The position numbers were made by a program, and so were the translations under genes. Below are positions 1 to 64,000 of a DNA stretch of 64,000 nt, piece after piece. The notes under the pieces are model-generated. The model made no database searches. It was not told where the DNA came from and saw nothing but the letters and a program-made list of their open reading frames with translations. This stretch comes from Corallococcus macrosporus DSM 14697 (GTDB taxonomy: Bacteria; Myxococcota; Myxococcia; Myxococcales; Myxococcaceae). Numbering within the stretch: position 1 is the first letter of the stretch; every line of letters starts with the position of its first letter. The stretch spans positions 5,186,501-5,250,500 of the forward strand of contig NZ_CP022203.1 of assembly GCF_002305895.1 (NCBI RefSeq), read 5' to 3'.

Positions 1-25
1 GGGAGGGACGGAGGCGTGGGCTCGC

Positions 26-739
26 TCATGGGGCGTGGGAGGGCCGCGCCGCATGCACCGTTTCCAGCACCTGCAGCAGCGCGCCCGGGTCGAAGGGTTT
101 GGAGAAGACGCCCGTGGCTTCGCCGAGCGGCGCCGCGTCGGGATAGGCTGTGATGACGAACACGGGCAGGCGCGGGAAGCGCGCGCGCAGCCGCCGCAGG
201 GCCTCACCGTCCGGCCCCCCGGGCACACGCAGGTCCACGAGCGCCGCGAAGGGCTGCGCGCAGAGGATGCGGTCCGCGTCCAGCACCGAGGCCGCCGTCA
301 CGCAGGAGAAGCCGCGCCCGCGCAGCAGCTCGGCCAGGTTGTCGCTCAGCGCCGGGTCGTCCTCCACCAGCACCACCAGGCCATCCCGGCGGGCACCGGA
401 CAGCAGCGCCACCAGCGTGGGGATGGGCACCGGCTTGGGCAGCACCGCGAGCAGCCCTTCACGCCGGGCCGTCTCCAGGTCGTCCTGGCGCGGATAGGCG
501 GTGATGACCACGGCGGCCAGGCCCGGGTCCACGCGGCGGAGGTGGCGCACCGCGTCCGCGCCGCTCATGCCGGGCATGCGCATGTCCGTCAGCAGCGCGT
601 CGAAGCGCGTGGTGCTCGCCAGGCGCACGGCCTCGTCCCCGCTGGTGACGACGGTGGCCTCATCCCCGGCGTCGCGAAGAATCTCCGCGAGGTTCTCCGC
701 GAAGGCCCGGTTGTCATCCAGCAGGAGGTACTGGCGCAT
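26..739 (-). CDS. Response regulator with two receiver domains
   Basis: This 237-residue protein consists of two CheY-like receiver domains in tandem and no output domain. The first spans about residues 3-115, with acidic pocket DD8-9, phospho-acceptor Asp52 in TDMRMPG and Lys in VLPKP. The second spans about 120-230, with EDD at 126-128, Asp169 in VDLRVPG and Lys in FSKPF. Both look able to accept phosphate. The start overlaps the end of the upstream histidine kinase gene by 26 bases, so the two are translationally coupled and the kinase is its likely partner. With no DNA-binding or enzyme domain, it probably acts as a phosphorelay intermediate or through protein contacts. Confidence 0.9.
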
Positions 740-1904
740 GCGTCTCCTCCGAGGCGATGAGGGGAAGGCAAATCACGAAGCGCGCCCCCACGCCGGGACG
801 GGGGACATACGTGATGCCGCCGCCGTGCCGCTCCAGGATGCGCTTGACCAGCGGCAGCCCCAGCCCGATGCCGCGCGCCTTCGTCGTCATCAACGGCTCG
901 AAGAGGCGGCGGCGGATGACGTCGCTGACGCCCGGACCGGAGTCCTCCAGGACCAGCTCCACCATCCCCGGCTCGCGCGTGGCGGCGGACAGCGCCACCG
1001 TCCCGCCCGTCTCCTCCAGCGCCTGCACCGCGTTGTCCAGCAGGTTCACGAACACCTGCCGGAGCTGCCCCGCGTCGCCCTGCACCGCGGGCAGTGACGC
1101 CAGGCCCTCCTCGCTCACGGCCACCGAGTCCGGCCGCTGCACGGCCTTGAGCGCCTCCTGCCAGACCTCGTCCAGCCAGACCTCCTGCCGGTGCAGGGGC
1201 CGGTCCCGGATCATGTCCAGCAGGTCGGAGACGATGCGGTTGGCGATGCCCACCTGGTCGCCGATGCGGTCCAGGTGCTTGGTGGTGCGCTCGTCCACCG
1301 CGCCCGGACGTCCGCGGAGGATGTAGAGCGACGTCTCGATGACGCCCAGCGGGTTGCGCAGCTCATGGCCGATGGAGCCCACGAGCTGGCCGAAGGTGGA
1401 CAGCCGCTCGCTGCGGGCCTGCTGCGCCAGCAGGTCCTCCCGGTACGTGTGGAGCATGATGGCCAGCTCCAGGTCCAATATCTTCCCCAACGCCTTGCGC
1501 GCGTCGCGGAGCGCGTCGGGCTGCTCCAGGTAGGCGGCGTCGATGAGGCCGTTGAACTCCTGCCGTAGCACGTTCATCGCGCCGAACATGTAGTGCTGCG
1601 GCAAGGCGATTCGCACGTGCATGCGGCCAATGCGGCAGCGCAGCGCGTAGTAGGCCTCGTCCCACGGCCCCCGGAGGAGCTGGTCCATCCACCCCTGCAG
1701 GGTGCCTCGCAGGTGGCCCACCTGGCTCTCCCCGCCTTCGAGCGCCTGACGCGCCCCCTCATGCTCCAGGATGCGGTCGTAGAAGACGCGGGCGATGCGT
1801 GGGAAGTGGGGCTTCGCGGTGGCATGCAAGGCCACGAGGGCCTGCTCGTCGGCCGAGCTGAAGCCCACGTACCGCTTCAATTCCTCGAACAAGGTTTCCG
1901 CCAT
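714..1904 (-). CDS. Globin-coupled sensor histidine kinase
   Basis: This is a 396-residue cytoplasmic kinase with no membrane segment. Residues 1-155 form a globin-coupled-sensor/protoglobin domain. The string [15 protein letters not shown] fits the family's proximal-heme-ligand motif, making His96 the likely heme iron ligand. A HisKA domain follows with phospho-acceptor His180 in [11 protein letters not shown], then an HATPase domain with [16 protein letters not shown] and GIGLGLP. The predicted role is sensing O2 or another diatomic gas through heme and passing phosphate to the overlapping double-receiver protein. Heme binding is inferred from the motif alone. A non-heme globin fold is the alternative. 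Confidence 0.88.
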
Positions 1905-2284
1905 GTGTCCTGGGGTAAGAGCCTATCCGCGCTGAACGCCTGGGAGCAGGAACTTCCTCCCCCGCCTCGCAGGAGCACTGCACCCCGCCCAGGCGCCACC
2001 GCCCGCGAGTCACGGGACTCCGCCGGGGACACTTCAGCAAACCCCAGGCCAGCGCCCGCGCACGGGAGGCCCCGCGGAGCACCCCGCGGGAAGTGCGCGC
2101 CCCCGGCCCCCGAGCGCACGACGCGCAAGGTTTGCGCCACGCCCACAGGGCTCCCACGCGCGCGCGTTCGCGGCAAATCGCGACAACAAAGAACACTCGT
2201 CCGCGCCGCGCCGCCCTCCTCGCGAACGGCGGGCCCGCAATCCACCATCTGCATTGCAAATGAAACACGATTACAATAACCAGG
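1905..2284. other. Divergent intergenic region with no gene
   Basis: This 380-base gap lies between the divergent kinase gene (minus) and the NHL lipoprotein operon (plus). Its left part is very GC-rich and only antisense-type open frames cross it. The last 40 bases are clearly AT-richer and probably contain the promoter of the plus-strand operon. No RNA gene or clear repeat was seen. Confidence 0.6.
2249..2277 (+). promoter_or_regulatory. Possible sigma-70 type promoter of the NHL operon
   Basis: A TACAAT hexamer at 2272-2277 resembles a -10 box. Seventeen bases upstream is only a weak -35 (CTGCAT, 2249-2254). A transcript would begin near 2284, just before the ATG at 2285. That fits translation starting at the second ATG (2306). 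Confidence 0.3.
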
Positions 2285-2305
2285 ATGCCTCTCACACGAG
2301 GCACC

Positions 2306-4531
2306 ATGAATTTCAGAAGCACGAGGACGTGGTTTTTCCAGTGGGCCCTCACCTCGGCCCTTCTCCTGCTGGGCTCGGCGTGCGGTGACGCCTCCACGCC
2401 AGCGCGGCCCGATGGCGGCGTCCAGGCGGACGCGGGGACGACGCCAGACGCAGGCGCGCTGCCGGACGGCGGCGGGGTTGCGACGCGCGACACGCTGGAG
2501 CTCCTCGCGGGCAATACGGCCACGGGCTTCGTGGACGGCACGGGCACGGCGGCGCGCTTCAGCGGTCCCGCGGGCGCGGTGCTGACGCACGACGGCGCGT
2601 ACGTCTACGTGGCGGACACCTTCAACAACCTGCTTAGGCGCATCGACACCGGCACGGGCGAGGTCGTGACGCTGGCGGGCCGCGTGCAGCAGATGGGCGC
2701 GGTGGACGGCACGGCCACGGAGGCGCGCTTCAAGAGCCCCCGCGCGCTGGCCCATGCCCCTGACGGCAGCGCGCTGTACCTGGCGGATGGGCCCACCATC
2801 CGCAGGGTTTCCCTGCCGGATGCCCAGGTGACGACGCTCGCCGGGAGCCCGGACTCGCCGGGCAACGTGGACGGCGTGGGTGACGAGGCGCGGCTGGGGT
2901 CGCTCCTGCACAGCCTGGCCATCTCCGAGGACGGCGCCACGCTCTACATCGCGGACCGCACCAACCGCGTGCTCCGGACCCTGGACCTGGCCAGCCGGCA
3001 GGTCACCACCGTGGCCGGCACGCGCTACTCCGGCGCGGACCAGAGCGTGGATGGTCGCGGCGCGGCGGCGCGCTTCAGCGGCCTGGGCGGCATCGTCCGC
3101 GTCGGCACGCACCTCTATGTCGCGGACACCTTCAATCACACGGTGCGCCGGGTCGACCTGACGACGTACGACGTCACCACCCTGGCGGGCAGCGCCGGCG
3201 CCCATGGCAACCAGGATGGCGTGGGGCCCGAGGCGCGCTTCGACACGCCCCAGTCGCTGACGGGCGACGCCGCCTTCCTGTACGTCACCGGCTGGGACGG
3301 GCTGCTGAGGCGCGTGGCCGTGGCGGATGGACGCACCACCACCCTGCTGGGTGACGCGGACGACGTACGCCCGGTGGACGGCGTGGGCGCGGCGGTGCGC
3401 CTGGGCATCGCCTTCGGACCGCCGCTGCTCGACTCCGCGCGAGGCCTCCTCTACTGCAACGACCGCGACGCCAACTCGCTGCGCCGCCTGGACCTGGACA
3501 CGCTGGAGATGACGACGCTCGCGGGCGCCGCGCAGCCGTCCGGCGTCGAGGACGGGCCGGGAGCGCGAGCCCGCTTCGACAGCCCCTCCGCCATCATCGC
3601 GGGGGACGGCGCCTGGTTCGTCGCCGACATGTACAACCACACCGTGCGCGCCGTCGCGTTCGAGGCGGGCGAGACGCGCACGCTGGCGGGCCAGCCCCGG
3701 ACGGCGGGGGGTGAAGACGGCCCCGTGGAGACGGCGACCCTGGGCTACCCCGCGGGGCTCGCGTGGCACGCGACCACCCAGCACCTCTACGTCGCGGACA
3801 TGGGCGCTCACACGGTGCGCGCCATCGACCTGCGGACGCGGAACGTCCGCACGCTGGCCGGCGCCACGAGCGAAGCCGGCGCTACGGACGGCGAAGGCGC
3901 GGCGGCCCGCTTCTCCAGTCCGCAGCACCTGGCGCTGTCTCCGGATGGCCTCACGCTGTACGTCGCGGATTCGGGCAACGGCACCGTGCGCGCCATCGCC
4001 ACCGCCACGGGCGCGGTGACGACGGTGGCCGGCACCGCGGGCGAGTCAGGCACCGTTGACGGAGTGGGCGCCGCCGCGCGCTTCCGGGAGCCCTCGGGCC
4101 TCGCGCTGGACGCGGTGGCCGGGCGGCTCTACGTGTCCGACGCCTCCGCCCAGACGCTGCGGGCCATCACCCTGGCCACCGGCGAGGTGACGACCGTCGC
4201 TGGGAAGGACCGGACCACGGGCGTGGTGGACGGCACCGTCGCGGAGGCCCTCTTCAAGGGGCCCGCCGGAATCTCGCTGAACGCGGCGGGCACGCGGCTC
4301 TACGTCGCGGACAGCGGCAACCACGTCATCCGCGCAGTGGACCTGGAGGCGGGCACGGTGTCCACCTGGCTGGGCAACGCCGTGCGCAGCGGAGGCATCG
4401 GCCCCGGGCAGCGCGTCAGCTTCCGGGACGCGACGCTCTACTACCCGCAAGCGGTCGCGGTGGGCGAGCGGGACGTCGCCCTGCTCTCCGACCACGGCGT
4501 CTACCTGGCGCGGCCCGAGGTGGCGCCGTGA
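2306..4531 (+). CDS. NHL-repeat beta-propeller lipoprotein
   Basis: The N-terminus MNFRSTRTWFFQW leads into a hydrophobic stretch and a lipobox ending GSAC (Cys26), so this is an exported lipoprotein. The ATG at 2306 is preceded by GAGG and is preferred to the in-frame ATG at 2285. After an Asp/Gly/Pro linker, about ten to twelve repeats of roughly 55 residues carry LYVADxxNHTVR, TTLAG and VDGxGxxARFxxP, typical of NHL propellers. Such proteins usually bind ligands or other proteins and have no catalytic motif. The gene leads a lipoprotein operon, with its stop overlapping the GTG of the next gene. The exact function is unknown. Confidence 0.85.
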   Translation: MNFRSTRTWFFQWALTSALLLLGSACGDASTPARPDGGVQADAGTTPDAGALPDGGGVATRDTLELLAGNTATGFVDGTGTAARFSGPAGAVLTHDGAYVYVADTFNNLLRRIDTGTGEVVTLAGRVQQMGAVDGTATEARFKSPRALAHAPDGSALYLADGPTIRRVSLPDAQVTTLAGSPDSPGNVDGVGDEARLGSLLHSLAISEDGATLYIADRTNRVLRTLDLASRQVTTVAGTRYSGADQSVDGRGAAARFSGLGGIVRVGTHLYVADTFNHTVRRVDLTTYDVTTLAGSAGAHGNQDGVGPEARFDTPQSLTGDAAFLYVTGWDGLLRRVAVADGRTTTLLGDADDVRPVDGVGAAVRLGIAFGPPLLDSARGLLYCNDRDANSLRRLDLDTLEMTTLAGAAQPSGVEDGPGARARFDSPSAIIAGDGAWFVADMYNHTVRAVAFEAGETRTLAGQPRTAGGEDGPVETATLGYPAGLAWHATTQHLYVADMGAHTVRAIDLRTRNVRTLAGATSEAGATDGEGAAARFSSPQHLALSPDGLTLYVADSGNGTVRAIATATGAVTTVAGTAGESGTVDGVGAAARFREPSGLALDAVAGRLYVSDASAQTLRAITLATGEVTTVAGKDRTTGVVDGTVAEALFKGPAGISLNAAGTRLYVADSGNHVIRAVDLEAGTVSTWLGNAVRSGGIGPGQRVSFRDATLYYPQAVAVGERDVALLSDHGVYLARPEVAP

Positions 4532-5025
4532 GGACGCCGCGCCTCCTGTGCCTCGCCGCGGCGGCGGGGTTGATGGGCTGCGGTGGCGAGAGCGAGCCAC
4601 CCGAGCATCAGCCCACCCAGACGCTCCCCCGCGTGGCCGTGGGCGTGGGGCGGCCGGGGCAATACGTCCCCGTGAAGCCCGGCGACACGCTGCGGTTGCA
4701 GCGCGGCTGCCAGGGCAGCCAGCACGTCTTCGTGTCGCTCCAGGCCTGGAACCTGGACCCGCTCACCGCCACGGTGACGCTGGCGCTCACGCGCCAGTCG
4801 GACGGCCAACGGGTGTCCCTGCCCTACCAACTACGACTCCCCTTTGAGCCCGCGAACGCGCAGCGCCCCGCGATGCTCTCCGGCCTGTTGCTGGTCGTCC
4901 CGGAGCCGTCCGAGGCGCTGGGCGAGCGCGTCACCCTGGAGGCGCGCCTGGAAGACGCAGGCGGGCGGTCCTCCACCGACACCAGGGAAGGCATCATCCA
5001 GTGGGGGCCCGACGCATGTCCGTGA
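4528..5025 (+). CDS. Small putative lipoprotein
   Basis: This 165-residue protein starts at a GTG that overlaps the stop of the NHL gene (GTGA), so translation is coupled. The N-terminus has a basic start, an Ala/Leu core and a lipobox GLMGC, indicating export and lipidation. The rest contains beta-rich segments such as HVFVSLQAWNLDP and VTLEARLEDAGG that look like an immunoglobulin-like sandwich. No catalytic motif was recognised. Its place between two propeller lipoproteins suggests a structural or accessory role in the same surface complex, which is inference from position only. Confidence 0.75.
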   Translation: MRTPRLLCLAAAAGLMGCGGESEPPEHQPTQTLPRVAVGVGRPGQYVPVKPGDTLRLQRGCQGSQHVFVSLQAWNLDPLTATVTLALTRQSDGQRVSLPYQLRLPFEPANAQRPAMLSGLLLVVPEPSEALGERVTLEARLEDAGGRSSTDTREGIIQWGPDACP

Positions 5026-6039
5026 AGAGCACGTCCGGCCTCATGGGGGCCGCCTTGGGGTTGGCGCTGCTCACCGGCTGCGGGGAGTCCACGCCCTCCC
5101 CCACCCCTGCCGAGCCCGCCGCCTGGACTCCCGCTTTCGACGCGACGAACGCGGGCTGGTTGATGAACGTCTCCGCGCCGCCCGGGGGGGGCGCTGCTCG
5201 CCGTTGGGGGCCGGATGGACCAGGGCGCGCTCTACCAGCAGCAGCCCGGCGGCTGGGCCCCCGTGCCGCTCACCGAAGCCGTGCCGCTGCTCAACTGGAG
5301 CCATGGCTTCGGCCCGGAGGACGTCTGGGTCGTGGGCAATGAAGGCACGATGTTGCACGGCGACGGCGCGCGGTGGCGGCGCGTGCCGGTGCCCACGGAC
5401 CAGGACCTCTGGGGTGTCTGGGGCGCCGCGCCGGATGACGTCTGGGCAGTGGGCGGCCGGGGCCGGCAACCGGGCGATGCCACCCTGCTCCATTACGACG
5501 GCCGTGAGTGGACGGCGGTGCAGGTGCCGCCGCTCCAGCGCGACCGCGTGGACGCCTTCTACAAGGTCTGGGGCAGCGCGCACGATGACGTCTGGGCCGT
5601 GGGCCAGAAGGGCGCCGTCCTCCATTGGGACGGCGCGGCCTGGACCGAGCACTTCGTGGGCATCAGCGACGACCTCATCTCCGTGTGGGGAACCGGCCCG
5701 AGGCAGGTGGTGGTCGTGGGTGGGCGCAGCAACGGCGTGGTGGCGCGCTGGGATGGCACGGCGTGGACGTCCCGCGAGCTGGCGCCGTTGCCCGGCCTCA
5801 ACGGGGTCTGGATGCGCACCCCTGCGACAGCGCACGTGGTGGGCATCGAAGGGACGCTGGCCGTGGTGGACGTGGACTCCCTCACCGCCCAGCCGGTGCC
5901 CGCCACCACGCGGCTCACCTTCCACGGCGTGTTTGGCGACGCGTCCGGAACCCTGACCGCCGTGGGCGGCAACCTGGGCGCGCTGGCGGACGCGTATCAG
6001 GGCATCGCCTGGACCCGGCCGCTGGGCCCCAACGAGTAA
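5016..6039 (+). pseudogene. Propeller lipoprotein gene with a frameshift at a G8 tract
   Basis: Reading begins at ATG 5016, overlapping the previous stop, and gives a lipoprotein signal with lipobox LLTGC (Cys22). At a run of eight G (5184-5191) the frame breaks. With seven G it would run on through ALLAVGGRMDQGAL to the stop at 6039, giving about 340 residues. The downstream part has five or six repeats with DDVWAVG and LLHWDGxxW, as in bacterial propeller lipoproteins. The 3' frame also holds an in-frame ATG at 5215, which would yield a product without a signal. The break could be a sequencing error, a true mutation or a slippery phase-variable tract. Confidence 0.75.
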
Positions 6040-6057
6040 TCACCCGAGGCAACGACG

Positions 6058-8400
6058 ATGAAGACACTGACACGCTGGATGCGTGGGCTGGGTTGCGCCT
6101 GCGCGCTGGGGCTCGTGGGGTGCTCCCCTTCGGGCTCCGAGCCCCCCAAGGCCCCCCAGATTGCCCCCGACATCTTCGGCGACCTGGGAGACGTGGTTCC
6201 CTTCGCGACGCAGGAGCAACGGGAGAGCTTCGAACGAGGACGGCAGGTGGTGCTGCGCCGCTTCACTCCGGAGGAGGGCCTGGGCCCGGCCTTCAACGTG
6301 GCGAGCTGCGTGAACTGCCATGAGAAGCCCGTTGTCGGCGGTGGCGCGGGCCGGTACCGCAACTTCCTCCTGGTGGGCCAGACGCTGCCGGATGGCTCCT
6401 TCGTCAACACCGGCGTCAACGGGGTGCAGCCGCACTTCACGCTGGACGGCGTGCGCCGCCCCACCGACGCCGCCACCAACACCCTGGCCACCCGCAACCC
6501 CATCCCCTTCTTCGGCGTGGGCCTGCTCGCGGAAATCCCAGACGAGGTCATCCTGCGGAACGCGGACCCGGATGACGCGGACGGTGACGGCATCAGCGGC
6601 CGGCCCAACTACGACCGGGGCTTCGTCGGCCGCTTCGGCCGGAAGTCCCAGACGGTCTCCATCGAGGGATTCATCCGAGGCCCCGTCTTCAACCACATGG
6701 GCATCACCTCCAACCCCTTGTCGGAGGCGGCCAAGGCCCGGCTCCCCGTGCCGAGCGCGCTGGATGGGCTGCCGGACACCACACAGTCCGCGGACGGCCT
6801 GCGCACGGTGCGCCAGGCCCAGGCGGCGGCGCCGGATGAACCGACCGTGGATGATGACGGCGTGCCGGACCCGGAGATGAGCGAGCAGGAGCTGTTCGAC
6901 CTCGTCTCCTTCTCCATGCTCACGGCGGCGCCCCGGCCGGACGCGCCCACGCCAGCGTCGGAGGCGGGCCAGCAGCTCTTCGCCACGCTTCGCTGCGATG
7001 CCTGCCACGTCCCCGCGCTGGAGGGGCCTCGCGGGCTCATCCCGCTCTACAGCGACCTGCTCCTGCATGACATGGGGCCGGAGCTGGATGACGGCATCGT
7101 GATGAAGCTGGCGGGTGGCTCGGAGTTCCGGACGCAGCCGCTGTGGGGCATCGCCGCCGCGGGCCCCTATCTGCACGACGGCCGCGCGGACGACCTGGAC
7201 GAGGCCATCCGGCTCCACGGCGGCGAGGCGCGGCGCTCACGGGAGGCCTACGTGGCCTTGAGCCTTTCGGAGCAGGCGAAGGTCATCGCCTTCCTGGAGT
7301 CCCTGGGCGGCCGCGCGCAGCGCAGCGACGGCATGTTGCCGCCCGAAGCCCCGGTGCCTCCCACCGGCGACTGGGGTGGCCCCGCCGTGGCGCTCAACGC
7401 CCAGGACCAGGAGCGCTTCCGCCAGGGGCAGCACCTGTTCGACCGGGACTTCGGCCTCCGCGAGGGCGTAGGCCCGCACTTCAATGGCGACTCCTGCCGC
7501 GCCTGCCACTTCGACCCGGTGCCGGGCGGCGCGGGAGGCCTGGACCTGGACGTCACGCGCCAGGGCATCTTCGTGGACGGCACCTTCGTCTATCCGACGC
7601 CGGGCACCATGGCGCACCGGCATGGCCCGGTGGACGCGCGGCCGCCTCTGGACCCGCGCAGCAACTTCTTCGAGCGGCGTCAGACGCCCGCCCTCTTCGG
7701 CCTGGGCCTCATCGAACGCATCCCCGAGGCGCTCATCCTCGCCAACGAGGACCCCGGGGATGCCGACGGCGACGGGGTTCGCGGCCGGGCGCATCGCCTG
7801 GCGGACGGGCGGCTGGGCCGCTTCGGCTGGAAGGCCAACGTGCCCGACGTGCACGAGTTCGTCCGGGATGCGCTGAGCAACGAGCTGGGGCTGACGCTGG
7901 CCGACGAGCCCGCGCGAACCTTCGGCACGGCGCGGGATGACGACGACGTCGCGGACCCGGAGGTGGGGCTGCCGACCCTCGAAACCCTCACCTTCTACCT
8001 GTCCACGCTGGCGCCGCCGCCTCGCACCGGCGCCCGGCCCGACCTGGACGGCGCGGGGCTCGCGCTGTTCCATGACGTGGGCTGCGCCAAGTGCCACGTC
8101 CCCTCCTTCCCCACCCCGGACGGGCAGACGGTCCGCCTCTACAGTGACCTGCTGCTGCATGACGTGATGCGCCACGGGCGCAGGGGCGTGGAGGACGGAC
8201 CCGCCGGGATGTACGAGCTGCGCACCCCGCCGCTGTGGGGACTGGCCCATACGGCGCCCTACCTTCATGACGGCGCAGCCAGCACCGTGGCCGCCGCCAT
8301 CACCCTGCACGGCAGCGAGGCGGAGCCCTCGCGGCGCGCCTACGAGGCCCTCTCCCCGCCGGAGCGGGACGCCCTGCTCGCGTTCCTCCAGACGCTCTGA
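6058..8400 (+). CDS. Tandem di-heme c-type cytochrome lipoprotein (DHOR family)
   Basis: This is a 780-residue lipoprotein (lipobox LVGC, Cys22). It carries four CxxCH heme c sites at Cys84 (CVNCH), Cys313 (CDACH), Cys480 (CRACH) and Cys676 (CAKCH). The protein is an internal duplication. Each half starts with a region around FNxxSCxxCH, continues with EIPDEVI/RIPEALI and DADGDG, and ends with LYSDLLLHDM..., PLWGxAxxxPYLHDGRA and LHGGEA. This pattern fits the di-heme oxidoreductase/putative peroxidase family, which usually has one such unit. It probably acts in the periplasm or at the outer membrane as an electron-transfer protein or peroxidase. It is the last gene of the lipoprotein operon. 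Confidence 0.88.
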   Translation: MKTLTRWMRGLGCACALGLVGCSPSGSEPPKAPQIAPDIFGDLGDVVPFATQEQRESFERGRQVVLRRFTPEEGLGPAFNVASCVNCHEKPVVGGGAGRYRNFLLVGQTLPDGSFVNTGVNGVQPHFTLDGVRRPTDAATNTLATRNPIPFFGVGLLAEIPDEVILRNADPDDADGDGISGRPNYDRGFVGRFGRKSQTVSIEGFIRGPVFNHMGITSNPLSEAAKARLPVPSALDGLPDTTQSADGLRTVRQAQAAAPDEPTVDDDGVPDPEMSEQELFDLVSFSMLTAAPRPDAPTPASEAGQQLFATLRCDACHVPALEGPRGLIPLYSDLLLHDMGPELDDGIVMKLAGGSEFRTQPLWGIAAAGPYLHDGRADDLDEAIRLHGGEARRSREAYVALSLSEQAKVIAFLESLGGRAQRSDGMLPPEAPVPPTGDWGGPAVALNAQDQERFRQGQHLFDRDFGLREGVGPHFNGDSCRACHFDPVPGGAGGLDLDVTRQGIFVDGTFVYPTPGTMAHRHGPVDARPPLDPRSNFFERRQTPALFGLGLIERIPEALILANEDPGDADGDGVRGRAHRLADGRLGRFGWKANVPDVHEFVRDALSNELGLTLADEPARTFGTARDDDDVADPEVGLPTLETLTFYLSTLAPPPRTGARPDLDGAGLALFHDVGCAKCHVPSFPTPDGQTVRLYSDLLLHDVMRHGRRGVEDGPAGMYELRTPPLWGLAHTAPYLHDGAASTVAAAITLHGSEAEPSRRAYEALSPPERDALLAFLQTL

Positions 8401-8569
8401 TCCAAGCCCCGGCGCCTCGCCGCTCCACCCAAGCCGGGTGGGCCGGCGGGGCGCTCGGGGCCAATTTCAGCATGGGTGAAATGTTACGAATCCGCAACCA
8501 TTCCAAGATTCTGGGAAGAGCGGCGCAACTCCACGGAGGACCGTCCGAAAATGGGGGCAGGAGGTTCCA

Positions 8570-9220
8570 ATGTCCAACTACCGCATCCGACGTGGCGACA
8601 CCCTTTCCGCCCTGGCCGTCCGTTTCGGCACCACCGTCTCCAAGCTGGCCCGAGACAACAACATCAAGAACCCCGACCTCATCTACACGGGCAACACGCT
8701 GCGTATCGGCGGCTACTCCGGCCGTGACAGCTTTGACGCGGGCGGCGGGCGTCAGGGCGTCCGCGGCGGCGGCACGGGTGGGACGGGCGGAGGCAACAGC
8801 GTGGGCGGCGCGACGGGCGCGGGCCCCAGCAACGCGAGCTCCACGATGCGCCGGCTGGCCGACGCGGGCCGCGCCGCGGCGCTGAGCATGGGCGGCTACA
8901 ACAGCCAGGGCCTGTGCGCCACGGGCGTGAGCCGGGCCATCCAGAACGCCTTCGGCTTCAAGGTCTGGGGCAATGGCAACCAGATCGACAACAACCTGCC
9001 GCGCGACAAGTTCAAGCAGGTCAACATGTCGCTGGAGGAGGCGCTGAAGATTCCGGGCCTCGTCCTCACCTGGGAGAAGACGTCCTCCCGCCTGGGCAGC
9101 ATCTACGGCCACACCGCCATCACCACCGGTGACGGCCACTCCTCGGCCAGCGACTTCATCGAGCGCAACACGACCAACAACGGTCGCAGCGGCTTCAAGG
9201 TCTTCATGCCCACCTTCTAG
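8570..9220 (+). CDS. LysM protein with a CHAP/amidase-like C-terminal domain
   Basis: A strong AGGAGG lies just upstream of the ATG. Residues 3-46 are a LysM peptidoglycan-binding module (YRIRRGDTLSALAVRFGT, ending GNTLRIGG). A Gly-rich linker follows (about 50-85), then a domain of about 125 residues. This contains a single Cys in GLCATGVSRAI and a His in YGHTAITTGDG, laid out like the Cys/His pair of cysteine amidases. No signal peptide is visible, as in phage-type or holin-dependent wall enzymes. A peptidoglycan hydrolase or bacteriocin-like role is likely. Catalysis is inferred. The gene stands alone and ends at a hairpin terminator. Confidence 0.75.
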   Translation: MSNYRIRRGDTLSALAVRFGTTVSKLARDNNIKNPDLIYTGNTLRIGGYSGRDSFDAGGGRQGVRGGGTGGTGGGNSVGGATGAGPSNASSTMRRLADAGRAAALSMGGYNSQGLCATGVSRAIQNAFGFKVWGNGNQIDNNLPRDKFKQVNMSLEEALKIPGLVLTWEKTSSRLGSIYGHTAITTGDGHSSASDFIERNTTNNGRSGFKVFMPTF

Positions 9221-9252
9221 CGTTCCACCGCACAGCGGTGACGCGTCACGCA

Positions 9253-9280
9253 GCCCCTGGTCCCGACAAGGACCGGGGGC
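9253..9280 (+). terminator. Hairpin terminator after the LysM gene
   Basis: An 11-bp stem (9253-9263 with 9270-9280, one G-T pair) closes a six-base loop CGACAA. A short T-containing tract TTCGTCGTTC follows. The element sits 33 bases after the LysM stop codon and before the convergent LysR gene. Confidence 0.6.
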
Positions 9281-9318
9281 TTCGTCGTTCATGCGGCCGC
9301 ACGGCGCCAGACGCACGC

Positions 9319-10203
9319 CTAAACCGCGAGCAGATGCTCCAGCAGGTCGCGAACCGGAGCCGACAGGCGCTCCCAATCCTGGAAGCAGACACAGAGGCGG
9401 CGCTGGGCCCATGCGTCCGACAGGGGCACCCGCCGATAGGTCCCTTCCCGGTGATGCCGCCAAACCACGCGCTCCGGGACGATGCCCAGGCCCACGCCGT
9501 GGGACACCAGCTCGCACAGGCCCCGGAAGTCCTTCATCCGGACGCGGTAGGACAGCTCGAAGCCCGCCCGGCGTGCGTGCCCGTTGAGGTGCTCCTGCAG
9601 CGCGCTGTCGGGCGCCAGGCCGACGAACGGCTCACCTTGAACGTCGCTCAGCGCGAGGCTCGCGGCCGAGGCCAGCGCATGCCCGGCGGGGATGATGAGC
9701 ACCAGGGGATGCGGCTCGACCGGGCGGACCTGAAGCGCGCGGGTCTCCACGGCGTCGGAGATGAGCCCCGCCTCCGCCAGCCCCGCCTCCACCGCCTTGA
9801 CGATGTCCGCGCTGGTGCGCTCCCGCAGCTCCACATTCACGCGTGGGTTCCGGGCGAGCCAGGGCGCCAGCTTCTCGGGAAGAAACTCCGTCAACGCGGC
9901 GGTGTTGGCGTGGAGGCGGAGGGTCCCGCGGCGGCCTGACACGAAGGCCTCCAGCTCATCCTTCAACAACGCCTGCTGTTGCAGCATCAACCGGGCGTGA
10001 TGCACCAGGGCGTCTCCCGCCTCCGTCGTCACCACGCCCCGAGGCCGCCGCTCCAGCAGCTTGACGCCGACGGCGTCCTCGATGCTCCGCAGCCGCTCGC
10101 TCGCCGAGGCCAGCGTCAGGTTCGCGCGTTGCGCCCCCTGCGTGATGCTCCCCGCATCCACGATGCAGAGGAACAGCCGACAATCCGCGAGGTCCAGCCG
10201 CAT
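9319..10203 (-). CDS. LysR-family transcriptional regulator
   Basis: This 294-residue protein has the LysR layout. The N-terminal winged helix-turn-helix spans residues 3-62, with FLCIVDAGSITQGAQRANLT and SERLRSIEDAVGVKLLERRPRGV. The substrate-binding domain spans about 88-290, starting after GTLRLHANTA. The length is usual for the family. The regulated genes are not clear, because the divergent space on the right ends in another minus-strand gene and the left neighbour is convergent. LysR proteins normally bind a small effector and control a nearby promoter, and the effector here cannot be read from the sequence. Confidence 0.9.
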   Translation of the reverse strand: MRLDLADCRLFLCIVDAGSITQGAQRANLTLASASERLRSIEDAVGVKLLERRPRGVVTTEAGDALVHHARLMLQQQALLKDELEAFVSGRRGTLRLHANTAALTEFLPEKLAPWLARNPRVNVELRERTSADIVKAVEAGLAEAGLISDAVETRALQVRPVEPHPLVLIIPAGHALASAASLALSDVQGEPFVGLAPDSALQEHLNGHARRAGFELSYRVRMKDFRGLCELVSHGVGLGIVPERVVWRHHREGTYRRVPLSDAWAQRRLCVCFQDWERLSAPVRDLLEHLLAV

Positions 10204-10405
10204 CGCGCCTCCTGCACACGCTGCCTTCGGCGGTTCCGACGGGAGCCATGCGCCCCTCCGAGTCGTGCCGGAGCACCTCGGGTGGTCCCGTCAGCCCATA
10301 CCACGCGGCAGGCGCGCCCCGGCAGGCCGCGAGGCCACCGTGAGCGCCCCTTGGCGATGCCCTCCCCGCTTTTCGGCTCCCGCCAGCCGCGCGACCCCGC
10401 ACCGC

Positions 10406-11596
10406 TCAATGCGTCAGGGTGTCGCGGGCCTCCCGGCGCCGGGGCGCGAGCTCCTCGCGCGTCACCTTCGCCTCCCGGCCCGTGGCCCGGCCCCGCTCCA
10501 GCAGCGACTTGAAGCGCAGCAGGTCGTCATCCATCTGCTTCTTGGGGTCCGCGCCCAGCAGCTTCGCGAAGGCATGGCCAATGGCCCCCGCCGGCGGGTT
10601 GTAGGACAGCCGGATGTCCACCCGCGTCCCGCCGCGCGGCGTGGGCTCGAAGTGGATGACGCCCAGGTTCTCCACCGCGGTGCCCTCCACGCTCTTCCAG
10701 GCCAGCACCTTGTTGGGCACGAACTTCGTGACGACGGCATCCCATTCGAAGTGCAGCCCCGCGGGCCCTCGCACCTTCCAGTGCGACCGGCCCTCGGTCC
10801 CCGGAATCACCTCATCCACGTGCGTCATGAACCGGGGGAAGTTCTGCATCTCCTTCCAGAAGGCGAACACCTCCTCCACCGGCGCGTCGACGTTGATGTC
10901 CTTGTGCAGGGTGATGGCCCGCCGGCCCGCGCCCAGCCCGGTGAGCCGGCGCATCCCCAGGTTCGTCAGCGCCCGGGTGCTCAGCACCACGCCGCCCAGC
11001 GCCGCCAGCGTGCCCGAAAGTCCCCGCCGCCCCAGGCCCCAGGCCGTCAACGTCAGGCCCCCCAGCGCACCGAAGAGCCGCTCGGACGGGGACCAATGTT
11101 CCTGGAAGAAGAGCCTCGACTCGCCAGAGCGCATGATGCCTCCTTGAAGCGCCGGGTGCGCCGACCCTTCCGCGTAGGGAACGAGCTGGTTGTCCACCCC
11201 ATGCACCCCAGGCACCTTGCCGATGCGCGGCAGGACGCGCCGGAGCTCCTCGACCAGGATGGGGCCTTCCAACCGGACCATGCCGTCCCGCGCCGTCACG
11301 CGAATGGCCCCGGGATGCGAGCACACGCGGCCCAGGGCCGAGCGCACGCGTTCTTCCAGGACGAGGTCGTCCACCGGTGCGCGGTGCAGCTTGCGGAGCG
11401 ACTCGAAATAGACGCCGCGCGAGCGCTGTGAGAGGTCCCGGGCCACCACGCCCACCGCGCCTCCCGCTTCATGCGCCGCGTGCACGGCCTTCCCCTGCAG
11501 GTGCGACCTGCGCCAGCGGCCGCTGCGTGGGTCCGTCCAGTACATCAGCCCCACCCCCAGCCCCGCGCCACCGATTCCCCAAAGGGCAGCTTTCAT
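10406..11596 (-). CDS. BON and SRPBCC (cyclase/dehydrase-like) membrane protein
   Basis: The ATG complementary to 11594-11596 has GAGGAG upstream and is preferred to far longer open-frame starts. The 396-residue protein begins with a hydrophobic glycine-rich helix and YWTDPRSGRWRR (residues 1-30). A BON-like domain follows (about 68-128, VRSALGRVCSHPGAIRV, VRLEGPIL). Next come two hydrophobic segments (about 150-205), then an SRPBCC/START-like domain (about 212-360, ITLHKDINVDAPVEEVFAFW). Proteins of this layout are common in myxobacteria and probably bind a lipid-like ligand at the membrane. No enzyme activity can be assigned. Confidence 0.8.
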   Translation of the reverse strand: MKAALWGIGGAGLGVGLMYWTDPRSGRWRRSHLQGKAVHAAHEAGGAVGVVARDLSQRSRGVYFESLRKLHRAPVDDLVLEERVRSALGRVCSHPGAIRVTARDGMVRLEGPILVEELRRVLPRIGKVPGVHGVDNQLVPYAEGSAHPALQGGIMRSGESRLFFQEHWSPSERLFGALGGLTLTAWGLGRRGLSGTLAALGGVVLSTRALTNLGMRRLTGLGAGRRAITLHKDINVDAPVEEVFAFWKEMQNFPRFMTHVDEVIPGTEGRSHWKVRGPAGLHFEWDAVVTKFVPNKVLAWKSVEGTAVENLGVIHFEPTPRGGTRVDIRLSYNPPAGAIGHAFAKLLGADPKKQMDDDLLRFKSLLERGRATGREAKVTREELAPRRREARDTLTH

Positions 11597-11834
11597 CGCT
11601 CGTCTCCTCTTGGCTGTCGTGCTCCGCTCCACGGAACGTGAAGGCGGTGCTGGCGCGGTGCAGCAGACGGGAAGGGGCTGCCCCGCTCGCGTCCGTTGGG
11701 GGGAAGCCCGCCCAGCAGGCGAGCGACCCAGGGGCCGAGGCGCCTCGCGTTGACTGGGCGACGGGGACGGTGCCCGCGGGCTCGCGCCGTGCCCACTGTC
11801 TCCGGGCTGGTGAACCCGAGAGGAGCAACACGGC

Positions 11835-12056
11835 ATGCCCGAGGTACCGACGACACCTGACGCGCCCGTGAAGGACCCGAACCCCGACAAGAAGCCCGGG
11901 CGAGAGCCTCCCGGCCCCCAGGCGCCGCCGAAGGAGGAGCCGCCCAACCGGCAACCTCCAGAAATCGAGCCGCCCCAGCCGCCGGACATCAAGCCGCCTG
12001 GCATCCACGACCCGCCCGTGCCCAACCAGCCCGGTCGGCCTGAAATCATCGCGTGA
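11835..12056 (+). CDS. Proline-rich small protein
   Basis: This 73-residue open frame has a ribosome binding site (GAGAGGAG) before ATG 11835. More than a third of the residues are proline, with alternating acidic and basic residues (KEEPPNRQPPEIEPPQPPD). There is no signal peptide, membrane segment or recognised domain. Such sequences are disordered and often serve as spacers or SH3-type ligands. Because antisense frames in this DNA are also open, the ribosome binding site is the main argument that it is real. Confidence 0.5.
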   Translation: MPEVPTTPDAPVKDPNPDKKPGREPPGPQAPPKEEPPNRQPPEIEPPQPPDIKPPGIHDPPVPNQPGRPEIIA

Positions 12057-12290
12057 GTCGCGAAGAGCAGGCAGCGAACCAGGTGCGCCAGCCGCGCGCT
12101 TGACGCCCAGGCCCCATCCCGGGAGCCGCGACAGGCAGGCAGCGAGCCGCGTGTGAGTCCCGCTGCCAACCTCCAGGCAGGCGCCCCGCGCCCGTGCGAC
12201 GGGCCGCCTCGTTCCGCGATCTCACGGGCGTGTCCAGCTTTCTCGTGACAGGCGCCCGTTCCACACCGGAGGGCGACGAGGAGCGGCGGC

Positions 12291-12974
12291 ATGCAAGAGC
12301 CTCAATTCCAGGACCGCTATGAAGGAGGCCGTGTCCTCGCTGACCACCTGCGGCGCCATGCAGGGCAACCCGGCACCCTGGTGCTGGCCCTGCCCCGGGG
12401 CGGCGTGCCCGTGGCCGCCGAGGTCGCCCGGAAGTTGGGCATCCCCCTGGACGTCTTCCTGGTGCGCAAGCTCGGCACCCCCGGACACGAGGAGCTGGCC
12501 ATGGGCGCCATCGCCTCCGGCGGCGTGCGCGTCCTGAACCGCGCGGTGGTGGACGAGCTCAACATCAGCCGCGAGCAGCTTGAAGCCACGACCCGGCGCG
12601 AGTCGCAGGAGCTCCAGCGGCGCGAGCAGCGCTACCGCGAAGGCCGTCCGCCTCCCGACGTGCGCGGCCGCACGGTCATCCTGGTGGATGACGGGCTGGC
12701 CACCGGGACGACGATGCGCGCGGCCGTGGCGGCGCTGCGAATCCAGGGGCCCGCGGCCATCATCGTCGCCGTGCCAGTGGCCCCGGAGGAGACGTGTGAG
12801 AGCCTGGGCCAGGTGGCGGACGAGGTCGTCTGCGTCCGGACGCCCGAGCCCTTCTACTCCGTGGGCCTGTGGTACCGCGACTTCGCGCAGACGGAGGATG
12901 ACGAGGTGCGCGCCCTGCTCGCACAGGCGGCCCGGGAGCAGCAGGCCCCGGACGCGACGCAACCCTCCGCCTGA
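12291..12974 (+). CDS. Phosphoribosyltransferase-family protein
   Basis: This 227-residue protein is preceded by GAGGAGCGG. It shows the PRPP-binding motif of type I phosphoribosyltransferases, VILVDDGLATGTTMRAA, at about residues 129-145. The N-terminal loop LALPRGGVPVAAEVARKL fits the family's first PPi-binding loop. Relatives occur beside dienelactone hydrolases or erythromycin-esterase genes and seem to be stress-linked rather than part of nucleotide salvage. Here the gene stands alone and is convergent with the desaturase. The substrate base is not predictable. Confidence 0.88.
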   Translation: MQEPQFQDRYEGGRVLADHLRRHAGQPGTLVLALPRGGVPVAAEVARKLGIPLDVFLVRKLGTPGHEELAMGAIASGGVRVLNRAVVDELNISREQLEATTRRESQELQRREQRYREGRPPPDVRGRTVILVDDGLATGTTMRAAVAALRIQGPAAIIVAVPVAPEETCESLGQVADEVVCVRTPEPFYSVGLWYRDFAQTEDDEVRALLAQAAREQQAPDATQPSA

Positions 12975-12981
12975 GCGGGAG

Positions 12982-14172
12982 TCAGCCGCGCGGGGCCGGG
13001 CTCCACGCGCGCATCGACGTGCGCCCCACCATGATGTCCACCAGCCGCTTCACGCGGCGGAAGACGCTCTCCTGCGCGTAGGGCACGCCGTGCTTCTCAC
13101 ACAGGGCCTTCACCCGGGGCTGCGCCTCCCGGTAACGCGTCATGGGCAGGCTGGGCCAGAGGTGGTGCTCAATCTGGTAGTTCAGCCAGCCGTGGAGGAA
13201 GTCCACCACGTCGTTGCCGGTGGCGTAGTTCACCGAGCCCACCACCTGCCGCACGGAGAACTCCGCGCCGCTGCGCGCCCGGCCCTCGAAGCGGTAGAGG
13301 TCGTCTCCCGCGTGGTTGGGCGCGATGAGCACGAAGCTCTGGATGTTGGTCAGCACCTCCGCGAGGACGCTGTTGGCGAACACGCTGAGGACGGCCCACG
13401 CGCCCAGCGGCGCGAAGAGCGCGGGCAGCAGCACGAAGCGCAGGCCCGCGTAGGGCAGCAGGCACGTCCACCAGAAGGCGCGGCCCTCGGAGCTGAACGG
13501 GTTGAAGGCGGTGACGAGCGACGGCGTGCCCGCCTCGTCCGGGCCCCCCGCGCGCTTGCGCTCGAAGCGGCGCCACTCCAGGAACGTGTTGGGCGCGTAG
13601 TACGTCACCTTCCAGGTGCAGGCGAAGAAGGCCACCACCGCGTACTTGAGCAGCAGCGGCAGGCGCGACTGGCGCAGCCACTCCGTGTTCATCTCCACCA
13701 GGTCCGGGTCCGCCGTCTCGCCGGTGTGTCCGTGGTGCAGCACGTTGTGCTCGTGCCGCCAGGCCTGGGGATGAATCCAGTCCGGCCAGTCGATGAAGCG
13801 GCGCCACCCGGTGGCGAAGCGCTTGCCGGTGTAGTGCGCCGGCACGCCCGGCACCTTGTCGTAGCCCCGGTGCGTGACGTGGTGGGCCATCATCGTCCAC
13901 CGGGCCGTGTTGCCCTGCGCGATGAGCAGCGCGGACACCGGGTTGGGCATCAGCCACGCCGTCGCGTAGCCCAGCAAGGAGCAGGCGCGGCCCCAGCGCT
14001 CGATCTTCCGGGCGTGCGCCAGGTCCGCTTCGCCCAGCGAGGACTCCAGCTCCTGCTTGAGCGCCTGGAGGTCCTGCGCGAAGGCCTCCGGTTCGACGAG
14101 CGCGTGGGGGTGGGGAGTGGGGAGGGACGTCCGCGGCGCTTCGTCGACGAGCAGGGGGACTGCCAGGGTCAT
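12982..14172 (-). CDS. Membrane fatty acid desaturase
   Basis: This 396-residue integral membrane protein has the three histidine boxes of the FADS-type di-iron enzymes: HHVTHRG (97-101 region), HEHNVLHHGHTG (140-149) and NYQIEHHLWP (His336-His337). The last box, QIEHHLWP, is the form found in front-end and sphingolipid-type desaturases, but no cytochrome b5 domain is fused. Hydrophobic segments lie near residues 70-85, 175-192 and 238-275. It would introduce a double bond into an acyl chain, taking electrons from a separate donor. No other lipid gene is adjacent. The regiospecificity cannot be told. Confidence 0.9.
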   Translation of the reverse strand: MTLAVPLLVDEAPRTSLPTPHPHALVEPEAFAQDLQALKQELESSLGEADLAHARKIERWGRACSLLGYATAWLMPNPVSALLIAQGNTARWTMMAHHVTHRGYDKVPGVPAHYTGKRFATGWRRFIDWPDWIHPQAWRHEHNVLHHGHTGETADPDLVEMNTEWLRQSRLPLLLKYAVVAFFACTWKVTYYAPNTFLEWRRFERKRAGGPDEAGTPSLVTAFNPFSSEGRAFWWTCLLPYAGLRFVLLPALFAPLGAWAVLSVFANSVLAEVLTNIQSFVLIAPNHAGDDLYRFEGRARSGAEFSVRQVVGSVNYATGNDVVDFLHGWLNYQIEHHLWPSLPMTRYREAQPRVKALCEKHGVPYAQESVFRRVKRLVDIMVGRTSMRAWSPAPRG

Positions 14173-14365
14173 GATGGGACCGGCATCTCAGGTGGAGGCA
14201 TCCAGGTTGGCGGGCCCCAATCTAGACCCAGGTCCCGAAATTCCGGAGGTGGAAATCCCGTGCCCGGCCTCCTGCCCGCCACGCCACCAGGGTGGCGCTC
14301 CCCGCCAGCGGCGCCCCCGCCCCGACCTGGAATGCGGTTAGACTCCCGCGCTCGCAGCCCACCGC

Positions 14366-16489
14366 ATGCAAGACTTCCCCTCCCGTCGACAGTTGTTGAT
14401 GGCCGTCCTGGTGGCCACCACGCTCTCCGCGGCCGTCGAGGGGGTCTGGAGCTACTCCGGGCCGGTGAGCACCCCGGCGCGCATCCTCCTCACCGCCGCC
14501 GTGGGGCTGCTCATCAGCGGCACCCTGGCGATGCTGCTCCTGCGCAGCCGCGAGCGCGCCCACCGCGCGCGGGACGCCGCCTTGCGCAGCGCGAATGACG
14601 CCAGCGCCCTGCGCGAAGCCGTCATGGACGTCACGCCCGTGGGCTTCGCCTTCTTCGACCGCGAGCTGCGCTACGTCCACGTCAACACGGCCCTCGCCGC
14701 GATGCATGGCCTGCCCGCGGAGCGCCACCTGGGCCGGCACGTCACCGAGGTGATGCCCGACCTGGGACAGCTCATCGCCCCGCGCCTCCAGCTCGCGCTC
14801 AGCACGGGCGCGTCCATCCAGGACACCCTGCTCCAGGTGGAGACGCCCGCGGCCCCCGGTGAGAGCCGCTACTGGTTCGGCAGCTACCTGCGCGTGTGCG
14901 GCGCGAATGGCGAGGTGCTGGGCGTCATCGCCGCGCTGTCCGAGCTCACCGAGCGCATGCGCGCCGAGAAGAGCCTCCAGGAGCACGAGGGCCGGCTGGA
15001 CGTGCTCACGCGCTCGCTGCCGGACTACCTGTGGGGCGGCAAGCTGCGCGGCGGCAGGCTGCGCGACTTCTACTGCACCCCCGTCATCGAGCGCACCACC
15101 GGCTATGCCGCCGCCGCGTTCGTCCAGCTCGCGCCGGATGGCGGCCCGCCGCCGCTCTGGGCGGAGATGATCCACCCGGAGGACCGCGCCCGCTACCGCG
15201 CCAGCATCGAGGGCCTGGCGCCGGGCGCGGAGGCGGAGCTGGAGCACCGGCTCATCTGCGCCGACGGCCGCGTGCGCTGGGTGCGCAGCCGCGCCGCCGC
15301 CTCCGCGCTGGACGCGCAGGGCGAGCTGCACGTGGGCTGCGTCGTCACGGACATCACGGACCGGCGCCTCGCGGACGACCTGCGGCAGCGCCTCCATGAC
15401 AGCTTCCGCCGCTCCGCGCAGGAGTGGCGCCGCACCTTCGACGCCGTGTCCTCGCCGCTGATGGTGCTGGGCGCGGACGGCACCGTGCAGCGGCTCAACG
15501 CCGCGGCCATCGCGCTCTTCGGAGGCATGGACCCCTCCGGCCAGCCGCTGTTCACCGCGGCCAGCGCCCCGCCCTGGTCCCACGCGCTGCCGCTGGTGGA
15601 GGAGCTGCGCCGCACCCGCGCCAGCGCCACCCGGGAGCTGGGCGACCCGGTGTCGCGCCGCACGTGGGAGGTCTCCGCGACGTGGGTGGACGAAGCGGGC
15701 GGCGAGGACTCCCGCATCATCCTGGTCGCCACCGAGGTGACGCGCCTGCTGGAGCTCCAGGCCAGCCTGCGGCGCAGTGAGACCATGGCCGCCATGGGCG
15801 CCATCGTCGCGGGCGTGGCCCACGAGGTCCGCAACCCGCTCTTCTCCATCTCCGCCGTGGTGGACGCGGTGGAGGCCACCTTCGGCGCGCGCGCGGAGCT
15901 CAAACCCTACGTGGACGTCCTGCGCGGCGAGGTGAAGCGGCTCAACCACCTCACCCAGGAGCTCTTCGAGTACGGCCGCCCCACCCGGGGTGAGTGGGTG
16001 GAAGGCCCCGTCCTCCCCGTGGTCGCGGACGCGCTCTCCGCGTGCGCGCTGGCCAGCGAGCGCGCGGGCGTGACGGTGGAGCGGGCCCATGCGGACGCCC
16101 TGCCCCGCGTCCGCATGGACGCCCGGCGCTTGTTTCATGTCTTCCGCAACGTGGTGGAGAACGCGGTGCAGCATTCGCCCGCCGGCAGCGCGGTGCGCGT
16201 GGCCACGGAGCACGCCGAGGAGGCCGGCCGGGCGTGGGTGCGGTGCACCGTGCGTGACGGCGGGCCGGGCTTCCGCGAGGAGGACCTGCCCCATGTCTTC
16301 GAGCCCTTCTTCAGCAAGCGGCGCGGCGGCACGGGGCTGGGGCTGTCCATCGTCCAGCGCATCCTGGAGGAGCACCAGGGCGTCATCCGCCTGCGCAATC
16401 ACCCGGAGGGCGGGGCGGAAGTCACGCTGCTGCTGCCGGCTGTTTCTTCGCCTGTATCAACGCAACACGTAGACTCCCTGGCTTCATGA
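14366..16489 (+). CDS. Membrane-anchored PAS histidine kinase (NtrB type)
   Basis: The protein has 707 residues. Two membrane helices (about 12-28 and 35-55) are separated by a very short loop. Three PAS-like domains follow (about 78-200, 210-335 and 350-465). The catalytic core has phospho-acceptor His486 in VAHEVRNPLFSIS, then NVVENAVQHS, DGGPGF and GGTGLGLSIV. The short loop makes a periplasmic sensor unlikely, so sensing is probably by the PAS domains. The stop overlaps the ATG of the sigma-54 response regulator (ATGA), giving a coupled kinase/regulator pair. Confidence 0.92.
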   Translation: MQDFPSRRQLLMAVLVATTLSAAVEGVWSYSGPVSTPARILLTAAVGLLISGTLAMLLLRSRERAHRARDAALRSANDASALREAVMDVTPVGFAFFDRELRYVHVNTALAAMHGLPAERHLGRHVTEVMPDLGQLIAPRLQLALSTGASIQDTLLQVETPAAPGESRYWFGSYLRVCGANGEVLGVIAALSELTERMRAEKSLQEHEGRLDVLTRSLPDYLWGGKLRGGRLRDFYCTPVIERTTGYAAAAFVQLAPDGGPPPLWAEMIHPEDRARYRASIEGLAPGAEAELEHRLICADGRVRWVRSRAAASALDAQGELHVGCVVTDITDRRLADDLRQRLHDSFRRSAQEWRRTFDAVSSPLMVLGADGTVQRLNAAAIALFGGMDPSGQPLFTAASAPPWSHALPLVEELRRTRASATRELGDPVSRRTWEVSATWVDEAGGEDSRIILVATEVTRLLELQASLRRSETMAAMGAIVAGVAHEVRNPLFSISAVVDAVEATFGARAELKPYVDVLRGEVKRLNHLTQELFEYGRPTRGEWVEGPVLPVVADALSACALASERAGVTVERAHADALPRVRMDARRLFHVFRNVVENAVQHSPAGSAVRVATEHAEEAGRAWVRCTVRDGGPGFREEDLPHVFEPFFSKRRGGTGLGLSIVQRILEEHQGVIRLRNHPEGGAEVTLLLPAVSSPVSTQHVDSLAS

Positions 16490-17853
16490 CGCGTACCCGA
16501 ATCCTCCTCGTGGACGACGAGCCCGGCATCCGCCTGGGCATGCGGGGCTTCCTCACCGCCCACGGGTTCGACGTGGACGAGGCCTCCAGCCTCGCCGAGG
16601 CGCAGGAGGCGTTCCGCGCCACGCGTCCGGACGTGGCGGTGGTGGACTACCGGCTCACGGACGGCACCGCGCTGGAGCTGCTGCCCCGGCTCAAGGACAT
16701 TGACGCCTCCGTGCCGCTGGTGGTGCTCACCGGCCATGGCTCCATCGAGCTGGCCGTCCAGGCGGTGAAGGAAGGCGCCGAGCAGTTCCTCACCAAGCCC
16801 GTGGAGCTGGCCGTCCTCAAGGTGGTGCTGGACCGGCTGGTGGCGCAGCGGCGGGAGCGGCAGCGGCTGCTGGCGGAGCGCTCGCGCGTCACCCGTGGGA
16901 GGGTGGACCCCTTCGTGGGCACCAGCGCCGCCCTCCGCGCGCTCCAGGCGCAGGCCGAGCGCATCATCGAAAGCGACAGCCCGGTGCTCATCACCGGGGA
17001 GACGGGCAGCGGCAAGAGCGTGCTCGCGCGCTGGCTGCACGAAGGGGGACCGCGCAAGGACGCGCCCTTCGTGGACCTCAACTGCGCGGCGCTCTCCAAG
17101 GACCTGCTCGACTCGGAGCTGTTCGGCCATGAGAAGGGCGCCTTCACCGGCGCGGTGGCCGCCAAGCAGGGCCTGCTGGAGGTGGCCGACCGGGGCACCC
17201 TCTTCCTGGACGAGATTGGCGACATGGACTCGGCCGTCCAGCCCAAGCTGCTGAAGGTGCTGGAGGAGAAGCGCTTCCGGCGGCTGGGCGACGTCAGGGA
17301 CCGCCGCGTGGACGTGCGCCTCATCGCGGCCACGCACCAGGACCTGGGCGCGGGCGCCCGGGAGAAGCGCTTCCGCAGCGACCTCTACTTCCGCGTCAGC
17401 ACGCTCATCCTCCACGTGCCCCCGCTGCGCGAGCGGCCGGAGGACATCGTCGGGCTGGCGCACCACGTCCTGGCGGAGCTGGGCGCGGCGCGAGGCCGCG
17501 GCGGCGTGGGCCTGCAACCCGACGCGGAGGTCGCCCTCACCCGCTACGCCTGGCCCGGCAACATCCGCGAGCTGCGCAACGTGCTGGAGCGCGCCGTCCT
17601 CCTGTCCGGAGGCGGGCCGCTGTCCCGGGGAGACCTGCGCTTCGAGGCCAGCGCCGGTGAGTCCGGCTCGGACGCCGACGACAACCTCACCCTCGAGGAG
17701 CTGGAGCGCCGCCACATCGAGCGCATCCTCCGCCGCGAGAATGGCCACGTGGAGCGCGCCGCCGCGCGACTCGGCATCCCCCGCTCCTCCCTCTATGAGC
17801 GGCTGAAGCGCCTGGGCATCAACCGGTCCGGATTCCAGAAACCGGATCCGTAG
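16486..17853 (+). CDS. Sigma-54 dependent response regulator (NtrC family)
   Basis: This 455-residue protein has three parts. A receiver (1-120) carries DD10-11, Asp54 and Lys104. An AAA+ domain (about 142-370) has Walker A GETGSGKS (171-178), the sigma-54 contact loop GAFTGA (218-223) and Walker [10 protein letters not shown] Fis-type helix-turn-helix (about 405-445) contains AAARLGIPRSSLYERLKRL. It is coupled to the overlapping kinase. Its last codons (SGFQKPDP) coincide with a 23-bp palindromic repeat that recurs 651 bp downstream. Both copies sit 83-84 bases before a -24/-12 promoter, so this protein probably binds that repeat. Confidence 0.95.
   Translation: MTRTRILLVDDEPGIRLGMRGFLTAHGFDVDEASSLAEAQEAFRATRPDVAVVDYRLTDGTALELLPRLKDIDASVPLVVLTGHGSIELAVQAVKEGAEQFLTKPVELAVLKVVLDRLVAQRRERQRLLAERSRVTRGRVDPFVGTSAALRALQAQAERIIESDSPVLITGETGSGKSVLARWLHEGGPRKDAPFVDLNCAALSKDLLDSELFGHEKGAFTGAVAAKQGLLEVADRGTLFLDEIGDMDSAVQPKLLKVLEEKRFRRLGDVRDRRVDVRLIAATHQDLGAGAREKRFRSDLYFRVSTLILHVPPLRERPEDIVGLAHHVLAELGAARGRGGVGLQPDAEVALTRYAWPGNIRELRNVLERAVLLSGGGPLSRGDLRFEASAGESGSDADDNLTLEELERRHIERILRRENGHVERAAARLGIPRSSLYERLKRLGINRSGFQKPDP
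17827..17849 (+). promoter_or_regulatory. Putative enhancer site, copy 1 (palindromic repeat)
   Basis: The sequence TCCGGATTCCAGAAACCGGA (17827-17846) is a 20-bp near-palindrome with 8 of 10 positions symmetric per half. The same 23 bp recur without mismatch at 18478-18500. This copy overlaps the end of the NtrC-type gene and lies 84 nt before the -24/-12 element at 17934. Such spacing is typical of enhancer sites for sigma-54 activators. Confidence 0.65.
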
Positions 17854-17933
17854 CCTGGACGCAGCGCGCGAAACGCCAGCGCCGCTCAAGAGCAAGCGTC
17901 GGAATTTACTTGGAACCGGGACTAGCCCGTCCA

Positions 17934-17949
17934 TGGCCCTGAGCTTGCT
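17934..17949 (+). promoter_or_regulatory. Putative sigma-54 promoter of the receiver gene
   Basis: TGGCCC-N5-TTGCT at 17934-17949 has the correct GG-to-GC spacing of a -24/-12 promoter, with one deviation from TGGCAC. A start near 17960 would leave almost no leader before GTG 17964, which is a weakness of the call. Confidence 0.5.
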
Positions 17950-17963
17950 TGGGGGCCGGTTCC

Positions 17964-18344
17964 GTGGCCCAGAACATCCTGATCGTCGATGACGAGTCTT
18001 CCCTCTGCTGGGTGTTGGGTCAGTTCTTCGCCGGGGCCGGCTACCGCGTGGATTCCGCGAGCGCGCTGGACGAAGCGCTGGACCTGATGACCACGGGCCG
18101 CTACGACCTGGTCATCAGCGACCTGCGGCTGAGCGGGACGCTGTCCGAGGAAGGGCTGATGCTGGCGGACTTCGTGCGCCGCTTCGCGCCCATGACGCGC
18201 ATCGTCCTGCTGACCGCGTTCGCGTCGCAGGAAATCACCGACCGCGCCCAGGCCCTGGGCGTGGACCTGGTGCTGCCCAAGCCGCAGCCGCTGCCCGCGC
18301 TGGCCGAACACGTCTCGCGCCTGCTGGCCGCCGCCGCGGGGTAG
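17964..18344 (+). CDS. Single-domain response regulator
   Basis: This 126-residue CheY-like receiver has the acidic pair DD9-10 in ILIVDDESS, phospho-acceptor Asp53 in ISDLRLSG, Thr in VLLTAF and Lys in VLPKPQP. No output domain follows. GTG 17964 is chosen because it places ILIVDDE at the usual distance from the N-terminus. An in-frame TTG at 17949 lies inside the putative -12 box. It follows the kinase/NtrC pair and probably receives phosphate from the same or another kinase, acting as a relay or modulator. The putative sigma-54 promoter upstream suggests control by the adjacent NtrC-like protein. Confidence 0.88.
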   Translation: MAQNILIVDDESSLCWVLGQFFAGAGYRVDSASALDEALDLMTTGRYDLVISDLRLSGTLSEEGLMLADFVRRFAPMTRIVLLTAFASQEITDRAQALGVDLVLPKPQPLPALAEHVSRLLAAAAG

Positions 18345-18477
18345 TCCCCGTCCCTGCCGTTGCGTGCGGGTGCGCTCCGGCTCCGCGCGACGACGCGTCG
18401 CGGCGATGGCCAGACTCAAATCAGCAATCCCAGACTTCCACTCGGCTCGCCTGCCCTCCGTCAGTGAGCCGTATGTA

Positions 18478-18500
18478 TCCGGATTCCAGAAACCGGATCC
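18478..18500 (+). promoter_or_regulatory. Putative enhancer site, copy 2 (palindromic repeat)
   Basis: The 23 bp are identical to 17827-17849, while the bases on either side differ. That points to selection on the site itself rather than a duplicated segment. It ends 83 nt before the TGGCAC of the promoter at 18584, one base different from the spacing of copy 1. Confidence 0.68.
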
Positions 18501-18583
18501 AGCGTTCGGACAACCACCACGCTGTTGCGTTCCAGGCTGGCTTCAAACGCAGACAATCCGAATGTAGACAGCCTGTTTCACGT

Positions 18584-18599
18584 TGGCACCTGGGTTGCT
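18584..18599 (+). promoter_or_regulatory. Sigma-54 (-24/-12) promoter of the giant surface protein gene
   Basis: TGGCAC-CTGGG-TTGCT is an exact match to the sigma-54 consensus with correct spacing. Transcription should begin near 18610. The nearest activator gene is the NtrC-like regulator about 0.7 kb upstream. Confidence 0.75.
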
Positions 18600-18774
18600 C
18601 TTGCACCCCGGAGTGATTGAGCGAGCGCCCACTCCCCACGCGCCTTCCTCCCGGCGACAGACGATTCCCTCGGATTCCCACCCCCTCGGCGAATCCTGGG
18701 CTTCTGCCACGCACCGCCAGGCCGGTGTGGACCTCCCTGGCTCGCCCTCCCTCCGCGTCCCCCCTGGTCAATCC

Positions 18775-21700
18775 ATGTCATCTCATTCCTCACGCCGCGC
18801 CAGCGGTGAGACAGCGCGTCTGCCCTGGGCGCTGGCCCTCCTGATAACCGTGACGGCGACGCAGGCGGCGGCGGCCCCCGTCCTGCGCCACACCGCGAAC
18901 CAGCGCGGCGACCTCCTGATGATTGGCAACACGCTGGCCCAGGACTGCGCCAACAACATCCCCGGGCCCCTGGTGGGCACCGTGGGGAACTGCGGGTCGA
19001 ACACGTCGGACGACTCCGTGGACGTGTACTGGACCATCGCGTCGGACGTGGCCTACGCGAACACGTCCGTGACGGCGACCCAGGCCCGCAGCCGGGCCTC
19101 GCTGCAGGTGCCGGCGGGCGCCCTCGTGACGTACGCGCGCCTGTACTGGGCGGCGCACCTGTCCACGTCGACGAACAACCGGACGCCGGACACCACCGCG
19201 GAGTTCAGCCGGCCGGGCGTCTTCTCCCAGATGCTGACGGCCGACGTCACGCACCACTACGCCCCCAACGGCCGGTTCACCTATGAGGCGTCCGCGGACG
19301 TCACCGCGCTGGTCGCCGCGCACGGCACGGGCGTCTTCGAGGTGAGTGACGTGGACGCCGCGCCCATCACCCACCTCAACAGCACGGACCCGTTCAGCGC
19401 CTGGGCGCTGGTCGTCTTCTACCGGCACCCGGATTCGCCCATCCGCAACCTGACGCTGTTCGACGGCCTGGACTACGTCGGCAGTGGCAGTTCCCAGACG
19501 GTGACGCTGTCCGGCTTCAACGTCCCGACGTCGGGCTTCGACGCCAAGCTGGGCGTGCTGGCCTTCGAAGGCGAAGCCTCGCGCTCCGGAGACCAGTTCC
19601 GCGTCAACGGCGTGGCCGTCTCCGACGGTACCAACCCCTCGAACAACTTCTTCAACGGCACGCGCTCGGTGCTTGGCAGCCCGTCCACGCACGCGGATGA
19701 CCGGCCCCGCTTGACGGGTGCGCAGGCGAGCATGTCCGGCATGGACCTGGACGTGGTGGACATCACCAACCGCGTCTCCGGCGGCGCCACGTCCATGACG
19801 CTGACCGCGACGTCCTCCGGCGACGCCTACCTCCTGGGCGCCTTCGCGACGTCCATCGCCACGCTGCGCCCGGACTTCACCAACACGTACAAGACGGCGA
19901 CGCCCGTGAATCCCCGCGCGGACGGCTCGCTGCGCGGCGGCGACCTCATCGACTACACCATCATCACCACCAACACCGGGGATGACGTCAGCATCGAGAC
20001 CGTCCTCTCCGACCCGCTCCCGGCCCAGCTCAGCTACGTGCCGGGTACGCTGGAGATTGTCTCTGGCCCCAACGTGGGGCCGTTGACGGACATCGCGGGT
20101 GACGACGTGGGCGAGGTCAGCCCCACGGGCGTCATCACCGTCCGCCTGGGCACCGACGCGACGGCCACGCTGGGCGGCAGCCTCCAGCTTCAGGAGAGCA
20201 CCAGCATCCGCTTCCGCGCCGTGGTGGCCCCGGAGGCCTCCGGCGTCGTCGCCAACCAGGCCACCATCACCGCGGAGGGTGAGCGCGGCGCGCCCGCCAG
20301 CTCCGCGACCAGCTCCCCCTCCCCCAGCACCACCGGTCCGACGACCATCGTCGTGTCCGTGCCCGACGCGCCCGAGGTGACGGCGCCCGCGCCCGGCAGC
20401 ACCGTGGCGACGGACGCGCCCGTCTTCACCGGCACCGCCGAGCCCGGCAGCACCGTGAGCGTGGTCATCAACGGCGTCGAGGTCTGCTCCGCCACGGCCC
20501 ATCCGACCACCGGCGCCTGGTCCTGCACCAGCGCGACGCTGCCCGAGGGCCCCCACACGGCCGCCGTGACGGCCACCGACCCGGCCGGCAACGTCGGCCC
20601 GGCCACGCAGGTGACCTTCACGGTCGATACGCTCGCGCCAGAGACGAGCATCGTCACCGGCCCCACCGGAGCGGTGGCCGACACCAGCGCGTCGTTCACC
20701 TTCGCCTCCAACGAGAGCCCCGTCACCTATGAGTGCAGCCTGGACGGCGCCGCCTTCACCGCGTGCGCCTCCCCGTCCGCGTACATCAACCTGTCCCAGG
20801 GCAACCACACCCTGCAGGTGCGCGCCCGGGACACGGGCGGCAACGTGGACCCGACGCCCGCCACCCGCACTTGGACCGTGGACACGGTGGCGCCGGACAC
20901 CTCCATCCTCAGCGGCCCGTCCGGCCTGACGAACGCCGCCAGCGCCACGTTCGACTTCGGCTCCACTGAAAGCGGCGTGATGTACGAGTGCGCCCTGGAC
21001 GGCGCGCCCTTCACCGCCTGCTCGGATCCGCGGACCTTCACCGGCCTGGCGCAGGGCAGCCACACCCTGCAGGTGCGCGCGGTGGATGCCGCGGGCAACG
21101 TGGACCCGAGCCCCGCCAGCCGGACCTGGACGGTGGACACCACGGCGCCCGACACCAGCATCGTCAGCGGCCCTTCGGGGACGACGGACTCCGCGGACGC
21201 GGCGTTCGCCTTCAACGCCAGCGAGAGCCCCGCCACCTACGAGTGCAGCCTGGACGGCGCGGCCTTCGCCACCTGCACCTCGCCGGCTTCCTTCAGCAAC
21301 CTGCCTGACGGCGGCCACACCTTCGCCGTGCGCGCGGTGGACGCCGCGGGCAACGTGGATGGCACGCCCGCCACGCGCTCGTGGATGGTGGACACCACGG
21401 CGCCCGACACCAGCATCCTCAGCGGCCCCTCGGGGATGACGAACTCCGCCGACGCGGCGTTCAGCTTCAACGCCAATGAGAGCCCCGTCACCTACGAGTG
21501 CTCGCTGGACGGAGGGGACTTCACCGCTTGCACCTCGCCCGCGGCCTTCACCGGCCTGTCCGAGGGCAGCCACACCTTCGCGGTGCGCGCGGTGGACGCC
21601 GCCGGCAACGTGGACCCGACGCCGGCCACCCGCGCGTGGACCGTGGACACGGTGGCGCCGGAGACGTCCTTCGCCAGCACGCCGCCCCTGCTGTCCAACG

Positions 21701-24700
21701 CGGCGGACGCCACCTTCGACTTCAGCGCCAACGAGAGCGACGTGACGTATGAGTGCCGGCTGGACGGCGCGGCGCTGTTCACGGCCTGCACCGACCCGGT
21801 GACCTTCCCGGCGCTGGCGCAGGGTGACCACTCGCTCCAGGTCCGCGCCGTGGATGCCGCTGGCAACGCGGACCCCACGCCTGCCGTCTACGCGTGGACC
21901 ATCGACACGGCCGCGCCGGACACCACGCTGTCCGGAGGGCCCACCGGGACGACGGCGGACGCCAGCGCCACGTTCAGCTTCACCGCTGACGAGACGCCCG
22001 CCACCTTCGAATGTTCGCTCGACGGCGCGCCCTTCGCCCCCTGCGCCAGCCCGGCGCCGGTGACAGGGCTCGCCGACGGTGAGCACACCTTCGCGGTGCG
22101 CGCGGTGGATGCCGCGGGCAACGTGGACCCGACCCCCGCCAGCCGGACCTGGACCGTGGACACCACCGCGCCGGACACCTCGTTCGCCAGCACCCCGGCG
22201 CTCGTGTCCGGCTCGGCGACGGCCGCCTTCGACTTCAGCGCCAATGAGAGCCCGGTGACGTACGAGTGCTCGCTCGACAGCGCGCCCTTTGCGGCGTGCG
22301 ACGACTTGGCGACGTTCACCGGCCTCCAGGACGGCGAGCACACCCTGGCCGTGCGCGCCCGCGACGCCGTGGGCAACGTGGACGCGACGCCCGCGACCTA
22401 CACGTGGACCGTCGACACCCTCGCGCCGGAGACGACCATCGTCAGCGGCCCGTCCGGCTTGACGAACAGCGACAGCGCCAGCTTCACCTTCAGCGCCTCG
22501 GAGGCCGGGGTGACGTATGAGTGCGCACTGAACGGCGCGACGTACGCGCCTTGCGCCAGCCCGGCGGCGTTCGACGACCTGCCGGATGGCAGCCACACCC
22601 TGACGGTGCGCGCGGTGGATGCCGCCGGCAACGTGGACCCGACGCCGGCCACGCGGACCTGGACGGTGGACACCACGCCGCCCGGCACCTCCATCACCAG
22701 CGCCCCGGCCGCCATCACCAACGCCACCAGCGCCACGTTCGGCTTCGCCAGCGATTCGGCCCCCGTCACCTACGAGTGCGCGCTGGATGGCGCGGCCTTC
22801 AGCGACTGCTCGAACCCGCGGACCTTCTCGGGCCTGTCGGAGGGCGACCACACGCTGGCCGTGCGCGCGGTGGACGCCGCGGGCAATGCGGACCCGACGC
22901 CCGCGACCCACGCGTGGACGGTGGACACCACCGCGCCGGACGCGCCTGGAATCGACGCGCCCGCCAACGGTGTGTCGGTGCCCACGCAGCAGCCCGCCAT
23001 CTCCGGCACGGCGCAGCCGGGGAGCCTCGTGACGGTGACGGTGGACGGCGACGTGCTGGGCTCGGCCCCCGTCGATGCGAACGGCGACTGGACCTTCACC
23101 CCGTCCGTGCCGTTGGGCCAGGGCGAGCACACCGTCACGGCGACGGCCACGGACACCGCGGGGAACGTGAGCGACCCGAGCGCCCCCACCACCTTCACCG
23201 TGGACACGGTGGTTCCGGACGCGCCGGAGATCACCACACCCGGAGACGGCTCCACCATCGCCACCGCGACGCCCGTCTTCGAGGGCATCACCGAGCCCTA
23301 CGCGCAGGTGACGGTGACGGTGGACGGGGAGGTCATCGGGACGGTGACGGCGGATGGCGACGGCAACTGGAGCCTGCCCAGCCCGGACGCGCTCGGCGAG
23401 GGCCCGCACACGGTGGAGGCCACCGCGACGGACGCGGCGGGCAACACCAGCGAGGAGACGTCGAGCGGCTTCTCCATCGACCTGTCCACGCCGGAGACCT
23501 TCATCGACTCCGGCCCCGCCACCTTCACCCGCGAGACGACGGCCAGCTTCGTGCTCCGGACGGAGAACGGCGGCGTCGGCTTCGAGTGCAGCCTGGACGG
23601 CGCGGCCTTCGCGGCCTGCGCCAGCCCGGCGGGCTTCAGCGGCCTGGCGGAGGGCAGCCACACCCTGGCCGTCCGCGCGGTGAATGCCCTGGGCACCGTG
23701 GACCCGACGCCCGCGACCTACGCGTGGACGGTGGACCTGACGGCGCCCGCGACGCCGGCCATCCTCTCGCCGCCGAGCGGCGCCGAGGTGGGCACCGCGA
23801 CGCCGACCCTCACCGGCACCGGTGACGCGGGCACCCACGTCTACCTGGAGGTGGGCGGCACCACCTACGGCCCCATCGTGGTGGACGAGGACGGCGACTG
23901 GACCTTCACCCTGCCGGACGCGCAGGCCGAGGGCCCCCTCACCGTCACCGCCACCAGCGTGGACGCAGCGGGCAACAGCTCCCAGCCCGTGACGCACGCC
24001 TTCATCATCGACCTGACGGGACCGGAGACGTTCATCGACGCCGGTCCGAACGCCATCACGCGCCAGCCGTCCGCCACCTTCGAGCTGCGCGCCGAAGGCG
24101 GCGCCGTGGGCTACGAGTGCAGCCTGGACGGCGCGTCCTTCGCGCCCTGCGCTTCGCCGGTGACGTACTCCGGCCTGGCGGATGGCGAGCACCTCTTCCT
24201 GGTGCGCGCCGTGGACGCCGCGGGCAACGTGGACCCCACGCCCGCCGAGCACGCGTGGACCGTGGACACGGTGGAGCCGGACACGCTGGTCGTGTCCGGG
24301 CCTGCCTCCCCGACGAACGCGACGTCCGCGACCTTCGAGTTCGCGGCCAACGAGCCCGGCGCCACCTTCGAGTGCAGCGTGGACGGCGCGACGTACATGG
24401 CCTGCCCCCACCCGGTCACCTTCGAGGGCTTCGTGGAGGGTGAGCACAGCCTCCTGGTGCGCGCGGTGGACGCCGCGGGCAACGTGGACAGCTCGCCCGC
24501 GACCTACACCTGGACGGTGGACCTGACGCCTCCGTCCGCGCCGGTCATCGCGTCGCCAGCCTCGGGCGCGGTGCTGGACAGCGGCGTGGTGACGCTCACC
24601 GGCTCCGCGCCGGGCGCGGCCACCGTCAACGTCACGGTGGATGGGACGACCTACGGCCCCGTCCCGGTGGACGGCTCCGGCAACTGGACCTTCTCCCCGC

Positions 24701-27030
24701 CGGTGACGCTGGGTGATGACACGTACACCGCCGTCGTGACGGCGACGGACACGGCGGGCAACGTCAGCGGCCCGGCGAGCGTCACCTTCACGGTGGACAC
24801 CACGGCGCCGGAGACGGCCATCGACAGCGGCCCGCAGGCCCTGACGAACGTGGCCACCGCGTCCTTCGTCTTCTCTTCCAACGAGTCCCCGGTGACGTAC
24901 GAGTGCAGCCTGGACGGCGCCGCCTTCACGGCGTGCCCGGCGCAGGCGCAGTTCGGCCCGCTGGCGGACGGCAGCCACACGCTGGCGGTGCGCGCGGTGG
25001 ACGCCGCGGGCAACGTGGACGCGACGCCGGCCACGCACGACTGGGAGGTGGACACGGCGGCGCCCGCGGTGGCCATCAGCTTCCCCGCCAACGGCGAGGT
25101 GCTCGACACCGCGGCGGTGACGTACGCCGGAACCGCGGAGCCGAACAGCACGGTGGTGGTCGTCGTCAACGGCGACACCGTGGGCACCGTCGAAACGGAC
25201 GGCTCGGGCCAGTGGACGCTCCCCGTCAACACGCCGCTCGCGGAGGGGACGCACACCGTCTCCGTCACCGCGACGGACGCGGCGGGGAACACCAGCGACC
25301 CGGTGAGCCACACCTTCACCGTGGACGCGGAGCCGCCCGAGACGTCCTTCACCCAGACGCCTCCGATGCTGAGCGCGTCCGCCACGGCCACCTTCGCGTT
25401 CGCCTCGGATGAGTCGCCGGTGACGTACGAGTGCAGCCTGGACGGTGCGCCCTTCTCCGATTGCGAGAACCCGGCCGAGCTGTCCGGCCTGTCCGACGGC
25501 GAGCATGTGCTGCAGGTGCGCGCGGTGGATGCGGACGGCAACGTGGACCCGACGCCCGCCAGCCACACCTGGACGGTGGACACCACGGCGCCGGACACCT
25601 TCATCGCCAGCGGCCCCCCGCTGACGGAGGCCCCTGCCGCGGCCACCTTCGACTTCGACGCCTCCGAGCCGGACGTCACCTACGCGTGCAGCCTGGACGG
25701 CGCGGCCTACGTGGCGTGCACGGACCCGGTCACCTTCAGCGACCTGGCGCTGGGCACGCACACGCTCCACGTGCGCGCCAGCGACGCGGCGGGCAACGTG
25801 GATGACACGCCGGCCACCTACACCTGGGTGGTCACCGCCGACGCGGACAACGACGGCCTCACGGACGCAGAAGAGATTGCGCTGGGCACGGACCCGAACG
25901 ACCCCGACACGGACGGCGACGGCCTGCCGGACGGCATCGAGGTGCACGTCGCGGGGACGGATCCGCTCGACGACGACTCGGACGACGACGGCCTCCTGGA
26001 CGGCAACGAGGACGCCAACCACGACGGCGTCGTCGACGCGGGTGAGACGGACCCGAACAACCGGGACACCGACGGCGACCTGCTGTCGGACGGCCTGGAG
26101 CGCGGCCTCACCGAGCCCCAGGGCACCGGCACGGACCTGACGCTCTTCGTGGCGGACGCGGACCCGACGACGGTGACGGACCCGCTCAACCCGGACACGG
26201 ACGGCGGCAGCGTGCGTGACGGCATTGAGGACGCCAACCACAACGGCCGGGTGGACCCGGACGAGACGGATCCGCTGCTGGCCGCGGACGACGTCGACTC
26301 CGACCTGGACGGCATCGACGACGCGACGGAGCTCGAGCTGGGCCTCGACCCGCGCAACGCGGACAGTGACTCCGACGGTGTGCCGGACGGCATCGACGGC
26401 ATCGACGACACGGATGATGACGGCCTCATCGACGCGCTGGACCCGGACAGCGACAACGACGGCATCCTGGACGGCACGGAGCTGGGCGTGACGCTGGAGA
26501 GCGCTCCGGCGGACACGGACCGCACCTCGCCCCACTTCCGCCCGGACGCGGACCCGAGCACCACCACCGACCCGAAGCGCCCGGACTCGGACGATGACGG
26601 CCTGTCGGACGGTGAGGAGGACACCAACCACGACGGCCGCGTCGACGACACGGAGACCGACCCCAACAACCCGGACACGGATGACGACGGCCTGACGGAT
26701 GGGGTGGAGGTGAAGGGCGCCAACCCCACCCTCCCGCTCAATCCGGACACGGACGGCGACGGACTGAACGACGGCGTGGAGGACGCCAACCACGACGGCG
26801 CGCTCGGCTCCGGCGAGACGGACCCGAACGACGCCGACACGGACGACGGCGGCGCCAGCGATGGCGAGGAAGTCACCGGCGGCACCGACCCGCTGGACAG
26901 CAACGACGACTTCACCGTCTCCGGCCACGGCTGCAGCACGAGCGGCGCGGGCACCCTCGCTCCGCTGGCGCTGTGGCTCCTCGCCCTGCCCATGCTGCGC
27001 CGCCTGCGCCGCTCCGCCCCGGCCGCCTGA
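18775..27030 (+). CDS. Giant Ig-repeat surface protein with TSP3 region and MYXO-CTERM tail
   Basis: From ATG 18775 the protein has 2,751 residues. It starts with a signal peptide (about 1-34) and an N-terminal adhesin-like domain (35-360). A DUF11-like domain follows (about 370-500, [14 protein letters not shown]). Next come 15 copies of a repeat of about 85 residues ([15 protein letters not shown] ... [15 protein letters not shown]) mixed with six Ig-like modules ([13 protein letters not shown] type), up to about 2350. An Asp-rich calcium-binding TSP3-like region follows (about 2355-2710). The end is GCSTSGAG, a hydrophobic helix and RRLRR, a MYXO-CTERM signal. It is predicted to be anchored on the cell surface and act in adhesion or cell contact. 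Some myxobacterial relatives carry motility-type (AgmC-like) names, but I cannot confirm that here. Confidence 0.92.
20360..25836 (+). repeat. Tandem Ig-like coding repeats in the giant gene
   Basis: About 5.5 kb is made of two coding repeat types: 15 units with a paired-Cys motif YECSLDGA...C and six Ig-like units with the start PDAP.I..P..G. Neighbouring units share long near-identical DNA, so recombination could change the copy number. The region is also a likely place for assembly error. Confidence 0.85.
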
Positions 27031-27054
27031 TTCATCGCCCCGGCACTGTCACGA

Positions 27055-27105
27055 CACCGGCGGATGTCCCTGCTCATCGCTTCTTGAGTCGGTCATCCGC
27101 CGGTG
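27055..27105 (+). repeat. 12-bp perfect inverted repeat between the giant gene and the OmpA gene
   Basis: CACCGGCGGATG (27055-27066) is exactly complementary to 27094-27105 across a 27-base loop. It lies in the 73-123 base gap between the two genes and has no T-tract. It could be a terminator or attenuating hairpin, or a stabilising mRNA end. It covers the GTG at 27103, which argues for ATG 27154 as the start of the next gene. Confidence 0.55.
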
Positions 27106-27153
27106 ACAACCTTCGCGGCTCCTCGACGGGGCCCCTCCCAGCCTCGACCTGCC

Positions 27154-28961
<1,808 letters not shown>

Positions 28962-28965
<4 letters not shown>

Positions 28966-30131
28966 GGCGGACAGCCCCTTGGATGATGGCGGTGGTGCTG
29001 GCGGGCGCGCCCGCCATGGCCTCGCGGGCGCAGGCGCCGTGTGGCGGGCTGCGCTTCGAGAGCGGCCGGGTGGTGTTCGGCCAGCCGCTGGCGCCCCAGG
29101 GCGCGGAGACGGACGCCTGCCTCGCGCACGTGGCCGAGGCCATCCTGGCGCGTCCCGCCATCCGCTCGGTGACGGTGGCGGCGAAGCTCCCGGACGCGGA
29201 CCGGCTGGATGGCCGGGGCCTGGCGGTGGCGAAGCGGGCCGCGGACGCGCTGGTGACGGCCGGCGTGCCCCGCACGCGCGTGTCGGCCGTGGCGCCGCCT
29301 TCCGTGGAGGGCGAGCCCGCGCAGCTCCAGCTCGCCTACGTCGAGCGGCCCACCCAGCCCTCGGTGGCCCGGCTGCGGGCGGCCAGCGGCGCGGTGGAGG
29401 CCGGCGCATCGGAGACGCAGCTCCGGCCGCGGACGGTGGGTGACTCCCTCTACCCGGGCGAGCTGCTGCGCACCGGCGAGGCCGCCCAGGCCGAGCTGGC
29501 GCTGGCGGATGGCAGCACGGTGCGCGTGGTGGAGAACAGCCTCGTCAAGGTCGGCGCCATCGAGCTGATGGCGAACCTCCAGCGCAAGGTGCGGTTGGAC
29601 CTGCTGCGGGGCACCGTGGAGACGGACGCGGCGCCCGGTGGCGAGGACTCCATCTTCGAGGTCCGCACGCGCGGCGCGGTGGCCGGTGTGCGCGGCACCC
29701 GGTTCCGCGTGTCGGCCCAGGACGACGGCACCAGCCGGCTGGAGACGCTGGAAGGCAAGGTCGCGCTGAGCGCGGAGCAGGCGGAGGTCGAGGTGGCTGG
29801 AGGCCAGGGCTCGCGCGCGAAGCCGGGCTCACCTCCCGAGTCGCCGCGCCCGCTGCTGACCGCCCCCACGCTGGTGGGGCCCCGCGGGGGGACGTTCCCG
29901 ACGGCGCCGAAGCTGGCATGGCGGACCTTGGAAGGCGCCGCGACGTACCGCGTGGAGCTGGCCCGCACGGCGGACTTCGCCGCGGACGTCCAGACCTTCG
30001 ACACCGCCAGCACGGAGCTGGCGGTCCCCGGGCCTCGTCAGGGCAAGTGGTTCTGGCGGGTGATGGCCGTGGACGGTGATGGCTTCGTGGGGTTCCCTTC
30101 GAAGATCTACGCCTTCGACGTCCAGCCCTGA
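28962..30131 (+). CDS. FecR-domain protein with degenerate OmpA-like N-terminus
   Basis: A TTG start at 28962 overlaps the previous stop (TTGA) and has GGAGG just upstream, so the rare start is well supported. The 389-residue exported protein has a signal peptide. Residues of about 28-120 resemble a reduced OmpA domain (LRFESGRVVFGQPL, GRGLAVAKRAADAL). A FecR domain follows (about 150-270, GTVETDAAPG, VRTRGAVAGVRGTRFRVS). The C-terminal region (300-389) has the LARTADFAADVQ pattern of fibronectin-like modules. FecR domains here are not tied to a sigma factor, so a structural periplasmic role is more likely than iron signalling. Confidence 0.85.
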
Positions 30132-30202
30132 GGCTGTCGCATTGCGTGCGCCCATCCGGGCACGCATGATGGCCGGGCCCTGCCCCCCCGCGGGCCCCGC
30201 CC

Positions 30203-31654
30203 ATGGACTCCCGTCCCGCCGAACCCACACCGCGCGACGCGCTCCGTTTGCCCTCGCCCGCCACGTTGCGGATGCTGGGCGCGTGCGTGGGCATCGCGCT
30301 GGCGGTGGTGACGGCGGTGGCGGGGGGCGCCCCGGGCTTCCTGGAGCGCTCGCTCTACGACCTGGCCGTGAGCCGGCTGCTGCCTCCCGTGCCGCCCAGC
30401 GCGGACCTGGTGCTGGTGGAGGTGGATGACCGCGCCCTGGCGACCCTGGGCGAGCGCTGGCCCCTGTCACGCGCCACCTGGGCCCGCGCCTTCCAGGCGC
30501 TCGCCGCCCAACGTCCCGCCGCCGTCGCGGTGGACGTCGTCTTCGACCAGCCCGGGCCGCGTGACGCGCTGGAGCTGGGCGAGGACCTCCTGGAAGCGCT
30601 GCGACGCTCGGGCTTGATGGAGCAGCCCGCCGGCGCGGAGCTGGCGGCGAACCTGGAGACCCGGCTCCGCGCGCGAGACGGCGACGCACGGCTGGCCGAG
30701 GCGATTTCAGAAGGCCACGGCGTCGTGCTCGGGGCCGCGGCCCTCACGGAGGACGTCCCGGTGATGCCGCCCCTGGCGGATGGCGCGTTGGGCACGCCCC
30801 TGCCCCTGCCCGCCCAGGCGCTGCGGCTCCAGGCCCGCGAGGTGGCGGGGAGCATCGCCCCGCTGCGCATGGCGGCCCGGGGCAGCGGCACCCTCAACAT
30901 GCTGGTGGATGGGGACGGCGTCATCCGGCGCTATCCCTACGCCGTGGGCGTGAGCGGACAGGCCTGGCCCTCGCTGGCGCTGGCCACCGCGCTGCACCTG
31001 ATGCCCGAGCGCGCCGAACCGCTGCGCGCGCTGGCGGCCCTGGACCAGGGCGCGCCGCTGATGCGCCTCCCCAGGCCCAACTGGCTGCCTCGGCTGAGCC
31101 TGGCGGACCTGCTGCACGCGGACCCGCGCTCGGTGGGCCTGGACCTGGCGCTGCGCGGCAAGACGGTGTTCGTGGGCGTCACCGCCACGGGGCTGCACGG
31201 ACAGAGCACGCTGCCCGGGCAGGTGGCCGTGCCCGGCGTGGAGATTCACGCCTTCGCCCTGGACAACCTGCGCTCGGGCCGGCTGATGCGCTCCTCGGGC
31301 GTCGTGGCGCTGGTGGGCGTCCTGGAGACGGCGGCGGTGCTCCTGGCCTTCACCTGGCGTTGCCGCCGCGCGCGCACCTCCAGCGCGGTCCTCCAGTGGG
31401 GATTGGGACTGGCCGTCCTCCACACGGCGCTGGTGGCGTGGCTGGCGTCGGACCCGGGTTGGGTCATCCCGCTGGTCCCCGCGTGGCTGGGCCTGACACT
31501 GATATCGCTGGTGGACGCCGCGTCCCGCGCCCAGGAGATGGGCCGGCAGCGAGGCGCGCTCCGCCGGCTCTTCATCCGCTACCCCCAAGCCTCCATTCCA
31601 GACTCAACTCAACGCACATCCAAACAACCATCAACGCCCGACAAAACCACCTAG
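30203..31654 (+). CDS. CHASE2 sensor protein, apparently truncated
   Basis: The 483-residue protein has one N-terminal helix (about 22-42). An extracytoplasmic CHASE2 domain spans about 45-355 (DLVLVEVDDRALATLGERWPL, FVGVTATGLHGQ). Three membrane helices follow (about 370-455). The cytoplasmic end reads GALRRLFIRYPQAS and then becomes unrelated polar sequence (TQRTSKQPSTPDKTT) as base composition falls sharply near 31585. In CHASE2 adenylate cyclases the LRRLFxRY linker leads straight into the catalytic domain, so this gene seems to have lost its output domain where the low-GC island begins. It may be non-functional or act as a decoy. Confidence 0.8.
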   Translation: MDSRPAEPTPRDALRLPSPATLRMLGACVGIALAVVTAVAGGAPGFLERSLYDLAVSRLLPPVPPSADLVLVEVDDRALATLGERWPLSRATWARAFQALAAQRPAAVAVDVVFDQPGPRDALELGEDLLEALRRSGLMEQPAGAELAANLETRLRARDGDARLAEAISEGHGVVLGAAALTEDVPVMPPLADGALGTPLPLPAQALRLQAREVAGSIAPLRMAARGSGTLNMLVDGDGVIRRYPYAVGVSGQAWPSLALATALHLMPERAEPLRALAALDQGAPLMRLPRPNWLPRLSLADLLHADPRSVGLDLALRGKTVFVGVTATGLHGQSTLPGQVAVPGVEIHAFALDNLRSGRLMRSSGVVALVGVLETAAVLLAFTWRCRRARTSSAVLQWGLGLAVLHTALVAWLASDPGWVIPLVPAWLGLTLISLVDAASRAQEMGRQRGALRRLFIRYPQASIPDSTQRTSKQPSTPDKTT

Positions 31655-34060
31655 CGGGCACCTCCAATCAAAAAACAACAACCATCAAAACCACAATGTT
31701 CAACACAAATCAAACATCACACGTAAACTTCCGAAACATTGCGGCCGAACGCAGCCGCTCCGTAATCGCCTGGACGGGCTCGGGCCTAAGCGCCCCCGCC
31801 AAGATTCCTACTTGGCTTGGCCTCAGAGATGCTCTTGTGGCGGCGGCTCACGAAAAAACCCCTAGCGATAAGGAGGCACAACAACGCCAAAAACACATTA
31901 GCGAGACCAAACAGGCCGCCGAACACAAGAACCTCTGGGTCGCCTTTCAAATCCTGAAGAGAATCCTCGGAAAGACAACATATAGAGACACGATCAGACA
32001 AAAGCTAATGGTAGCAGAAAAGGCCGCCATACCAGAGGCATACAAACTCATCTGGAAACTGCGCCCCGCCGGAATACTCAACCTAAACCTGGACGGTTTT
32101 GCATCGCGCGCATATGGCATGGAACACCCAGGAAGAACGCTCAATCAATTTTCGGGGAACCAGTCAGCCAGCCACACACACCTACTCAAGTCCCCCGAGC
32201 CCTTTGTAGCAAATCTCCATGGAACAATCATCGACGAATCCAGTTGGGTCTTCACGCAGGACGAGATTAGACATCTTCTAAGAAACGAGGGCTATAGACA
32301 CTTCATCTCGAGCTGCCTCTCATCGAAAACAATCATATTTCTCGGAATGAGCGCTGACGACACAGCCATCGCCGAACACTTGCGTTCTCTATCTCAAGTC
32401 GGAGTAGACTTTGGTTCTCACTATTGGCTAACTCATCGTACAGATAGCTCAACAGATCGCATAGCAGAAAAAATTGGGATCCGCCTCATTCGCTATGAAA
32501 ACAAGAGCGGGACGCACGAAGAGGTCAGCCAGTTCTTCCAGGACATACTGAAGTTTTCACCGCAAGAAAACACCGCCCCCCCTGTCGCAATTGCAACTCC
32601 TGAGCTCAGCGCTCTGCCAGAACCAAGCGCACTAGCAAACCTACCAGCAGACGAAATCCGTGTTCGTCTCAACGCCCATATTTCGGCGCTATTAGTCGAG
32701 CCCACCAAAACCTACGATGACGTCGAACAACTGCTCGCAAAATACGACGAGGCCGTCTATCGCGCCTGGTACATTTCGACAACGCCACCGAAAAACAAAC
32801 TCATCGGCTACGAACTAAAGGAACAGATTGGGAAAGGGGCCTTTGGAAAAGTATTCAAAGCCATCACTCCGTCAGGAGAGGAAGTCGCAATCAAGGTCCT
32901 CCATGAAGAGATCAGGAAAACACCGGACATGCTGAATGGATTTCGGCGTGGCGTCCAATCAATGCGCATACTTTCGGATCACAATGTGGCTGGAATGGTG
33001 CCCTATCGACAGGCCTCCGAAGTTCCAACCATGGCCGTCATGGACTATGTCGAAGGGCCGGACTTGGCAGAAGCAGTCAAGTCTGGGAGAGTCGACAACT
33101 GGGACCTTGTTCTCAGGATCGCATCCGATATCGCGCGCATTATAGTAACGGCCCACGCACTTCCCGAGCGTGTCTTGCACCGCGACTTGCGCCCTACCAA
33201 TATCATGCTCAAGGGCTTCCACACCCTGCCAGACTCATGGGAAGTTGTCGTCCTTGACTTCGACCTGTCATGGCACCGCAATGCCCTAGACGTATCAATA
33301 GCCAAACCCGCATCAGCCAACGGCTACCTCGCACCAGAGCAAGTTCGACGAGGAAAGGGCGAATCAACTCGCAGCGCAGCAGTTGACTCCTTTGGCATCG
33401 GAATGACAATATTCTTCATTTGCGGCGGAGAAGACCCTGTCTTCGCCGAAAACAACCACAAGAACTGGTCAGCAAGAATACAGGCAGCGTGCAACAAAAT
33501 CCCCGAAAGCCAATGGAAGTCCCTCCCACACAGGGTCGCACGTCTCATCGAATCCTCAACCAAAGACGCACAATCGCAGCGATGGGACTTACCCCAAATC
33601 GAAGGAGAACTAATCCGCCTTAGGGAGGCCGCTCAAGACCCAACATCGGTCCACTCCGCAGAACTCCTCGCGGAAGAAATTGCTGCACAAAACAAGAGCA
33701 GCATGACCTACAAGTGGAACCCAGACACACTTTCCGCATCAATACTTATCCCTGGAGGCGCCGAAACAACAATCACTGGCAACGAAAGCTTGCGGCGAGT
33801 TGAAGTCACTATCTCCTGGATCAGCAGCGGACAAGAAGATCGGAAGCGTTTAAGCAAGTGGCTCGGCGACGCCCTCACAAAGGCTGAATCCATCTTTTTC
33901 AAGGCTGGATGGACCACTTCGAACAGAAACAAAGATCAAATGAGCGTAACGCTCAGGGCCTCTGCGGACATCAATCTCATTCGAAAAAATTTCAATCAAC
34001 TATCCGCCGCCATTTGGGCAGCAGCAAAAGCGCTCACTTTCTGAACTCGAATCACGCCAC
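31585..34060 (+). mobile_element. Low-GC horizontally acquired island
   Basis: Between about 31585 and 34060 the DNA changes from roughly 70% GC with G/C third positions to visibly AT-richer sequence with A/T-ending codons (aaa, aca, ata, cta), then switches back. The only gene inside is the SIR2-kinase fusion. No transposase, integrase or terminal repeat was seen. The left edge falls within the CHASE2 gene, consistent with insertion plus loss of its 3' end. The edges are estimated from composition only. Confidence 0.7.
31696..34044 (+). CDS. SIR2-like domain fused to a Ser/Thr protein kinase; candidate defence protein
   Basis: From ATG 31696 the protein has 782 residues and no membrane segment. 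Residues of about 15-300 form a SIR2-like domain: AWTGSGLSAP (25-34), NLNLD with Asn131 and Asp133, LHG with His175, and IFLGMSADDTAIAEHL. Residues of about 370-620 are a kinase: loop GKGAFGKV (379-386), Lys400 in VAIK, HRDLRPTN (495-502), DFD (521-523) in place of DFG, and YLAPEQV. About 140 C-terminal residues match nothing I know. SIR2-type NADases are effectors in Thoeris, DSR and SIR2-Argonaute systems, so NAD depletion gated by the kinase is a reasonable inference. ATG 31696 lacks a clear ribosome binding site, so the start is uncertain. Confidence 0.85.
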   Translation: MFNTNQTSHVNFRNIAAERSRSVIAWTGSGLSAPAKIPTWLGLRDALVAAAHEKTPSDKEAQQRQKHISETKQAAEHKNLWVAFQILKRILGKTTYRDTIRQKLMVAEKAAIPEAYKLIWKLRPAGILNLNLDGFASRAYGMEHPGRTLNQFSGNQSASHTHLLKSPEPFVANLHGTIIDESSWVFTQDEIRHLLRNEGYRHFISSCLSSKTIIFLGMSADDTAIAEHLRSLSQVGVDFGSHYWLTHRTDSSTDRIAEKIGIRLIRYENKSGTHEEVSQFFQDILKFSPQENTAPPVAIATPELSALPEPSALANLPADEIRVRLNAHISALLVEPTKTYDDVEQLLAKYDEAVYRAWYISTTPPKNKLIGYELKEQIGKGAFGKVFKAITPSGEEVAIKVLHEEIRKTPDMLNGFRRGVQSMRILSDHNVAGMVPYRQASEVPTMAVMDYVEGPDLAEAVKSGRVDNWDLVLRIASDIARIIVTAHALPERVLHRDLRPTNIMLKGFHTLPDSWEVVVLDFDLSWHRNALDVSIAKPASANGYLAPEQVRRGKGESTRSAAVDSFGIGMTIFFICGGEDPVFAENNHKNWSARIQAACNKIPESQWKSLPHRVARLIESSTKDAQSQRWDLPQIEGELIRLREAAQDPTSVHSAELLAEEIAAQNKSSMTYKWNPDTLSASILIPGGAETTITGNESLRRVEVTISWISSGQEDRKRLSKWLGDALTKAESIFFKAGWTTSNRNKDQMSVTLRASADINLIRKNFNQLSAAIWAAAKALTF

Positions 34061-34107
34061 TGAGCCTTGAGCCCAACGGTAGCCGTGGCAGCATCCGCTC
34101 CTCCTCC

Positions 34108-35892
34108 ATGCGCCGCTACGCCCTCATCGCCGAGCCCGACCCACAACGCGCCGCTGGCCTCCTGTCCCTCGTCACGGAGGAAGGGCTCGAAGGCGTCGTC
34201 ACCAAGGATGGCGTGGAGGCCACGGAGGTGGTGCGCCAGCGCGGCGCGCCCTTGCTGCTCGTCACGGACCTGGCGCTGCCCCGGCTGGACGGCTTCGCGC
34301 TGCTGACCTGGCTGCGGGAGCAGGAGGACGCCGCCGGCACGCAGGTGGTGGTGGTGACGGCCTTCGACGAGCTGCGGGTCCGGGCCTGGCAGCTCAAGGA
34401 GCCCCTGGGCATCCACGCGTTGCTCAGCCGCCGGGCCTCGTCGGAGCTGATGCGAGACATGCTGCGGCGCGTCCTCTCCGGACAGTTGGCGCCGCAGCCC
34501 GCGGCCCCGGAGGCCACCACGGAGCAGGAGCGGCAGCGGGTGGCGAGCATCGCCGCCATGCGCCTGGTCGACGACGGGCCGCCCGAAGCCGAGCTCCAGC
34601 AGCTCGTCACGGAGGTGGCCCAGGCCTTCGGCGTGCCCGTGGCCCTGCTGACGTTGGTGCTGGGCGAGCGCCAGTGGTTCAAGGCCCACGTCGGCCTGCC
34701 ATCCTCCCTGGCGAAGGACCGGGGCACGCCGCGCGACTGGGCGTTCTGTCATCACGTGGTGCAGGGGCGCGAACCGCTCGTCGTGCCGGACGCCCGGCGG
34801 CATCCCTTCTTCCGCGACAACCCGCTGGTGCGCGACGGCATCGTGGGCAGCTACGCGGGCGCGCCGCTGCTGACGTCCACGGGCGAGGTGCTGGGCTCGC
34901 TGTGCGTCATCGACACGCGCCCGCTCGTCCTGGGCGCCGAGGACCTGGCCGCGCTGCGAGAGCTCGCGAGCCGCGTCGCGGAGGACCTGGAGCAGCGGGC
35001 CCGGGCGAAACAGGCCACGGTGAAGGCCCAGGTCGAGCCCGCGCTCACCGAGGCGTCGGCCCTGGCGCTCCTGCGCGAGGCCGTGCAGGCGCTGGACGTC
35101 GCCGCCCTGCTGGTGGCACCGGGGCGCAAGCCCTTCGCGAGCAACGCCGCGCTCACGGACCTGCTGGGGCTGCCCGCGGACGCCTTCCCCGCCATGACGT
35201 TCGACGCCTTCTGCCAGCACGTCGCGGGGCTCACCGCGGACCCGGCGGGCACGTTGCGGCAGCTCGACCTGGCCTCCGAGTCCTCCCGGGGCCTTCGGAT
35301 GTCGCTCGTCCTGGAGCGCCCCCAGGCGCGGCGGCTCCGCTGGGTTGCGCGGCCCTTCCCCGTTCCTGGCGGCGTGGCGCAGATGCTGACGCTCTCCGAC
35401 TTGGGGAACACCCGTCCGGCCCGCGAGGAGCGTGAGCGGCAGCACCGGGTGGACGGCCTGACGGGGCTGGATTCGCGGCGCGCGGGCGAGGAGCGGGTGC
35501 TGCGCGAGATTGGCCGGTGCCGCCGGGACGGTGTGCCGTTCAGCGTGTTGCTCGCGGACCTGGTGGGGCTGGGCCGCATCAACGCGACGCGAGGCTTCGA
35601 CGCGGGTGACGCCGCGCTGCGAGTCGGCGCGCGCGTCGCGGAGGCGCTGGCGGTCCCCAGGGGCTTCGCGGTGCGCTGGGAAGGCGGCGCCTTCCTGCTG
35701 GGCCTCCCCGGCGTGGACGCGGAGCAGGCGGAGTCCATGCGCCGCAAGCTGCACGACACCCCGGGCGCGCCCGAGGTCGTGTCCGCCACCGTCACCGTCG
35801 AGGGCGAGGAAGACCCGCAGGGCACCCTGGCCCGCGCCCAGGCGGCGCTCGCCCGCGCCCAAACGGAGCAGCGCTCACACCGGATGGAGTAA
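34108..35892 (+). CDS. Receiver/GAF/degenerate GGDEF regulator
   Basis: The 594-residue protein has a receiver-like domain (1-118, Asp54 in LLVTDLALPRLDG, but no clear acidic pair at the start). A GAF domain spans about 155-305 (TPRDWAFCHHVVQ, SYAGAPLLTSTGEVLGSLCVID) and a PAS-like segment about 320-435. The C-terminal GGDEF-fold domain (about 445-590) begins DGLTGLDSRRAGEERV. Its signature is EGGAF (525-529) instead of GGDEF, so diguanylate cyclase activity is unlikely. It may bind a nucleotide or a partner. It lies directly after the low-GC island, in host-like GC-rich DNA. Confidence 0.83.
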   Translation: MRRYALIAEPDPQRAAGLLSLVTEEGLEGVVTKDGVEATEVVRQRGAPLLLVTDLALPRLDGFALLTWLREQEDAAGTQVVVVTAFDELRVRAWQLKEPLGIHALLSRRASSELMRDMLRRVLSGQLAPQPAAPEATTEQERQRVASIAAMRLVDDGPPEAELQQLVTEVAQAFGVPVALLTLVLGERQWFKAHVGLPSSLAKDRGTPRDWAFCHHVVQGREPLVVPDARRHPFFRDNPLVRDGIVGSYAGAPLLTSTGEVLGSLCVIDTRPLVLGAEDLAALRELASRVAEDLEQRARAKQATVKAQVEPALTEASALALLREAVQALDVAALLVAPGRKPFASNAALTDLLGLPADAFPAMTFDAFCQHVAGLTADPAGTLRQLDLASESSRGLRMSLVLERPQARRLRWVARPFPVPGGVAQMLTLSDLGNTRPAREERERQHRVDGLTGLDSRRAGEERVLREIGRCRRDGVPFSVLLADLVGLGRINATRGFDAGDAALRVGARVAEALAVPRGFAVRWEGGAFLLGLPGVDAEQAESMRRKLHDTPGAPEVVSATVTVEGEEDPQGTLARAQAALARAQTEQRSHRME

Positions 35893-35931
35893 GTCCGATA
35901 CGAGCGCATCCACCGCGAAGAGGAGCACCGC

Positions 35932-36513
35932 ATGTCGACGCCCGTGCCCGACCGCCTCCGCCTGCCCTTCCGCTTCGACGTCGCTCCGCTCCAGCGCGAG
36001 CTCGCGGCCCTGCCCGCCGAGGCGTGGGTCCCCCACTTCAACAAGCGCGAATACGAGGGAGAGTGGAGCGCCGTCCCCTTGCGTTCCATTGGCGGGCTGG
36101 AGGGCCGCATCTATCCGGACCCGACAGGCAGGGAGCGTTACGCGGACACACCGCTGCTGGCGCGCTGTCCGGCGTTCCGGGACGTCATGGCCACGTTCCA
36201 GTGTCCCATTGGCGCCGCGCGCCTGATGAAGCTCGCGTCCGGCGCGCGCATCCGAGAACACCGTGACTACAACCTGGGCTACGCGGACGGCGAGGTGCGC
36301 CTCCACGTGCCCGTCACCACGCACCCCGACGTGGCCTTCTTTCTCGGCGGAGCGCGCGTCGTGCTCCAGCCGGGCGAGTGCTGGTACCTGGACTTCAACC
36401 AGCCCCACCGGGTGGACAACCCGAGCGACACCGACCGTGTCCACCTGGTGCTGGACTGTGACGTGAATGACTGGCTGCGGGACGTCTTCGCGGGGGCCGT
36501 GAATGGGCGCTGA
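35932..36513 (+). CDS. Aspartyl/asparaginyl beta-hydroxylase family protein
   Basis: The 193-residue protein fits the Asp_Arg_Hydrox 2-oxoglutarate/iron family. It has His110 and Asp112 in REHRDYNLGY, His125 in RLHVPVTTH, then GECWYLDFNQPHRVDN with His159 as the second likely iron ligand. It has no signal or membrane segment and is of the short bacterial type. Its stop overlaps the start of the Nif11-like gene, which overlaps the sulfotransferase gene, so the three form one unit. Known relatives hydroxylate Asp or Asn, either free or in a peptide. The small neighbouring protein is an attractive but unproven substrate. Confidence 0.88.
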   Translation: MSTPVPDRLRLPFRFDVAPLQRELAALPAEAWVPHFNKREYEGEWSAVPLRSIGGLEGRIYPDPTGRERYADTPLLARCPAFRDVMATFQCPIGAARLMKLASGARIREHRDYNLGYADGEVRLHVPVTTHPDVAFFLGGARVVLQPGECWYLDFNQPHRVDNPSDTDRVHLVLDCDVNDWLRDVFAGAVNGR

Positions 36514-36709
36514 GTCCTTCGAGCGCTTCCGTCTCCGCGTCCTGGAGGACGTCACGCTTCAGGACGCGCTGCGGGACACGCCGGACACGGCGGCCTTCGT
36601 GGCTCGCGCGATTGAGCTGGGCGCGGCGCACGGCTGCGACTTCACGGCCGAGGACCTCCACGAAGCCATGCGCGCCGCCCGCCGGGCCTGGCGGGAGCGA
36701 TGGATATGA
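36503..36709 (+). CDS. Nif11-like small protein
   Basis: The 68-residue protein starts 11 bases inside the end of the hydroxylase gene. Its sequence FERFRLRVLEDVTLQDALRD, then TAAFVARAIELG and CDFTAEDLHEAM, follows the Nif11 helix pattern (a block of about 10 residues, then FVxxAxxxG and DFTxEDL). Nif11 domains occur as leader regions of ribosomal peptide natural products and as stand-alone proteins of unknown role. Here only a short basic tail (RAARRAWRERWI) follows the domain and there is no Gly-Gly cleavage site. A precursor role is therefore uncertain. The family call rests on the pattern alone. Confidence 0.7.
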   Translation: MGAESFERFRLRVLEDVTLQDALRDTPDTAAFVARAIELGAAHGCDFTAEDLHEAMRAARRAWRERWI

Positions 36710-37698
36710 CGCAACAGTTGGAGGGCTGGCTGCCCGCGCGAATCCACGTGGACGGCGGGCAGCTCCGCGTGGACTGGTGCCACCTGGGGGCTCAGCGCTT
36801 CACGGACCCGTTCTTCGACGAGACGCTGGAGCGGCGCCTCCGCCACCCGTTCGCCCTGCTCTTCCGGCACCAGACCTCCATGGACGCGCTGGTGGCTCGG
36901 CAGGCGCGGAAGCCCGGGCTGCCGGTGCGAGGGCTCGTCTTCCACATGTCCCGGTGCGGCTCCACGCTGGTCGCCCAGCTCCTGGCCGCCCTGCCCCGGC
37001 ACATCATGCTGTCCGAGGCCGGCCCCGTGGACACGGTGCTGCGCGCGCACCAGCACCTGCCGGGCGTCACGGACGCGCAACGGATTGAATGGCTGCGCGC
37101 GGTGGTGGGCGCCCTGGGACAGCAGCGTCACCCGGAGGAGCGCGCGGTGTTCCTCAAGCTGGACGCGTGGCACGTGCTGGAGCTTCCGTTGCTCCAACAA
37201 GCCTTCCCTGGGGTGCCGTGGATGTTCCTCTACCGGGACCCGGTGGAGGTCATGGCGTCACACCAGAACCACCGAGGCGCGCACATGCTGCCAGGCCTGC
37301 TGAACCCCGCCCACCTCGGCCTGGAGCCTGGGCAGGTGGAAGGCATGCCCCTGGATGAGTATGGGGCGCGCGTCCTCGCGTCCATCTGCGAGGCGGGCCT
37401 GCGAGGGTATCTCGAGCGGTCAGGCCCCGCGCGGCTGCTGGACTACCGGCAGCTCCAATCCGAGGGCCTGCGGGTGCTCACGGAGCTGTTCGGCCTGGAG
37501 CTGACGGCCGAGGACAAGCCGCGACTGCGTGACGTCCTGGAGCGGAACGCGAAGAACCCCGTGCTGCCCTTCGAGGACGACACGGAGGAGAAAGCCCGCC
37601 GCGTCACGTCGCTCGGCCGGGCCCTGGCGGAGCAATGGGGCCGCCCCGTCCACGACGCGCTGGAAGCCGAACGCCTGCGGGCGAACAACCCCGCCTAG
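36700..37698 (+). CDS. Sulfotransferase-family protein
   Basis: The 332-residue protein has the 5'-phosphosulfate-binding loop FHMSRCGSTLVAQ at about 81-93 and the 3'-phosphate-binding motif FLYRDPVEVMASH, both typical of PAPS-dependent sulfotransferases. ATG 36700 overlaps the Nif11-like gene by 10 bases, and a second ATG lies at 36706. No signal peptide is present, so it acts in the cytoplasm. With the hydroxylase it could first hydroxylate and then sulfate a common substrate, but this order is speculation. Some members of this fold bind nucleotides without transferring sulfate. Confidence 0.82.
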   Translation: MDMTQQLEGWLPARIHVDGGQLRVDWCHLGAQRFTDPFFDETLERRLRHPFALLFRHQTSMDALVARQARKPGLPVRGLVFHMSRCGSTLVAQLLAALPRHIMLSEAGPVDTVLRAHQHLPGVTDAQRIEWLRAVVGALGQQRHPEERAVFLKLDAWHVLELPLLQQAFPGVPWMFLYRDPVEVMASHQNHRGAHMLPGLLNPAHLGLEPGQVEGMPLDEYGARVLASICEAGLRGYLERSGPARLLDYRQLQSEGLRVLTELFGLELTAEDKPRLRDVLERNAKNPVLPFEDDTEEKARRVTSLGRALAEQWGRPVHDALEAERLRANNPA

Positions 37699-37742
37699 CG
37701 CACGTCACCCGCGCCCGAACCGCCGACGAGGACCCGCCGCGC

Positions 37743-38243
37743 TCAGTACCGCCGCCGAGCCGCGACGGCGTCCTGGATGAGTCCGGCCAGCAGGCCGATG
37801 GACTTCGGGTCCTTGCTCGCGCGCACCCGCCACGCCCCGGCGCGGGTGTGCAGCACCAGCCGGTACGAGTCCTCGGCGAGCACCAGCCGCGCGATGCAGC
37901 CGAAGATGACCATGACGAGCGCAATCAGCGCGGCCTCGTAGACGCCCTTCGACGTGCCGCTGGAGACAGACAGGGCGGACAGGGCCGGCAGCCCCACGCT
38001 CATGCACACCCCCAGCGTGGCGAGCACGGGGACCATCCGCGGCGAGCGGCGCACCGACTCCACCCGCTGGACGTCCGCGAGCAGCAGCGTCCTGCCCCGG
38101 GCGACGACGCGCTCCGTGGTGACGCGCAGGCCGGCGTCCTGGAAGAGCGGCACCTCGGACGGAGGAGCCGGCGGCGTCAGGACGGGGCGGTCCGGAAACG
38201 CGGGAGTGGCGGGCACCGCGGACACGGCGAGGGGCTCAATCAT
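37743..38243 (-). CDS. DUF6232-like membrane protein
   Basis: The 166-residue protein starts at the ATG complementary to 38241-38243. An N-terminal Pro/Ala-rich part is followed by LFQDAGLRVTTERVVARGRTLLLADVQRV, which resembles the start of DUF6232 proteins. Two hydrophobic segments then follow (about 70-90 and 100-122), and then a basic domain ending DAVAARRRY. The function is unknown. The start overlaps the stop of the upstream degenerate receiver gene by eight bases, so they are probably expressed together. The DUF assignment is from memory of the family pattern. Confidence 0.7.
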   Translation of the reverse strand: MIEPLAVSAVPATPAFPDRPVLTPPAPPSEVPLFQDAGLRVTTERVVARGRTLLLADVQRVESVRRSPRMVPVLATLGVCMSVGLPALSALSVSSGTSKGVYEAALIALVMVIFGCIARLVLAEDSYRLVLHTRAGAWRVRASKDPKSIGLLAGLIQDAVAARRRY

Positions 38244-38649
38244 GAGGTGTCTCGGAGGTCGGCGGCACGGCCCCGCCGGAAGAGATGAACACGGAACTCG
38301 GATGACCTGGGACGTGGGCCAGCAACACCCGGCGCAGCTCCCCCAGCGGCCGGCCCAGCGCGAAGCAGTCGCGGGCGCCCAGCCGCAGGGCGAGTCCCAC
38401 CAGCCGCTCATCGGCGAAAGGCACCAGCACGATGACGGGCCCGTGGGGGGCGAGCTCCCGGGCGCGCTGAAGCTGACGCTGGAGCCCCTCACCCCGCTCG
38501 ACGTGGACGAGCACCAGGTCCGGCCGCCCCCCCGTGGACGCGCTCAGCTCCAGCGCGATGCCCAGCTCGGCCAGCACGTCCATGAGGAGCGAGCCGAGCG
38601 ACGCATCCCCTCCCAGCAGGAGGGCACGGGCAATGGACGAAGACATCAC
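38236..38649 (-). CDS. Degenerate receiver-like protein
   Basis: The 137-residue protein has the alternating hydrophobic strand pattern of a receiver (ARALLLGGD, DLVLVHVERGEG, GPVIVLVPF). It lacks the N-terminal acidic pair, and the phospho-acceptor position reads HVERG rather than Asp. Phosphorylation is therefore unlikely. It may keep the fold for protein binding. It is coupled to the DUF6232-like gene by an eight-base overlap. An in-frame ATG three bases later is an equally good start. No DNA-binding domain is present. Confidence 0.65.
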   Translation of the reverse strand: MMSSSIARALLLGGDASLGSLLMDVLAELGIALELSASTGGRPDLVLVHVERGEGLQRQLQRARELAPHGPVIVLVPFADERLVGLALRLGARDCFALGRPLGELRRVLLAHVPGHPSSVFISSGGAVPPTSETPHD

Positions 38650-38770
38650 GTTGGAACATCAAGCAATGCCCATGCCCATGGGCTCCGCCCTGAGCGTCCA
38701 CGCGCCCCCCGGACGCACCGTTGCATCACGCCATGCGGCCATGGCGGATTACCACGGTGCTCCCGGCGCC

Positions 38771-40118
<1,348 letters not shown>

Positions 40119-40129
<11 letters not shown>

Positions 40130-42227
40130 TCCGCTCCTCCGCGCTGGGCTTCGCGACGGGCCAGGACACGGTGACGCACGTGCCCCGGCCCTCCTCGCTC
40201 TCCAGCTCCAGCCGGCCACCATGGTTGCGCACGACGTGGGCCACCATCGTCAGGCCCAGCCCCGTGCCCTGTCCCCGCTTCTTGGTGGTGAAGAAGGGGT
40301 CGAAGACTTGATTGAGATGCTCCCGGGGAATGCCACAGCCGTCGTCGCGGACGGTGAGCGCCACCAGGCCCCACGGCTCCGACTCCGGGAGCGCCGCGCT
40401 CAACGTCACCTGCCCGCCCTCGCCACACGCATGGCAGGCGTTGATCGCCAGGTTCACCAGGACCTGCTCGAGCTGGTCCGGGTCCGCCGCCAGCGGCGGC
40501 AGCGACTCCGGCACCGTCACCTCGAAGCGGACCCCTCGCCGCGCCACCTCCATGCGCAGCAGCTCCTGGACATCGCGGAAGATGACGTTCAACGGCACCG
40601 GCCGCACCGCCGTGGGCTGGAGGCGCGAGAAGTCCAGGAGCTGCCGCAGCGTGCGGCTCACCCGGTCGATCTGCTCGATGATGACGGCGACGCCGGGGCC
40701 CTGGGGGTGCTCCTTCCCCAGCTTGCCCAGCACGTACTCCGCGCGCCCGCGCACCACGCCCAGGGGGGTGCCAATCTCATGCGCGATGCCAGCGGCGAGC
40801 ACGCCCACCGTGGCCAGCTTCTCCGCGCGGAGCAACTGTGTCTCCAGCGCGCGCACGTTGCTCAAGTCCTCCACCACCAGCAGCGTGTGCACCTCCGGGT
40901 GCCGCGCCTCCAGCGGCACCGCGTGGAGGTTGAACCGGCCCTCGTCGCCGAAGAGCACCAGCGTTTCACCCAGGATGCTGTGGGCGCGTGACTCGCTGGC
41001 GGCGGCCGACACCAGGGCGCGAATCCGCGACACCACCGGGCCGGGCGCCTGGGGAAACGCCGACTCCAGCGGCGCGCCAATGGCATCCGGGGGCATGCGC
41101 GCGCGGAGCACCTGGTTCACCGCGCTGATGCGCCCGTCCACCGTGAGCGCGACGACTCCGGAGGGGATGTGGTCGAGGATCTTCTGCGTCTTGTCGTGCA
41201 GGTGCGCGAGCTGATCCGCGTGCTGGCGGCTCTCCCGCAGCGCCCCCGCGCGGCGCTGCGCCAGCACCACGTACACCGCGAAGGTCACCAGGAAGAGCGC
41301 CACCAGCAGCGCCGCGGCCAGCAGCCGCCAGATGAGCGCCTGCTGGTGCGCGCGAAGCGTCGCCGTGGAGACCAGCGTGGCCGCGGACCAGTGACTGCCG
41401 CCCCGCACGCGGATGGGCGTGAAGACGGCGATGGCCTCCGAGCGCCCCAGACCCAACCGCTCCGCCTCGTCCGCGCGCAGGGGCAAGGAGCCACGCTCGC
41501 CCTCGCGCATGCGCGCCGTCAGCGCCTGGAAGCCCGGCACCAGCGAGCCCTCCACCTCCAGCCGCCGGAACCAGTCCGCCAGCGCGGGGTCCGTGGCGGA
41601 CGTCGGCAGGCCATGCGCGCCCAGCAGCAGCAGCCGCGCGTCCGGGTCCGACGTGACGATGCGCAGCGGCGTGAAGAAGGACGCCGTGTCCACCAGCACC
41701 GCCACCGCGCCCGCGGGCCGGCCGCCGGCGTCCACCGGCAGCGCGGTGGCCATCACGCGCAGCGAATCCGAGCGCTCGTCCGCCACCGGCGGGGACATGG
41801 TGACGTCCCCCGGCGGACGCAGCAGCGCGCGCCGGCCCGCGTCCGCCATCTGCGCCAGCACCGGGGCCCGCGCCACCTGCTTGCCCATGCGCCGGTCCAG
41901 CATGCGCAGCCACTCCTTGCCATGGGCGTCGTAGGCGATGATGACCTTGTACTGGCCCACCGCCTCCAGCAGCGCGCGCATCTCACGCCGGTGCTCCGCC
42001 AGGGTGCCGGGCTGGGACATCAGCTCGCCGGCGAAGCGCAGGTCCTCCGCCACGTCCTCCAGCGTCTCCGCCACCCCGCGCGTGGCCTCGTCGAGCTGGG
42101 CCTGGCGCTCCACCGCGAACTGCCGCGTCTGGGCCTCCCGGTTGCGCTCCAACAGGGTGAAGACCCCCACCCCCACCGTGGTGAGGGCGACACAGAGCAG
42201 CAGGATGGGGACGAGCGCGTACCGCAT
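40119..42227 (-). CDS. Membrane histidine kinase with extracytoplasmic sensor and PAS domain
   Basis: The 702-residue protein has one helix at about 4-24. A large extracytoplasmic region (about 25-310) resembles a double-Cache sensor (KVIIAYDAHGKEWLRM, GRPAGAVAVLVDTASFF). A second helix lies at about 315-338, followed by a PAS domain (about 355-470). The kinase core has His483 in AAGIAHEIGTPLGVV, NLAINACHACG, DDGCGIP and GTGLGLTMV. It should sense an external small molecule and phosphorylate the overlapping sigma-54 regulator. The ligand is unknown. Confidence 0.92.
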
Positions 42228-42319
42228 GGCCAGCGGAGTCTAACCCCCACGCACGCCCCAACCCCTTGAAATAGCAGGGAAAGCAGGAGGCTTGCCGGGC
42301 CAGGAGCCCACTTTGGCGA

Positions 42320-42349
42320 TTGACACTCCGCGTCGAGCACTGCTACCTA
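42320..42349 (+). promoter_or_regulatory. Promoter of the aib operon
   Basis: A consensus -35 TTGACA (42320-42325) is followed after 18 bases by TACCTA (42344-42349), preceded by TG in the extended -10 position. The -10 box overlaps the palindromic operator, so a bound repressor would block RNA polymerase. Confidence 0.6.
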
Positions 42350-42362
42350 CCGGTCGGTAGGT
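42345..42362 (+). promoter_or_regulatory. TetR-type operator, likely the AibR site
   Basis: ACCTACCG-GT-CGGTAGGT is a perfect 8-bp inverted repeat around two bases, overlapping the -10 box and lying 18 bases before ATG 42381. It has the general look of TetR-family operators. In M. xanthus AibR represses its own operon and is released by isovaleryl-CoA. Confidence 0.72.
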
Positions 42363-42380
42363 CCCGAAGGAGGAGCAGAC

Positions 42381-43067
42381 ATGACGAACACCGGAGGACG
42401 GAAGCCGGACGAGGGCGAGCGCTACCGAGCCATCCTGGAGACGGCTGCGCGGCTCATCTGCGACCGGGGGTACGAGGGCACGTCGATGCAGGAGATCGCC
42501 GCCGCGTGCCGCATGACGAAGGCGGGCCTCTACCACCACATCCAGAACAAGGAGCAGCTCCTCTTCGCCATCATGAACTACGGGATGGACCTGTTCGAGG
42601 AGCAGGTCCTCTCGCGGGTGCAGGACATCGCGAACCCGGTGGAGCGGCTTCGCGCGTGCATGCGCCACAACATCCTGCTGGTGACGCGGGGGTGGAGCAA
42701 GGAGGTCATCATCATCCTGCACGAGCACGCCACGCTCACCGGCGAGACGCGCGCCTTCATCGACGCCCGGAAGAAGAAGTACGTGGACTTCCTGGAGGAG
42801 GCCTTCGCGCAGGCCTCGCAGCAGGGCCTCATCCGCCCCGTGGACCCGACGGTGGGCGCCTTCTCGTTCCTGGGGATGGTGCTGTGGATCTACAAGTGGT
42901 TCAAGCCGGACGGGCGCCTCACCGACGAGCAGATCGCTGACGGCATGGTGGACATGCTGTTCCCGCCCTTCGCCGCCGCCGGTGACGCCTCCGGACAGGC
43001 GGGCGCCTCCCCGCTGCGCATGGTGCCTCGCGCGCCCGCCACCGGCACCGATTCGGAGGACGCGTGA
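42381..43067 (+). CDS. aibR: TetR-family regulator AibR
   Basis: The 228-residue protein has a strong AGGAGG before its ATG. A TetR helix-turn-helix lies at about residues 12-60 (IICDRGYEGTSMQEIAAACRMTKAGLYHHI). A ligand-binding C-terminal domain follows. It is the first gene of an operon whose following genes match aibA, aibB, aibC and mvaS in order. The perfect palindrome at its promoter suggests that it represses its own operon. By analogy with M. xanthus, isovaleryl-CoA would be the inducer. The name rests mainly on this gene order. Confidence 0.85.
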   Translation: MTNTGGRKPDEGERYRAILETAARLICDRGYEGTSMQEIAAACRMTKAGLYHHIQNKEQLLFAIMNYGMDLFEEQVLSRVQDIANPVERLRACMRHNILLVTRGWSKEVIIILHEHATLTGETRAFIDARKKKYVDFLEEAFAQASQQGLIRPVDPTVGAFSFLGMVLWIYKWFKPDGRLTDEQIADGMVDMLFPPFAAAGDASGQAGASPLRMVPRAPATGTDSEDA

Positions 43068-43861
43068 AGACGGCGCGCTGGTGCTCGCTGGAGGAGGCGG
43101 TGGCCTCCATTCCGGATGGCGCGTCGCTGGCCACCGGCGGCTTCATGCTGGGCCGCGCGCCCATGGCGCTGGTGAGGGAGCTCATCGCCCAGGGCAAGCG
43201 CGACCTGGGCCTCATCTCCCTCCCCAACCCGTTGCCCGCGGAGCTCCTCGTCGCCGGGGGCTGCCTGGGCAGGCTGGAGATTGCCTTCGGCGCGCTGAGC
43301 CTCCAGGGCCGCGTGCGCCCCATGCCCTGCCTCAAGCGGGCCATGGAGCAGGGCACGCTCGCCTGGCGGGAGCATGACGGCTACCGCGTCGTCCAGCGGC
43401 TGCGCGCCGCGTCCATGGGCCTGCCCTTCATCCCCGCGCCGGACGCGGACGTGTCCGGGCTGGCGCAGCCGGAGCCGCCGCCCACGGTGGAGGACCCCTT
43501 CACCGGCCAGCGCGTGGCGGTGGAGCCCGCCTTCTATCCGGACGTGGCGCTCATCCACGCGCGCGCCGCGGACGAGCGCGGCAACCTCTACATGGAAGAC
43601 CCCACCACGGACCTGCTGGTGGCGGGCGCGGCGAAGCGCGTGATCGCCACGGTGGAGGAGCGGGTGGTGAAGCTGCCTCGCGTCACCCTGCCCGGCTTCC
43701 AGGTGGACCGCATCGTCCTGGCCCCCGGCGGCGCGCTGCCCACCGGCTGCGCGGGGCTCTACCCCCACGACGACGCGATGCTGGCCCGCTACCTGTCGCT
43801 GGCGGAGGCGGGCCGCGAGGCGGAGTTCCTGGAGACGGTGCTGACGCGGAGGGCGGCATGA
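43064..43861 (+). CDS. aibA: CoA-transferase-like subunit A, 3-methylglutaconyl-CoA decarboxylase
   Basis: The 265-residue protein starts at a GTG that overlaps the aibR stop, with GGAGG close upstream. It has the class I CoA-transferase fold (SIPDGASLATGGFMLGRAPMA, FYPDVALIHARAADERGNLY). In M. xanthus the AibA/AibB pair lost transferase activity and decarboxylates 3-methylglutaconyl-CoA to 3,3-dimethylacryloyl-CoA. Its stop overlaps the aibB start (ATGA). Without the operon context it would be read as glutaconate CoA-transferase subunit A. Confidence 0.87.
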   Translation: MKTARWCSLEEAVASIPDGASLATGGFMLGRAPMALVRELIAQGKRDLGLISLPNPLPAELLVAGGCLGRLEIAFGALSLQGRVRPMPCLKRAMEQGTLAWREHDGYRVVQRLRAASMGLPFIPAPDADVSGLAQPEPPPTVEDPFTGQRVAVEPAFYPDVALIHARAADERGNLYMEDPTTDLLVAGAAKRVIATVEERVVKLPRVTLPGFQVDRIVLAPGGALPTGCAGLYPHDDAMLARYLSLAEAGREAEFLETVLTRRAA

Positions 43862-44598
43862 GCGCGGCGCTGGACATCACCCCGGCCGAGACGGTGGTCT
43901 CCCTGTTGGCGCGGCAGATTGACGACGGCGGCGTGGTGGCCACGGGCGTGGCGTCTCCGCTGGCGATTCTCGCCATCGCCGTGGCGCGGGCGACGCATGC
44001 GCCGGACCTGACGTACCTGGCCTGCGTGGGCTCGTTGGATCCGGAGCTTCCCACCCTGCTGCCCTCCTCCGAGGACCTGGGCTACCTGGACGGCCGGTCC
44101 GCGGAGATCACCATCCCGGACCTGTTCGACCACGCGCGGCGCGGCCGCGTGGACACCGTCTTCTTCGGCGCCGCCGAGGTCGATGCGGAGGGCCGCACCA
44201 ACATGACGGCCAGCGGCAGCCTGGACAAGCCGCGCACGAAGTTCCCCGGCGTGGCGGGCGCGGCCACGCTGCGTCAGTGGGTGCGCAAGCCCGTGCTCCT
44301 GGTGCCGCGCCAGTCGCGCCGCAACCTGGTGCCCCAGGTGCAGGTGGCCACCACGCGCGACCCGCGCCGCCCGGTGACGCTCATCTCCGACCTGGGCGTG
44401 TTCGAGCTGGGCGCGTCCGGCGCACGCCTGCTGGCGCGCCACCCCTGGGCCTCGGAAGAAGCCATCGCGGAGCGCACCGGCTTCGCGTTCCAGGTCTCCG
44501 AGACGCTGTCCGTCACCTCTCTGCCGGATGTCCGCACGGTAGCGGCCATCCGCGCCATCGACCCGCACGGCTACCGCGACGCGCTCGTCGGGGCCTGA
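43858..44598 (+). CDS. aibB: CoA-transferase-like subunit B, 3-methylglutaconyl-CoA decarboxylase
   Basis: The 246-residue protein overlaps aibA by four bases, as expected for a stoichiometric two-subunit enzyme. It has the class I beta-subunit pattern (VVATGVASPLAILAIAVARA, ACVGSLDPELPTLLPSSEDL, VDTVFFGAAEVDAEGRTNM). With AibA it should form the heterotetrameric decarboxylase of the alternative isovaleryl-CoA route. The usual catalytic Glu of true transferases was not clearly identified, in line with the changed chemistry. Confidence 0.87.
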   Translation: MSAALDITPAETVVSLLARQIDDGGVVATGVASPLAILAIAVARATHAPDLTYLACVGSLDPELPTLLPSSEDLGYLDGRSAEITIPDLFDHARRGRVDTVFFGAAEVDAEGRTNMTASGSLDKPRTKFPGVAGAATLRQWVRKPVLLVPRQSRRNLVPQVQVATTRDPRRPVTLISDLGVFELGASGARLLARHPWASEEAIAERTGFAFQVSETLSVTSLPDVRTVAAIRAIDPHGYRDALVGA

Positions 44599-44645
44599 GC
44601 GGGCCCGTTCCCTTTCCTGACTTTGAGATGCACGGAGGCACCCCG

Positions 44646-45683
44646 ATGAAAGCCGTCGTCCTGCGCAGCTTTGGTGAAGCGGGCAACCTGAAGCTGGAGA
44701 CCGTCCCCATGCCCCGCCCCGGGCGTGGGGAGGTCCTCCTCCGCGTGCATGCCTGTGGCGTCTGCTACCACGACGTCATCAACCGCCGCGGCAACCTGCC
44801 CCGCACCAGCGTGCCCGCGATTCTCGGCCACGAGGCCGCGGGTGAGGTGATTGAGGTCGGCCCAGAAACGCCGGGCTGGAAGACGGGGGACCGCGCGGCG
44901 ACCTTGCAGCGCATGTCCTGCGGCGAGTGCGCGCTGTGCAAGAGCGGGCGCAACAGCCTCTGCAAGACGGACAACCGCTTCTTCGGCGAGGAGCTGCAGG
45001 GCGGCTACGCCCAGTTCATGGTGGCGCCCGTGGGCGGCCTGGGCCGGGTGCCCGCGTCGCTGCCCTGGAACGAGGCGGCCACGGTGTGCTGCACCACCGG
45101 CACGGCGGTCCACACGGTGCGCACGCGCGGCCGGGTGCGCTCGGGTGAGACGGTGCTCATCACCGGCGCCAGCGGCGGCGTGGGCCTGTCCTCCGTGCAG
45201 CTCGCGCGGCTGGATGGCGCGCGCGTCATCGCGGTGACGTCCAGCGAGGCCAAGGTGCGGGCGCTGAAGGAGGCCGGCGCGGACGAGGTCATCGTGTCGC
45301 GCGGGCTGGACTTCGCGTCGGAGGTCCGCAAGCGCACCCAGGGCGCGGGCGTGGACATGGCCGTGGAGATTGTCGGCAGCGCCACGTTCGACCAGACGCT
45401 GAAGTCCATGGCGCCCGGTGGCCGCGTGGTGGTGGTGGGCAACCTGGAGTCGGGGATGGTGCAGCTCAACCCGGGGCTCGTCATCGTCAAGGAGCTGGAG
45501 ATCCTGGGCGCCTACGCCACCACGCAGGCGGAGCTGGACGAGGCCCTGCGCCTGACGGCCACCGGCGGGGTGCGGCAGTTCGTGACGGACGCGGTGCCCC
45601 TGGCGGAGGCCGCGAAGGCGCACTTCCGGCTGGAGAACCGCGAGGTGGCGGGCCGGCTGGTGCTGGTGCCCCCCGAGGCGTGA
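44646..45683 (+). CDS. aibC: Zinc-type medium-chain dehydrogenase, dimethylacryloyl-CoA reductase AibC
   Basis: ATG 44646 follows GGAGG and replaces a longer open frame. The 345-residue protein is a medium-chain dehydrogenase/reductase. It has catalytic-zinc residues around CGVCYHD and GHEAAGEV, a structural-zinc set CGECALCKSGRNSLC, and the NAD(P) loop ITGASGGVGLSSVQ. In M. xanthus AibC reduces 3,3-dimethylacryloyl-CoA to isovaleryl-CoA, completing a route from HMG-CoA when leucine breakdown is blocked. It lies 47 bases after aibB and 49 before mvaS. Confidence 0.88.
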   Translation: MKAVVLRSFGEAGNLKLETVPMPRPGRGEVLLRVHACGVCYHDVINRRGNLPRTSVPAILGHEAAGEVIEVGPETPGWKTGDRAATLQRMSCGECALCKSGRNSLCKTDNRFFGEELQGGYAQFMVAPVGGLGRVPASLPWNEAATVCCTTGTAVHTVRTRGRVRSGETVLITGASGGVGLSSVQLARLDGARVIAVTSSEAKVRALKEAGADEVIVSRGLDFASEVRKRTQGAGVDMAVEIVGSATFDQTLKSMAPGGRVVVVGNLESGMVQLNPGLVIVKELEILGAYATTQAELDEALRLTATGGVRQFVTDAVPLAEAAKAHFRLENREVAGRLVLVPPEA

Positions 45684-45732
45684 GCGAAGCGGCGGCTGGA
45701 ATCCAGAGCACGACAAGGAAGCGAGGAGTCCG

Positions 45733-46989
45733 ATGAAGAAGCGCGTGGGAATCGAAGCGTTGGCCGTCGCCGTGCCGTCCCGGTACGTGGACATCGAAGA
45801 CCTGGCCCGGGCCCGGGGCGTGGACCCGGCCAAGTACACGGCGGGCCTGGGCGCCAGGGAGATGGCCGTCACCGACCCTGGCGAGGACACCGTGGCCCTG
45901 GCGGCCACCGCGGCGGCCCGCCTCATCCGCCAGCAGGGCGTGGACCCGTCGCGCATCGGCATGCTCGTCGTCGGCACGGAGACGGGCATCGACCACTCCA
46001 AGCCCGTCGCCTCGCATGTGCAGGGCCTGCTGAAGCTGCCGCGCGCCATGCGGACCTATGACACGCAGCACGCGTGCTACGGCGGCACCGCCGGGTTGAT
46101 GGCGGCGGTGGAGTGGATTGCCTCGGGCGCCGGCGCGGGCAAGGTGGCCGTGGTGGTGTGCTCGGACATCGCGCGCTACGGGCTGAACACCGCGGGCGAG
46201 CCCACCCAGGGCGGCGGCGCGGTGGCGCTGCTCGTCTCGGAGCAGCCCGACCTGCTCGCCATGGACGTGGGCCTCAACGGCGTGTGCACCATGGACGTGT
46301 ATGACTTCTGGCGGCCCGTGGGCCGGCGGGAGGCGCTGGTGGACGGGCACTACTCCATCACCTGCTACCTGGAGGCCCTGTCCGGCGCCTACCGGGGCTG
46401 GCGCGAGAAGGCCCTGGCGGCCGGACTGGTGCGCTGGTCGGACTCGCTGCCCGGCGAGCAGCTGGCGCGCATCGCCTACCACGTGCCCTTCTGCAAGATG
46501 GCTCGCAAGGCGCACACCCAGCTCCGCCTGTGTGATTTGGAGGACGCGGCGGGCGCGGCGGCCGCCACGCCGGAGTCCCGGGAGGCGCTGGCGAAGTCCG
46601 CCGCCAGCTACGACGCCCAGGTGGCGTCGTCCCTGGGGCTCAACGCGCGCATCGGCAACGTGTACACCGCGTCCCTCTACCTGGCCCTGGCGGGGCTGCT
46701 GCACCACGAGGCCGGCGCGCTGGCGGGACAGCGCATGGGCCTGCTGTCCTACGGCAGCGGCTGCGCGGCGGAGTTCTACTCCGGCACCGTGGGCGAGAAG
46801 GCCGCCGAGCGGATGGCCCGGGCCGACCTGGAGGCGGTCCTGGCCCGGCGCGAGCGCGTCTCCATCGAGGAGTACGAGCGCCTGATGAAGCTCCCGGCGG
46901 ACGCGCCCGAGGCCGTGGCGCCCGCGCCCGGCGCGTTCCGGCTGACGGAGATTCGCGACTTCCGCCGCCAGTACGCCGAAGGCGCCTGA
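45733..46989 (+). CDS. mvaS: Hydroxymethylglutaryl-CoA synthase
   Basis: The 418-residue protein is preceded by GCGAGGAG. It has the HMG-CoA synthase catalytic set: Glu83 in VVGTETGID, Cys115 in TQHACYGGTAG and His250 in IAYHVPFCKMARKAH. It condenses acetyl-CoA with acetoacetyl-CoA, and in this operon it supplies the branched-chain route leading through methylglutaconyl-CoA to isovaleryl-CoA, a starter for iso-fatty acids. It is the last gene of the aib operon and ends at a hairpin. Confidence 0.93.
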   Translation: MKKRVGIEALAVAVPSRYVDIEDLARARGVDPAKYTAGLGAREMAVTDPGEDTVALAATAAARLIRQQGVDPSRIGMLVVGTETGIDHSKPVASHVQGLLKLPRAMRTYDTQHACYGGTAGLMAAVEWIASGAGAGKVAVVVCSDIARYGLNTAGEPTQGGGAVALLVSEQPDLLAMDVGLNGVCTMDVYDFWRPVGRREALVDGHYSITCYLEALSGAYRGWREKALAAGLVRWSDSLPGEQLARIAYHVPFCKMARKAHTQLRLCDLEDAAGAAAATPESREALAKSAASYDAQVASSLGLNARIGNVYTASLYLALAGLLHHEAGALAGQRMGLLSYGSGCAAEFYSGTVGEKAAERMARADLEAVLARRERVSIEEYERLMKLPADAPEAVAPAPGAFRLTEIRDFRRQYAEGA

Positions 46990-47003
46990 CGCGAGGGCCC
47001 GAC

Positions 47004-47031
47004 GAGGCACCGGCAGGCTTCCCGGTGCCTC
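47004..47031 (+). terminator. Hairpin terminator of the aib operon
   Basis: GAGGCACCGG (47004-47013) pairs perfectly with CCGGTGCCTC (47022-47031) around an eight-base loop, 15 bases after the mvaS stop. A pyrimidine tract (CCCTTCC) follows rather than a pure T run, as is usual in GC-rich genomes. Confidence 0.6.
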
Positions 47032-47112
47032 CCCTTCCGCCGCCGTCTCCCTACCGTGAGGCTTGGAACCCGTGCCTCGATGAGCGGGGCCCGGTGCAAA
47101 GGAGACGAAACC

Positions 47113-47598
47113 ATGGCGGACCTACCTGCCCGCAGAGGCGGAGGCATGCTGGGCCCCCAGCGCGGCTGGGACCCCTTCGAGCGCATGCAGGAGTTGTTGG
47201 GCTTCGACCTCGGCCGGATGCTCGCGCCCCAGGGCGGCCGGGAAGGCGGCTTCGTGCCGGACTTCGAGGTGAAGGAGACCCGGGACGCCTTCATCTTCAA
47301 GGCCGATGTCCCCGGCGTGGAGGAGAAGGACCTGGAAATCACCCTGGCGGAGAACCGGCTGACCATCAGCGGCAAGCGGGAGGAGGAGCGCCGCGACGAA
47401 GGCGACCGCTACTATGCCTTTGAGCGCAGCTACGGCGCGTTCAGCCGCACCTTCACGCTCCCTCGCGGCGTGAACGCGGACGACGTGCAGGCGGACTTCA
47501 AGGGCGGCGTCCTCAACGTGCGCATTCCCAAGAGGTCCGAGGAGCAGCCCAAGCGCATCAAGGTCGGCGGCGAACGCGGCGAGAAGGCGAAGGCCTGA
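47113..47598 (+). CDS. Small heat-shock protein (Hsp20 family)
   Basis: From ATG 47113, with GGAG upstream, the protein has 161 residues. A variable N-terminus precedes the alpha-crystallin domain (about 52-150, FEVKETRDAFIFKADVPGVE) and its signature GGVLNVRIPK. The tail RIKV resembles the family's I-x-I/V assembly motif. It acts as an ATP-independent holdase in the cytoplasm. It is monocistronic and lies after the aib terminator. Related myxobacterial proteins (SP21/HspA) are made during heat shock and sporulation, but which paralogue this is cannot be told. Confidence 0.92.
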   Translation: MADLPARRGGGMLGPQRGWDPFERMQELLGFDLGRMLAPQGGREGGFVPDFEVKETRDAFIFKADVPGVEEKDLEITLAENRLTISGKREEERRDEGDRYYAFERSYGAFSRTFTLPRGVNADDVQADFKGGVLNVRIPKRSEEQPKRIKVGGERGEKAKA

Positions 47599-47662
47599 GC
47601 AGGTGTGCCGTGTTATGGGGTCTGGCACGACAACCGGCTTTTCTTCGAAAGAAGGCTTCCGC

Positions 47663-48163
47663 ATGAGGTGCCGTGCCGTTCCCCTTCCCTTCCTGGTCCC
47701 CCTCCTCCTGCTGGCGTCCGCATGCGCGACCACCGGCACGGCGCCAGCAGAGGCGGGCATCCACCAACTCCTGAAGGACCAGACGGAGGCCTGGAACCGT
47801 CAGGACGCGGTGGCCTGGTCCAGGGACTTCGCCCCGGACGCCGCGTTCATCAACATCGTGGGCACCGTCTTCGAGGGCCGCGATGAAATCCAGCAGCGCC
47901 ACGCGGGCATCTTCGCCACCATCTTCAAGGGGAGCCAGAGCCAGGTCACCGTGCGCAAGCTCCAGTTCATCCAGGGGGACCTGGCCATCGTCGACACCAC
48001 GCACGAGGTGACGGGCCACCCCGGCCTGCCTCCAGGCGTCCAGGACACCGAGCCCGGGGTGCTGCGCACGCAGATGCGCTACGTGGTGAAGCACGTGGAC
48101 GGGCAGTGGCGAATCCTCGCGGGCCAGAACACGGACGTGAAGCCCCGGCCCCAGGCGCCCTGA
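47663..48163 (+). CDS. SnoaL/DUF4440-like lipoprotein
   Basis: ATG 47663 has GAAGG upstream and gives a 166-residue protein with a lipoprotein signal (LLLLASAC, Cys21). The rest is an SgcJ/EcaC or SnoaL-like cone fold: IHQLLKDQTEAWNRQDAVAWSRDFAPDAAFINIVG, then RDEIQQRHAGIF and WRILAGQNT. Such proteins are mostly of unknown function despite the oxidoreductase name often applied. Lipidation suggests a periplasmic location. It is convergent with the P-type ATPase gene, three bases away. Confidence 0.82.
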   Translation: MRCRAVPLPFLVPLLLLASACATTGTAPAEAGIHQLLKDQTEAWNRQDAVAWSRDFAPDAAFINIVGTVFEGRDEIQQRHAGIFATIFKGSQSQVTVRKLQFIQGDLAIVDTTHEVTGHPGLPPGVQDTEPGVLRTQMRYVVKHVDGQWRILAGQNTDVKPRPQAP

Positions 48164-48166
48164 CCC

Positions 48167-50620
48167 TCAGTGGCGGGTGGACTCCTCGCGCTGGGCGGCG
48201 CGCGCCTGACGGAGCAGCGGCGCCAGCGCGGCGAAGCCGGCCACCACCGTGGAGCCGTTGTTCACCACGGCGGCGGCCACGGGCGGCAACCACCCCAGCG
48301 CCGCGAGCACCATCGCCACGGCGTTGGGCACCAGCACCAGCCCGAGCCCCGTGTGCACCCGGACCAGGGTGTCGCGGCCCGCGGCGAACGCCAGCAGCAG
48401 GTCATCCAGGCTGCCGCGCAGGAGCACCACGTCCGCGGTCTCCAGCGCCACGTCGGTGGCGCCCCGCAGGGAGATGCCCACGTCCGCGAGCGCGAGCGCC
48501 GGGGCGTCGTTGATGCCATCCCCCACCATGGCCACGATGCGGCCCTGGCGCCGGAGCGCGCGCACGTGCGTGGCCTTGTCCTCGGGGAGCAGCTCCGCGA
48601 TGGCCTCGTCCACGCCCAGCCGGTTGGCGACCTCCGCCACCCGGGCGGGTGAGTCCCCGGACAGCAGCACGATGCGGCGGCGCCCGTCCTCCTTCAGGGC
48701 CTGCACCACGCGCGCGCTCTCCGGCCGCAGCGTCTCCACGTAGCCAATGCACCCGGCCAACGCGCCATCCACCGTCACCCACAAGGTGGCGACCTCACCC
48801 GCCACGGCCCGGACGAGCGCCTGGCCCGCCTCCGCCACGTCCACGCCCTGCTGCTGAATCCAGCGCGCGCTGCCCACGCACACGCGGCGCCCGTTCACCT
48901 GGGCGCAGACGCCCCGCCCCAGGACGAACTCCTCCTGGCCGGCCTCGGGTTGAGGCACCTCCAGGCCCTGGGCCTGGGCGTGCCGGCGGACCGCCTCCGC
49001 CACGGGGTGGGACTGGCGCAGCTCCGCGGCGGCGCTCAACGCCAGCACCTCGCGCGCGTCCCAGCCCCGCACGGGGATGACGTCCACCACCTCCGGGGCC
49101 CCCAGCGTCAACGTGCCCGTCTTGTCGAAGACGACGGTGTCCGCCTGGGCCAGCCGCTCCAGGTACTGCGCGCCCTTGATGAGGATGCCCTGGCGCGCGG
49201 CGAGCGTCATCGACACCAGCGCGCTGGCGGGCACGACGATGCGGACGCCCGTGCCAAAGTCGGTAATCAGGATGCTGATGGGCCGCGCCGCCTGGCGCGC
49301 CCACAGCCACGTCGCCGCGGCGAGCCCGAAGGTGGGCAGCACGACGGCGTTCGCCACCTTGTCCACCTTCGCCTGCAACGTCATGGGCTTGGCGCCCGCC
49401 CCTTCGAGGATGTGGAGGATTTTGGAGGCCGTCGTCTCCCCGCCCGCGCGCACCACGCGCACGCGGAGGCTGCCCTCCCCCACCACGGACGCGGCCAGCA
49501 CGCGGTCTCCGGCCTCGCGGACGCGGGGCTCCGACTCACCCGTCAGGGCCTTCTCGTCCACCCAGGCGGTGCCGGACACCACCGCCCCGTCCGCCGGCAC
49601 GCTCTCCCCCGAATGCACCACGATGAGGTCCCCCTCCTTGAGCCGGTCCGCGCGCACCTGCTCCACGTCCCCATCCGCGCGCAGCCGCCACGCGTACAGC
49701 ACCTCCAGCCGCATCAGCCGGGAGATGGCGGACCGGGCGCGGTCCGCGCTGCGCTCGATGAGCAGGTCGCCAACGCCCAGCAGGGAGGTGATGAGCGCCG
49801 CCGTCCGCACCTGCCCCGTGGCCAGGGACACCCCCACCGCGACCAAGTCCAGCAGGTCCACGGTGAGGCGCCGCTCGGAGACGGACTGGAGCGCGCGCTG
49901 CGCCAGCGGCAGGCTCGTCAAGGCGACGCCCGCGGTCAGCACGGGCAGGGGCGCCACCCGCATGACGCACGCGGCGAGCACCGCCGAGTTGAAGGCGGTG
50001 GCGGCCCACTCCCGCCGGGGCGGCTCCGGCGCCGCGGGCCAGGTGGACGGCTCGCTGGCGCACAGGGCCGTCAGCAGTTGACGCGCGTCGAGCACCTCCG
50101 GGTCGAAGCTCACCACCACCGAATGGATGGCGGGCGAGGCGCTCGCCTTGTGGACGCCCGGCAGGGTGGCGGCCCAGGCCGCCAGCTTGAGGACGTCATC
50201 ATCCCCGAGCCCCCGCACCTGCAGCCGCACGCGCCCGGGAAGCGCGTGGGACACCTCCACCCGGAACGGCCTGGGCGGACGCTGGTGCAGCGTGAAGAGG
50301 AAGTCCCGCACCCGCAGCGCGAACGCCCCCGGAAAGCGCGACGCTTCCCGGTAGTGCACCTTGACCAGGCCCGTGCCGCGCTGACACGTGGCCACCTGGA
50401 CCTCGGGGCGGGACTCCAGCCAGCCCAGCACCTGACGCAGCGTCTGGGCGTCCTCCGCCGCGCCGCGGATGAGCAACCGGCCCGGCGCCACGTCCCTGAC
50501 GTGGAGCGACGCGGGCCTCGCCGAGGCCCGGGCCTTCGCCTGATGCCCGTCCAGGACTTCATGGGCGCGGCCCGTCCAGCCGCGCGCGATGCCACTCAGG
50601 AACTCCACCTCCGTCCGCAT
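48167..50620 (-). CDS. P1B-like P-type ATPase lacking the CPC motif
   Basis: From the ATG complementary to 50618-50620 the protein has 817 residues. The N-terminus carries heavy-metal-associated-like domains without CxxC. The catalytic parts are intact: TGES, DKTGT with Asp499, GDGINDAP and the HP pair in SHPVAEAV. In the membrane helix where metal pumps have CPC or SC motifs, the sequence is LITDFGTGVRIVVPASALV, so the metal-binding cysteines are missing. It aligns best with CtpC-like pumps in overall pattern. The substrate is therefore uncertain. It heads downstream of three minus-strand genes that probably form its operon. Confidence 0.85.
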   Translation of the reverse strand: MRTEVEFLSGIARGWTGRAHEVLDGHQAKARASARPASLHVRDVAPGRLLIRGAAEDAQTLRQVLGWLESRPEVQVATCQRGTGLVKVHYREASRFPGAFALRVRDFLFTLHQRPPRPFRVEVSHALPGRVRLQVRGLGDDDVLKLAAWAATLPGVHKASASPAIHSVVVSFDPEVLDARQLLTALCASEPSTWPAAPEPPRREWAATAFNSAVLAACVMRVAPLPVLTAGVALTSLPLAQRALQSVSERRLTVDLLDLVAVGVSLATGQVRTAALITSLLGVGDLLIERSADRARSAISRLMRLEVLYAWRLRADGDVEQVRADRLKEGDLIVVHSGESVPADGAVVSGTAWVDEKALTGESEPRVREAGDRVLAASVVGEGSLRVRVVRAGGETTASKILHILEGAGAKPMTLQAKVDKVANAVVLPTFGLAAATWLWARQAARPISILITDFGTGVRIVVPASALVSMTLAARQGILIKGAQYLERLAQADTVVFDKTGTLTLGAPEVVDVIPVRGWDAREVLALSAAAELRQSHPVAEAVRRHAQAQGLEVPQPEAGQEEFVLGRGVCAQVNGRRVCVGSARWIQQQGVDVAEAGQALVRAVAGEVATLWVTVDGALAGCIGYVETLRPESARVVQALKEDGRRRIVLLSGDSPARVAEVANRLGVDEAIAELLPEDKATHVRALRRQGRIVAMVGDGINDAPALALADVGISLRGATDVALETADVVLLRGSLDDLLLAFAAGRDTLVRVHTGLGLVLVPNAVAMVLAALGWLPPVAAAVVNNGSTVVAGFAALAPLLRQARAAQREESTRH

Positions 50621-50657
50621 GCACGCCCCCCGAGCTGAACGCGGTGTGACCGCGGCC

Positions 50658-51245
50658 TCACGCGTGCGGCCGAGGCCGGAAGGCCACCGTCCCACTGACG
50701 CGCGCGACGTCTCCCTCCCGCTCCTGCTCCCGGACGCCGTCCCGGAAGACGCTGTACGCCCAGTACAGCGCGTTGTCCCAGCGCGGCAGCCAGCCCTTCT
50801 GCGACGGGTTGGCCACCAGCGAGTAGATGCCCGTGGCCGTCAGCACCACGGGAATCAACTCGTAGAGGCCCGCGCCCGTCAGCTCCCGGGCCAGGTCGTC
50901 CAGCCACCTGGCGCCGCTCACCACGTGCTCGGCGGGAGCCTTCCGGGACTTCGCCATGGACTTGGCGTCCACGATGCCGTCCAGCCCCGCCGTGTCGACG
51001 ATGGCCGCGAGCAGCGACTCCACGTCCACGGCATCCGGGCTGTATTCGATGAGCAGGCTGCCCGTGAGCGGCGCGTGGACGGTGCCGAACACCCCTTGCG
51101 TCTCACCCAGCTCACCACGCACTCGGTCCGCGACGTCCGAGGCATCACGGAAACAGCTCGCGCGCACACGCAGCCGTCCCGGGGAGTGGTGGACGAGCAC
51201 CAACCACTCCCCTTCGATGGCGCCCGAGTCCGGGTCGAGCCTCAT
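50658..51245 (-). CDS. HMA-like domain membrane protein
   Basis: The 195-residue protein has an N-terminal segment (residues 12-90, LVLVHHSPGRLRVRASCF and SLLIEYSPDAVDVESLLAAI). It resembles the metal-associated-like domains at the front of the neighbouring P-type ATPase. A hydrophobic helix follows (about 125-145, LYELIPVVLTATGIYSLV). The CxxC metal site is absent. Its start overlaps the stop of the upstream small gene (ATGA). It probably works with the ATPase, for example as an accessory subunit, but nothing more can be inferred. Confidence 0.7.
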   Translation of the reverse strand: MRLDPDSGAIEGEWLVLVHHSPGRLRVRASCFRDASDVADRVRGELGETQGVFGTVHAPLTGSLLIEYSPDAVDVESLLAAIVDTAGLDGIVDAKSMAKSRKAPAEHVVSGARWLDDLARELTGAGLYELIPVVLTATGIYSLVANPSQKGWLPRWDNALYWAYSVFRDGVREQEREGDVARVSGTVAFRPRPHA

Positions 51246-51514
51246 GCGTGCCCCTCCCGGCTGTCCGCCACGGACCGGGGGCTGCCCTCCGCCGCCCGGC
51301 GGCCGTGGGTCTGGTGGAGGTTGGCGCGGGAGCGCGCCTCCGCCAGCAGGTCGGAGAGGAACTCACGCTCGGTGGCGATGACCCGCCGCGTCCACCCCAC
51401 CAGGTCGAAGGCGGCGGTCGCCATGGAGACCACGGCGCCGCGCGAGGTGTCGACGGTGCTCCGGGCCATCCAGCCGGTGGCCACGCCCGCCAGGAACGCC
51501 ACCGCCGTCTTCAC
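51242..51514 (-). CDS. Small membrane-anchored protein
   Basis: The 90-residue protein has one N-terminal hydrophobic helix (residues 3-17, AVAFLAGVATGWMAR). A mostly helical polar part follows (RVIATEREFLSDLLAEARSRANLHQTH). It overlaps both neighbours by four bases, which supports real translation within the ATPase operon. I do not recognise a family. Similar small proteins with a glycine-rich helix occur beside such P-type ATPases, so a linked membrane role is likely. Confidence 0.65.
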   Translation of the reverse strand: MKTAVAFLAGVATGWMARSTVDTSRGAVVSMATAAFDLVGWTRRVIATEREFLSDLLAEARSRANLHQTHGRRAAEGSPRSVADSREGHA

Positions 51515-52728
51515 GGGGCCCCCGGGGCGGCGTGTACGTCCTCGTCCAAGCCGTTGCCCCGGGCGGGGGGCATCCGCTCCTCGCGCGGCCCGGCCCAGTC
51601 CCCGTGGGCCATGGCCACGACGCCCTGGGCCCGGAACTGCTTCACCAGCGCCTGCACCCGCTCACGCCGCAGCGGGCGGTTGAGCGCGGCGGCCGCCTTG
51701 CGCAGCAGCAACCACTCCGCGTTCGACATGGACAGGTCCACCGCGGAAATCACCTCGAGCGCGTGCAGGAAGGCATCCCGCGCCGCCTCGGGCACCTCGT
51801 GGAGGCGTTCGACCCACGGCGTCTCTTCCTCGCCCAACCGCTCCAGCAGCCGCTTGCGCGCGGCGGAGGGGCTGTTGCGCAGCAGGTGCGTCAGCATGAC
51901 CGCCTCCTCGGCGCGCAGCCCCCCGTCCGCGTCGAACAGGAGCCAGGCGCCTTCGATGAGCAGCTCCACGCACCGCGCGTCCAGCGCGCGCACGGTGGAG
52001 AACGCGTCGTCCAGGGCCCGGCGGTAGCGCGCGTACTGAACCGAGGCCTCACCGAGCTTGCGGGTGCGCCGCCAACTGGTGATGGACGACGTCAGCACGC
52101 CCGCGAAGGGCAGGATGTTCCGCAGCACCCCTTCGCCCATCAACCGGTTGCCCAACCGCCGCTCCAGCTCCTCGGTGTCCGCGGTCAACATCCTCCCCAC
52201 GAGCCCCGCCCCCTCGCGGTCCCCGTCCTCAGCGGCCAGCGAGCCCGCGACCAGGGCGCTCAGGTGCAGGAGGTCCCACGGGTCATCCGGGTCGATGCGC
52301 AGCCCGAACGCGGACGCCACGTCACACATCATGCGGGCCTGGATGAGCGAGCGCAGCATCGTGTCCAAGGCCATGGCGGCGCCAGCCACGGGCACGGCCG
52401 CGAGCGCCCCCACGAAGCCGGTGTCCAGGGTGAACACGGCCGCGCTGGTGGAGACGCCGGCCGCGCTCGCGCCCACCAGCGCCGCCTCCCTGCTGGCGCG
52501 GCGGATGAGGGCGTCCGTGTCCGCCGCGTGGAGGGCGCGGACGGAGGCGGCGCGCCGCGACTCGTGGTGCCGCACATAGGCGGTCACCAGCCGGGCATGC
52601 CACGCGCCCGAGCGGAGGTCCTCGAAGCGCAGTTCGCGTCCGAGCTTCTCCGCGAGGTCTCGCAGCGGGTGCAGTGCGGCCGCGGACGTCGCGGCGTCTT
52701 CCGGATGGAAAGGAGAGGTTCGTGTCAT
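51511..52728 (-). CDS. EcsC-like protein with TerB-like C-terminal region
   Basis: The 405-residue protein appears to have two parts. Residues of about 55-240 have the EcsC-type pattern of small-residue hydrophobic helices (AALVGASAAGVSTSAAVF, FVGALAAVPVAGAAMALDTM). Residues of about 250-375 look like a TerB-type helical bundle (LIEGAWLLFDADGGLRAEEAVMLTHLLRN). It is the first gene of the minus-strand unit that runs into the P-type ATPase. TerB-like domains are found with metal and membrane-stress proteins, which suits the neighbours. No enzymatic role can be assigned. Confidence 0.65.
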   Translation of the reverse strand: MTRTSPFHPEDAATSAAALHPLRDLAEKLGRELRFEDLRSGAWHARLVTAYVRHHESRRAASVRALHAADTDALIRRASREAALVGASAAGVSTSAAVFTLDTGFVGALAAVPVAGAAMALDTMLRSLIQARMMCDVASAFGLRIDPDDPWDLLHLSALVAGSLAAEDGDREGAGLVGRMLTADTEELERRLGNRLMGEGVLRNILPFAGVLTSSITSWRRTRKLGEASVQYARYRRALDDAFSTVRALDARCVELLIEGAWLLFDADGGLRAEEAVMLTHLLRNSPSAARKRLLERLGEEETPWVERLHEVPEAARDAFLHALEVISAVDLSMSNAEWLLLRKAAAALNRPLRRERVQALVKQFRAQGVVAMAHGDWAGPREERMPPARGNGLDEDVHAAPGAP

Positions 52729-52932
52729 GGCATGAGTGCGGAAACAGCCATGCGCGCCAGAGTGGTGGGCGCGGCACGGCTGGTGGGGGGCATCCGTTGG
52801 TGGCCTTCAAGGATTCGGCGCACTCAAGCTAGGAGGATTCAGCGAGCGGGAGAACCGGTCCGGCGGGACGACGCGCGCGCCGCCTGGTTGACGGCGGGCC
52901 CGGCGCACCGGCCCCCGCCTCCGAACGCGGCC

Positions 52933-53841
52933 CTACGGTGCGCCCGCGGGCAGTGACAGGTAGTGCTCCCCCAGCTCCGTCAACGTGCCAGCGGCGCCGA
53001 GCAGGCTCGCGAAGCACGGGTCGTTCGTCCACCGCCCCGTGAACCACGCGTAGCGGAACACGTCCTCGCGCCGCTCGCAGACGGCCACCATCTCCGTCAT
53101 CTGCACCCGCTGTTTGGCGACGGAGTCAATCTGCGCGCCGTCCGGCTGGCTGTGGCAGTTGGCGAACTCGGTGACCCAGAACGGCTTGCCGTACTTCGTC
53201 AGCCGGTCCAGGTGGTACTCCAGGCCGTAGTCGTACCAATGGAACCCCAGGTAGTCGATGTGCGGGTCGCGGTTCCCGTTGGCCGCGCGATAGGCGGCGT
53301 AGAAGGCATCCAGCCAGACCACCGGGTCGCCATACCCCGCCATCGTGCCCCAGTTCATCGCCGGCCCCACCAGCTTGACGCCGGTGTTCCGCGCGACCTG
53401 CTCATAGCGAGGCCACAGCTCCGCCGCTGCCTGAGGCGACATGTTGGCCTGGTCCGTGAGGTTGGGCTCGTTGAGGAGCAGCAGGTACTGGATGCTCGGG
53501 TTGGCCCGGAGGATGGACTCGATGCGGGCCGCGTCGAAGTCCCCGTTCCAGAGCATGGGAATGAAGTCCATTCCGTAACGCGTCCGGTAGTCCGCCGGCA
53601 CATGGGGGTGCGGCGTGGGGCTCCAGTTGTACCACCAGCTCACGCCGGGAGCGACGGCCGCCAGGTCCTCGGGAGACGGCAGGTCGAAGGCAATCCCTCG
53701 CTTCGCGCTCTTGGTCGCGCTGACGCCAGCGTCGGGCACCTGCGTGCCGGCATCCTTTCCCGAGCTCGTGTCCGGGGCGTCCCCGCTGCACCCCACGGCG
53801 AACGCGGTGAGCGCCGCGATGATGAATCTCCTGAGCATCAT
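52933..53841 (-). CDS. GH128-like glycoside hydrolase lipoprotein
   Basis: From the ATG complementary to 53839-53841 the 302-residue protein has a lipoprotein signal (AVGC, Cys18) and an acidic linker. A TIM-barrel of the Glyco_hydro_cc/Asl1 type follows, with KRGIAFDLPS, WWYNWSP, Glu125 in LLLNEPNL as likely acid/base and Glu225 in FWVTEFAN as likely nucleophile. Family members cut beta-1,3-glucans. The enzyme is probably displayed on the outer membrane and may help predation on fungi. It overlaps the upstream small membrane protein gene by four bases. Confidence 0.83.
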   Translation of the reverse strand: MMLRRFIIAALTAFAVGCSGDAPDTSSGKDAGTQVPDAGVSATKSAKRGIAFDLPSPEDLAAVAPGVSWWYNWSPTPHPHVPADYRTRYGMDFIPMLWNGDFDAARIESILRANPSIQYLLLLNEPNLTDQANMSPQAAAELWPRYEQVARNTGVKLVGPAMNWGTMAGYGDPVVWLDAFYAAYRAANGNRDPHIDYLGFHWYDYGLEYHLDRLTKYGKPFWVTEFANCHSQPDGAQIDSVAKQRVQMTEMVAVCERREDVFRYAWFTGRWTNDPCFASLLGAAGTLTELGEHYLSLPAGAP

Positions 53842-54185
53842 GGTCGCCCTTCGACCCGAGGGTTGGCCGCCGGTGCGCTGCGCTTGAACAGGGCCAGCAG
53901 GCCAGTCAATGCGCCCCACCCCGGTGCGCTGCCCAGCAGCGCCGCGGCGTAGAGGTAGTGGTCATAGTTCTCGTGAAACGGGGCGCCGCCCCCTCCAGCA
54001 CCGTTGAGCCTGCTCACGGCGATGACGCCGACCACCAGGGTGACGCCACCACCGAGCAGCAGGAACGCCTTCCAGGAGCCGTAGCCCTTGCGCATGGCGA
54101 GGAGATGGATGACGGCCGCCACGCTCGCCACCGCGAACGCGGCCAGGAGGGCCAGGATGAAGCCGCCGAAGATGATCATTCCCAT
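53838..54185 (-). CDS. Small integral membrane protein
   Basis: The 115-residue protein has three predicted membrane helices (about 3-28, 38-58 and 75-98). A short loop GAGGGGAPFHENYDHY lies between the second and third. The ends are polar. It overlaps the glycoside hydrolase start by four bases and is the first gene of that unit. No family was recognised. The coupling suggests joint expression rather than any known functional link. Confidence 0.7.
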   Translation of the reverse strand: MGMIIFGGFILALLAAFAVASVAAVIHLLAMRKGYGSWKAFLLLGGGVTLVVGVIAVSRLNGAGGGGAPFHENYDHYLYAAALLGSAPGWGALTGLLALFKRSAPAANPRVEGRP

Positions 54186-54523
54186 GGCGCGGCATCCTAC
54201 CCCCTCCGGCCCCAGGCGCCGTCAGCTGCCGGGGGGATGCCGCGGCCGGCATGGCGCGCCCTGAAATTCATTGCGAGCGTGTGTCATTGCCTCCCGGATT
54301 CGCGACTCGTCGCGCAAAGGGACTCAAGCAGGATAATCAGCTTTAGCTGTTTTCCGTTTGACATCGTCGTGTTACGTTCCCGCGAGCATCGTGAACGCCC
54401 GTTGGGGGGCCGCGTGTCCGAACCTCAAGACCGACATCCTTCATGCACGCCGAGAAGTCCTTGCCCCGCCATTCGTGTCGCCGCGTGCTGCTGAACGGCT
54501 GAAGTGCCCGGGGGAAACCAGTC
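54186..54523. other. Divergent intergenic region with an AT-richer core
   Basis: This 338-base gap separates the minus-strand membrane protein from the plus-strand exporter operon. The stretch around 54325-54375 is notably AT-rich (aataatcagctttagctgttttcc) and contains TTGACA at 54358-54363. No good -10 follows at proper spacing. Promoters for one or both sides probably lie here. No small gene or RNA was recognised. Confidence 0.5.
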
Positions 54524-55576
54524 ATGAACGTCGACCAGGCCATCCAGCGCGCGCGCGCGTGGGTGGAGCAGCAATCCACCCACATCCCAGGCTTTCACGG
54601 CGCCTTCCTCGCCGGGAGCCTCACGCGCATGCCCCCCAACACCCCACTGGAGCCCTGGCGGGACGTGGACGTGGTGGTGGTGACGACAGACCCGGGGTCC
54701 GTGCAGGGTGACCGGCTGGAGCTGTCGCTCGACGGCATCATCTTCGAGTGCGGCGTGCTGAGCGACGAACCCTTCCGCTCCCCGGAGGGCATCCTCAGCT
54801 CCGCGGAGCATGCGGACAACCTGGCCGCGGGTGTCATCCTGGCGGACCCCACCGGCTCGTTGCAGAAACTTCACGCACAGGTGGTTGCGGAGTACGCGCG
54901 GCGCCGCTGGGTGCAGGCGCGCTGCGACAGCCGCAAGGAATACATTGGCCGGCGGATGAGGCAGGCGCGTGAAGCGCTCGCCGCGGACAACTTCCCCGCG
55001 GTGTTCATGCACTTCTACGTGGCCATGTCCCTGCTGGTGGGCCTCACCGCGCAGGCGGACGCGAAGCCCCTCACGCTGCGGCGGGGCTTCGTGCTCTCCG
55101 GCGAGCTGTTGGAGTCTTGGGGGCGGGCGGACCTCCACGAGGAGGCGCTGGCGCTGCTGGGCTCCGCGCACCTGTCCCGCGAGGAGGTGGAGCAGTTCCT
55201 GGCCCACTTCGACGAGGCCTTCGAGCTGGCCGTCCGCGTGAAGCGCAAGCCCATCCACTACGACTTCAAGTTCCAGAGACACCTGCGCCCCTACTACGTG
55301 GACGGCACCCGGGAGATGCTCCAGGAGGGCCGGCACCGCGAGGCCATCTATTGGATCATCGGCTATTGCTACCAGGCGTGGCTGGTGCTGCTGAACGACG
55401 CGCCGGAGGCGCTTCAGCAGCCTCACCTGGAGCGGCTGGTGAGCTTCTTCGAGAAGCTCGACGTGCTGCCCACGAGTGACTGGGCCTCCCGCCTGGACCG
55501 GCTCCAGGACGTGGTTGCCAGGTTCTCGGCGGCCATCGACGAGCGCATCCGCACCCAACCCGGCCTGTTCGACTGA
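54524..55576 (+). CDS. Nucleotidyltransferase-fold protein
   Basis: The 350-residue protein has the nucleotidyltransferase signature: GSL at 31-33 and two acidic residues, Asp47 and Asp49, in WRDVDVVVV. A helical C-terminal region (about 140-340) follows. This pattern resembles aminoglycoside and other small-molecule adenylyltransferases more than polymerases. Its stop is 13 bases before the exporter start. Together they may modify and export a small molecule, or protect against one. The substrate is unknown. Confidence 0.75.
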   Translation: MNVDQAIQRARAWVEQQSTHIPGFHGAFLAGSLTRMPPNTPLEPWRDVDVVVVTTDPGSVQGDRLELSLDGIIFECGVLSDEPFRSPEGILSSAEHADNLAAGVILADPTGSLQKLHAQVVAEYARRRWVQARCDSRKEYIGRRMRQAREALAADNFPAVFMHFYVAMSLLVGLTAQADAKPLTLRRGFVLSGELLESWGRADLHEEALALLGSAHLSREEVEQFLAHFDEAFELAVRVKRKPIHYDFKFQRHLRPYYVDGTREMLQEGRHREAIYWIIGYCYQAWLVLLNDAPEALQQPHLERLVSFFEKLDVLPTSDWASRLDRLQDVVARFSAAIDERIRTQPGLFD

Positions 55577-55589
55577 CCCTGGACGACGG

Positions 55590-57272
55590 ATGACTGTCTT
55601 TACGCTGCTGCTGCGCACCTCCCGCAAGCTCTTCTTCGTCGCGGTGGCGCTCGGTCTGATTTCGGGCTTCGCCAACGCGAGGCTCATCGCCCTCATCAAC
55701 GAGGCCCTGGGGGACGCCGGGTCCCCCAGCGGCGTCCTCTTCGCGGGGATGGTGGTGGCGGCCGTCATGACGCGGGTGGCCTCACAGATGGTGCTGGGCC
55801 GGCTGAACCACGGCGCGCTGCACCACCTGCGGGTGGAACTGAGCCAGCAGACGCTGAACACGCCGCTGCGCAAGCTGGAGCAACTGGGTGAACACCGGCT
55901 GATGAGCGCACTGAAGGAGGATGCCTTCACCATCTCCCAGGCGCTGGCGCTGGTGCCCACCATGTTCGTCAACGGCGCGCTCATCGTGGGCTGCCTGACG
56001 TACCTGGCGTGGATGTCCGGCCGGGCCTTCCTGGCCTTCGCGTTGGGGCTGGGCTTGGGGCTGGCGGTGCTGACGGTCCTCCAGGCGCGCTCACGCGACA
56101 GCCTGATGCAGGCGCGCGGCCGGATTGACCAGTTGTTCCACCACTTCCGCTCGTTGTGGACGGGCATGAAGGAGCTGAAGCTGCACCGCCGCCGCGGCCG
56201 GGCCTTCATCTCCCAGCAGCTCGAGCCCACCGCCGCGTTCATCCGGGACCGGTTCGTCCGCACCTCGGACGTCAACGCGGTGAGCGCGGCGCTGGCCTCG
56301 CTGCTCGTCTTCGCCATCATCGGCATGTTGCTGTTCGCGTTCCCCGCCTTCGGCGCGTTGGACCGCTCCACCGTGGTGGGCTACACGCTGGTGGTGCTGT
56401 ACCTGCAGCAGCCGTTGGACTCCATGCTCAGCCTGACGCAGGCGCTGCTGCGCGCGGACGTCGCGCTGCGGAACGTGGGGAAGATGGGGCTGGAGCTGGC
56501 GGAGGGCGCCGAGCCCGAAGGCGCCACGTCCACCCCCGCCGAGCGCCCCGAGCCCCGCGAGTTCCGGCGGCTGGAGCTGGTGGGCGTCACGCACTCCTAC
56601 CAGCGTGAGAACGAGGACACCCGCTTCACGCTCGGCCCCATCCACCTGTCGCTCACGCCGGGCGAGGTGGTGTTCATCGTGGGAGGCAACGGCAGCGGGA
56701 AGACGACGCTGGCCAAGCTGCTGACCGGCCTCTACGCACCCGAGGCGGGCGGCATCGTGCTGGACGGCGAGCCCGTCACCGACGCGGACCGCGCGCACTA
56801 CCGCCAGCTCTTCTCGACGGTGTTCGCGGAGTTCCACCTCTTCGAGAACCTGCTGGGCCTGACGTCTCCGACGCTGGAGGCACGCGCCCAGGGCTTCCTC
56901 ACCCGCCTGAGGCTGGACCGCAAGGTGCGGCTGGAGCAGGGGCAGCTCTCCAACACGAGCCTCTCCACCGGACAGCGCAAGCGCCTGGCGCTGCTGACGG
57001 CGTACCTGGAGGACCGCCCCATCTACCTCTTCGATGAGTGGGCCGCGGACCAGGACCCGGTGTTCAAGGACGTCTTCTACCGAGAGCTGCTGCCGGACCT
57101 GAAGCGGGCCGGCAAGGCCGTGGTGGTCATCTCCCATGACGACCGGTACTTCGCCACGGCGGACCGGCTGGTGCGGCTGGAGGATGGCCGCATCGTCGAG
57201 GCCGCGACCGAGGCGCCGCCGGTGCCCCTGGAGCAGCGCGCTCCCCCCTCCTTCTCCCAGGAACGCTCATGA
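55590..57272 (+). CDS. Cyclic-peptide/siderophore-type ABC exporter (PvdE/SyrD family)
   Basis: From ATG 55590 the 560-residue protein joins a six-helix export domain (about 1-320) and an ATPase domain. The latter has Walker A GGNGSGKTT (365-373), signature LSTGQRKRLAL and Walker B YLFDEW with Asp482/Glu483. The strings DEWAADQDPVFKDVFYREL and VISHDDRYF are diagnostic of the PvdE/SyrD cyclic-peptide exporter group. No peptide synthetase is nearby, so the cargo may be made elsewhere. It overlaps the following nucleotidyltransferase gene by four bases (ATGA). Confidence 0.9.
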   Translation: MTVFTLLLRTSRKLFFVAVALGLISGFANARLIALINEALGDAGSPSGVLFAGMVVAAVMTRVASQMVLGRLNHGALHHLRVELSQQTLNTPLRKLEQLGEHRLMSALKEDAFTISQALALVPTMFVNGALIVGCLTYLAWMSGRAFLAFALGLGLGLAVLTVLQARSRDSLMQARGRIDQLFHHFRSLWTGMKELKLHRRRGRAFISQQLEPTAAFIRDRFVRTSDVNAVSAALASLLVFAIIGMLLFAFPAFGALDRSTVVGYTLVVLYLQQPLDSMLSLTQALLRADVALRNVGKMGLELAEGAEPEGATSTPAERPEPREFRRLELVGVTHSYQRENEDTRFTLGPIHLSLTPGEVVFIVGGNGSGKTTLAKLLTGLYAPEAGGIVLDGEPVTDADRAHYRQLFSTVFAEFHLFENLLGLTSPTLEARAQGFLTRLRLDRKVRLEQGQLSNTSLSTGQRKRLALLTAYLEDRPIYLFDEWAADQDPVFKDVFYRELLPDLKRAGKAVVVISHDDRYFATADRLVRLEDGRIVEAATEAPPVPLEQRAPPSFSQERS

Positions 57273-58381
57273 CGCTCGCATCGCCCGCAACACGCCCCCA
57301 GGAGTTGGACGTCTCCCGAATCGACCCGGCCGCGCTGCGCGTCCTCCAGCGGCTCCAGGAGTACGGGCATCAGGCCTTCCTCGTCGGAGGCTGTGTCCGG
57401 GATTTACTCATGGGGCGCACGCCCAAGGACTTCGACCTGGTGACGAGCGCGTCCTCGCGGCAGGTCCGCGCCCTCTTCCCCCAGAGCGTGGGCTTCGGCG
57501 GGCAGCGGTTCCTCGTGGTCCAGGTGCGCACGGAGGGCGGGAAGAGCCTCGAGGTGGCGAGCTTCAAGGCGCGGCGCTCGGCGGACGTGAGCGGGCCGGA
57601 TGCCCAGGTCATCCCGGATGACGTGCTCGCGGAGCTGCCGCAGGAGCTGGGAACGCTCGAAGAGGACGCCCGGACGCGGGACTTCACCGTCAACGCGCTC
57701 TACTGCAACGGCGCCAGTGGGAAGGTGGTGGACCCCGTGGGCCAGGGCTTGAGCGACCTTCAAGCGAACCTGCTTCGAATCGTCGGCGAGCCCGAGGCGT
57801 ACCTCCGCGACGACCCCGGCGGCATGTTGCGCGGCGCCCGCTTCGCCACGCGAATGGGGATGGCGTTCGAACGGCGCACCGCCGAGGCGATGAAGCAGAT
57901 GCGCGGCGAGCTGGCGCGCTGCTCACGCAAGCGCGTGCTGAGCGAGGTCCTGCGCGGACTCGGCACGGGCACTGGCGCGCCCTTCTTCCGGCTGCTGTCG
58001 TCACAGGGTTGGCTGCCGTTGCTCGTCCCGCCCGTGGCGCGGCACCTGGAAGGCGGGCCGGAGGTGGAGCGCCGCTTCTTCGCCCACCTGGAGGCCGTGG
58101 ACCGCTCGCTCCAGGAGAATCCCCGCATCGATGAACTGACGCTCGCCTGTGCCCTGCTCCTCCCCGTCGCCGCGCCGCCCGCTGGCGGTCCCCCGGCCCC
58201 CGAGGCGATGGGCGCGGTGCTGGAGGAGCTGGTGCAAGGTGCGCCCGAGCTCCAGGCGCTGCCCCGGCATGGGCAGCACCTCATCGCCACCCTGCACGGC
58301 GTGCTGAAGGCGCCCGAGGCTGTGCCCGCGGACAACCCACTGCTCCCGGGGGCCCGGCGACTGGCGGCCCTGCTGGGCTGA
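57269..58381 (+). CDS. CCA-adding/poly(A) polymerase family nucleotidyltransferase
   Basis: The 370-residue protein has the class II polymerase signature LVGGCVRDLLMGRTPKDFDL with two catalytic Asp. It also has EEDARTRDFTVNALYCN and YLRDDPGGMLRGARF, which replaces the usual DPxRxLR segment. It lacks an HD domain. Its size suits a poly(A) polymerase or a CCA enzyme, and the choice cannot be made by eye. It is the last gene of the exporter operon, an unusual location for RNA 3'-end maintenance. A different template or role is possible. Confidence 0.82.
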   Translation: MTLASPATRPQELDVSRIDPAALRVLQRLQEYGHQAFLVGGCVRDLLMGRTPKDFDLVTSASSRQVRALFPQSVGFGGQRFLVVQVRTEGGKSLEVASFKARRSADVSGPDAQVIPDDVLAELPQELGTLEEDARTRDFTVNALYCNGASGKVVDPVGQGLSDLQANLLRIVGEPEAYLRDDPGGMLRGARFATRMGMAFERRTAEAMKQMRGELARCSRKRVLSEVLRGLGTGTGAPFFRLLSSQGWLPLLVPPVARHLEGGPEVERRFFAHLEAVDRSLQENPRIDELTLACALLLPVAAPPAGGPPAPEAMGAVLEELVQGAPELQALPRHGQHLIATLHGVLKAPEAVPADNPLLPGARRLAALLG

Positions 58382-58517
58382 ACGCTTGGCATAGGCAACC
58401 AGAGCGTGCCTCATATTCAGCATGGCAGGATAAATCGACATGCATGAGATGGCTGCAGCATGAGCCGAACGGCTTTCGCTGCATCCAGACCAGCCAAATA
58501 GTCCACCATTAGTGTGC

Positions 58518-59609
58518 TCACCTTCCAGCTTCTGGCTTTTCAGCTTCTTTCTTCGGTTGAGGCTTCTGGCTTTGGCTGGTCAGCGCATCGAGTTCGATTC
58601 GGCCAGCCACGCTGAAGGTAGGCAGGAAGCGGCCATTGGTCAGCCCCTGGACGCGCCCGAATATGATGGGGAAATCCATTCCCACTGTGACCGTATTTAC
58701 TTGCACCCAAAAACTACCCTCCACGCCCAAATACCCACGCTGTCTACTCCCTAGAGATTCGCGCAAAAACACACCATGCCCATAGACATCCCCCATAAGA
58801 ATCCGCGCAGTGGGCCCGACGTGCGCGAGAATCCGCACGGAATTACTTCCAACCCTCTTCAAGTAGCCAAGACTCGCCCCAAGACTCAAAGACATAGCAA
58901 CAGCCGATCGCGACTGAACATCCTCCCCGTCCGTCGGATCAATGTCAGCCACCCATGTAGCTGTTCCAACTGCCCCATATCCATACCAGCCAAGAGCAAG
59001 AGTACGACGAGGAACGAGCCACTGATCGTATTTCACATGGGCCGACCATGCTGACGTCCCTGGCGTCAAGACAAATCGCGCAAACTCATCCTGTTTGGTC
59101 AGCCTGTTTTCCGTGGACCCTCTACTGACGCCAAGCTGAATCTGATCACATGACGCATTCGTCCGAAGGACCGCCAAACTGAAGGCAGCGTTAGCATCCC
59201 GCGTATCAAGCAACTGCGCGTATCCATTACCAAGAATACTCCAAAGCCCGACATCATCCACACCATCCTTGGATGGATCTCTGCATTTCTGACGAAATGC
59301 TCCTCCTGGAGTTTCACTGCTCCCAGCGTCCGGGCTCGTCCCAGCATCCAAGCCCGTCCCTGCCGCCCCACCATCTCGCCTTGGCTCGCCAGCGGCGGCT
59401 CCCCCATCACGTTCCGTCGCTACGCCACCATCGCGTTCGGCAGCATCTGTCCCTGCATCCCATTCAGGAGTCTCACGCGGTGGAGGCGAAAGCTCCGCCT
59501 CTTTCGGTGGAGCGAGTTGCTCAGCAGTTGGCGGTGGCGGAGGAACTCCTTGTGCCCAGGTAATCGCCCCAACCAACGTCACAATGAACAGCAGGACACG
59601 CCTTGACAT
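58518..59609 (-). CDS. Exported protein with Asp/Gly linker and beta-rich C-terminus
   Basis: From the ATG complementary to 59607-59609, preceded by GGGAGGGG, the protein has 363 residues. It has a signal peptide (LLFIVTLVGAITWA). A long acidic linker with repeated DGG and DAG follows (about 20-105). The C-terminal domain (about 115-345) has alternating patterns such as LALGWYGYGAVGTATW and GYLGVEGSFWVQVNTVTVGMDF that suggest a beta-barrel. No family was recognised. The DNA is less GC-rich than the neighbours and lies next to mobile elements, so recent acquisition is possible. Confidence 0.68.
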   Translation of the reverse strand: MSRRVLLFIVTLVGAITWAQGVPPPPPTAEQLAPPKEAELSPPPRETPEWDAGTDAAERDGGVATERDGGAAAGEPRRDGGAAGTGLDAGTSPDAGSSETPGGAFRQKCRDPSKDGVDDVGLWSILGNGYAQLLDTRDANAAFSLAVLRTNASCDQIQLGVSRGSTENRLTKQDEFARFVLTPGTSAWSAHVKYDQWLVPRRTLALGWYGYGAVGTATWVADIDPTDGEDVQSRSAVAMSLSLGASLGYLKRVGSNSVRILAHVGPTARILMGDVYGHGVFLRESLGSRQRGYLGVEGSFWVQVNTVTVGMDFPIIFGRVQGLTNGRFLPTFSVAGRIELDALTSQSQKPQPKKEAEKPEAGR

Positions 59610-59900
59610 GCACCCCTCCCGAACCAGCGCCCCTTGAGTCCCCATTGCCAATAGCTACAACTCAGACTGTGCCACTTCTGCGCCAAGTGAGATTCCTTTG
59701 CCGTGAAGGCCTACTCTTGGTCTAGCAGCCTCAAGTGCATGCAAGTGTATTGAAGTTGCCCAGCATCCTGCGGGATCCGCTCGAATGTGGATCTGGCCCT
59801 GAGCAGCGAGTGAGCTGACAAGCAAGGGGACCACGGGAGGCCTGATGGTCGGCAGCATGCGAGGCCACTGGTGGGTTGTGCGACTGGAGGACATCCAACG
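59610..59900. other. Intergenic region before the transposon remnants
   Basis: This gap of 291 bases has mixed composition. It probably contains the promoter of the minus-strand exported protein gene and the left end of the decayed ISKra4-like element. I found no convincing terminal inverted repeat that pairs with sequence after 63708. Confidence 0.4.
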
Positions 59901-60011
59901 ATGCCAAAGGTGACCATCGACGTGCCGGAAGGGTTCGAGGACAGCGTCAAGGCGATGGAGGAGACGCTGAAGCGTGCGCACCGAGGGGTGGAGGGGGCAA
60001 GCGGACGGTAA
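59901..60011 (+). pseudogene. ISKra4-like transposase, 5' fragment
   Basis: ATG 59901 starts MPKVTIDVPEGFEDSVKAM and runs 36 codons to a stop created at the IS66 junction. Removing the IS66 element and one copy of its target duplication joins ...EGASGR directly to DLAAFDAARQEV of the 3' fragment in frame. This proves that the two are parts of one interrupted gene. Confidence 0.82.
60000..60007 (+). repeat. IS66 target-site duplication, left copy
   Basis: AGCGGACG here is identical to 62385-62392. Eight bases is the duplication length generated by IS66-family elements. Confidence 0.88.
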
Positions 60012-60076
60012 GCGTCCGGCCAACGACGTGATGAGGGGCGTTGAGTGACGCGCCGCCGCCGTGGACCCTGGCGTGC

Positions 60077-60391
60077 ATGTCGAAGCCGGTGGAGAAGCAG
60101 GAGTGGTTCCGTGTCGCCGAGGCTTTCGAGGCGAGCGGGCTGACGCAGGTGGAGTTCGCGCGGCAGCGGGGCGTGCGGCTGAGCACGCTGCAGTCGTGGG
60201 TGTACCGGCGGCGCCGGCACCTGGCGGCAAAGGCCGAGCCGGTCCGCCTGCTGCCAGTCCAGGTGACGCCCCCCGTGGAGCCGAGCACCACCTTCGTGGA
60301 GCTTGTCGCGGAGGGTGGGGCTCGCCTGCGCTTTGCCGTGGGCACTGACGTGGGGTACGTGGCCCGGCTCCTCGCCGCGCTGGGGCGGTGA
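60077..60391 (+). CDS. tnpA: IS66 TnpA
   Basis: From ATG 60077 the protein has 104 residues and starts MSKPVEKQEWFRVAEAFEAS. The helix-turn-helix GLTQVEFARQRGVRLSTLQSW is typical of the IS66 accessory protein TnpA, which is needed for transposition and probably binds the ends. An upstream in-frame TTG (60041) would add 12 residues with no family match, so the ATG is preferred. It stops five bases before tnpB. Confidence 0.85.
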   Translation: MSKPVEKQEWFRVAEAFEASGLTQVEFARQRGVRLSTLQSWVYRRRRHLAAKAEPVRLLPVQVTPPVEPSTTFVELVAEGGARLRFAVGTDVGYVARLLAALGR

Positions 60392-60395
60392 GGCG

Positions 60396-60761
60396 GTGTT
60401 CGCCCTTCCAGCCTCGGTGCGCGTGGTGCTGGCCACCGCGCCCGTGGACATGCGCAAGTCCATTGACGGCCTCATGGCGCTGGTACGCAGCGCGTGGGGC
60501 GAGGACGTCTATTCGGGCCACCTCTTCGCCTTCGTCTCGCGCAAGGGAGACCGAATCAAGGTACTGACGTGGAGCCGGGGCGGCTTCGTGCTGCTGTACA
60601 AGCGGCTGGAGACGGGGCGCTTCCGGCTGCCGCCGGTGGACGCGGGCGCGCAGGTGGTGCACCTGGACGCCACGCAGTTGGCCATGCTGCTGGACGGCAT
60701 CGACGTGGCCCAGGTGAGGCGCCAGCCCGCCTGGGTGCCTCCCGGGCGCACGGGCACCTGA
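60396..60761 (+). CDS. tnpB: IS66 TnpB
   Basis: The GTG start at 60396 gives 121 residues with the IS66 TnpB (Orf2) pattern: VRVVLATAPVDMRKSIDGLMALV, GHLFAFVSRKGDRIKVL and WSRGGFVLLYKRLETGRF. It is an accessory protein required with TnpA for transposition, with unknown biochemistry. Reading lies five bases after tnpA, so expression is probably coupled. Its length is typical. Confidence 0.9.
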   Translation: MFALPASVRVVLATAPVDMRKSIDGLMALVRSAWGEDVYSGHLFAFVSRKGDRIKVLTWSRGGFVLLYKRLETGRFRLPPVDAGAQVVHLDATQLAMLLDGIDVAQVRRQPAWVPPGRTGT

Positions 60762-60807
60762 GGCGAGGAGCCCGGGACGCCTCCGCGCCGTGGCGTGTTG
60801 AGGCTAC

Positions 60808-62307
60808 GTGCCGCGCGAGCTTCCTCAAGACCACTTCTGCCCCTGGCGCGAGGAGGCGGAGGAACTCAAGGAGCGCCTGACGTCGCTGGAGGCGAAGATG
60901 GCGACGCTGGAGCGCCACGTCTTCGGCCGCAGGGCGGAGAGGTTGCCCACGGTGGCCGCCGAGCTGCGAGCAGATGCGGACGCCACGGCGGCCCAGGCCG
61001 AAGCCGCGAAGAAGAAGCGCCAGCAGAGGGCCGCCCGGAAGGCGGAGGAGGCCCCGGCGCGGGAGATTCGCCACGCGGTGCCCGCCGAGGAGCGCCACTG
61101 CCCGGCGTGCGGCGGCGAGAACTTGAGGCCGCTGGGCAAGGGGCGCACCTCGGTGCTGTACGAGTACGTGCCCTCGCGTTTCGAGAAGCAGGTGCACGTG
61201 CAGGAAGTGCTGGCGTGCACCTGCGGCCGGGGCGTCGTCACCGCCCCGCCTCCGGCCAAGGTGGTGGACAGAGGCGAGTACGGCCCTGGCTTCCTGGCGC
61301 ACGTGGTGACGTCGAAGTGCGCGGACGCCATGCCGCTGCACCGGCTGGCCCAGCGGGTGGAGCGAAGTGGCGTGCCCATGAGTCGCAGCACCCTGACGGA
61401 CCTCTTCCACCAGGCCGCCTCGGTGCTGCTGCCTCTCTCCCAGCACCTCTTGCAATGCATTGCGTCCGCGGACGTGGTGTGGGCCGACGAGACGCCCTTG
61501 CGCGTGCTGGACGTGAAGAAGACGAAGCTGGGCTACCTCTGGACTTTCCTCACCCAGAATGAGGCGGGCCAGTGGCTCATCGGCTACCGCTTCAGCATGG
61601 GCCGGGCCAGCAAGACGCCGAAGGAAGTCCTGGGCGGCACCAGGGGAGCCCTCGTGGTGGACGCGTACACTGGCTACAACGCGGTGACGCTGCCGCAGGG
61701 CCGCGTCCGCGTCGGCTGCTGGGCCCACGTGCGTCGCCGCTTCTTCGACGCGCTGGCCACCGCGCCCGAGGCTCGCGAGGCGATGGACTTCATCCTTGAG
61801 CTCTACCGGGTGGAGGCCCAGGCGCGTGAGGCGGACATGGTGCGCACGGCCGCGCACCGCGAACTGCGCCAGGTGCACAGCGCCCCTGTCCTCGCCAGGC
61901 TGCATGCCTGGCTCGAAGCCCAGGCCCCGCGCCACCCGCCCAAGAGTCCGCTGGGGCAGGCCATCTCCTACGCGCTGAAGCAGTGGGAAGCCCTCACCCG
62001 CTTCGTGGAGAATGAGCGCCTGCCTCTCGACAACAATCGCTCGGAGGCGGCGCTGAGAAAGGCGGCCCTGGGCCGCAAAAACTTTCTCTTCGTCGGCCAC
62101 GAGGTCGCGGGCGAAAACCTCGCCGGCCTCTACGCGCTGGTGGCCACCTGCGAGGCCAACCAAATCAATCCCGAGGCGTATCTGGCCGACGTGCTGCTGC
62201 GTGTGCAGATGCACCCCAACTCGCGCATCGGTGAGCTGCTACCCCACGAGTGGGTGCGACGACGCGCCGCCGAACTGGTCCCGTCCCCCCTCCAGCCCAG
62301 TTCCTGA
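60808..62307 (+). CDS. tnpC: IS66 TnpC, DDE transposase
   Basis: The 499-residue protein has an N-terminal coiled-coil (EEAEELKERLTSLEAKMATLE), a basic linker and a zinc-binding CPACGGE...CTCGRG region. The DDE catalytic core has Asp in VWADETPLRVLD, Asp in VVDAYTGYNA and Glu in LPLDNNRSEAALRKAAL. All three acidic residues are present, so it looks active. The start is GTG 60808. The stop lies 77 bases before the right inverted repeat ends. Confidence 0.92.
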   Translation: MPRELPQDHFCPWREEAEELKERLTSLEAKMATLERHVFGRRAERLPTVAAELRADADATAAQAEAAKKKRQQRAARKAEEAPAREIRHAVPAEERHCPACGGENLRPLGKGRTSVLYEYVPSRFEKQVHVQEVLACTCGRGVVTAPPPAKVVDRGEYGPGFLAHVVTSKCADAMPLHRLAQRVERSGVPMSRSTLTDLFHQAASVLLPLSQHLLQCIASADVVWADETPLRVLDVKKTKLGYLWTFLTQNEAGQWLIGYRFSMGRASKTPKEVLGGTRGALVVDAYTGYNAVTLPQGRVRVGCWAHVRRRFFDALATAPEAREAMDFILELYRVEAQAREADMVRTAAHRELRQVHSAPVLARLHAWLEAQAPRHPPKSPLGQAISYALKQWEALTRFVENERLPLDNNRSEAALRKAALGRKNFLFVGHEVAGENLAGLYALVATCEANQINPEAYLADVLLRVQMHPNSRIGELLPHEWVRRRAAELVPSPLQPSS

Positions 62308-62384
62308 ACACCCTCGCGGCGCTCGCCGAGCACGGTCCTCGTCCGTCGTCAAACTTCCCGGCACGACGTCCACCGGACGGATAC

Positions 62385-62392
62385 AGCGGACG
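62385..62392 (+). repeat. IS66 target-site duplication, right copy
   Basis: AGCGGACG is identical to 60000-60007 and directly follows the right end GGATAC of the element. Confidence 0.88.
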
Positions 62393-63708
62393 GGACCTGG
62401 CCGCGTTCGACGCCGCGAGGCAGGAGGTGAATGCGGGAGCAGAGCAGACGGAGCAGTTGATGAAGTGGAGGTTGCTTCGAGGGCTCGACCTCGAAGCGGC
62501 CCGAGTCCACATCGACGGCCAGCCCTACGTCCGAGTCGGACGGTACGCGGCGACGAACGCGGCAAGGCCCCGTCGAAATAGAGAGAAGCCTCTTCCGGCG
62601 GGTGGGCGAGCGCAATGGCCCCACGGTGGACACCATCAGCGTGCAAGCCAGGTGCGTGGCGGACGGCTGGTTGCCGGAGGCGGCGGTACCCATGGCGTAC
62701 CTGCTGGCCCGGGGCACCTCGCGGGAGGCGGCGGCGACGGCGCGTCAGACGGGGGGGCTGCCCTATTGCCGCGCCTCCTTCGAGCGGGTGGGGCATGCGG
62801 TGGGAGCGATGTACGGTGGGCCAGCGGCCTCAGGTGGAGGCGGCGCTGGCCCGGCAGCTGCGAGTGCCCCGAGGCACCCGGAGTGTGAGCATCAGCATGG
62901 ACAGGGTGGCCGTGCCGATGGAGGAGCCGAAGAAGCGGCCAGTGGGCCGCCCTCGCAAGGGGCCCCCACGCGCCCGGTGGACGTCGTCTGGCGCATGGCC
63001 TACGCGGCCTGCCTCACCTTCCATGACGCCGACGGCGAAGCGCTGGGCACCTTGCGCTACGGGCGGATGCCGCGAGGTGAGGCCCCAGAAATGGCAGAGC
63101 GCCTGGCCCGCCACGTCCAGGCCCTGGTTTCCAGGCGGCGCGGCCTCTCCGTCACCGTCCTCACCGCCGGTGCCCCCGAGTTGCACGCCTTGCTGGACGA
63201 GGCGCTGGCCACCCATGCCCCAGCGGCCAAGAAGCCGATGCGTCTGGTGGACTTCTGGCACCTGATGGAGAAACTCGGGGCCGCGGCTCGCGTAGTGGCT
63301 GGGGAAGAGAAGGCCTCCGTGTTGCGTGAGAAGTGGAAGCTGTCCCGTCTCAACATGCCCGAGGCGGCGTGGACCATTGCCATGGCATTGCACGCCAGCG
63401 GCAAGCGGCATGTCGTCCTCGGTGACGGCCAACCGGTGCACGCGGCCCTCACCTACCTGGAGAACCACGGCGAGCGAATGCATTACGCGGAGGCGCGAGC
63501 GCGGGGGCTTCCCATTGGCAGCGGCAACGTGGAGGCCATCTGCAAGTCTCGCGTCACCCTGCGCATGAAGCGCCCTCGAGCCCGCTGGAATGAGGCGTCT
63601 GGCCAGCACATCCTGGACTTGCGCGCCCTGGTCCTCTCGGAGCGCTGGGACGCGGCCATGAACCTCACGTTTGCGCCCCACAGGACCAAGGTGCGACGCG
63701 CAGCATGA
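62393..63708 (+). pseudogene. ISKra4-like transposase, 3' fragment with frameshifts
   Basis: This stretch continues the gene cut by IS66. It reads DLAAFDAARQEVNAGAEQ in the first frame. It shifts near 62560 to IERSLFRRVGERNGPTVD, shifts again near 62815 to VGQRPQVEAALARQL and VSISMDRVAVPMEEP, and returns near 62970 to PVDVVWRMAYAACLTF. From there it is open to the stop at 63708. The C-terminal part has LVDFWHLMEKL and LPIGSGNVEAICKSRV, as in ISKra4-family transposases. At least three frameshifts make it inactive. Confidence 0.8.
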
Positions 63709-63796
63709 TCACGATTGGAGCCACGCCCGCTTGGCACCGCGACTCGCCGACGTGCTTTGAGACGAAGGCTACACCGAGGAGACCGAAGACCGGCTG

Positions 63797-64000
63797 ATGG
63801 TGTGCACGCCCGGCAGCAACACGCCGATTCCCAGTCCACCCGAACTCACCATTTCGGCCCTCACCTCGGACGCACCGTTCGAGGAGATGCGTACCTTCTG
63901 CGCCACGCCCCAGGATGGCTTCAACCCGGGATCGCCCGTCCAGGTGAGTGACGCAGAGGTCACCAAGACGCTGGCGGACCTCAAGGACTGCCGCGCGCTG
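63797..64000 (+). CDS. Partial open frame running off the window
   Basis: The frame is open from a stop at 63758 to the window end, with a first ATG at 63797. It starts MVCTPGSNTPIPSPPELTIS and uses mostly G/C third positions, as host genes do. No ribosome binding site is visible and the true start may have been lost to the adjacent transposon. No family was recognised. The region 63709-63796 shows nothing else. Confidence 0.35.
   Translation, partial: MVCTPGSNTPIPSPPELTISALTSDAPFEEMRTFCATPQDGFNPGSPVQVSDAEVTKTLADLKDCRAL

Follow-up and report, generated by a model that had tools for sequence, protein, structure and literature searches.

The window analyzed here, a stretch of 64,000 nucleotides from Corallococcus macrosporus DSM 14697, carries a kinase-activator gene pair followed by genes for a stand-alone receiver, a giant surface adhesin, and an OmpA protein. 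The features that concern us are the following.

14366-16489, + strand: membrane histidine kinase with several PAS domains, HisKA, and HATPase_c (Pfam); overlaps the activator start (ATGA)
16486-17853, + strand: NtrC-type sigma-54 activator with REC, Sigma54_activat with GAFTGA, and HTH_8 (Pfam; orthologs); recognition-helix region LGIPRSSLY
17827-17861, + strand: predicted enhancer copy 1, a 35-nt array of 7-bp repeats with its fifth repeat at 17855-17861; overlaps the activator 3' coding end (codon bias)
17934-17949, + strand: -24/-12 promoter of the receiver gene, TGGCCC-N5-TTGCT (motif; conserved in 28 relatives)
17964-18344, + strand: stand-alone phosphorylatable receiver with a GTG start (Pfam; alignment with conserved DD/D/T/K); predicted transcription start at about 17960
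18478-18512, + strand: predicted enhancer copy 2, with its fifth repeat at 18506-18512; intergenic
18584-18599, + strand: -24/-12 promoter of the giant adhesin, TGGCAC-N5-TTGCT (motif; relatives)
18613-27030, + strand: giant Ig-repeat surface adhesin with DUF3344, Big_13, TSP3, and a MYXO-CTERM-like tail (Pfam/NCBIfam; frame conserved from GTG)
27103-28965, + strand: TSP3 and OmpA protein, a distant TraB relative (Pfam/NCBIfam)

The original prediction held that one 23-bp palindrome precedes two sigma-54 promoters at almost equal distance. Both copies of TCCGGATTCCAGAAACCGGATCC lie exactly where it placed them, at 17827-17849 and 18478-18500, with dissimilar flanking bases, and the gaps to the following TGGC are indeed 84 nt (17850-17933) and 83 nt (18501-18583). 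The elements that follow, TGGCCCTGAGCTTGCT (17934-17949) and TGGCACCTGGGTTGCT (18584-18599), are the sole TGGCNC-N5-TTGCT sites without a mismatch in the window. The proposed 20-bp dyad core reads TCCGGATTC-CA-GAAACCGGA, with 9-bp arms matching at all but one position, and copy 1 falls inside the coding end of the NtrC-like activator gene 16486-17853, as described. Pattern and model searches, which provide all whole-genome statistics given here, revealed no further 23-mer within three mismatches, either in the window (0.00 expected from shuffles) or in the whole 8,973,512-bp genome. Many coding copies unrelated to sigma-54 promoters would have spoken against a regulatory role; the genome has three sites, a diverged third one included, and each has a -24/-12 element 86-87 nt past the 20-mer.

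Alignment with relatives revised the extent of the element. The dyad was correctly recognized, but it constitutes only the first three heptads of a functional unit of five 7-bp steps (35 nt) with the consensus TCCGGAT-TCCAGAA-(A/T)CCGGAT-CCNNNNN-(C/T)(T/C)GGAC. The fifth step, which the prediction had missed, is a conserved half-element 28 nt downstream of the first base of each 23-mer: CTGGAC at 17855-17860 in copy 1 and TCGGAC at 18506-18511 in copy 2. The array is conserved in the genus of the window and in two further genera, and all five steps are complete in some copies from g3, such as TCTGGATTCTGGAATCCGGAATCCGGATGTTGGAC (g1-g26 are genus labels within our family comparison). The dyad is centered near -123 relative to the predicted transcription start.

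Copy 1 covers the last eight codons of the activator, and codon usage changes sharply there. In the 28 orthologs compared, GC3 falls from 0.948 over the gene body to 0.576 over the codons that overlap copy 1; the share of GGA among Gly codons rises from 6 to 100%, that of GAT among Asp codons from 5 to 100%, and that of AAA among Lys codons from 6 to 86%. Because GC3 drops and non-preferred codons are used exactly at this position, copy 1 is under selection as a DNA site, with its codons chosen accordingly.

Loci from 96 family genomes were collected by the site, by the activator protein, or by a sequence model of the site; the promoter was never a criterion. A TGGC-N7-YTGCW promoter lies downstream in 99 of the 105 distinct sites above the score threshold, at 85-89 nt past the 20-mer in 95 sites and at 76-78 nt, about one helical turn shorter, in 4, compared with a background frequency of about 1e-5 to 2e-5 per strand-base; orthologous sites are not independent, and these counts represent perhaps seven to nine independent promoter classes. 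The rule spans at least seven classes that differ in their downstream genes (the receiver, the window-type adhesin, the ftsA-linked adhesin, the g6 adhesin classes, the g6 receiver, and the AdG-type adhesin), and both spacing and orientation are fixed at unlinked loci too. Six sites depart from the rule: two are real sites read on the reverse strand, and four, all from g6 genomes, precede a Ser/Thr kinase gene. The latter carry TCTGGATTCTGGAATCYRGATCC (L248 2841, +; L250 8316, -; L251 8126, -; L252 7987, -) about 77-80 nt before the kinase gene, with no -24/-12 element at the usual distance. Spacings of 75-79 and 85-89 nt are used and none of 80-84 nt was seen, which is suggestive of a helical phase kept between enhancer and promoter, and only that.

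Sites and activator occur together across the family. When three mismatches are allowed, sites are found in 39 of the 96 genomes, all in g1, g5, and g6, and the reversed-pattern control found none in the same 96; the model search located sites in all 45 genomes of these three genera. These are the genera that carry a close activator ortholog (80% identity or more). At an E value below 1e-150, the ortholog was detected in 43 of the 45 and in six g3 genomes (about 60% identity). Copy 1 was the sole site found by the three-mismatch search in five small g1 genomes; in L117, the one of them read closely, the adhesin and copy 2 are missing and the TraB-like gene directly follows the receiver. Weak model matches outside the activator-carrying genera (G010, G045, and G048) were treated as noise, and the G010 match was rejected as a repeat tract without a promoter. 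The activator gene had no match in phage records, and a search of genome contigs for related loci returned only distant relatives of about 35-42% identity. Our literature search, thin on subscription journals, found no paper on this motif or regulon.

The first promoter in the window serves the receiver gene. The acidic pocket, the phospho-acceptor Asp, and the Thr and Lys residues are kept in all g1/g5 receiver orthologs and in the g6 ortholog. Its GTG lies 14 nt past TTGCT, about 4 nt downstream of the predicted transcript start, which is placed 12 nt past the -12 C. A later translation start is unlikely because this GTG is just two residues ahead of the first β-strand. The adhesin shows the same arrangement, with a probable start at GTG 18613, 13 nt past TTGCT and in frame in nine sequences, rather than at the conventional ATG 18775; in L081, the region of the internal ATG is deleted in frame. 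The frame upstream of the usual ATG (18613-18774) is open and conserved, so that the protein may carry 54 more residues ahead of its signal peptide. Start codons 12-14 nt after the -12 element are found in the window (17949-17966 and 18599-18615), in all 28 g1/g5 orthologs, and in the g6 receivers, and they imply leaders of 2-4 nt. The sigma-54 transcripts of the receiver and the window-type adhesin are therefore probably near-leaderless, a conclusion that hinges on the predicted start site. Four g6 genomes (L092, L095, L097, and L101) carry, upstream of the main receiver, a second stand-alone receiver, diverged to about 32% identity, that has an array-like site and a TGGCACA-N4-GCTGCA promoter of its own.

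The second promoter precedes the giant adhesin, whose operon probably extends to the OmpA protein at 27103-28965. The adhesin tail resembles MYXO-CTERM by eye, and TIGR03901 is not among the matches listed. For 27103-28965, the best NCBIfam match is TraB (NF033763) at 318 bits, below the curated cut-off of 700 bits; we therefore regard the protein as a TraB relative and not as TraB itself. The pair resembles the TraA/TraB outer-membrane-exchange pair (PMC3325183) in that a surface adhesin with a C-terminal sorting tag probably shares an operon with an OmpA partner encoded behind it. Unlike TraA, the window adhesin has Ig repeats and no PA14 domain among its Pfam matches, and thus does not show the combination of a PA14-like domain with a MYXO-CTERM adhesin expected of a TraAB pair.

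The third site, diverged in sequence and 1.58 Mb distant, was detected by the site model at C1:6783683-6783715 (19.6 bits, E = 0.0077). TGGCTCCCGGATTGCT lies 86 nt further on, ahead of the gene of a giant Ig/TSP3/OmpA protein located between ftsA and ftsZ (ftsZ was recognized by motif). This protein shares with MXAN_5598, called a curious neighbor of ftsA and ftsZ (PMC11980579), the ftsA/ftsZ context, adhesin repeats, an internal MYXO-CTERM-like motif (by motif), and a C-terminal OmpA domain. In the genome of the window, the third target is tied to the sigma-54 activator across a distance of 1.58 Mb. The window adhesin and 27103-28965 look like a split form of the fused third target, because a similar motif closes the adhesin and the next gene encodes TSP3 and OmpA as a separate protein, with TraB, below cut-off, as its best NCBIfam match. 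The original prediction had outlined a complete local circuit. The comparative evidence strongly supports its core, in which a single activator works through a single type of enhancer on sigma-54 promoters of both the receiver and the giant adhesin; given the distance of the third target, the predicted circuit is not solely local.

The activator itself has the makeup of a group I NtrC-type sigma-54 enhancer-binding protein, with PF00072, PF00158, PF02954, and a readable GAFTGA in 16486-17853. In agreement with an NtrC-type regulon, the sites are followed by -24/-12 promoters (GG-N10-GC), and the array, with its dyad centered near -123, falls within the range of roughly 80-200 bp upstream of the start that is typical of dyad-symmetric or tandem enhancer sites. 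The genome encodes many such activators (246 raw candidates at first look), and the binding of the local one is a prediction; the arrays could thus be the sigma-54 enhancer of another, unlinked activator, with their place at the end of the local activator gene being incidental. We consider this improbable. The activator orthologs of g1, g3, g5, g7, and g8 all have the array at the 3' end of their gene, the sites are confined to genera with an activator ortholog, and the recognition helix and the motif core are conserved together: the stretch LGIPRSSLY is identical in the window and in the g3/g7/g8 orthologs and reads LGISRSSLY in g6.

Slightly less probable still is a reading in which the sites bind some other factor, a repressor or an architectural protein, that modulates sigma-54 promoters whose true enhancer lies elsewhere. 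Conservation across the 85-89 nt between array and promoter is limited, and the similar g6 sites before the Ser/Thr kinase gene without a promoter at that distance would also suit this explanation. Against it, no alternative element is conserved in every promoter class, the size, dyad symmetry, and distance of the sites suit an activator site, and the array is linked to the activator gene. Finally, that the 23-mers are a dispersed repeat, a terminator stem, or a coding coincidence without a regulatory role, as the partly coding position of copy 1 and the hairpin potential of the dyad might suggest, was rejected as scarcely credible, given only two copies within three mismatches genome-wide, orientation and -24/-12 spacing fixed at unlinked loci, non-preferred codons kept in 28 orthologs, and the absence of a T-run after the dyads.

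A related heptad array also marks the 3' end of the activator ortholog in sister genera, namely in g3, in g7, and in three g8 genomes, and a TGGCGYGNGGATTGCT-type promoter lies about 75-79 nt beyond it, roughly one helical turn less. The genes behind it encode CheA, an MCP, CheW, CheR, and sometimes CheB (Pfam; locus maps). Such array-preceded che operons were recorded at L104, L106, L254, L263-L267, and L269. The chemosensory system thus shares with the window the orthologous activator, the array, and the -24/-12 promoter and differs in target and spacing. With the array and the IPRSSLY stretch kept and che genes in the place of adhesins, activator and enhancer are conserved and the target is a different one. 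In the genome of the window, the best CheA match reaches 47% identity, and no site turned up in its neighborhood; with neither a close copy of the che operon nor a nearby site, the che link was dropped for this organism. A broader reading is that one kinase-activator pair reads a heptad array at the end of its own gene, that its regulon was exchanged between lineages (a che operon in g3/g7/g8, giant TraAB-like adhesins and stand-alone receivers in the genus of the window and its relatives), that the receivers and the window-type adhesin have near-leaderless transcripts, and that helical phase is kept at 75-79 or 85-89 nt. We hold this composite, taken as a whole, to be an evenly balanced proposition.

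Two regulators of Myxococcus xanthus offer the closest comparison. NmpR recognizes GCGCA-N5-TGCGC, in sites commonly 14-15 bp apart (PMC11841059), and Nla28 recognizes tandem 8-bp half-sites at promoters that are often intragenic (PMC9765219). Both share with the window system a REC-AAA-HTH_8 activator, tandem half-sites, and -24/-12 promoters. The NmpR site spacing of 14-15 bp is comparable to alternate heptads of the window array, and intragenic sigma-54 promoters are likewise known for Nla28 targets (PMC9765219). The window system differs from both in its motif, 7-bp TCYRGAW repeats in a 35-nt array, in its near-constant spacing of 85-89 nt, and in having three targets only, with a stand-alone receiver among them. 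Judged from its sequence, it is a sigma-54/NtrC-type regulon whose motif, near-fixed spacing, and targets are new relative to NmpR and Nla28.

Our preferred reading, to which we assign a probability of roughly 85%, is that the arrays are bound by the 16486-17853 activator, phosphorylated by the 14366-16489 kinase, and form an RpoN-dependent switch of the receiver, the giant adhesin and its partner, and the fused adhesin at ftsA/ftsZ. The membrane PAS kinase would phosphorylate the NtrC-type activator, which would oligomerize on the array, some 123 nt ahead of the predicted start; through a short DNA loop of about 8 helical turns, RpoN polymerase would then be opened at the -24/-12 elements of the three promoters. 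The first target would be the stand-alone receiver, which probably serves the same kinase as a feedback or phosphate-sink partner; the second, the giant Ig adhesin of MYXO-CTERM type together with the TraB-like OmpA protein that accompanies it; and the third, the unlinked fused adhesin-OmpA protein between ftsA and ftsZ. A counterpoint to this assignment is the 7-bp repeat period, which is unlike the usual NtrC-type dyad with a spacer of about 5 bp.

These results link some of the largest myxobacterial surface proteins, including the puzzling MXAN_5598-type adhesin within the cell-division cluster, to a probable signal pathway and a probable direct regulator. The switching of cell attachment by a dedicated two-component system thereby becomes testable. 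Across the family, the locus may offer a clean natural case of regulon replacement, in which activator and enhancer are kept while the controlled genes serve chemosensing in some lineages and adhesion in others.

Follow-up and report, generated by a model that had tools for sequence, protein, structure and literature searches.

Within the window, by which we mean the whole 64,000-nt stretch analyzed here, a single gene encodes a 782-aa protein that joins a SIR2-like domain, a divergent protein-kinase-like domain and a small C-terminal chaperone-like domain. We consider it likely that this protein is a horizontally acquired single-gene abortive-infection effector, in which a SIR2 NADase would be gated by the kinase-like and chaperone-like domains. 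The occurrence of relatives in a prophage and in other mobile elements is suggestive of an antiviral suicide device made of one gene, rare and apparently undescribed. As a sequence-only reading of this DNA had supposed for the SIR2–kinase fusion, no described system with this architecture was found in the open PMC literature, Pfam, PADLOC or NCBIfam, and the SIR2–kinase fusion is missing from the PADLOC library of defense models that we scanned. To our knowledge, there is no precedent for a kinase-gated NADase in bacterial immunity. If the proposal is true, two immune chemistries known separately, protein kinases and NAD depletion, are joined in one chain, and kinase control of an NADase could be tested by point mutants of a single gene.

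A lone fusion gene and its insertion site

The open reading frame and its Pfam matches to SIR2_2 and Pkinase, both above curated cutoffs, bear out the earlier description of a SIR2 and kinase protein of this length at this position (Table 1). Met1 is common to all relatives in the alignment of full-length members, so that a longer frame from a TTG codon at 31360 does not represent the real start. The protein comprises three domains, a SIR2-like domain (residues ~1–290), a Ser/Thr-kinase-like domain (~366–648) and a C-terminal domain of 132 aa, and because the full-length model has a pTM of 0.54, the packing of these domains against one another in that model is not reliable. The motifs named in the sequence-only reading lie where it had placed them (its AWTGSGLSAP including the GSGLSAP motif): GSGLSAP, Asn131, His175, Lys400 and HRDLRPTN are all invariant or conservatively varied in the four other intact full-length relatives, which at 33–44% identity is conservation far beyond chance as judged from the alignment.

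Table 1. Features of the fusion gene, its insert and its flanks, in window coordinates
Feature	Position	Strand	Basis
Left flank: CHASE2 membrane-protein gene, last ~20 codons changed by insertion	30203..31654	+	Pfam, flank comparison
Low-GC insert, edges approximate	~31595..34062	.	Flank comparison with congeners, composition
CDS, SIR2–kinase–chaperone-like fusion (P0001), 782 aa	31696..34044	+	Intact ORF (ATG 31696 to stop 34044), Pfam, alignment of relatives
SIR2-like domain, residues 1–290	31696..32565	+	Pfam SIR2_2 at residues 127–265 (7.5e-15); profile matches KomC, ThsA, DSR2; model
GSGLSAP nucleotide-binding motif, residues 28–34	31777..31797	+	G28, G30, S32 invariant
Asn131, predicted catalytic	32086..32088	+	Invariant; aligned with an Asn of KomC
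His175, predicted catalytic	32218..32220	+	Invariant; aligned with KomC His146
Linker, residues 291–365, low confidence then helical	32566..32790	+	Predicted model
Protein-kinase-like domain, residues 366–648	32791..33639	+	Pfam Pkinase at residues 372–635 (8.5e-26); VIA Z about 24
Lys400, ATP-binding lysine	32893..32895	+	Invariant
Gly419 at the usual alphaC Glu position (FRRGV for FxREA)	32950..32952	+	Family-invariant; Glu in comparison kinases
Catalytic loop HRDLRPTN, residues 495–502, Arg for usual Lys	33178..33201	+	HRDxRPxN in 5/5 members
DFD in place of DFG, residues 521–523	33256..33264	+	Alignment with relatives and ordinary kinases
C-terminal alpha/beta domain, residues 651–782, secretion-chaperone/YbjN-like fold	33646..34041	+	Domain model, Foldseek, VIA
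Right flank: receiver–GAF–GGDEF gene	34108..35892	+	Pfam, flank comparison

The host is a myxobacterium with a 9.0 Mb single-contig genome, and the fusion gene (GC 0.519, GC3 0.561) departs in composition from its six neighboring genes (GC 0.70–0.76, GC3 0.89–0.94), its low GC3 being even across all domains. A search of 27 congeneric genomes, among them that of the window, found both flanking genes in every one. In 24 of the 27 the matched flank segments lie ~80–200 bp apart with no insert, versus ~2.5 kb in the window's genome, where the insert has taken the place of ~110 bp present in relatives as the CHASE2 3′ end plus intergenic DNA. Composition and flank comparison thus uphold the earlier view of foreign-looking DNA between host-like genes, and the insert holds the fusion gene alone, as that view also had it. 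The SIR2–kinase fusion is absent from all other congeners, two of which (G074 and G066) carry different cargo between the same flanks. The insert of G074 (L074:1728-5195, + strand) is polymorphic toxin–immunity cargo made up of a weak ketoacyl-synthase-like gene, an AHH nuclease, an Imm11 gene and an Imm49-like gene; since its left junction is the same as the window's and its right edge is close, we conclude that different cargo has occupied a single site. The insertion in G066 looks independent, with the CHASE2 end left intact there, and it carries (L075:1786-4596, − strand) a lone 936-aa STAND-type protein with NB-ARC, TPR and cold-shock domains and a weak PADLOC match to PDC-M34B at its N-terminus, a candidate defense gene in its own right. 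"Hotspot", as applied to this site, is a description and not a statistic. No known defense gene was identified adjoining the fusion gene within the window, which also contains no tRNA or Rfam element. Toward the far end of the window (58000-61600), GC dips at 58–60 kb, and the adjoining frames resemble by eye an IS66-type insertion sequence that is possibly broken.

Conserved residues and predicted folds of the three domains

Across the five members, G28, G30, S32, N131, D133 and H175 of the SIR2 part are invariant. A profile built from these five sequences matched KomC best among solved structures (7e-8), then FAM118B, ThsA (1e-5) and DSR2 (3e-4), and the KomC histidine aligned with His175 is the residue mutated in PDB 9xvc. 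The SIR2 region of the model has alpha/beta secondary structure, and the fold call draws on Pfam, the profile and this secondary structure, the PDB and viral fold searches with the full model having been filled by kinases; together they agree with the Rossmann-type SIR2 domain that had been proposed. The bacterial SIR2 relatives KomC, ThsA and DSR2 are defense NADases according to their entry names and the literature (DSR2, PMC11087589), and by homology we infer NADase activity for the 782-aa protein.

The middle domain has the predicted fold of a protein kinase (VIA Z about 24 over 240–260 residues) and keeps the VAIK lysine (Lys400), the HRD aspartate (Asp497), the asparagine (Asn502) and the metal-binding aspartate (Asp521), all invariant, which favors some ATP-dependent function. 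The kinase motifs reported by the sequence-only reading are therefore present, but it had passed over an atypical active site, which is the new point to emerge here from the alignments. At the position of the alphaC Glu in the ordinary kinases compared, which were drawn from the same bacterial family, every member has Gly; all have the Arg of HRDxRP, whereas 13 of 13 ordinary kinases have Lys; and all have DFD, versus DFG in all but one of the ordinary kinases. The alphaC Glu, HRDxKP and DFG features of eukaryotic-like Ser/Thr kinases are thus absent at the sequence level, and because of the departures at these three canonical positions the kinase part may be a conformational switch and not a normal signaling kinase. 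It may represent either an active, if divergent, kinase or a switch gated by ATP; kinase activity is in doubt, and catalysis by this part appears only slightly favored. The family signature FRRGV, HRDxRPxN and LDFDLxWH, combined with an N-terminal SIR2 domain, provides a search handle for other members. Long structural alignments to AMPK (445–497 columns) were disregarded, their rmsd being near 19–20 Å.

The C-terminal ~140 residues had been described as of unknown fold. This stands insofar as profile and Pfam searches gave no sequence family for the domain, but it does not hold for the structure, where ~132 residues are predicted to form an alpha/beta domain with a fold like that of secretion chaperones and YbjN. 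Modeled alone, the domain reached a pLDDT of 88.8 and a pTM of 0.84. The first six Foldseek matches to this model were all ExsC chains (E 1e-4 to 9e-4), and VIA-align placed Spa15 first (Z 8.7, rmsd 3.6 Å over 120 residues, where models without a clear match often score 7–8), with other type III chaperones, YbjN and DR_1245 also in the leading rows. The domain thus appears to resemble the type III secretion/YbjN chaperones most, with a modest margin over chance arrangements. Searched for alone among 195 genomes, it was present only in the two full-length fusions, and so no effector swapping was seen.

Relatives and their mobile carriers

Five intact full-length members were found, the window gene included, with whole-chain identities to the window protein of 33–44%. 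A single-sequence scan of genome contigs had returned nothing, and the relatives were recovered with a two-sequence alignment as query. The family is rare: a whole-protein search found it in 2 of 195 genomes of the phylum, and in a sample of 392 genomes of the planctomycete phylum the bait genome alone was positive. Searches of plasmid and phage records gave no full-length member, the best matches listed covering the kinase part only, and repeat viral scans gave no further members.

The member in Corallococcus sp. CA053C is a lone gene of GC 0.51 in DNA near 0.70, and it occupies a site other than the window's; in a relative whose flanks are 97% identical this site is empty, the flanks lying 101 bp apart. 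Directly downstream of it we observed multi-copy repeat modules with sharp borders (L030:9055-9672), of which there are many copies across the genus, and a group II intron fragment (L030:9483-9624). The planctomycete members come from two uncultured Schlesneria assemblies, one of them with an integrase and a replication-initiator-like gene nearby. The second Schlesneria copy (L033:7986-10342) has a frameshift in the kinase part that may reflect a decaying gene or an assembly error. In the region before the frameshift the two copies show a dN/dS of 0.054 (79 synonymous versus 16 non-synonymous codon differences), indicating that the fusion protein has been under purifying selection. Two further members lie on IMG/VR contigs. 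On L034 the gene adjoins a TrwC relaxase (MobF element), and L035 is a P2-like prophage with gpA, Ogr-like regulator, repressor, GPD and tape measure genes, in which the member (GC 0.43) sits between the repressor and gpD. P2 prophages are a precedent for defense hotspots, and in P2 phages of E. coli the hotspot is gpA–gpQ (PMC9122126); the member on L035 is outside that interval, yet in an accessory position. Carriage on mobile elements and exchange with conflict genes were thus both observed at the loci examined.

Proposed mechanism, alternatives and known systems

With the effector at the N-terminus, the switch in the center and the sensor or dimerizer last, all within one mobile, partnerless gene, the arrangement is most simply read as abortive infection through depletion of NAD. 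The fusion protein would be kept inactive until infection, with the C-terminal chaperone-like domain (through peptide binding or dimerization) and the ATP-binding kinase-like domain serving as sensor and switch; activation, by kinase action or by a conformational or oligomeric change, would then allow the N-terminal SIR2 domain to destroy NAD(+), and the cell would die or stall ahead of phage release. In this scheme we infer the NADase chemistry, the phage trigger, which way the gating runs and that the C-terminal domain acts as a sensor. Indirect support for a role in defense comes from the presence of relatives on a P2-like prophage and other mobile elements, from conflict-gene exchange at the insertion site and from the likeness of the SIR2 part to KomC, ThsA and DSR2. 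We put forward only tentatively, and with some doubt, a more specific version in which the chaperone-like domain would capture a phage polypeptide and thereby, through a divergent kinase lacking the alphaC Glu, turn on the SIR2 NADase.

The strongest rival, which leaves the class of system unchanged, keeps the same defense role and makes the kinase-like part a pseudokinase, so that binding of ATP or another ligand, and not phosphorylation, would gate the NADase. It is a sub-variant of the gated-NADase proposal, our confidences in the two overlap, and we regard it as a serious possibility short of an even chance. All three substitutions are shared throughout the family and set it apart from the ordinary kinases compared, and the top-ranked structural matches include the JAK2 and TYK2 pseudokinase domains, though these are tied within error with active kinases. 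Pseudokinases, however, usually lose one of the core Lys/Asp/Asn/Asp residues, and here all four are invariant. We find it quite improbable that the roles are reversed, with a kinase toxic in the manner of Stk2 or KKP as the effector and the SIR2 domain as a sensor or an ADP-ribosylating or deacylating modifier: the core kinase residues are kept and toxic kinases do defend bacteria in KKP (PMC11341870), but in characterized SIR2 defense proteins it is the SIR2 domain that does the killing, the closest solved SIR2 relatives are NADases, and the kinase site is less canonical than the SIR2 site.

Two other explanations dispense with phage defense. Cargo for bacterial competition, or an addiction gene of a mobile element, would suit the AHH nuclease with Imm11 and Imm49-like genes inserted at the same site in G074, as well as the carriage of other members by a MobF element and by an integrase element; it is nevertheless unlikely, as Pfam recognized no delivery domain in the 782-aa protein, the insert has no partner immunity or antitoxin gene, and one copy is surrounded by phage genes in a prophage. 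A purely regulatory host protein, outside any conflict, could be imagined in myxobacteria, which have very many Ser/Thr kinases, but absence from all other congeners, foreign composition, differing sites and mobile carriers make this very improbable.

Compared with known systems, the fusion protein is predicted to act like the SIR2 single-protein effectors while lacking the defining features of DSR2, ThsA, Lamassu and the lone kinases. DSR2, a precedent for SIR2 defense (PMC11087589), likewise combines in a single protein a SIR2 NADase-type domain at the N-terminus, the conserved Asn and His, and a long C-terminal part that is a possible infection sensor, but at ~1005 aa it has a long C-terminal sensor region where the fusion has a kinase-like and a small alpha/beta domain. 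KomC (Kongming), the closest solved SIR2 by profile, with its catalytic His aligned, is a 264-aa SIR2 protein with partner genes, whereas here SIR2 is fused to the kinase and chaperone-like domains. In SIR2-type Thoeris, ThsA shares the NADase-type domain but has a C-terminal SLOG domain and a ThsB partner, whereas the fusion gene is lone and has no SLOG match in Pfam. The top PADLOC match of the SIR2 part is LmuA, from the SIR2 variant of Lamassu (9.5e-19), a system with an adjacent LmuB/SMC partner, in place of which CHASE2 and receiver–GAF–GGDEF genes flank the fusion. As for the C-terminal domain, the TY-chaperone superfamily (T3SS/YbjN), predicted to occur in ADP-ribose-centered conflict systems (PMC9503650), appears similar in predicted fold, but searches gave no sequence-profile link to it, and we saw no account in PMC9503650 of its fusion to a SIR2–kinase protein.

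Stk2, PD-T4-6 and KKP resemble the fusion in having a Ser/Thr-kinase-like fold encoded by a mobile or prophage gene, but they are kinases without SIR2, and the fusion kinase differs in its Gly at the alphaC Glu position, its HRDxRP and its DFD. The PADLOC model for PD-T4-6 is generic: ordinary myxobacterial kinases, dozens per genome, match it at ~1e-95 and the fusion kinase at 7e-33, so the label is not meaningful here and we rejected membership. The analogy to Stk2 drawn in the sequence-only reading is accordingly weak, given this generic match and the departures at three canonical positions. Among the other SIR2 proteins in the family (L011-L028), no kinase was recognized by eye, and the whole-protein search gave no second full-length match. 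Three of these loci (L011-L013, in G007, G004 and G057) contain frames of ~2100–2200 codons with an N-terminal SIR2-like domain followed by an apparent STAND/NACHT NTPase, and their products are possible Avs-like defense proteins.
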